The position numbers were made by a program, and so were the translations under genes. 16,915 nucleotides of DNA, taken from the NCBI GenBank assembly GCA_946479335.1, contig CAMLFP010000082.1, positions 1 to 16,915 of the forward strand, written 5' to 3'. Positions 1 through 16,915 of this stretch are shown piece by piece (within the stretch, counting starts at the first letter, position 1; every line of letters starts with the position of its first letter). The DNA is from an uncultured Archangium sp. Its GTDB lineage: Bacteria > Myxococcota > Myxococcia > Myxococcales > Myxococcaceae. The notes beneath the pieces are model-generated. The model was not told the origin of the DNA, did not search any database, and was given only the letters and a program-made list of their open reading frames with translations.

Positions 1-912
1 CAGCGGGGCTGCCGGGGGCGGTGGTGCGATCGCCGCTGACGCGGGCGGAGGAGGGGCGAGCACGCCGCTCGTCCTCACGGCCGGCGGAGGCGCGGCCGCA
101 GCGGGAGGCACCGCTGGCGCCGACTGCGTCGGGGCGCGTGGCGGAGCGGGAGGCACTGCAGCAGGAGGTCGCGCTGCGCCGACAGCACCGGGAGGAATCG
201 CGGCGACCGGCGGCCGCGGCGCACCCGGAGGAACCGCGGCGACTGGCGGACGCGGCGCACCCGGAGGAACCGCAGCGACGGGCGGACTCGCGGCACCGGG
301 CGGAATCGCGGCACCGGGCGGAACTGCAGCGACGGGCGGAATCGCGGCACCGGGCGGAACCGCAGCGACGGGCGGAACCGCAGCGACGGGCGGACGCGGC
401 GCGCCCGGAGGAACTGCGGCGACCGGCGGAAGCGCGCTGCTCGGAGGGCGGGGCGCACAGGGCGGAACCTCCTGCGCCGGCGGACGCGGCGCGACCGGCG
501 GAGCCGCAGTGATCGACGGAACCGTGCCGCTCGGCGGGCGGGGCGCGCCCGGAGGGACGGCGGGCGTCGAGAGGGTCGGCGTCCGCGCTCCCGGCGTCGC
601 CGGGTTGACGGGCGTGGCGATGGCCGGCCCCACGGCAGGGAGCCCACCCTGCGTCGGGCGCTGCGGAGGCTGACCTGCGCCCGAGCCGGAGCCGGGGCGC
701 TGCGGTGGTTGCCCCACGCCCGACGCGGAGCCGGGACGTTGCGCGGCGCCTGCCGGCTGCGGCGTGACGCCTGACTGCGCAGGCTGGGCGGCGGGCGCGA
801 CGGGCGGCACCATGGGCGCGACGGTCGGCGCCGCCGTGATGGTGGGCAAGCGGGGCGCCGCCACCGGTGGCGCGGCGGGCGGCTTTCTCGAATTGTCGGA
901 GCCGTTCGACAT
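1..912 (-). CDS. Pro/Ala-rich hexapeptide-repeat protein, partial (C-terminus beyond window)
   Basis: The minus-strand frame from the ATG at 912 stays open for all 304 codons to the window edge. It begins MSNGSDNSRKPPAAPP and is dominated by Pro and Ala, with some Val, Gly and Arg. I see no Phe, Trp, Tyr or His, almost no acidic residues, no signal peptide and no membrane segment, so the visible part is probably extended and disordered. Residues about 120-244 are an array of six-residue units (PPVAAV, PPGAPR, PPGAAI); before it are two copies of a 13-residue unit like RPGSGSGAGQPPQ. The start lies 9 nt after the stop of the Hsp70 gene, in the same frame, with AAGG 12 nt upstream, so it is probably translated by coupling in one operon. 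I do not recognise the family. A folded or membrane domain may follow beyond the window. The plus-strand and other minus-strand frames here are Arg-rich shadows of the repeat. Confidence 0.8.
   Translation of the reverse strand, partial: MSNGSDNSRKPPAAPPVAAPRLPTITAAPTVAPMVPPVAPAAQPAQSGVTPQPAGAAQRPGSASGVGQPPQRPGSGSGAGQPPQRPTQGGLPAVGPAIATPVNPATPGARTPTLSTPAVPPGAPRPPSGTVPSITAAPPVAPRPPAQEVPPCAPRPPSSALPPVAAVPPGAPRPPVAAVPPVAAVPPGAAIPPVAAVPPGAAIPPGAASPPVAAVPPGAPRPPVAAVPPGAPRPPVAAIPPGAVGAARPPAAVPPAPPRAPTQSAPAVPPAAAAPPPAVRTSGVLAPPPPASAAIAPPPPAAPL
181..555 (-). repeat. 18-bp coding tandem repeat (hexapeptide array)
   Basis: Read on the minus strand, this stretch is about 20.8 units of 18 bp, each encoding six residues starting with Pro-Pro. 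The first seven units (555-430) are degenerate, e.g. PPGAPR, PPSGTV, PPCAPR, PPSSAL. From 429 to 181 there are 13 well-kept units plus a partial one, mostly alternating PPVAAV with PPGAPR or PPGAAI. Unit boundaries never break the reading frame. Near-identical neighbouring units suggest expansion by slippage or unequal exchange, so copy number may vary between strains and short-read assemblies may misjudge it. Confidence 0.9.
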
Positions 913-921
913 GCGCTGCGG

Positions 922-2517
<1,596 letters not shown>

Positions 2518-2524
2518 GCCGTAC

Positions 2525-2530
2525 AAAATA
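2525..2530 (-). promoter_or_regulatory. Candidate -10 element of the Hsp70 gene
   Basis: On the minus strand the hexamer TATTTT stands 7 nt before the ATG at 2517, in otherwise GC-rich DNA. It fits a TAnnnT-type -10 box placed so that transcription would start at or near the start codon. No Shine-Dalgarno sequence is visible there, which agrees with a leaderless transcript. I could not find a convincing -35 box 16-18 nt upstream. Confidence 0.4.
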
Positions 2531-2649
2531 CCGCGTTTCGGCGCGCGTCGCGCGCTTTCCGTCGCGTCGCGGGCACACAGGTGACGCAGGGGCCACCCTC
2601 AATTCGGGCAAGTGGCTTTTCGCGGTTGCAGTTGAGACGATCGACGCTG

Positions 2650-2656
2650 AAGGGAG
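2650..2656 (+). promoter_or_regulatory. Shine-Dalgarno site fixing the start of the amidotransferase-like gene
   Basis: AAGGGAG lies 7 nt before the ATG at 2664, an almost ideal ribosome-binding site. It matters because it fixes Met1-Ser2 as the true N-terminus of a protein whose family normally has Met1-Cys2. Confidence 0.75.
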
Positions 2657-2663
2657 CCGTCAG

Positions 2664-3467
2664 ATGTCGCAGTTCTTGTGTCTCGTCACCTCCGATGCCG
2701 CGCTCGTGCGCTGTGAGTTGGACCGCGTGCGGGAGCGCTTTTCACCCGATGGCGGGCAGGTCGTCGGTGTGGGCGGTTGGCAGGACAATCAGGTGGTCTC
2801 CCGGAGCTACGGCGTGGGGGTGCCCCGAGATGACGCGTGGCAGGCACCCGATTCGGAGATGGTGGTGCTCTCGAGCCGCAAGCTCGAGGTCGGCGAGGGC
2901 GTCGAAGACTCTTCGCAGCCGTTCCGCTTCCGCCGGTGGTTGTTCTCGGCGGTCGGCCCGCTGGAGCGCGGCGCCGCGATTCGGGATCGCCTCCGCGAGG
3001 AGCTCCCGGAGTTCCTCCAGAACGCGGTGCCCAGCGCGGCCTGGGAGGCGGCGGCGTTCGCCCGTTTCCTCGGCGAGCTCCGGAACCTCGGCCGCATGGA
3101 AGACGCATCGCTCGACGCGGTGACCGCGGGCGCGTGCCTGAGCGCCGCGGCGAAGGCCATCGAGCAGCTCTCCGCGGCGGTGGGGGTGACGGCGCGCCCG
3201 TCGTTCTCGCTGCTCGCCAGCAATGGCCGGGTGGCGGTGGCGACTGCGCGTGGTGGCGCCGCCGTTTCGTACACGTTGCTCGAGGGGCGCGCGGAGTGCG
3301 CGCGGCACGCGTTGACGGCCGACGCGAAAGATTCCCAGCCGATCGTGAAGGACCACCTGCGTCGTCGCTCGGTGGTCATCACCTCCGGCGAGGCGAACGG
3401 GTGGCTCACGTTGAACGACGGCGCGACGCTGGCGGTCGACCGGCTCCTCAACGTCACGCTGCGCTGA
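2664..3467 (+). CDS. Class II glutamine-amidotransferase-like protein (Ntn fold) with Ser2 in place of Cys2
   Basis: A 267-residue protein resembling the YafJ/GATase_4 type of class II glutamine amidotransferases, whose N-terminal Cys attacks glutamine to release ammonia. The match is in overall pattern: an N-terminal strand MSQFLCLV, a QPFRFRRWLF segment (85-94) where the family has HPF...W.FaHNG, SLLASNGRVAVATA (182-195) like the family's LSDG block, and VVITSGEANGWLTLNDG (237-253) like its VVASEPL...W..vp.g block. Key residues are missing: position 2 is Ser, HNG is replaced by SAVG (95-98), and no DSE is seen. It may be a non-catalytic relative, or use Ser as an Ntn nucleophile. Cys6 and Cys17 exist but are misplaced for the role. 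It diverges from the Hsp70 gene across 146 bp and converges with the CPBP gene 3 bp away, so it is transcribed alone. Family assignment is moderate; the function is unknown. Confidence 0.65.
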   Translation: MSQFLCLVTSDAALVRCELDRVRERFSPDGGQVVGVGGWQDNQVVSRSYGVGVPRDDAWQAPDSEMVVLSSRKLEVGEGVEDSSQPFRFRRWLFSAVGPLERGAAIRDRLREELPEFLQNAVPSAAWEAAAFARFLGELRNLGRMEDASLDAVTAGACLSAAAKAIEQLSAAVGVTARPSFSLLASNGRVAVATARGGAAVSYTLLEGRAECARHALTADAKDSQPIVKDHLRRRSVVITSGEANGWLTLNDGATLAVDRLLNVTLR

Positions 3468-3470
3468 AGG

Positions 3471-4168
3471 TCAGCCGAAGAAGCTGGCGTCGAGCACCTT
3501 CACCAGCAGGTTCGACGTGCCATGCAACAGCGCCGCGCCGATGATCGAGTTGTTGCGCTCGCGCATCCACCCGAAGATCAACGCGGGGAAGAAGACCGCC
3601 AGGCGCCACGCCTGGAAGATGGCGAGGTGGCCCAGCGCGAAGAGCACCGCCGTCAGCCAGAACGCGGGCCCCAGGCGCGCGCCGAAGAACACGCGCCCCT
3701 GCGGCCACGCGTCGCGCAGGCGCGTCTGGAGGTAGCCCCGGTAGAAGAGCTCCTCGGGGATCGCGACCACGAAGAGATCATCGATGACCCACTCCGCGAA
3801 GCGCGGCGGCAGCCGGAACTCGAAGTGCGGCGCGGTGGTGTACGGCGTGAACAGCCGAACCCATTCTCGCGGGAGATGCGGCAGCGCCCACATCGACAGC
3901 GCGTACCCGGCGATGAACACCGGGAAGATGACCGCCGCCACCCGGAGGAACTGCCGCACGTCGGCGCCCAGCGCTCGCGAGGAGAAGCCGTATTCGGGCC
4001 AGTCTTCGCCCCGCGCCTTGCCCGCCAGCAGCGGCAGGTAGAGGAAGCCCACGGTGGCGATGACCTTGCCGGCCGGCGGGTAGCTCAAGAACCCGACGAG
4101 GATCGCCGCGAAGCACACGGCCCAGACGGTGACGGCCTCGGCGGCGGCGGAGCGCGGGAGCGGCAGCG

Positions 4169-4172
<4 letters not shown>
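3471..4172 (-). CDS. CPBP-family intramembrane glutamic endopeptidase
   Basis: A 233-residue polytopic membrane protein with the three CPBP (Abi/Rce1-like) motifs: EELFYR (140-145, EExxxR), FALGH (178-182, FxxxH) and HGTSN (217-221, HxxxN). Glu140/141, His182 and His217 would form the active site inside the membrane. Hydrophobic segments lie at about 14-30, 37-50, 76-96, 132-140, 168-186, 191-203 and 209-228. The ATG at 4172 overlaps the kinase stop as ATGA, so translation is coupled; an upstream in-frame extension to 4244 is Arg-rich kinase shadow. This superfamily includes CAAX proteases, bacteriocin-immunity-like proteins and, in Myxococcota, the myxosortases that process MYXO-CTERM proteins. 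I cannot tell which subfamily this is, and no MYXO-CTERM substrate is in the window. Last gene of the polX-kinase-CPBP unit. Confidence 0.88.
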
Positions 4173-5941
<1,769 letters not shown>

Positions 5942-5952
5942 TCGCTGCAACT

Positions 5953-7740
5953 CTAGTGTCGGGCGATGGCGCGGCGAAACGCTTTCACGTCGAGCGCGTT
6001 GATGACGTCTGTCTTCCGCACCCACCCGCGCCGGGCGGTGACCACCGCCCAGGTCAGGTGCGACTTCAGCTCGTCGGTGGAGTGCGCGTCGGTGCTGAGG
6101 CTCAGCTTGAGCCCGCGCTGGAGCGCGAGGCGCGCATGTTCGGGCTTCAGGTCCATCCGCTCGGGGCATCCGTTCACCTCGATGGCGATGCCCTTCTTCG
6201 CCGCCTTGTCGAGGATCTCCTCCATGCGCATCGGCGCCGCCTCGCGCTTGAGCAGCAGCCGGCCCGTGGGGTGCCCCCAGATGTGCAGATGTGGGTTGTC
6301 GAAGGCGTTGAGCACCCGCCGCGTCATCGCGTCTTCGTCTTGTGAGTACCGCTGGTGGATGGAGCCGATGACGACGTCGAGCTGCTCCAGCACGGAGTCG
6401 GGGTAGTCGAGGCGCCCGTCTTCGAGGATGTCGCTCTCGATGCCGCGGAGCAGGGTGATCCCCGGGAAGCGCTCCTGCACGCGGGCGATCTCGTCCCACT
6501 GGGCCTTGAGGCGATCGAGCGTGAGGCCGCCGGCGTAGTTGCTGGTCTGCGAGTGCTCGGTGACGGTGAAGTACTTCATGCCCAGCGCCTGCGCGGCGCG
6601 CACCATGTCTTCGAGCGAGTCGCGCCCGTCGCTCCACGTGGAGTGCGCGTGCACGTTGCCGATGAGATCGTCGCGGGTGATCAGATCTGCGGGCAGCGCG
6701 TGCTGGAGCGCGGCCTCGATCTCGCCCTGATCTTCGCGCAGCTCGGGCGGCACGTACTGCATGCCCAGCAGCGCGTAGAGGTCCTTCTCCTCCTTGATGG
6801 GCAGCTTCTCCTCGGCGCCGTCGTGCTTCGCCGCGCCCTTCTTCTGCTCGGCGTGTTCTCCCATGCGGAACACGCCCCACTCGGAGATGGTGAGCCCCTT
6901 CTCGAGCGCCATTCCGCGGAGGCGGATGTGGTGGCCCTTGCTGCCGGTGAAGTGGTGCAGCGCCGAGGCGAAGTCTTCGTCGGGCAGCACGCGGAGGTCG
7001 ACCTGCAGGTCGGTGTCCTTGAGGCGGATCGAGGTCTTCGAGTCGCCGGAGCCGATCACCTCACCGACGCGCGGGTACCGGAGGAAGTGCTCGAACACCG
7101 GCGCGGCGTCTTTCGCGCTGGCCAGCAGGTCGACGTCGGCCACGGTCTCCCGGCCGCGGCGCACGGAGCCACCGAGGCTGGCGCGCACCACGCCCGGCGC
7201 CTGCTTCAAGTACGCGAGCAACGCCTCGGCGGGCTCGAGCACGTCGGCGAGGCGCTTGCGGCCACCGGCGGCCAGGGAGCGCTTCGCGAGCTCGATGCCG
7301 GCCAACAGCTTCTCTTCGGTCTTCTGGCCGAAGCCCTTCAAGCCCCGCACCGCGCCTGTGCGGCAGGCGACCTCGAGCTCCTCGAGCGAACCCACTTTCA
7401 GCTCCTCGGCGAGCACCTTGGCCTTCTTCGGCCCGAGGTCCTGCACCTGCAGCAGCTCGAGGATCTTCGGGGGCCACTTCGCCTTGAGCTCCTCCAGCGC
7501 GCTCATCTTCCCGGTCAGCAGCAGGTCGGAGATCTTGGTGGCGATGCTCTCGCCGATGCCGGGGAGCGAGGTCAGCTTGTTCTGCTTCGCCAGCGCGTGG
7601 AGATCTTCGGTGGTGCCCGCGATCCGCTCCGCGGCGAGATCGTACGCGCGTGTCTTGAACGCGTTCTCACCGGAGATCTGCAGGTAGAGGCTCATCTCCT
7701 GCAGCGCCTTCACCACGGTGTTCTTGTCGACCGGCGTCAT
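5953..7740 (-). CDS. polX: DNA polymerase/3'-5' exonuclease PolX
   Basis: A 595-residue family X DNA polymerase with a C-terminal PHP domain, used in gap-filling base-excision repair. Two helix-hairpin-helix motifs (LPGIGESIATKI near 59-70; VQDLGPKKAKVL near 99-110) bind DNA. The polymerase palm shows GGSVRRGRETVADVDLL (190-206), giving metal-binding Asp202 and Asp204, with Asp248 in DLQVDLRV. The PHP domain (about 362-570) shows NVHAHSTWSDG (362-372), TEHS (394-397), GIESDIL (433-439), GSIHQRY (459-465), WGHPTG (488-493) and STDAHS (549-554), the expected metal ligands. A charged insert around 293-320 is longer than I would expect. I chose the ATG at 7740; 13 upstream in-frame codons reach into the divergent promoter region and are unlikely. 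It leads the polX-kinase-CPBP unit and diverges from the Rieske gene across 41 bp. Confidence 0.96.
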   Translation of the reverse strand: MTPVDKNTVVKALQEMSLYLQISGENAFKTRAYDLAAERIAGTTEDLHALAKQNKLTSLPGIGESIATKISDLLLTGKMSALEELKAKWPPKILELLQVQDLGPKKAKVLAEELKVGSLEELEVACRTGAVRGLKGFGQKTEEKLLAGIELAKRSLAAGGRKRLADVLEPAEALLAYLKQAPGVVRASLGGSVRRGRETVADVDLLASAKDAAPVFEHFLRYPRVGEVIGSGDSKTSIRLKDTDLQVDLRVLPDEDFASALHHFTGSKGHHIRLRGMALEKGLTISEWGVFRMGEHAEQKKGAAKHDGAEEKLPIKEEKDLYALLGMQYVPPELREDQGEIEAALQHALPADLITRDDLIGNVHAHSTWSDGRDSLEDMVRAAQALGMKYFTVTEHSQTSNYAGGLTLDRLKAQWDEIARVQERFPGITLLRGIESDILEDGRLDYPDSVLEQLDVVIGSIHQRYSQDEDAMTRRVLNAFDNPHLHIWGHPTGRLLLKREAAPMRMEEILDKAAKKGIAIEVNGCPERMDLKPEHARLALQRGLKLSLSTDAHSTDELKSHLTWAVVTARRGWVRKTDVINALDVKAFRRAIARH

Positions 7741-7746
7741 GCGGCT

Positions 7747-7752
7747 CTCATA
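7747..7752 (-). promoter_or_regulatory. Candidate -10 element of polX
   Basis: TATGAG on the minus strand is 6 nt before the polX ATG at 7740, and no Shine-Dalgarno sequence lies between. The spacing suggests a leaderless or nearly leaderless transcript. The polX/Rieske gap is only 41 bp, so the two divergent promoters must overlap upstream of their -10 boxes. No clear -35 was found. Confidence 0.35.
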
Positions 7753-7765
7753 GCGGCGAAAGTGA

Positions 7766-7773
7766 GGTAGGTG
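7766..7773 (+). promoter_or_regulatory. GGTAGGTG motif 8 nt before the Rieske start (-10 box or weak RBS)
   Basis: GGTAGGTG ends 8 nt before the GTG at 7782 and differs by one base from the GGTAGGTC found before holB and asnS. It may be a -10 box giving a leaderless mRNA. Its AGGT core could equally pair with 16S rRNA at acceptable spacing. Confidence 0.4.
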
Positions 7774-7781
7774 CAGCACCC

Positions 7782-8108
7782 GTGAGTGACGTGAAGAGCG
7801 TGAAACTCGGGCCCGCCGACCTGAAAGAAGGGGAGCTGCGCGGCTACGAGGTCGGCAAGCGCAACGTATTGGTTGCGTGTGTCGGCGGCCGCATCAAGGC
7901 CATCGACGACTGGTGCAACCACGCCGGCTGTCTGCTGTCGGGCGGCCACCTCGAAGGCAACCTCGCGGTCTGCCCGTGCCATGAGATCGGCTTCGATCTC
8001 GACACCGGCAAGAACGTCACCTCGCCCGGCATCGCGGATGATCAGCCTGCCTTCAAGACCGCGGTCGAGAACGGCGAACTCGTGCTGGTGGACTTCCCCG
8101 TCGAGTGA
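7782..8108 (+). CDS. Rieske [2Fe-2S] ferredoxin-like protein
   Basis: A 108-residue single-domain Rieske protein. Ligands are Cys45-x-His47 (WCNHAGC) and Cys64-x2-His67 (CPCHEIGFD), with 16 residues between His47 and Cys64, typical of soluble Rieske ferredoxins and NirD-like or dioxygenase-associated ferredoxins. No signal peptide, Tat motif or membrane anchor is present, so it should be a cytoplasmic electron carrier. The GTG at 7782 is the only sensible start. Its stop overlaps the next gene's GTG as GTGA, so the two are translationally coupled. No oxygenase or reductase gene lies nearby, so its redox partner is unknown. Confidence 0.92.
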   Translation: MSDVKSVKLGPADLKEGELRGYEVGKRNVLVACVGGRIKAIDDWCNHAGCLLSGGHLEGNLAVCPCHEIGFDLDTGKNVTSPGIADDQPAFKTAVENGELVLVDFPVE

Positions 8109-8968
8109 AGCCGGAGCGCCTCAAGCCGCTGTTGGATGCGTTCGTCGAAGAGCGCCCGTGGGCCGAGCGCGTGGCGGCCGACCCCGTCGAGTTTCCGCAC
8201 CGCTTCAAGGACCCGCGCGACATCGAGACGGTGGCGTTGTTGTCAGCGTCGCTCGCGTACGGGCGCGCGAACCTCTTCAAGCCGAAGATCGCGCAGATCC
8301 TCAAAGGCCTCGGTCCCTCTCCGGCGCGCGCGATGGCGGCGCTGACGGTGCGTGACGCGAAGGTGCTGCTGAGCGACTTCGTCTACCGCTTCAACCTCCC
8401 GTCAGACGTGGCGGTGCTGCTGATGGGCATGGGCGCGCAGCTCAACGCCCACGGCTCGCTGGAGGACGCGTTCCTCCGCGGGCGTGAGGCGAGCTGGCAG
8501 AAGACGTTGGCGAACTTCGCGTACGGCCTTCGCGCGGCGGCGCCGGAGAAGGAGATCGTTCGCGCGCTCGGGCCGGTGCGTGGGTTGCATCACCTGTTGC
8601 CGTTCGCCGAGGCGGGCGCGGCGAAGCGGTTGAACCTCTACCTCCGGTGGATGGTGCGCGGCCCCGACGCGATCGACTTCGGCATCTGGAAGCGCGTCAA
8701 GGCGTCGGAGCTGATGATCCCCCTCGACACGCACGTGATGCGCCTCTCGCGCTGGCTGGGCTTCACGAAGCGCAACGCCATCGGCTGGAAGACGGCGGAG
8801 GAGATCACCGCGGCGCTCCGCACGCTCGATGCTCAAGACCCCGTGCGCTACGACTTTGCGCTGTGCCACTACGGCATGAGCGGCGCGTGCCCGGTGCACC
8901 CGGTGAAGGCCAACTGCGCGAAGTGCCCGCTGCGCAGCGAGTGCCGCATCGGCCGCAAGGTGCGCTGA
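8105..8968 (+). CDS. DUF2400/TIGR02757-family protein with endonuclease-III-like Fe-S cysteine loop
   Basis: A 287-residue protein of the uncharacterised TIGR02757 (DUF2400) family, recognised from LSASLAYGRAN (46-56), AAKRLNLYLRWMVR (172-185) and IPLDTHVMRLSRWLG (205-219). The C-terminal half looks like a helix-hairpin-helix DNA glycosylase: PLDTHV places Asp208 where endonuclease III has its catalytic Asp, and the end has Cys262-x8-Cys271-x2-Cys274-x5-Cys280, close to that enzyme's C-x6-C-x2-C-x5-C [4Fe-4S] loop. The catalytic lysine hairpin (LPGVGRKTA in endonuclease III) is not present, so a glycosylase/lyase activity is not assured. The GTG start overlaps the Rieske gene by 4 nt. The family call is firm; the enzymatic role and the link with the Rieske protein are inference. 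Confidence 0.88.
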   Translation: MKPERLKPLLDAFVEERPWAERVAADPVEFPHRFKDPRDIETVALLSASLAYGRANLFKPKIAQILKGLGPSPARAMAALTVRDAKVLLSDFVYRFNLPSDVAVLLMGMGAQLNAHGSLEDAFLRGREASWQKTLANFAYGLRAAAPEKEIVRALGPVRGLHHLLPFAEAGAAKRLNLYLRWMVRGPDAIDFGIWKRVKASELMIPLDTHVMRLSRWLGFTKRNAIGWKTAEEITAALRTLDAQDPVRYDFALCHYGMSGACPVHPVKANCAKCPLRSECRIGRKVR

Positions 8969-8971
8969 GCG

Positions 8972-9889
8972 CTACGGTCTGCGCAGCACTTCCTTCGCGG
9001 TCTCGATGAACAACTGGAACGCGGGCGTGCGCTGCGTGCGGCTCGGGTAGCAGAGGAAGAGGCCCGGCTCGGTCGCCGCGTAGCGCTCGAGCGCCGCCTC
9101 CAATCGGCCTTCGCGCACCAACGGCTCGATCGCGCGGTCAGGCCCGTAGAGCAACCCGACGCCTTGCTCGGCCATCGCTTCGCAGAACGCGTAGCTGTTG
9201 GTGACGAGCCCGCCCCGCACGGGCACGCGCCACGTGCGCCGGCCCCGCTGGAACTCCCACGCGTAGAGCGCATCGCCGCTCGGCCAGCGGAAGGTGAGGC
9301 ACTCGTGCTGGAGGAGATCGTCGGGCTTCTTCGGTTTGCCGTGCTTCGCGAAGTACGCCGGCGCGCCCGCGACGTAGAACCTGAACGGGTCGGTCAGGCG
9401 CACGCGCACCATGTCGCGCTCGATGACCTCGGTGACCTCGAAGGCGCCGTCGAAGCCCTCGGTGACCAGGTTGAACACGCGGTCCTGCACCACGATCTCC
9501 AGCGAGATCTGCGGGTACCGCGCGCGGAACACCGGCACCACCGGGTTGAGCAGCCACTGCAGCACCGTGGGCGAGGCGCACAGCTTCACGCTGCCCACCA
9601 CCTCTCCGGGCTTCGCGGTGGCGGTGCCCAGCGCCTCGAGCGCGCGCTTCACCGGGCCCGCGGCGTGCTCGATGAGCCGGGTGCCCTCGGCGGTCGGCGT
9701 CACCGCGCGCGTCGTGCGTCGCAGGAGCACGAGCTTCAACGTGGCCTCGAGCTGGCGCACCGCCTGGCTCACCGCCGACGTGGAGATGCCGAACTCGCGC
9801 GCCGCGCCGCTGAAGCTGCGGTGGCGCGCGACGGCGAGGAAGATGGAGAGCTGCGGCAACGCGGTCTGCAATTCGTGCGCGGAGTTCAT
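8972..9889 (-). CDS. LysR-family transcriptional regulator
   Basis: A 305-residue LysR-type regulator. The N-terminal winged helix-turn-helix (about 11-70) has FLAVARHRSFSGAAREFGIS, TSAVSQAVRQLE and LLRRTTRAVTPT, all typical. The effector-binding domain (about 92-300) starts at VGSVKLCASPTV. I chose the ATG at 9889 because AAGGA lies 10 nt upstream; an ATG six codons earlier (9907) is possible but its AAGGG is only 2 nt away. It diverges from the aldo-keto reductase across 97 bp, the common layout for a LysR protein controlling its neighbour and itself. The effector is unknown. Its stop is 3 bp from the convergent DUF2400 gene. Confidence 0.95.
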   Translation of the reverse strand: MNSAHELQTALPQLSIFLAVARHRSFSGAAREFGISTSAVSQAVRQLEATLKLVLLRRTTRAVTPTAEGTRLIEHAAGPVKRALEALGTATAKPGEVVGSVKLCASPTVLQWLLNPVVPVFRARYPQISLEIVVQDRVFNLVTEGFDGAFEVTEVIERDMVRVRLTDPFRFYVAGAPAYFAKHGKPKKPDDLLQHECLTFRWPSGDALYAWEFQRGRRTWRVPVRGGLVTNSYAFCEAMAEQGVGLLYGPDRAIEPLVREGRLEAALERYAATEPGLFLCYPSRTQRTPAFQLFIETAKEVLRRP

Positions 9890-9893
9890 TGTG

Positions 9894-9914
9894 AAGGGTT
9901 CCTTCATAGCCCTT
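9894..9914. promoter_or_regulatory. Candidate LysR operator, inverted repeat AAGGG-N11-CCCTT
   Basis: A perfect 5-bp inverted repeat with an 11-nt spacer sits in the LysR/aldo-keto reductase divergent gap, just upstream of the lysR start. The geometry suits a LysR recognition site, which usually has a dyad around T-N11-A. It overlaps the lysR translation start region, so it would suit autoregulation better than activation of the reductase. It is short and also contains the nested dyad GAAGG-GTT-CCTTC, so chance is possible. Confidence 0.3.
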
Positions 9915-9986
9915 GCGCGACCTGCCCGTAGCGCTCCCGGCCCCCGCGCCGTACTTCGTGGCGAACCCCAACCGAAGGAGAAGCAC

Positions 9987-11084
9987 ATGCCCTTGAATCA
10001 CTACGTCACCCTCGGCCGCTCCGGGCTGCGCGTCAGCCCCCTCGCACTCGGCGCGATGATGTTCGGTGACGATCTCGACGCGCAGTTCGGCGCGAAGGTC
10101 GGCAGCGACGTGCCCGAAGCGCAGCGCATCATCGACCGCTACCTCGCGCTCGGTGGCAACTTCATCGACACCGCGAACTTCTACATGCGCGGGCGCTCCG
10201 AGAAGATCATCGGCGACCACCTCGCGCACGATCGCGCCAAGCGTGATCGCGTGGTCATCGCCACCAAGTTCAGCGGCAACCTGTACCCCGGCGACCCCAA
10301 CGGCGGCGGGGCGAGCCGCAAGGCCATCGTCGCGCAGTGCGAGCAGTCGCTGCGGCGGCTGCGCACCGACTACATCGATCTCTATTACCTCCACATCTTC
10401 GACAAGCACACGCCGGTGGAGGAGACCGTCGCGGCGATGAACGAGCTCGTGCAGGCCGGCAAGGTCCGCTACCTCGGCATCTCCGACACGCCTGCGTGGC
10501 GCGCGACGCAGATGCAGTTGCTCGCGCAGGTGCGCGGTTGGGCGCCGTTCGTCGCGCTGCAGATCGAGTACTCGCTCATCGAGCGCACGGTGGAGGCGGA
10601 GCTGGTGCCGATGGCGCGCGAGTTCGGGCTGGGCGTGGTGCCGTGGTCGCCGCTCGGCGGCGGGCGCTTGAGCGGCAAGTACACGCGCGAGAACGCAGGC
10701 CAGGTGACGGGCGGGCGCGCCGCGGCGGTACGCGTCTCGGAGCGGGACTACGACATCGTCAACGTCCTGGCGAAGACGGCGAGGGAGCTCGACACGTCGA
10801 TTCCACGCGTCGCGCTGGCCTGGCTCAGCGCGCGGCCCGGCGTCACCGCGCCCATCGTCGGCGGGCGCACCGTGGGGCACCTCGAAGACAACCTCGCCTC
10901 GCTCGAGGTGAAGCTGAGCGCCGAGCAGGTGAAGGCGCTCGACGCCGTCTCCGCGCCGGTGTTGCCGTTTCCCACGGCGTTCCTGGCGGGCGCGCCGGCG
11001 GTGGCGGCGGGGGGCACCACAATCAACGGCGAGGCGTCGGTCATCTCGCCGATCCTCCCGCAGAAGCGGGGCGACCATTACTGA
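9987..11084 (+). CDS. Aldo-keto reductase
   Basis: A 365-residue NAD(P)H-dependent oxidoreductase with a TIM-barrel fold. The catalytic tetrad is visible as Asp61 and Tyr66 (NFIDTANFY), Lys94 (IATKFSG) and His136 (YLHIFD). Other family marks are LALGAMMFG (19-27), the RYLGISDTP block, PWSPLGGGRLSGKY and the coenzyme-site region near APIVGGRTVGHLEDN. The length and layout fit the YajO/Tas-like AKR class acting on small carbonyls, but the substrate cannot be read from sequence. The ATG at 9987 has AAGGAG 6 nt upstream (9975-9980), so in-frame codons reaching back across lysR are not part of it. Likely controlled by the divergent LysR protein. holB follows after 22 bp but has its own promoter-like motif. 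Confidence 0.95.
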   Translation: MPLNHYVTLGRSGLRVSPLALGAMMFGDDLDAQFGAKVGSDVPEAQRIIDRYLALGGNFIDTANFYMRGRSEKIIGDHLAHDRAKRDRVVIATKFSGNLYPGDPNGGGASRKAIVAQCEQSLRRLRTDYIDLYYLHIFDKHTPVEETVAAMNELVQAGKVRYLGISDTPAWRATQMQLLAQVRGWAPFVALQIEYSLIERTVEAELVPMAREFGLGVVPWSPLGGGRLSGKYTRENAGQVTGGRAAAVRVSERDYDIVNVLAKTARELDTSIPRVALAWLSARPGVTAPIVGGRTVGHLEDNLASLEVKLSAEQVKALDAVSAPVLPFPTAFLAGAPAVAAGGTTINGEASVISPILPQKRGDHY

Positions 11085-11092
11085 GCGCTCGT

Positions 11093-11100
11093 GGTAGGTC
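11093..11100 (+). promoter_or_regulatory. GGTAGGTC motif 6 nt before holB (-10 box or weak RBS)
   Basis: GGTAGGTC followed by GCGCGC directly precedes the GTG at 11107. The whole 14-nt block GGTAGGTCGCGCGC recurs exactly upstream of asnS at 15560-15573. This suggests a -10 element with transcription starting at or near the start codon. The AGGT core may instead act as a short Shine-Dalgarno sequence. Confidence 0.45.
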
Positions 11101-11106
11101 GCGCGC

Positions 11107-12135
11107 GTGCTCTCAGACGTCAAAGGACAGCCGCGTGCGGTGGAAGCGCTGAGCGCCGCGCTGGCGCGCAAGCAGCTCCACCACGCGTGGTTGTTCCAGG
11201 GGCCCGAGGGCGTCGGCAAAGAACTCGCCGCCGTCGGCGTCGCGCAGGCGCTGGTGTGCACCGAGAAGCCCTTCGAGGGCTGCGGCACCTGCGCGGCGTG
11301 CGTGCGCGTGGGCAAACGGAGCCACCCCGACGTCACGTGGCTGATGCCCGAGGCGGAGCAGATCGAGCGCGGGTTCGCGGGCCGCAGTGACTTCACCAAC
11401 ACGCCGTCGCGCGACATCCGCATCGAGCAGATCCGCAAGCTGCAGGAGCGCCTCGCCTTTCGCGCGCTGGAGGCGCCGTACAAGGTGGCGCTGCTGGTCA
11501 CCGCGCACGCCATGAACCCGTCGGCGCAGAACGCGCTGCTCAAGACGCTGGAGGAGCCGCCGAAAGACACGGTGCTGATCCTCATCTCCTCGGCGCCCGA
11601 CAAGCTGCTGCCGACCATCCGCAGCCGGTGCTCGAAGGCGACGTTCGGGCCGCTGCCGGTCGACCTCATCGCGGCGGAGGTGAAGGCGCGCGCCAAGAAG
11701 GGCGTCGATGACGCGCTTGCCGCGCAGATCGCCGCCATGGCGTCAGGCAGCCTCGCGCGCGCGCTGCAGTTCAACCCCGCGTCGCTCGAGAAGCGCCGGG
11801 AGTTGATCGAGGCGTTCGAGAAGCTGCGCTCCAATGACGCGAGCGCGTGGCTGGCGCTGGCCGAGACCTGGGCCGATGATCGCGAGACCGCCGAGGCGGC
11901 GCTGGAGCTGCTCAAGGTGTGGTTCCACGACATCGCGCTGGCGCAGGTCGGCAGCGACGCGCTGGTGAACCGCGATCTCTCTTCATTGGCGCTCGACGCG
12001 GCGGCGCGCATCTCGCCCGCGCGCCTGCAGCGCCGCGCGGTGGTGCTCGACGAGGCGAAGAACGCCATCACCGCCCGCAACGGCTCGGTGCGGCTGCAGC
12101 TCGAGCGGATGTTCGTCGAGATGTTCACCGCGTGA
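11107..12135 (+). CDS. holB: DNA polymerase III delta-prime subunit
   Basis: A 342-residue clamp-loader subunit of the replicative polymerase. The AAA+ fold shows GPEGVGKE (32-39) as the Walker A remnant, a zinc-binding set Cys51-x7-Cys59-x2-Cys62-x2-Cys65, NALLKTLEEPP (142-152) and the SRC motif (173-175). In Walker A the usual Thr/Ser after GK is Glu39, so nucleotide binding is probably lost; delta-prime is normally the non-ATPase stator, so this fits. The C-terminal helical collar domain (about 215-340) is poorly conserved, as usual. The GTG at 11107 starts a normal N-terminus (VKGQPRAVEALSAAL). The stop overlaps the transporter start as GTGA. The tmk gene often found before holB is not here. 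Confidence 0.93.
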   Translation: MLSDVKGQPRAVEALSAALARKQLHHAWLFQGPEGVGKELAAVGVAQALVCTEKPFEGCGTCAACVRVGKRSHPDVTWLMPEAEQIERGFAGRSDFTNTPSRDIRIEQIRKLQERLAFRALEAPYKVALLVTAHAMNPSAQNALLKTLEEPPKDTVLILISSAPDKLLPTIRSRCSKATFGPLPVDLIAAEVKARAKKGVDDALAAQIAAMASGSLARALQFNPASLEKRRELIEAFEKLRSNDASAWLALAETWADDRETAEAALELLKVWFHDIALAQVGSDALVNRDLSSLALDAAARISPARLQRRAVVLDEAKNAITARNGSVRLQLERMFVEMFTA

Positions 12136-13430
12136 AGCTGCCCGCCGCGTGGAAGGTCGGAGTGCTCTCCGCGCTCTACTTCGCGCAGGGGTTGCCCTTC
12201 GGGTTCCAGTCGACCGCCCTGCCGCTCTACCTCGGGGAGCTCGACCTCTCGTACACGCAGATCGGCTTCGCGCGCGCGCTGTCGGCCCCGTGGATGTTCA
12301 AGTTCCTCTGGGCGCCGCTGGTGGACCGGTTCGGTTCGCGCCGCCGGTGGATCATCGGCGCGCAGCTGCTGCTCTCGGCGACGTGCGTGTTCGTCTCGTT
12401 CTTCCCGCTGCGACACGAGACCCTGGCGCCGGTGCTGGCGTGCATCCTCGCGATGAACTTCTTCGCCGCGACCCAGGACATCGCGGTCGATGGCTTCGCG
12501 GTCGATCTCCTGAGCGCGCGGGAGCTCGGCGCGGGCAACGCGGCGCAGGTCGTCGGCTACAAGGTGGGCGTGTTGACCGGCGGCTCGCTGCTGGTGGCCC
12601 TGGTGGCGGCGCCCACGACGCGCGCGGCGCTCGAGCGCCTGCTCTCACGCGGCGACCTCGGCCCACCGGGCGCAGCGGGGCTCTCGCCAGCGCACGGCTG
12701 GTCGCTGCTGTTCTGGGCGATGGCGCTGTTGTGCCTGATGACGATGACGATGGTGTTCTTCGTGCGCGAACCGGCGCCGGTGGCGCGTGGCGCGGGGGAA
12801 GGGCGGGTGTCGTGGCGCGAGCTCGTCGCGAAGCTGAAGGCGAGCGCCCTCACGCGCGGCGCGGGGTGGCTGCTGCTGGGCGTCGCCACCTACAAGATGG
12901 GCGAGACGCTGGCCGACGCGATGTTCGGCGTGTGGCTCACCCGGGAGCACGCCATCCCCAAGGAGACGGTGGCGGTGTGGCTCGGCGGGTGGGGCATGGG
13001 CGCGTCGGTGCTGGGCTCGTTCGCCGGCGGCTACCTGGCGACGCGGTTCCGCGCCACGCAGGCGGTGTTCCTCGCGGGCGTGCTGCGGCTGCTCCCGTTG
13101 ATCGCGCAGTGGGCGTTGACCGCCGGCCTCATCGAGGTCGCTCGCGAGACGATCGTGCCCATCACCATCGCGGAGCACCTCTTCGGCGGCGCGCTCACCA
13201 CCACGATGTTCGCGTTGATGATGGCCTCGGTCGATCGCCGCATCGGCGCGACGCACTACACGCTGCTGGCGAGCGTGGAGGTGTTGGGCAAGTCGCTCCC
13301 CGGGCTGCTGAGCGGCGTGCTGGCCGACGCGCTGGGCGTCGCCCCCACCTTCGCGCTCGCCGTGGGGCTCTCGGCGGCGTTCCTGGTGGTGTGCCGGAAG
13401 TTGCCGGAGCCGCCGCTCAGGGCGTCTTGA
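12132..13430 (+). CDS. AmpG-like major facilitator superfamily transporter
   Basis: A 432-residue inner-membrane protein with about 12 hydrophobic helices. [12 protein letters not shown] (about 15-26), [24 protein letters not shown] (about 55-74) and [15 protein letters not shown] (about 115-130) are marks of the AmpG/PAT branch of the MFS, whose best-known member imports anhydromuropeptides from cell-wall turnover; acetyl-CoA transporters are relatives. It is shorter than E. coli AmpG (about 490 residues). The GTG start overlaps the holB stop (GTGA), so it is coupled to holB although no functional link is obvious. Muropeptide recycling is a reasonable but untested role. Its 3' end overlaps the convergent small lipoprotein gene by 14 bp. 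Confidence 0.88.
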
Positions 13431-13869
13431 CGCTCTCGCCGTCGTCGGTGGTCTGCGTCTCGCCGCCCGACTTCTTCGGGTCGCCGATCATCACCGAGTG
13501 CACGCGCTGGCTCTTCGCGCCGCCGAACACGCCCGACACCGAAACGACGATGTAGCCGTCGCCGTTGAACGCCACCTCGAACTCGCGCACCTCGCCGCGC
13601 TTGACGTCGAAGTCGGTCGCCACCTCGCCTGACGGCTTCACGCTCGTGCCGCGGATGCCGTTGATCGCCACGCTGTCGACGTGCCCGTCGCCCTCGAACG
13701 CGAGCCGCAAGAACGCGCGGTCGCTGCCCAGCTTCGAGGTCAACTGCGTCGGCGCGCCGGGCTTGCCGGCGACGTGGTTCAGCACCGTGGTGTCTTTTTC
13801 CTTCTCCTTCGGCGTGGTGCACGCCAGCCCGAGGACGGTGAGAGAAAGCAGGAAGGTTCGCATGGTCAT
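13417..13869 (-). CDS. Small lipoprotein of unknown function
   Basis: A 150-residue exported lipoprotein. The signal peptide [17 protein letters not shown] ends in lipobox LGLAC with lipidated Cys17, then a charged tether (TTPKEKEKD). The mature part looks like a small beta-sandwich (about 50-135), with alternating hydrophobic strands such as AFLRLAFEG, VREFEVAFNGDGYIVVSVSG and SVMIGD, and a polar tail. I do not recognise the family. The ATG at 13869 overlaps the metalloprotease stop as ATGA; a second ATG two codons later (13863) is an alternative. Coupling suggests that it works with, or is displayed beside, the metalloprotease. In-frame sequence upstream of 13869 is an Arg-rich shadow of that gene. 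Confidence 0.82.
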   Translation of the reverse strand: MTMRTFLLSLTVLGLACTTPKEKEKDTTVLNHVAGKPGAPTQLTSKLGSDRAFLRLAFEGDGHVDSVAINGIRGTSVKPSGEVATDFDVKRGEVREFEVAFNGDGYIVVSVSGVFGGAKSQRVHSVMIGDPKKSGGETQTTDDGESVKTP

Positions 13870-15470
13870 TGCCCTGAGATGTTGATGTTGACGGGGTAGT
13901 CGCCCTGTTGATCGTTGAGGCCGGTGACGACCGCGACGTAGGTGGTGCCGTTGACGGTGGTGTCGGCGTAGTCGACGGTGCCGCTGGAGCCGTCGAGCTC
14001 TCCGAGCTTCGTGCCGTTGGCGTAGAGCGCGATGTAGAACGGGAAGGCCGAGGTGACGTTCAGCCGCATGGTGCCGCCGGTGCCGGTGAACACGTAGTAC
14101 TCGTTCTGCTGCCACGAGTTGTACGGGTTGCCGCCGCCGAGCTGCACGGTGTGCGAGAACGGCAGCGCGGTCGCGAACACGTACATGTCGTAGAGCGCCG
14201 GGTCGCCCTGGCCGAAGTCGTCGCTGATGGGGCCGATGTTGTACGCGGCGAGCAGCGTGTCGATGGCGGTGAGGTTCGCGCCCGGGAGGCTCTTCATGCC
14301 GGTGATGAAGCTGCCCAGCGTGGTGACCGCGCGGGTGTTCTTCTCGTGGTTGGCCATCACGTCGTAGATCTGCCCCATCGAGAACGACGTGGTGTCGAAG
14401 GTCTCGTTGGTGCCCGTGTCGTGGAGGTCCCACAGGAGGCGGATGATGGTGTTCTCCGAGAACGCGCTGGGCTGCGCGTCGTCGTTGTTCACGTTCTCCG
14501 CGTCGCTGCTCCAGCCGGTCAACACGCCGTTCGACCACGAGGTGTCGACGTAGTCGGTCTTGTTGAGCGCCATCGCCGCGAGGCTGGTGCCCCAGCCCTC
14601 GCCGAACGCGATGCGCGGGTCGAGCACGTTGTTGCCGCCGCCGTGCGGGCCGCCGGGGCTGTCGCTGCGCGAGAGGTTGAACTCGAAGTAGTGCCCCCAC
14701 TCGTGGACGATGACGTTGCTGTCGAACTCGTCGGTGTCGGCGCCCTCGAGGCCCAGCACGTAGATCTGCCCGTCATCGGGCGCGAAGTGCGACGTGCTGA
14801 TCTGCCCCTTCGTCTTGTCGCCCTGCTCGGGGGAGTTCTCGGGGCTCCAGTTCACGTGCAGCTGCGGGAAGTTGACGTTGCGCTCCGCGAGGAATGACTG
14901 CGACGCGGTGTACATGCTGTCGAGGATCGCGAAGGCCGCCGCGAGGCGCTTGCTGGCGCTGTAGGTCGAGCCGGTCCACCCGTGGGTGGCGTGCACGTCG
15001 ACGGTGGTGGCGCTGCCCACGTTCGCCGCGGCGCCCCACGTCGGGTCTCCGTCGGTGTTGTCCTCGACCTGGATGGGCGGCGTCGTGGTGCGCGCCAACG
15101 CCTGCACGTGCAGCACGCCGCCGTTCGCCTGCACGGTGACGCTGTACGCGCCGTTGTCATCGGTGGTGGTGGTCGCCAGCACCGTCTTCTTGTCTTGAAG
15201 CACGCGCACCACCGCGTTGCGCACCGGCCGTTCTTCGGCGTTCGCGAAGTCGAGGGTCGCGCCGTCGTTCGTCGCGACCGACGGCACGTAGTCGTAGGTG
15301 ACGTGGCCGGAGAGGGTGAGCGAACCCGACGACGTCGTCTCATTGCCGGGGAGGCCGCCGGTGGTGCCGTCGCCGTTGTTGAGCCCGCCCCCTCCGCCGC
15401 CACCACCGGTTGGATCGCAGCCGGCGAAGAGCGCGCCCGCGATCAACATGGGAACCACCGGGAGTTTCAC
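13866..15470 (-). CDS. Lipoprotein zinc metalloprotease (HEWGH)
   Basis: A 534-residue secreted lipoprotein. The signal peptide has lipobox LFAGC (Cys18), followed by a Gly-rich tether (22-40). A carboxypeptidase-regulatory-like beta domain (about 50-128) precedes the peptidase region (about 165-440). HEWGH (256-260) is the HExxH zinc motif with Glu257 as base, and Glu291 in [12 protein letters not shown] is a likely third ligand, giving a gluzincin-type site. The last ~95 residues (about 438-534: [21 protein letters not shown] region to the end) resemble a PPC-type beta domain often found after secreted peptidases. Asp follows the lipidated Cys; in E. coli this retains a lipoprotein in the inner membrane, but the rule may differ here. 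The GTG start has GGAGGT 6 nt upstream (15477-15482). It is coupled by ATGA to the small lipoprotein gene. The exact peptidase family is not certain. Confidence 0.9.
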
Positions 15471-15491
15471 AAAGCCACCTCCATCAAGAAC

Positions 15492-15529
15492 GGGTCTACC
15501 GGCCGACTGCGGGGCGCGAGCGTAGACCC
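15492..15529. promoter_or_regulatory. Perfect 8-bp inverted repeat between the metalloprotease gene and asnS
   Basis: GGGTCTAC at 15492-15499 and GTAGACCC at 15522-15529 are exact inverted copies separated by 22 nt, so their centres are 30 nt apart, about three helical turns. Each arm reads GTAGACCC outward, toward the metalloprotease gene on one side and asnS on the other. They may be half-sites for a regulator, a pair of outward-facing -10-like elements (TAGACC), or a hairpin in an RNA. A terminator is unlikely because both genes point away. Confidence 0.45.
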
Positions 15530-15559
15530 AAAATCTCGCGTTCGCCCACGCGCTTTTGC

Positions 15560-15567
15560 GGTAGGTC
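15560..15567 (+). promoter_or_regulatory. GGTAGGTC motif 7 nt before asnS (-10 box or weak RBS)
   Basis: GGTAGGTC lies 7 nt before the ATG at 15575 and belongs to a 14-nt block identical to that before holB. No better Shine-Dalgarno sequence is present. A leaderless transcript is the favoured reading, with the AGGT core as a weak ribosome-binding site the alternative. Confidence 0.45.
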
Positions 15568-15574
15568 GCGCGCC

Positions 15575-16915
15575 ATGCAACTCGTCAGCGTGAAGCAGGC
15601 CCTGGCTGGACAACCGGCAGTGAACGCGAAGGTCGAAGTGCGCGGCTGGGTGCGCACGCGCCGCGACTCGAAGGCCGGCATCTCGTTCGTCAACGTGAGC
15701 GATGGCGGCTGCTTCGCGCCGATCCAGGTCGTGGTGCCGAACACGCTCCCCAACTACGAGAGCGAGGTGCTCAAGCTCACCGCGGGCGCGTCGATCTCCG
15801 CGACCGGCACGCTGGTGCAGAGCCAGGGCAAGGGCCAGTCGTTCGAGATCCAGGCCGACTCGGTGAAGGTCTTCGGGCTCGTCGACGACCCCGAGACGTA
15901 CCCGATGCAGCCCAAGGAACACACGATGGAGTACCTGCGCGAGCAGGCGCACCTCCGCCCGCGCACCAACACCTTCGGCGCGGTGAACCGCGTGCGTCAC
16001 CACGCCGCGCAGGCCATCCACCGCTTCTTCCACGAAGAGGGCTTCTTCTGGGTCAACACGCCGATCATCACCGCCAGTGACGCTGAAGGCGCGGGCCAGA
16101 TGTTCCGCGTCTCGACGTTGGACCAGGCGAACCTCCCGCGCACCGAGGCGGGGAAGATCGACTACGGGAAGGACTTCTTCGGCCGCGAGACGTTCCTCAC
16201 CGTGTCGGGGCAGCTGAACGTGGAGGCGTTCTGTCTGGCGCTCTCGAAGGTGTACACGTTCGGGCCGACCTTCCGCGCCGAGAACTCGAACACCACGCGC
16301 CACCTCGCCGAGTTCTGGATGATCGAGCCGGAGATCGCGTTCGCCAACCTGAACGACGACGCGGATCTCGCGGAGCGGTTCTTGAAATACGTCTTCAAGG
16401 CGATCCTCAACGAGCGCATGGACGACATGAAGTTCTTCGAGGAGCGCGTGCAGAAGGGCGTCATCGCGCGGCTCGAGGGCTTCGTGGGCTCCAGCTTCGA
16501 GCGCATCGACTACACCGACGCGATCGAGATCTTGAAGAAGGCGAAGAAGAAGTTCGAGTACGCGCCGGAGTGGGGGAAGGACCTCCAGACCGAACACGAG
16601 CGCTACCTGACGGAAGAGCACGTCGGCCGCCCGGTGGTCGTCATGAACTACCCGGAGCAGATCAAGGCGTTCTACATGCGCATGAACGACGACGGTCGCA
16701 CCGTGGCCGCGATGGACATCCTCGCGCCGGGCATCGGCGAGATCATCGGTGGCTCGCAGCGCGAGGAGCGCCTCGACCTGCTCGACGCGCGCATGAAGAA
16801 GATGGGCCTCGAGCCCTCGCACTACTGGTGGTACCGCGACCTGCGCCGCTACGGCTCGGTGCCGCACGCGGGCTTCGGGCTCGGGTTCGAGCGGCTCATC
16901 GTCTACCTGTGCGGC
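15575..16915 (+). CDS. asnS: Asparaginyl-tRNA synthetase, nearly complete (3' end beyond window)
   Basis: An open frame of 447 codons to the window edge, lacking only about 20 residues compared with the roughly 466-residue E. coli enzyme. It charges tRNA-Asn with asparagine in the cytoplasm. The N-terminal OB-fold anticodon-binding domain (about 17-105) begins [17 protein letters not shown]. The class II catalytic domain shows motif 1 around 143-166, motif 2 as [17 protein letters not shown] (228-244) with EFWMIEPE (246-253), and motif 3 as GFGLGFERL (433-441). The Asn-type rather than Asp-type enzyme is indicated by [15 protein letters not shown] and the motif 3 sequence. The ATG at 15575 gives a normal N-terminus ([10 protein letters not shown]). 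It diverges from the metalloprotease gene across 104 bp. Confidence 0.97.

What the first reader, a model, noticed from the sequence alone, without database searches (positions are those of the whole stretch)
1..912. Open Pro/Ala protein built on a hexapeptide array, tied to an Hsp70 gene
The minus strand is open for 304 codons with about 21 six-residue units starting with Pro-Pro, mostly alternating PPVAAV with PPGAPR or PPGAAI, and no aromatic residues. It directly follows a lidless Hsp70 gene. A long polyproline-II-like arm encoded beside a specialised chaperone could be a scaffold, a client or a tethering arm. I know of no described system with this pairing. Periodicity and frame are seen; the role is inference.
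Basis: partly seen in the sequence, partly recalled or inferred. Interest (0 to 1): 0.7.

Follow-up and report, generated by a model that had tools for sequence, protein, structure and literature searches.

The report
Pro/Ala arm of Hsp70's J-protein partner
The proline- and alanine-rich sequence is most likely the long floppy front arm of a helper protein (a J-domain co-chaperone) that works with the shortened Hsp70 encoded just before it, and in related myxobacteria a third gene for a membrane protein with a Hop/Sti1-like tail follows, which suggests a membrane-docked chaperone machine.

Summary
In detail: 1-912 (-) is an open 304-codon Pro/Ala frame without F, W or Y, starting 9 nt after a lidless Hsp70 gene and running off the window. 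In relatives the frame continues into a J domain plus a helical, TPR-like C-terminus, so it is very probably the N-terminal arm of an Hsp40-type co-chaperone; the window itself ends before any J domain. The pair recurs in 38 of 39 testable loci of this Hsp70 clade; the J-protein family is found in 163 of 195 genomes of the phylum. The arm (119-789 aa in 45 of 47 sequences analysed) belongs to the Myxococcaceae-type loci; composition is conserved, the hexapeptide is not.

Beyond the finding: there jdp is followed by cvpA (53 of 56 top-scoring loci), whose tail resembles the Hop/Sti1 DP domain. All six PF17830 hits among 189 genomes fall on this gene, only one above cut-off. More distant orthologues carry a long acidic tail with a conserved end motif on the Hsp70 instead. 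By gene order the locus corresponds to MXAN_2747/2745 of M. xanthus, studied singly in print. Proposed role: spacer of a membrane-docked Hsp70 machine; untested.

The parts
1..912 (-). N-terminal Pro/Ala arm (304 aa visible) of a J-domain protein gene; J domain and C-terminal domain inferred to lie beyond base 1
   Evidence: ORF; orthologues with in-frame J domain
178..501 (-). 18 uninterrupted PPxxxx hexapeptide units (aa 138-245)
   Evidence: DNA periods
877..912 (-). Start segment MSNGSDNSRKPP, similar to starts of full-length J proteins (e.g. P0021 MSNGSDNTGKPP, P0024 MSNGSDNSGKPP)
925..928 (-). AAGG across the hsp70 end, 12 nt before the ATG: weak ribosome-binding-site candidate, would suggest translational coupling
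   Evidence: sequence printed; function inferred
922..2517 (-). Lidless Hsp70 (531 aa): NBD + SBD-beta, no SBD-alpha

Best explanation
Bases 1-912 encode the N-terminal, unfolded Pro/Ala arm of a J-domain co-chaperone dedicated to the lidless Hsp70 encoded directly upstream. Shown in relatives: Hsp70 gene, J-protein gene and, in the same lineage, a CvpA membrane-protein gene follow one another on one strand; the J protein is arm + J domain + helical TPR-like C-terminus; the CvpA tail resembles the Hop/Sti1 DP domain. Inferred: the J domain triggers the Hsp70 ATPase in the usual way; the arm is an uncharged, extended, repeat-built spacer whose length and composition rather than sequence matter, letting a J domain docked elsewhere (best guess: at the inner membrane near CvpA-STI1) reach clients and Hsp70 at a distance; the STI1-like tail holds hydrophobic client segments that a lidless Hsp70 grips weakly. 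Likelihood of each step: arm of a J protein 0.93; works with this Hsp70 0.8; three-gene membrane-docked machine 0.4; arm as spacer/tether 0.5.
For: J domain by Pfam in 4 of 4 orthologues scanned (L003, L004, L010, L013; E 1.4e-13 to 2.9e-12, cut-off passed). Same-strand J protein after the Hsp70 in 38 of 39 testable clade loci. Arm >=100 aa in 45 of 47 sequences, P 0.232-0.405, A 0.133-0.304, aromatics <=0.018. Window start resembles J-protein starts. One high-scoring family member per genome in 10 of 11 genomes (221-240 bits; next best match anywhere 83; the exception G011 has 71). Arm of L010 predicted as coil, mean pLDDT per 10 residues 47-71, J domain and C-terminus up to 98. CvpA next in 53 of 56 loci, PF02674 in 23 of 23. 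STI1 evidence: PF17830 above cut-off in L025; 10 of 10 tails that I had picked for visible DP-like repeats match at E<=1, best 2.3e-10; the two Hop/Sti1 entries rank first and third in a PDB profile search (human HOP E=9.5e-4, yeast Sti1 0.009 and, fifth, 0.07); 6 of 6 genome hits lie on this gene (against JDP places).
Against: The window stops before any J domain and no longer version of its own protein was found. The arm is missing from much of the family, so it is not needed for pairing. No experiment on arm, CvpA or docking was found. Whole-model fold search of CvpA gave no match at E<=0.001. Of 8 CvpA proteins with a shown PF17830 score, 2 pass the cut-off (L025, G159). In the PDB profile search de novo designed proteins score among Hop and Sti1. 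M. xanthus MXAN_2745, if the orthologue, was reported to bind the housekeeping MxDnaK1 (PMC11019930, passages read), so it may not be exclusive to its neighbour. CvpA was not found next to the pair in the acidic-tail loci nor in L024, L026, L044, L142, L149-L152.
Confidence: 0.6

Rival explanations
1. The arm is tolerated low-complexity drift: repeat slippage in GC-rich DNA lengthens a harmless N-terminus, and only J domain and C-terminus work.
For: Arm length ranges 119-789 aa and the weak best repeat lags differ between genomes; orthologues without arm exist.
Against: Composition is held (no Cys in any of 45 arms, though the window's arm has one; aromatics <=1.8%), and a K-P-P-like start is kept in 37 of 45; 45 of 47 sequences keep the frame open through the arm.
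Confidence: 0.3
2. The arm is a protein-binding bristle: poly-Pro segments dock a specific partner (SH3-like, profilin-like or the STI1-like groove) rather than acting as a spacer.
For: A large array of PP motifs; of 41 loci whose J domain lies more than 120 aa into its frame (L125 set aside), 40 have an STI1-like CvpA next (my own tail profile).
Against: No recurrent motif beyond the start segment: the longest identical string shared with any fetched relative is 10 residues. Co-occurrence may be shared ancestry, since both traits sit largely in one lineage, and L018, L023 and L025 have the tail without the arm.
Confidence: 0.2
3. The frame is not a gene, or is a stand-alone Pro/Ala protein unrelated to chaperones.
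For: Two minus-strand frames have no stop here; the ORF alone finds no relative at E<=0.001; the window shows no domain in this ORF.
Against: Syntenic relatives with a similar start and composition run in frame into a J domain.
Confidence: 0.05

Closest known systems
Myxococcus xanthus MXAN_2747 (Hsp70) and MXAN_2745 (J-domain protein)
   Same: MXAN_2747 is the one of six studied Hsp70s said to have a much shorter SBD-alpha; MXAN_2745 is a J-domain protein two tags away; MXAN_2743 is ClpX3, which lacks the ClpX N-domain, and an AAA/ClpX-like gene follows cvpA in M. dinghuensis L004. Gene order therefore points to the same locus.
   Different: Mapped by gene order only, no sequence comparison. 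The passages read mention neither arm, adjacency, CvpA nor STI1. An M. xanthus J protein in the database (P0049) has 287 aa, while close relatives L157/L158 (148 and 147 of the last 150 residues identical) read 803 and 859 aa.
E. coli HscC with DjlB/DjlC
   Same: Specialised Hsp70 with J proteins encoded nearby, membrane-linked (PMC8215388, passages read)
   Different: The review draws HscC with an SBD-alpha and short tail; DjlB/C are tail-anchored. A Pro/Ala arm or CvpA partner is not mentioned in the passages read.
E. coli DnaK-DnaJ (dnaK-dnaJ gene pair)
   Same: Hsp70 gene followed by J-protein gene; 46% Hsp70 identity
   Different: DnaK has lid and tail; DnaJ has its J domain at the N-terminus (recalled; solved E. 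coli DnaJ pieces match at residues 2-67).
Hop/Sti1 and chloroplast Tic40
   Same: DP/STI1 domain linked to Hsp70 work; Tic40 is a membrane protein with such a domain (recalled)
   Different: Hop is soluble with TPR domains (recalled); here the DP-like tail sits on a CvpA-type multi-span protein and mostly scores below the Pfam cut-off.
Nostoc DnaK1-DnaJ3
   Same: Dedicated bacterial Hsp70/J pair acting at the cell envelope (PMC9239167, passages read)
   Different: dnaK1 lies between grpE and another J gene (dnaJ11), not dnaJ3; linked to type IV pili and polysaccharide.

Membership tests
Hsp70 (window 922-2517) | NBD with ATPase motifs and SBD-beta | tested here: met
   PF00012 E=7.9e-182, residues 5-520; invariant blocks with E. 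coli DnaK
Canonical DnaK | alpha-helical lid (SBD-alpha) | tested here: not met
   Ends 27 aa after SSGL; E. coli DnaK and L050 continue
Canonical DnaK | NCBIfam DnaK cut-offs | tested here: inconclusive
   NF001413 648.3 vs 648 passed; TIGR02350 628.8 vs 822.55 not
J-domain protein (window ORF 1-912) | J domain with HPD in the window's own protein | not testable with these tools
   Window ends in the arm; no genome held
J-domain protein (orthologues) | J domain with HPD | tested here: met
   PF00226 in 4 of 4 scanned; in 32 aligned proteins P is invariant and H and D are at least 90% conserved, L038 and L040 being exceptions
Class A/B J proteins (DnaJ, CbpA type) | Zn finger / DnaJ C-terminal beta domains | tested here: not met
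   Only PF00226 plus weak TPR found in L003, L004, L010, L013; C-terminus of L010 helical. So class C in form
CvpA/Colicin_V (gene after jdp in relatives) | PF02674 membrane domain | tested here: met
   23 of 23 members; four long N-terminal helices in the L004 model
Hop/Sti1 co-chaperones | STI1/HOP DP domain | tested here: inconclusive
   Above cut-off in L025 and G159 with neighbours; 6 other shown scores below; profile finds HOP first in the PDB, with designed proteins among the next rows
Hop/Sti1 co-chaperones | TPR domains that bind Hsp70/Hsp90 tails | tested here: inconclusive
   No TPR family among the 20 Pfam families matched by the 23 CvpA proteins at E<=1; NCBIfam gives L004 a weak TPR-end match (17.9 bits, cut-off 32) on the DP-like tail

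The most novel reading that the evidence does not exclude
Myxobacteria carry a bacterial counterpart of a Hop/Tic40-type organiser: a lidless Hsp70, a J protein on a long Pro/Ala boom, and a CvpA membrane anchor whose STI1 tail keeps hydrophobic client segments in place of the missing lid. Disordered extensions at the hsp70-jdp junction switched side during evolution: an acidic tail ending in F-x(3-6)-[DN]-L-[SAG] on Hsp70 in some lineages, a Pro/Ala arm on the J protein in others.
Probability: 0.25. Interest if true: 0.82.

Novelty: new variant of a known kind. Interest (0 to 1): 0.58.

Why it matters
Hsp70s are taught as needing a lid to hold clients. A conserved lidless Hsp70 with a dedicated J protein and a possible STI1-bearing membrane partner offers a compact natural system to ask what the lid does and whether other parts can replace it. 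If the STI1-like tail is real, a Hop-type module exists in a bacterial Hsp70 operon, which the listings of my paper searches did not show. The arm also gives a natural series (none to 789 aa) for testing spacer length in J-protein action, and public gene models often cut it off (6 of 8 database proteins matched exactly to my loci start inside the arm).

Tried and rejected
A search with the arm alone found nothing (7996 candidates scored, none at E<=0.001), as expected for biased composition. I suspected Hsp70-J fusions from open frames of 638-817 aa in some genomes; one search shows separate frames in the fetched ones, where the J frame merely stays open across hsp70 (for L146 no Hsp70 match was found in the same stretch). 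A link to the kinase at 4169-5929 was considered: a near full-length match near hsp70 occurs in L001-L003 only; L034, L035, L037, L041 and L057 show shorter matches of 193-250 aa. Rejected: StkA-type locus (stkA is followed by an SCP2 gene, PMC4319316, passages read). Foldseek on the whole CvpA model gave 0 matches at E<=0.001 and VIA's rows cover the membrane part mainly; an STI1 or TPR fold is not thereby excluded. Phage similarity of hsp70 was uninformative. Selection tests on the arm were not run.

Results against my reading and rows dropped: L042 has 5982 nt downstream and no J match. The clade split is mine: L001-L046 and L048 by identity rank and the missing lid; identity alone does not separate the groups (lowest inside 53.0% for L044, highest outside 54.6% for L070), and L046 and L070 end before the lid region. 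In L014 and L173 the arm frame breaks before the J domain. In one search L186 had no Hsp70; L048 and L185 are the same contig, so 45 sequences are 44 distinct. For the arm survey I took 42 of the 52 hits plus 2, leaving out 10 whose J domain lay near a contig end. The 58 loci are top-scoring J-protein hits, so mostly arm-type and Anaeromyxobacter-type. There L125 counts as a CvpA miss and as 'arm' by frame length; the same contig as L017 showed CvpA; the other two misses are L086 and L087. The 2 'arm-less' loci with STI1 tail (L113, L137) are contig ends that cut the arm. STI1 presence was scored with my own profile from A5, not with Pfam. The control genomes gave one match below cut-off (Bacillus subtilis).

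Full report
What was checked. The minus strand of 1-912 is open for 304 codons from ATG 912 and runs off the window. It is 32% Pro and 24% Ala with no F, W or Y, and it holds 18 unbroken PPxxxx units at aa 138-245. The self-match at lag 6 is far above shuffles (0.47 against at most 0.34 in 2000). The Hsp70 gene ends 9 nt before the ATG.

The Hsp70. Window 922-2517 (531 aa) matches Pfam HSP70 over residues 5-520. Aligned with E. coli DnaK (46% identity) it keeps the NBD and SBD-beta blocks and stops 27 residues after SSGL, where DnaK goes on into the lid. 'Lidless' is therefore right. In ten genomes searched there was one Hsp70 of 72-86% identity to it and no other match above 51%, so it is a distinct orthologue.

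What the Pro/Ala ORF is. Immediately downstream in relatives lies a J-domain protein (Pfam DnaJ in 4 of 4 scanned). In the Myxococcaceae-type loci this protein begins with a Pro/Ala arm of the same composition and a similar start. I put L001-L046 and L048 (47 loci) into the orthologue clade by identity rank and missing lid. By my own J profile, 38 of them have the J protein downstream on the same strand, 8 end before it could be seen, and 1 (L042) is a true miss. The other 33 loci (L047, L049-L080) are a paralogous Hsp70, with a lid in the 32 that reach that far; none has this J protein downstream, and 30 have a weaker J match elsewhere in the locus. In whole genomes the J protein is found at E<=1e-30 in 52 of 59 of the family of G004 and 163 of 195 of its phylum.

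The arm. In 45 of 47 sequences analysed the arm is 119-789 aa (median 341), P 0.232-0.405, A 0.133-0.304, aromatics at most 1.8%, no Cys. Both exceptions (L014, L173) have a frame break inside the arm. The repeat unit differs: weak best lags are 10, 19, 23, 27, 28, 32 and others, so the window's hexapeptide is a local repeat, not a conserved motif. A K-P-P-like start is kept in 37 of 45. The J proteins end in F-[KR]-I-[KRT] in 41 of 47. AlphaFold2 on L010 shows the arm as coil with low confidence, and confident J and C-terminal helices; Foldseek matches the J part to solved J domains (best E 2.3e-3), and a profile search gives human DNAJA3 (Tid1) E=4.8e-18. Of the 14 arm-lineage loci (L001-L012, L014, L048), 6 contigs end inside the arm or just before it, as the window does; repeats probably break assembly here (inference).

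Where the arm is absent. In L013 and L015-L026 (Anaeromyxobacter and others) both proteins are short. In 15 loci between L027 and L045 the lidless Hsp70 instead has an acidic tail (97-346 aa, D+E 0.22-0.36), and 13 of 15 carry F-x(3-6)-[DN]-L-[SAG] in the last 60 residues, against 0.22 expected by shuffling (L041, cut by its contig, was left out; the pattern was written after seeing the tails, so the excess is descriptive). Long disordered extensions thus occur on either side of the hsp70-jdp junction in different lineages.

The third gene. In the arm lineage and its sisters the next gene is cvpA: PF02674 in 23 of 23 proteins, found after jdp in 53 of 56 loci with 700 nt of room (top-scoring J loci, so not a random sample). 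In the first locus set it was found in 30 loci, and not in the acidic-tail loci nor in L024, L026, L044, L142 and L149-L152. The CvpA tail carries DP-like repeats: PF17830 STI1-HOP_DP passes the cut-off in L025 (35.4 bits against 29.1; 40.7 for the tail alone); 10 of 23 CvpA proteins match at E<=1, as do all 10 tails that I picked for visible repeats. A profile of these tails finds human HOP (E=9.5e-4) first in the PDB and yeast Sti1 at 0.009 (third) and 0.07 (fifth); de novo designed proteins and a proteinase stand between them, so this is suggestive only. Searching 189 genomes with PF17830 gave six hits at E<=1e-3, one above cut-off, and all six lie at the gene after jdp (places compared). 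Of 41 loci whose J domain lies more than 120 aa into its frame (L125 set aside), 40 have the tail by my own profile; the exception is the L010 locus. Both traits may simply share ancestry, and L018, L023 and L025 have the tail without an arm.

Known counterparts. In M. dinghuensis L004 an AAA/ClpX-like gene follows cvpA on the other strand. In M. xanthus MXAN_2743 is ClpX3, without the ClpX N-domain (PMC11423568, passages read); MXAN_2745 is a J protein that bound MxDnaK1 exclusively of the two DnaKs tested (PMC11019930, passages read); MXAN_2747 is the Hsp70 with a much shorter SBD-alpha, whose deletion lowers sporulation and oxidative resistance and which does not replace E. coli DnaK (PMC8265645, passages read). 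Order and features point to this locus; MXAN_2746 may be an ORF called inside the arm (inference). Papers holding MXAN_2745-2747, 3015 or 3016 number two in the held library. Searches around lidless Hsp70, Pro-rich J proteins, CvpA with DnaK, and STI1 in bacteria (top rows of listings only, apart from passages of PMC13083928, PMC8215388 and PMC9239167 read) showed no report of this combination; most subscription papers are not held.

Mechanism. Most likely the J domain drives the neighbouring Hsp70 and the arm is a length-tuned spacer; the CvpA tail may hold hydrophobic segments at the membrane for a lidless Hsp70. Only gene order, domain content and conservation are shown; every functional step is inference. 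Filing: new variant of a known kind (Hsp70/J-protein pair), not a member of canonical DnaK because the lid is absent. The recount changed some numbers but none of the odds.

Noticed in passing
L027-L030, L032-L040, L043, L045 (Hsp70 C-termini): Lidless Hsp70 with acidic tail carrying a conserved F-x(3-6)-[DN]-L-[SAG] motif near its end in 13 of 15: a likely docking motif.
   Followed up: partly
L002, L003, L004, L006, L009, L014, L018, L023, L025, L048, L146 (cvpA after jdp): CvpA-family membrane proteins with an STI1/HOP DP-like tail in the hsp70-jdp operon.
   Followed up: partly
window 4169-5929 (-): Ser/Thr kinase with PilZ, a weak J-like stretch (PF00226 E=0.041, below cut-off, residues 433-500) and weak TPR.
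   Followed up: no
window 2664-3467 (+): Divergent gene beside hsp70 without a Pfam match, with a relative near the Hsp70 in 17 of 80 loci at 28-47% identity; weak NCBIfam similarity to EgtC, below cut-off.
   Followed up: no
window 3471-4169 (-): CPBP/Rce1-like membrane protease gene, also near the Hsp70 in Anaeromyxobacter-type loci.
   Followed up: no
L047, L049-L080: A second Hsp70 type with lid, often with a J match upstream; may correspond to MXAN_3016/3015 (inference).
   Followed up: no
P0006, P0022, P0029, P0035, P0073, P0101: Database J proteins that start inside the arm; the frame is open further towards hsp70.
   Followed up: yes
C-termini of the J proteins: Short conserved end F-[KR]-I-[KRT] in 41 of 47 J proteins of the arm survey.
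   Followed up: no
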